The notes under the pieces are model-generated. The model did not search any database. It was not told the DNA's origin and was given only the letters and a program-made list of their open reading frames with translations. A stretch of DNA of 6,949 bases from Candidatus Zhuqueibacterota bacterium. Its GTDB lineage: Bacteria > SM23-31. The translations under genes and the position numbers were made by a program. Shown here piece after piece: positions 1 to 6,949 of the stretch. Each line of letters begins with the position of its first letter. Position 1 is the first letter of the stretch. The DNA lies in NCBI GenBank assembly GCA_022562855.1, contig JADFON010000095.1:1-6949 (forward strand). Reading direction: 5' to 3'.

Positions 1-59
1 TACAGGTAATCAAGCTAAAATAGCAAAAAGATTTTGTAGCTATATAAAAGCGACCAATT

Positions 60-716
60 TTACTTCCGCTCAATACGTTCTACTAAACCAACCCGTTTTA
101 TGATTTCTGTGACCAGGTAATCATTTTCAAGATAGGCATATAAATTTTCTCCGGGACAGGCGGTGCCGGCATAATCTCTGTGTCCTTTGAGTGTGGAGGG
201 GTCAATATCATATTCTTCGCACTGCCATGCCATTAAGTTGATTAAGGCTTCAAGTTGTTCAGGAGACGGTTTCGCATTTTCATAGTTGCCGATAACACAG
301 GTTAACAGGTGCCCGGCAGGGTCGTAGGTTGTGTTGGTATCACCCGCAAATACGGGATCTCTTGCTTCGTAAATAGTGCCGCCAGGGTCAATCATAAAAT
401 GATAGGGAATATCCATCCAGCCGCGTTCCTCTCTGCTCCAGGTTTGAAGGGTTCTCAAATAATCGGCAGTGTCACGGTCCTTGTCAAAGTCCTCACCGCT
501 GTGATGCAGCGTAATATAAGACAATTCATGTTTCCGGCTTTCATTAGTAGCGCGCGCGCTGCCCCACACATCCTTGGAGACTATTTCAACCCGGTAAGCT
601 GAATCTAAAACCGGCGATTTTTTAAATGTACCAATAAGCATGACAATGGAGCCGGTGATGAAAATAGCGCCGGCTGCCTTAGCGGCATATAATAAAAATT
701 TTGGTAAATTTGTCAT
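60..716 (-). CDS. Membrane-anchored N-acetylmuramoyl-L-alanine amidase (Amidase_2 / PGRP fold)
   Basis: A 218-residue protein predicted to cut the amide bond between N-acetylmuramic acid and L-alanine in peptidoglycan. Seen: a hydrophobic segment at about residues 9-30 with no clear cleavage site, so a signal anchor placing the enzyme in the periplasm. The catalytic domain spans about 45-195. Zinc ligands of the T7 lysozyme/PGRP family are recognisable as H71 (in ITLHHSG), H179 (GHRDYAG) and C187 (TACPG). Y105 (IPYHF) matches the conserved catalytic tyrosine, and T185 sits where active family members carry Lys or Thr. All key residues are present, so activity is expected. The start is the only Met before the hydrophobic segment; no Shine-Dalgarno sequence is visible. 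It is transcribed away from the amidohydrolase gene. Whether it serves remodelling, recycling or defence against other bacteria cannot be told from sequence. Confidence 0.9.
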   Translation of the reverse strand: MTNLPKFLLYAAKAAGAIFITGSIVMLIGTFKKSPVLDSAYRVEIVSKDVWGSARATNESRKHELSYITLHHSGEDFDKDRDTADYLRTLQTWSREERGWMDIPYHFMIDPGGTIYEARDPVFAGDTNTTYDPAGHLLTCVIGNYENAKPSPEQLEALINLMAWQCEEYDIDPSTLKGHRDYAGTACPGENLYAYLENDYLVTEIIKRVGLVERIERK

Positions 717-770
717 AGCGTCAAATGTATTTAGTTATTTGTTCAATCTAATTTTTCCTACCCGCGAGCT

Positions 771-799
771 AATATATATATGTACCAATTAATTTACAA
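771..799 (-). promoter_or_regulatory. Candidate promoter for the amidase gene
   Basis: On the minus strand TTGTAA (794-799) and TATATT (771-776) are separated by 17 bases, matching the sigma-70 consensus at 4/6 and 5/6 positions. This would start transcription near 764 and leave a leader of about 47 bases. The region is very AT-rich, so a chance match is possible. Confidence 0.35.
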
Positions 800-840
800 C
801 AGGTTTCAATAATTGGGCAAATTTATCCAAACAATTACCC

Positions 841-869
841 TTGACAAATGACTGGGATATTTGTAACTT
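841..869 (+). promoter_or_regulatory. Candidate promoter for the amidohydrolase gene
   Basis: A perfect -35 box TTGACA (841-846) is followed after 17 bases by TAACTT (864-869). A small inverted repeat, ACAAAT (844-849) and ATTTGT (859-864) with a 9-base gap, lies across the -35 box and spacer and could be an operator, though six-base arms are weak evidence. The leader to the ATG at 923 would be about 47 bases and contains the AGGAG ribosome-binding site at 912-916. Confidence 0.5.
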
Positions 870-922
870 TTTGTACTTAGTGCTAACGGAATTATCTCAA
901 AAAAAATATATAGGAGTATACA

Positions 923-2692
923 ATGCGAAAGGTTGCCATTTATGTTTTATCGGTTATATTCCTTGTTTCGATAAGTTCATGTTCAAGGGATGCTGCTGAT
1001 TTAGTTCTCAGAAACGGAAGAGTTTATACCATGGAAGAAAGTATGTCCTGGGCATCGGCTGTGGTTGTAACCGGCAATAAAATCACCGCAGTACTGGAAA
1101 ATGATGCCGATGCGGATGCTTATATAGGTAAAGGTACAAACGAAATCGATCTGAACGGTCGTTTCGTCATGCCCGGTTTTATAGATGGTCATACCCATTT
1201 CAGTGGCGCGGGCGCGCTTATCAATGGCGCTAATTTGCTGACGGTCTCGGATGATAACGGTCTGAGGGAAGAAATGACACGTGTTGTTGGAATTTTGGAA
1301 GGCGGAGAGTGGATATCCGGAGGACTTTGGGGTGCCTATGAAGAATGGGCGCTTGGAGCGGATGATGCGGAAAAAAAGAAAAGTGGAAGATGGGAACCTG
1401 ACCGGTCGGCAATTGACGATATAACCCAAAATAACCCGGCTTTTTTGAACAGCTTCGACCGGGCGCTGTATTTGGCAAATACAGCTGCTCTGAAAGAAGC
1501 CGGTCTGGAAAACGCTCCCGTTGAGGGGATGAAACTTGATGGAAATGGAAGACCGACGGGGCTGATTTACAGAGGTTCTCCTGCAATAGGAACGATAAAT
1601 GAAGCGAGAAGGAAAAATCCGAAATCGCCAAAAAGGATACTCGATGAGAACCGTGCGGCATTCAAGAGACTTCGTGAATCGGGTGTTGTAGAGGTCCACG
1701 ACAATACAAGTGATGAACAGATGCAAAGATACGTTCAACTGCAGAATAACGGAGAATTAACAGCGAGAGTCTGGATGAGACCGCATATTCCCTTTGCACA
1801 GGAATTTGTAGATAAAGGAATTAAAATGGGAACACATCCGGTAACGGGGGAAGTCGATAATTTTCTAAGATGGGGCGCATTTAAAGCACACATAGACGGA
1901 ATTATGGGGAATCATTCCGCATTATTCTTTGAACCTTATGATGACGAGCCGGACAATTATGGAAGATACAGGAACGATACCAGTGAAGACCCGGATTTCA
2001 AAATCGGCGATATGGAAAAATTATATACTAACATAAAAATCGCCTACGAAGGCGGATTTGTAGTTAATGTCCACGCGATAGGTACAAAAGGAACCGCCTT
2101 GATGCTCGACACCTATGAACGCCTGATGAAGGATATTGGTAAAGATTTAAGAGGATACCGTGTTATACATAACCAGGTAGTACGACCTCAGGATTTTCCG
2201 AGATTCAAACAGTTAAACGTGATCGCCGAAGTAAATCCGTATCATTTGTCGGATGATATGAGGTGGATGGAAGAACGAATCGGCTATGAACGTAATAAGG
2301 GAGCCTATGCTTTTAAGTCGTTTCTTGACAACGGTGCGACATTGGTATTTGGGTCGGATTGGCCGGGAACTTCAGCCGCCGAGTATCATGTCCATCCAAA
2401 ATACCTGCTGCACGCGGCGGTTAACCGGACAACGGTTAACAATACTCCCGAAGGAGGTTGGTATCCCGAGCAGAAGATCTCGATGCATGAATCGTTAAAA
2501 GCTTACACGATCAATGCGGCGTATGCTACGTTTGAAGAAGATGTTAAAGGGTCTCTTAAAGCCGGCAAGCTTGCCGATATAGTTGTAGTTGACCGGAATC
2601 TCATGGAAATCGATTCTAACGATATTCTGAATATGAATATCGATATGACCATTGTGGACGGGAAAATCGTTTATGACAGAAGCAAAAATTAA
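923..2692 (+). CDS. YtcJ-like metal-dependent amidohydrolase, predicted lipoprotein
   Basis: A 589-residue member of the Amidohydro_3 / YtcJ group (COG1574), which also holds N-substituted formamide deformylase. The N-terminus is a lipoprotein signal: MRK, a hydrophobic stretch, then lipobox ISSC with C20 as the lipidated residue, so it should be anchored in the cell envelope; many family members lack such a signal. Visible motifs: the metal-binding MPGFIDGHTH (H90, H92), a conserved lysine in GAFKAHIDG (K321), VNVHAIG (H384), VIHNQVV (H416), NPYH (H441), and GSDWP with the catalytic Asp D479. The C-terminal signature WYPEQKIS...AYTINAAYA and GKLADIVVVD (549-558) is complete. The usual IEHAQ motif is changed to VIHNQ and HAIGD to HAIGT, which may shift substrate choice. 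The start is fixed by AGGAG six bases before the ATG and by the signal peptide. The substrate cannot be predicted. Confidence 0.92.
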   Translation: MRKVAIYVLSVIFLVSISSCSRDAADLVLRNGRVYTMEESMSWASAVVVTGNKITAVLENDADADAYIGKGTNEIDLNGRFVMPGFIDGHTHFSGAGALINGANLLTVSDDNGLREEMTRVVGILEGGEWISGGLWGAYEEWALGADDAEKKKSGRWEPDRSAIDDITQNNPAFLNSFDRALYLANTAALKEAGLENAPVEGMKLDGNGRPTGLIYRGSPAIGTINEARRKNPKSPKRILDENRAAFKRLRESGVVEVHDNTSDEQMQRYVQLQNNGELTARVWMRPHIPFAQEFVDKGIKMGTHPVTGEVDNFLRWGAFKAHIDGIMGNHSALFFEPYDDEPDNYGRYRNDTSEDPDFKIGDMEKLYTNIKIAYEGGFVVNVHAIGTKGTALMLDTYERLMKDIGKDLRGYRVIHNQVVRPQDFPRFKQLNVIAEVNPYHLSDDMRWMEERIGYERNKGAYAFKSFLDNGATLVFGSDWPGTSAAEYHVHPKYLLHAAVNRTTVNNTPEGGWYPEQKISMHESLKAYTINAAYATFEEDVKGSLKAGKLADIVVVDRNLMEIDSNDILNMNIDMTIVDGKIVYDRSKN

Positions 2693-2763
2693 ATGCGTTT
2701 ACGAAAAACAGCAATGTGTAATGCAGTAAAATCTTAGGAGGTCCAAGAAGGCATATTTTAATC

Positions 2764-2800
2764 TTGACTAATTTTTATATTTTTTGTACTTTGATATAAT
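2764..2800 (+). promoter_or_regulatory. Candidate promoter for the Asn/Gln-rich protein gene
   Basis: TTGACT (2764-2769) is followed after 17 bases by TACTTT (2787-2792). A perfect TATAAT lies slightly further on (2795-2800), but 25 bases from the TTGACT. Either could be the -10 box. The stretch TTTTTGTACTT also occurs upstream of the amidohydrolase gene (868-878), which may hint at a shared promoter element, or may only reflect T-rich DNA. Transcription would begin about 30-40 bases before the ATG at 2840. Confidence 0.5.
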
Positions 2801-2839
2801 TACTATTCCTTATTAAAATAATATAAACGGGGGTAGTTT

Positions 2840-3412
2840 ATGGCTATTGGTGATGTACAAAACAGATTTGAAGCCGGAACCCAGATTACTCAAATTGGCG
2901 GAAATACCGGTCAAAATCGTCAACAGATCAGACCACCGGTACAGCAGGATAACCGGGTAAACGCATTAACCGATAATAATAACGACAATACTTTACTTGC
3001 CCGGAACACCGAGCCTGCACAGACCAACCAAAATCCGCCTCCTGACCAGTCGGCAAGATTGAACAGGCAGGATACCCTCGAAATTAGCGGCGGGGTGCAG
3101 ATAACTCAAAACAACGAGCCTGATTTTACGGTAACTGCTGCGACCGAAAACAAGAATGCCGGAGGGCAATCGGAAGATACCATACTTCTAAGTACGGATA
3201 ATAATTCGGGAGAAACGGAATTTACACCGGTTAAAGCTGAAAATCAGGATAATACGTTAGACCAAGCGGTTGAGCGGACAGCAGACGATCAAATATCAAA
3301 TATAGAGAATACTAACGCCGCAATTGCGGCTACTCCTCCCCGCCAAACTGCTGCAGCAAACGCATTAACACAGGAAAATCAGGTCGGTACAAGGCTTGAT
3401 ACTACTGCCTGA
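2840..3412 (+). CDS. Hypothetical low-complexity Asn/Gln/Thr-rich protein, probably disordered
   Basis: I do not recognise a family. The 190 residues hold about 26 Asn, 21 Gln and 25 Thr, but no Cys, Trp, Tyr or His, only two Lys, and no Met after the first. That composition argues for an intrinsically disordered chain. There is no signal peptide or membrane segment. Short motifs recur loosely: QITQ (15-18 and 87-90), NALT (41-44 and 174-177), and NDNTLL/EDTILL/QDNTL (48-53, 112-117, 137-140), suggesting decayed internal repeats. A run of five G (2829-2833) ends six bases before the ATG and is a poor ribosome-binding site. The open frame is long for chance, has a credible promoter, and uses codons like its neighbours, so I take it as a real gene. 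It converges with the small gene at 3422, nine bases away. A secreted, surface or scaffold role would be speculation. Confidence 0.7.
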   Translation: MAIGDVQNRFEAGTQITQIGGNTGQNRQQIRPPVQQDNRVNALTDNNNDNTLLARNTEPAQTNQNPPPDQSARLNRQDTLEISGGVQITQNNEPDFTVTAATENKNAGGQSEDTILLSTDNNSGETEFTPVKAENQDNTLDQAVERTADDQISNIENTNAAIAATPPRQTAAANALTQENQVGTRLDTTA

Positions 3413-3421
3413 TACGTCTAT

Positions 3422-3610
3422 TTATTTTAATTGGTTTTCCTGATAAAAAAACCCGTTACGGTATTCTTCGGCATATCCTAATGCAATCCAGTTAATAATT
3501 GCTTCGGAAAGCGTGATAGAGCGTTTTCTCGAATTTTTTAACTTGCTCTGAAAGGAAAAAATTGCCTCTATTTGATTATCGCTAAAGGAACTTTGTGTAT
3601 GAATTGCCAT
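3422..3610 (-). CDS. Hypothetical 62-residue protein
   Basis: A small gene whose reality rests mainly on a good Shine-Dalgarno sequence, AAGGGAG, five bases before the ATG on the minus strand. The product is soluble-looking: a possible helix at about 9-24, a basic turn (SRKRS, 28-32), then an amphipathic helix with the segment SEAIINWIALGYAEEYR (about 35-51). The size and the helix-basic turn-helix pattern recall small DNA-binding proteins, but no ribbon-helix-helix or helix-turn-helix signature is clear enough to name. There is no Cys and no signal peptide. It converges with the Asn/Gln-rich gene with only nine bases between stops and no visible terminator, so the transcripts probably overlap at their 3' ends. 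It is not paired with another small gene, so a toxin-antitoxin role has no support here. Confidence 0.6.
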   Translation of the reverse strand: MAIHTQSSFSDNQIEAIFSFQSKLKNSRKRSITLSEAIINWIALGYAEEYRNGFFYQENQLK

Positions 3611-3813
3611 AATAACTCCCTTTGATGTAAGGTTTACGTTATAAATTGCAAATTCAATGCCAGTATTTCCATTTTGAGCTAATAGCAGGATTATTCAATC
3701 ATAATTACAGTATGAAGAGATAGTTTATTATACTATTATCATCGTCTTGCTGAATGAGAAAAATTAATTTAAGTAGAAAAAAAATATCCTATTAAGCTGG
3801 AATATAATAGATA
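3611..3813. other. Divergent intergenic region without a clear regulatory site
   Basis: This 203-base AT-rich gap separates the small minus-strand gene from the degenerate HD-GYP gene and should hold promoters for both. The only good -10 match near the plus-strand gene is TATAAT at 3803-3808, just five bases before its ATG, with no -35 partner at the right distance (an A-rich run lies there). If it is used, the transcript would begin at or beside the start codon. A further TATACT (3729-3734) also lacks a convincing -35 box. Confidence 0.3.
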
Positions 3814-5151
3814 ATGATCGTAAATCCCGATTCCATAGAATTCGAAAGCCTGGATGATCTTTGTATTTTTGTCAGGTATAACTCGAAGAACAGTAAATCA
3901 GTACCGGCGGGATATATCCTTGCCGAAGACCTGATGAATAACAAAGGAGGGGTATTATATGCTAAGGATACCGAACTCGATGCCGCCCGAATAACTCGAC
4001 TTCTTCGAATTCTCGAAAACAACCCGGAAATTAAACCCTCATTTTTTATTAAACTCAATGATATTGTCCTGAAGATCGAACATGGGAAGATTTTAGCAGC
4101 ATTAATCCGGTTAATAGAATCTAAAGCCAGTCGGAAAGTATACGCAAAGTTGATGTTTTCAGTCAAAACATTGATTGAATCGAGAATAAATGATATTCTA
4201 AAAGAGCCGGAGATAATTCTCTATATTAGCAAACTGAAATTTCTTGAAGACAAGTCGAAAAAATCAACTATTAATCCGTTTTATAATCATACCCTGAACT
4301 CTCTTATCTTTTCAATGGGGATTACAGCGAACCTGATTGAATCAAACCAAGAAAAATTTGAACCAAAAGAAATTGGTGAGATAGGATTAGTCGCGCTTTT
4401 GCAAAATTCCGGAGGCTGGGAAACAAGCGGGCAATTTATGGATTTGCCGGTTGAAGAACGCAAGAAAAAGTTTATTGCGGCGAATGAAAAAAATCAAAAC
4501 AATTTACAAATGTATAATGTGAAATCGGAGGTATTGGAGGCGATAGATTATTGTTACGATTTCCAGACAGGTAATTTTGATTTTTTTCAAGATGATACTA
4601 AAACTGCAATGTACGCCAAAATCGCTTGTGTAGGAGGCATCTTCAATGAAGCGATAGCGGGATTATGGGGATCCGCCAGGGCTCCAAGAGAAGTAATTGA
4701 CAGTTTATATTTACAGGCTCAGGCAAACAAAATTCCAAAGTCGCTGGTCGATGCTCTGGCAAAAGGTTTGAAATTTAATGACCTTTTCGACTTTTACCGT
4801 GAATTGGAAGTCCTGAATAATCTCTGCAAAAGAGATTCCGGGAAAGCTTATCCCATGACCGGATTCAAAAGCCCGGTAATATTTGTGTGTCAACACAACC
4901 TGTATGATTGCAAAGAATTTGTTGCCAGCGCTAAATCAATAACAGTGTTTAAGGAAATGGGTGGTCTTGAAGAAGGTTCTTACGGAAGGTGCGAGGGTTT
5001 GTCAGACAAATTAATAGATTTTTATGAAGGTCATTACAAAGAGATAAAAGACGACGTGACATCGAAGAAGTTAAAATCGGGGACTAAGGAAGACAATAAT
5101 TCTGTGGAGGAAGCATCAGACGAAAAGGATAATGAATCTAAAGATACGTAA
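3814..5151 (+). CDS. Degenerate (probably non-catalytic) HD-GYP domain protein
   Basis: A 445-residue soluble protein. Residues 31-66 (PAGYILAED...GGVLYAKDTEL...RITRLLRI) match the conserved region found before many HD-GYP phosphodiesterase domains. Residues about 155-320 can be read along that domain: H159 for the first His; IGLVALLQNSGG (189-201) where active enzymes have IGL..LLHDIGK; VLEAIDYCYDFQTG (240-253) for the HHE..DG..GYP region; AKIACVGGIFNEA (268-280) for ARI.AVAD.FDA; and a trailing SLVDAL. Thus HD is replaced by QN (197-198), HHE by YCY (246-248) and the later Asp by G275; only H159 seems kept. Hydrolysis of cyclic di-GMP is therefore unlikely; a binding or scaffold role is inferred. 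A C-terminal region has CQHNLYDC (359-366), C393 and H407, then a charged tail from about 408. No ribosome-binding site is visible. An HDOD-like origin is the main alternative. Confidence 0.72.
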   Translation: MIVNPDSIEFESLDDLCIFVRYNSKNSKSVPAGYILAEDLMNNKGGVLYAKDTELDAARITRLLRILENNPEIKPSFFIKLNDIVLKIEHGKILAALIRLIESKASRKVYAKLMFSVKTLIESRINDILKEPEIILYISKLKFLEDKSKKSTINPFYNHTLNSLIFSMGITANLIESNQEKFEPKEIGEIGLVALLQNSGGWETSGQFMDLPVEERKKKFIAANEKNQNNLQMYNVKSEVLEAIDYCYDFQTGNFDFFQDDTKTAMYAKIACVGGIFNEAIAGLWGSARAPREVIDSLYLQAQANKIPKSLVDALAKGLKFNDLFDFYRELEVLNNLCKRDSGKAYPMTGFKSPVIFVCQHNLYDCKEFVASAKSITVFKEMGGLEEGSYGRCEGLSDKLIDFYEGHYKEIKDDVTSKKLKSGTKEDNNSVEEASDEKDNESKDT

Positions 5152-5346
5152 ATAGTACATACATTAACGCATGAAAAAAATCAAACAATATTTATCAAAA
5201 TCCCGCCATTAGATTGTCCGCATTATTTCCAACGTTTTTGCGAATTTATTCAATCCTTTCCACCTGTATTTATTGGAGTTTACCCACAAATATTTCCTGC
5301 CTGAATTACCAACCGAAATATAATTAACCTTTCTCAATCTTTTTTC
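5152..5346. other. Intergenic region, nothing convincing seen
   Basis: These 195 bases between the HD-GYP-like gene and the promoter of the TPR gene hold no credible gene, RNA or terminator. A 13-codon frame at 5171-5212 continues after its TAG for 36 more open codons to 5323, which may be a decayed small gene or chance. Confidence 0.4.
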
Positions 5347-5375
5347 TTGACTAAGCTGTTTGTATGTGTTATTTT
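5347..5375 (+). promoter_or_regulatory. Candidate promoter for the TPR gene
   Basis: TTGACT (5347-5352) and TATTTT (5370-5375) are separated by 17 bases, giving a likely transcription start near 5382 and a leader of about 22 bases before the ATG at 5404. This competes with another reading: the TTG at 5347 is in frame with the gene, and starting there would add a hydrophobic segment (LFVCVILVVYF) resembling a signal peptide. Confidence 0.45.
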
Positions 5376-5403
5376 AGTGGTGTACTTCAACACAATAGAA
5401 AAC

Positions 5404-6012
5404 ATGTTACTTGCAAAAAAGTACCACAAAACCACTCTTGTTTTATGTGGTACGGTAAAAGATTCACTCAAGAAGTACTTTGACAGATACATCGCTATAA
5501 ACCTTCCGGATGAAATTCATGCTAACGGAGTTTCAGCGATATTGAGTTGTCATCCGGAATTTGACAAAACGACCGATCACGCAAACTATGATGCTGAAAT
5601 AGAATTCTACAAAAGGGAGACGCCGAAAGTTTTAAAAAAAGCCCTTGAACAATATTTTTATAATAATCCTGACACAGCATATAAATTAGCTGTAGAAGCA
5701 AAGACAATTGCCGGGAAGAAAGGATTAGAAAAACTCCTCGGCTCATCTTATATAGGAATAGCAAATACCTTTTGGGTAAGGGGAGATTATCCCGCTGCGC
5801 TGGCAAATTATATGAATGCCCTAAAAGTATTTGAACAAATCAATCACAAAAAGGGAATAGCAAGTGCAAATTCAGGCATCGGCATTGTTTACCGCAACCA
5901 GGGCGACTACCCCAAGGCATTGAAACACTACTTTGAGGCATTGGAAATTGGGAAAGAACTTGGAGATAAAAGCAAAATAGCAGTCATCCTCGGCAACATC
6001 GGCATAGCGCTA
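5404..6012 (+). other. Segment 1: N-terminal part of a tetratricopeptide-repeat protein
   Basis: Residues 1-203 of the chimeric frame. Two full TPR units are clear, at about 114-147 (with RGDYPAAL) and 154-187 (with QGDYPKAL), set 40 residues apart. A weaker helical repeat precedes them (about 78-112, YNNPDTAYKLAVEAK) and a third begins at 194. Repeats with this pitch and wording (NIGI.Y...GDYPKAL..YFEALEI) are typical of the sensory part of Bacteroidota-type histidine kinases and adenylate cyclases; whatever output domain followed is missing. Residues 1-75 are unfamiliar. The base composition is like that of the genes to the left, so this piece probably belongs to the same genome. Confidence 0.65.
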
Positions 6013-6949
6013 TACGCCTGGAACAAGCTATTCGGCGAGACACCTCGTGGGCCCGACCGAGGAGCCCCCTTTGTGTGGGGTGAGGCGCTGTCTTACGCCG
6101 GTGTGAATGCCGCGTACGGATTGCTCACCCAGTTGGAGCGTCTGACCATCCCTAAGGTACTGACACTCGATGAGCTGGCGACTTTCGCGGTCTTAGCCGC
6201 CATCGTGGGCTCTCCTTACCGAATGCTCCAGCTGGGAGTGGGTTATACCCTTTTTCCGCGTCTGCGGGCCACCACCACCATCTCCGAACGCCGACGCTTG
6301 ATTTGCCGGGAGGGGTTAATAGTCGCCGCTGCGGGTGCGCTGGTGACGCTGGGCGTGTATGTGGCCTGCGTGAGTCTGCTGCCCGTTGTCCTGCTGTATT
6401 GTCCTGAGCGCTGGTTGCAGCGGCAGACGCTTTTTGACGCTCCGGTACGCCGCCTGGCGCCCCGTATCGAACGTCAGGGTACCGTGTTGACAGTAGCGGC
6501 AATCAGCCTCGCGCTACTCGCCGCCATCGGTGCGAGTCGGCTTGAGTTAACGAGTGACAATAACAAGCTCGAAACCAGGGGGCTGATATCGCGTGACCTT
6601 CAGGATCGCATCGCCGAGGAGCACAATCTGAGTACGTCGCCACTGCTGCTGCTGTTTGCCAATGCGGGTGACAGCCATGAATTGCTTGCCGCCGATGAAC
6701 GGCCAGCTGAATTCAGCTCGATTTTCGATGTCCGCGAGGTTGACGGATTATTGCAAATCCATACTGTTTCGAATCCATTCCTGCGCAATGAGTTCGGGCG
6801 CATCGTCGCATTGCTGCATGACTGGATTGATAGCGAAGGCCTTGGCGAATGGCAGCTCAGTGGTGCTCCGGCACTCAACGCACGAATTGACGAATTGCTG
6901 GGCAAAGATGTTTCAATGGTGCTGCCCATCGCAGGCCTCGCAATATTTC
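5404..6949 (+). CDS. Chimeric open frame: TPR protein / flippase fragment / MMPL-type exporter fragment (3' partial)
   Basis: One frame stays open for 515 codons and leaves the window without a stop. Its protein is three unrelated pieces: TPR repeats (to about residue 203), an internal flippase-like segment (about 204-320) and the second half of an exporter (about 323-515). The third TPR repeat is cut off after NIGIAL, exactly where base composition rises. Neither membrane piece has its own start or a complete domain. Codon use changes from A/T-ending to strongly CTG/GCC/CGC-type. I infer a chimeric sequence rather than a working fusion protein; both joins staying in frame has roughly a one-in-nine chance if random. 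The ATG at 5404 lacks a Shine-Dalgarno sequence; in-frame TTG 5347 and GTG 5377/5380 are other possible starts. The three segments are described separately. Confidence 0.6.
   Translation, partial: MLLAKKYHKTTLVLCGTVKDSLKKYFDRYIAINLPDEIHANGVSAILSCHPEFDKTTDHANYDAEIEFYKRETPKVLKKALEQYFYNNPDTAYKLAVEAKTIAGKKGLEKLLGSSYIGIANTFWVRGDYPAALANYMNALKVFEQINHKKGIASANSGIGIVYRNQGDYPKALKHYFEALEIGKELGDKSKIAVILGNIGIALYAWNKLFGETPRGPDRGAPFVWGEALSYAGVNAAYGLLTQLERLTIPKVLTLDELATFAVLAAIVGSPYRMLQLGVGYTLFPRLRATTTISERRRLICREGLIVAAAGALVTLGVYVACVSLLPVVLLYCPERWLQRQTLFDAPVRRLAPRIERQGTVLTVAAISLALLAAIGASRLELTSDNNKLETRGLISRDLQDRIAEEHNLSTSPLLLLFANAGDSHELLAADERPAEFSSIFDVREVDGLLQIHTVSNPFLRNEFGRIVALLHDWIDSEGLGEWQLSGAPALNARIDELLGKDVSMVLPIAGLAIF
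5421..5453 (+). repeat. Perfect inverted repeat / hairpin at the 5' end of the TPR frame
   Basis: GTACCACA (5421-5428) pairs with TGTGGTAC (5446-5453), and the stem extends with AAAC (5429-5432) against GTTT (5440-5443), leaving a two-base bulge (5444-5445) and a seven-base loop. It covers codons 7-17 of the frame as called. It is not followed by a T-run, so it is not a standard terminator; it may be a translation-control hairpin, a protein-binding palindrome or chance. Confidence 0.45.
6013..6369 (+). other. Segment 2: internal fragment resembling a polysaccharide/O-antigen flippase
   Basis: Residues about 204-322 of the chimeric frame. The text EALSYAGVNAAYGLL, then IPKVLTLDELATFAVLAA and GSPYRMLQLGVGYTLFPRL (about 227-287), resembles the middle of Wzx-type polysaccharide transporters of the MOP superfamily, which move lipid-linked sugars across the inner membrane. 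Hydrophobic stretches lie near 230-243, 257-283 and 304-322. At under 120 residues this is far below the 400 or more of a complete transporter, and both ends are missing. High G+C (39/60 at 6061-6120) sets it apart from the TPR part. Family assignment is from recall of the sequence pattern and is moderate. Confidence 0.45.
6370..6949 (+). other. Segment 3: C-terminal-half fragment of an MMPL/RND-type exporter
   Basis: Residues about 323-515 of the chimeric frame. The order fits the second half of an MMPL-family predicted exporter (COG4258-like): the end of a membrane helix (SLLPVVLL), a basic cytoplasmic linker (LQRQ...RRLAPRIERQG), a helix at about 360-377, the extracytoplasmic segment beginning LELTSDNNKLE (380-390), a loop of about 125 residues, then SGAPALNARIDELLGKD (486-502) and the start of the next helix (MVLPIAGLAIF), where the window ends. 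In this family the loop before that helix commonly ends with a G-P-x-[IL]-N type motif, in keeping with what is seen. The six preceding helices are missing. Substrate unknown. Confidence 0.5.

Follow-up and report, generated by a model that had tools for sequence, protein, structure and literature searches.

Among c-di-GMP receptors, GGDEF and EAL proteins without catalytic activity are textbook examples, and to our knowledge only a few cases of dead HD-GYP proteins have been studied. Those already known are DvhD from Desulfovibrio vulgaris, PA2572 from Pseudomonas aeruginosa and Leptospira LIC_10122. In DvhD (PDB 9RBZ/9RC0, PMC13090378) the HD-GYP fold sits in a membrane dCache-PAS receptor, its HD and HH residues are replaced without any catalysis being left, and c-di-GMP is contacted by K582, Y621, R650 and Y652. 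PA2572 is an inactive YN-GYP variant that retains GYP and carries its receiver domain (REC) as a fusion, and a Cys4 module is not described in the available part of the source (PMC3411652). In Leptospira LIC_10122, LIC_10138 and LIC_10139, a degenerate HD-GYP domain at the centre is preceded by a DUF3391-like domain and followed by an unannotated one; LIC_10122 is described as fully degenerate, and its C-terminal domain (residues 325-433) consists of a long helix followed by two strand pairs (PMC12943098). HDOD proteins such as SadB (PDB 9QZK, PMC6543031) are non-catalytic HD-fold regulators linked to flagella.

The window analysed here is a stretch of 6,949 nucleotides from a Candidatus Zhuqueibacterota bacterium (contig JADFON010000095.1), whose genome assembly of 2.5 Mb in 491 contigs is 80% complete. 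It contains a complete open reading frame of 445 amino acids with an ATG start, described in an earlier note as an HD-GYP-like pseudoenzyme. A Pfam search of the window protein gave zero matches even at E 1, so that the HD-GYP likeness is invisible to simple searches, and neither PDB sequences (single-sequence and profile search) nor viral contigs yielded a match. Profile-profile alignment against seven intact HD-GYP proteins led to a probability of 97.6% (E 3.7e-12) over 254 columns, extending from the upstream G-xx-LAED..KGTEL element through the last helices. This alignment settles the homology to HD-GYP proteins and also gives the residue mapping used below; the window protein has HD-GYP fold and homology over the five-helix core, and the gene can be divided as follows.

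3814-5151, plus strand: whole gene, degenerate HD-GYP/Cys4 protein of 445 amino acids (open reading frame, paralogues, orthologue L006)
3814-4059, plus strand: N-terminal module, residues 1-82, motif G-xx-LAED..KG..LYxKGTE (alignment to intact HD-GYPs; pLDDT 87-95)
4060-4776, plus strand: helical linker and degenerate HD-GYP core, residues 83-321 (profile match; VIA-align to DvhD)
4777-5073, plus strand: Cys4 module, residues 322-420, helix, four strands and long helix (invariant columns; separate model)
5074-5148, plus strand: acidic disordered tail, residues 421-445 (pLDDT <50)

The motif of the N-terminal module is an element that accompanies HD-GYP domains. An assignment to the NosR response regulator (NF053512) was rejected, as the match reached 14.9 bits against a curated cut-off of 400 bits and covered the N-terminal module only. 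Sub-threshold matches to NF053512 were detected at residues 26-70 of the window protein and in L026 and L013; in these, the N-terminal module of the family falls on the C-terminal end of the NosR model, as though such a module shifted between the ends of HD proteins.

An AlphaFold2 model of the window protein, built from 14 relatives, had a mean pLDDT of 83, and the top Foldseek rank was Bd1817, an HD-GYP-type protein, at only E 5.6e-3. In VIA-align, model residues 80-322 gave the best structural match with the HD-GYP domain of DvhD (Z 11.7), other HD-GYPs reached 10.2 (Bd1817), 9.8 (PA4781) and 9.4 (PmGH), and HDOD-like structures scored within about 1-2 Z of the HD-GYPs (3i7a 10.7, 3p3q 10.3, SadB 9qzk 9.6); for a mostly helical domain, Z values of such size are borderline if taken alone. 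An HDOD-type non-catalytic HD-fold regulator instead of a dead HD-GYP would be in line with these nearly equal Z values and with the flagellar regulation likewise exerted by HDOD proteins (PMC6543031). Nevertheless, HDOD (PF08668) gave no Pfam match for any of 14 family members, the accessory domains of HDOD proteins differ, the alignment with intact HD-GYPs includes the N-terminal module, and HD, HH and Asp are retained by a sister family, which makes an HDOD origin unlikely. From the profile alignment, the former active site of the dead HD-GYP core is located at the following positions.

4288-4290, plus strand: H159, sole remaining metal ligand, kept in 21/22 members (profile alignment)
4402-4407, plus strand: Q197-N198 at the HD motif position (profile alignment)
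4552-4560, plus strand: C247-Y248-D249 at the HHE position (profile alignment)
4636-4638, plus strand: G275 at the position of the later metal Asp (profile alignment)

H159 corresponds to the first His of the HD-GYP set, and all other metal and catalytic residues of the window protein are lost. The later 'HP' His is changed to A/N near 222-224, the GYP loop is gone with D256 at the Tyr position, and glycines (G201 and G283) stand where intact proteins have the Lys following HD and the 'RPYR' Arg. The HHE/GYP elements (HHExxDGxGYP) are kept in none of the 22 aligned members, His occupies position 197 in 16 of them and Asp or Glu position 275 in 16, and an intact HD pair occurs only in the clade of L002, L010 and L011, which is without HHE and GYP. 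In L006, the closest orthologue, the counterparts of QN/YCY/G are VD, CFK and R. As these letters vary among members, the former pocket looks unconstrained, and from the residues of L006 the site appears released from constraint and not rebuilt for a fixed new ligand. Regarding the c-di-GMP contacts, which DvhD retains, the column of the Lys after HD holds A/G/S/I and never Lys in the 22 members, the GYP Tyr column is mostly D/E and Tyr in 0/22, and the RPYR Arg column is an invariant Gly (22/22). The absence of the DvhD-type Lys, Tyr and Arg throughout argues against a c-di-GMP receptor acting via the usual site. The most economical reading is that metal binding by the core has been lost, and probably c-di-GMP binding as well; we infer that it does not bind ligands, and the near-invariant H159 could mark a surviving residual ligand or metal site.

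A hydrolase activity that persists in part or has changed, based on a modified metal site of H159 and other residues, might be suspected from this His, from the residues frequent at 197 and 275 and from the HD motif persisting in the L002 clade, but it is most improbable given that the window copy retains H159 alone, that HHE is lost family-wide and that the ligand set is inconsistent among members. More weight can be given to a receptor for c-di-GMP or another cyclic dinucleotide, in which the dead pocket would bind the nucleotide metal-free and switch conformation as in DvhD. That protein is a metal-free HD-GYP still serving as a c-di-GMP switch (PMC13090378), and c-di-GMP is also bound by SadB, a flagellar regulator whose HDOD domain is non-catalytic (PMC6543031). 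With all three contact residues of DvhD missing, the Arg even as an invariant Gly, and pocket positions varying freely among close relatives, such a receptor is conceivable, though rather doubtful.

The profile match and the model thus agree with the earlier note in that the protein is a pseudoenzyme with an HD-superfamily fold, DvhD being the best match, that it can be followed from the LAED element to the last helix, and that HD is QN, the GYP loop is gone, the later Asp is Gly and only H159 is left. The note had placed YCY at HHE, which is one residue off, and QN/YCY/G, for which it proposed to look at conservation within a clade, are not conserved. Its reading as a pseudoenzyme is supported; as to the ligand-binding or scaffold protein that it suggested, the residue losses argue against c-di-GMP binding at the usual site.

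Two further full-length copies in the same genome (C224 and C113) share 35% and 32% identity with the window protein, and related genomes carry up to six paralogues. L006 is full-length and 57% identical; between it and the window gene, differences at the three codon positions were 0.37/0.24/0.63, with pN 0.30 and pS 0.85 (pS being saturated). These values indicate that the window gene evolves under purifying selection. A decaying gene copy might be assumed as nearly all catalytic residues are gone, but the open frame, the full-length orthologues, the selection and a loss that is common to the whole family contradict it, and its probability is close to nil. Close homologues with intact HD and HHE, which would make this copy a simple decayed gene, were not found, in agreement with the real subfamily suspected before.

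The best-conserved stretch of the family is residues 322-413, with a mean pairwise identity per column of 0.47 versus 0.27 in the HD core; it was absent from the earlier note, which ended at the last HD helix. By this measure the strongest constraint in the family is on the C-terminal Cys4 module, which would be the part under selection. Its motif reads FDFYxE...C...YPxTGxxSPxxxxC..C...LxxGxYxRC..KLxxFYxxHYxxIK and contains four cysteines in the spacing C-x20-C-x6-C-x26-C.

4825-4827, plus strand: C338, invariant (family alignment)
4888-4890, plus strand: C359, invariant (family alignment)
4909-4911, plus strand: C366, invariant (family alignment)
4990-4992, plus strand: C393, invariant (family alignment)

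All four are present in 22/22 members, in the sister pair L049/L055 and in the remote L105, and their spacing suggests a structural zinc site, most likely for one Zn. This assignment is based on the invariant cysteines, since the module is without a solved relative and its model is of moderate confidence: modelled separately, it had a pLDDT of 76 and showed a helix, four strands and a long helix. No convincing PDB relative was found by fold, and the profile of the module matched no PDB sequence; MutS-like fold matches were discarded, as their Z of at most 5.7 is below a meaningful level. A search of 366 genomes with the module led to a sole match outside the family, L105, which was weak (E 2.1e-4). 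The order of elements described for the C-terminal domain of LIC_10122 agrees with the Cys4 module when compared by described topology only, whereas a cysteine signature is not reported for the Leptospira proteins (PMC12943098). From DvhD, which is set in a membrane dCache-PAS receptor, the family differs by this C-terminal module.

Sequence comparison places the window protein in a multi-paralogue family of candidate phyla. Carriers belong to SM23_31, KSB1, Glassbacteria, Latescibacterota and a separate group (G328, G465), and include bacterium SM23_31, KSB1 B21_G16, the MAGs PL23a_bin.125 and CSMAG, Glassbacteria, a Gemmatimonadales-labelled MAG and a Latescibacterota MAG. Matches were found in 6 of 200 sampled genomes from the phylum of G061 and in only 1 of 64 from that of G064. 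The sister family (L049:811-2043 and L055:1405-2838, from Glassbacteria-type genomes) keeps H..HD..H..HH..D in the absence of GYP, has the N-terminal module, the HD core and the Cys4 module in common with the family and is possibly a still catalytic, uncharacterised phosphohydrolase; G070 carries members of both families. Searches with the sister profile A3, made of two rows only, gave no additional sisters. The remote member L105:424-1710 (also L110:8349-9635) has 429 amino acids and is fully degenerate, with QN at HD and all four Cys present; a plasmid search gave no named relatives of L105. In its genome, unrelated and complete, L105 lies one gene away from a trpS-scpA-scpB-rluB-like cluster, and the window-gene orthologue L017 (in G002) is followed by trpS, scpA, scpB and rluB-like genes. 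If confirmed, as the names in both loci were read from sequence and not by profile, this synteny would support common descent.

The window copy itself has no adjoining REC or flagellar gene, such contexts being found for its paralogues. In L003, L021, L024 and L025, a distance of 15-60 bp separates stand-alone REC genes from genes of the family, and in PA2572, too, an inactive HD-GYP domain is coupled to a receiver (PMC3411652). In L025, the family is represented by two genes in tandem, with FlaG, FlgM, FliD, FliS and FapA genes in the neighbourhood. Flagellin was detected in 14 of 15 carrier genomes, and within the phylum of G061 in 5/6 carriers versus 53/194 others (Fisher p 0.008, uncorrected for shared ancestry). 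GGDEF genes together with intact HD-GYP genes occur in 13/13 carriers tested, and in L029 a PilZ gene is located 40 bp upstream of the family gene; both the GGDEF enzymes and the PilZ neighbour would also suit a c-di-GMP receptor. Glassbacteria-type loci have unrelated metabolic genes as neighbours. Upstream of the window gene is a possible candidate partner.

2840-3412, plus strand: 190-amino-acid low-complexity Asn/Gln-rich protein (counterparts upstream in L017, L018 and L019)

Within the orthologue group of the window gene this protein has 150-190 residues and 24-29% identity between genomes, and the window copy gave no Pfam match. Further upstream, Pfam assigns Amidase_2 (N-acetylmuramoyl-L-alanine amidase family) to 60-716 on the minus strand and an amidohydrolase to 923-2692 on the plus strand, and similarly placed genes precede the family member in L017. 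Downstream, 5305-6949 is one frame in which an AT-rich TPR region of 34-39% GC passes, from about 6018, into a GC-rich stretch of 57-63% that has no Pfam match, while the L017 contig goes on with trpS instead; this is probably a chimeric contig join.

Taken together, we favour, with a probability of roughly 0.55, a non-catalytic HD-GYP-fold signalling adaptor with the Cys4 module as functional surface. The protein is probably not an enzyme but serves for docking or as a switch, and the best reading of its role is in motility or phosphorelay signalling. A receiving and dimerisation scaffold would be formed by the N-terminal module together with the HD-GYP core, which is all-helical and would be free of metal, and the C-terminal module, most likely with one zinc, would contact the partner. 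In several relatives, the input would probably come from the phosphorylated stand-alone response regulator of the adjoining gene, and the output may be flagellar motility or its control by c-di-GMP; metal binding, partner and direction of signalling are what we infer within this model. The adaptor and receptor readings are both reasonable in the light of DvhD, PA2572 and SadB, with the receptor role being less likely. A wider scenario, which we offer tentatively and consider possible at best, is an ancient multi-phylum family in which the HD-GYP fold of a c-di-GMP hydrolase turned into a Cys4 metal-anchored phosphorelay or motility adaptor, with LIC_10122-type proteins as the spirochaete branch and the sister family as a catalytic intermediate that has survived.

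Intact HD-GYPs, the HD/HH sister family without GYP, the HD-only clade and the fully dead clade can be arranged as a series, and one unannotated Cys4 module joins all its stages except the intact HD-GYPs. This C-terminal domain is missed by current family libraries, and the family can serve to test the reuse of an enzyme fold as a scaffold.
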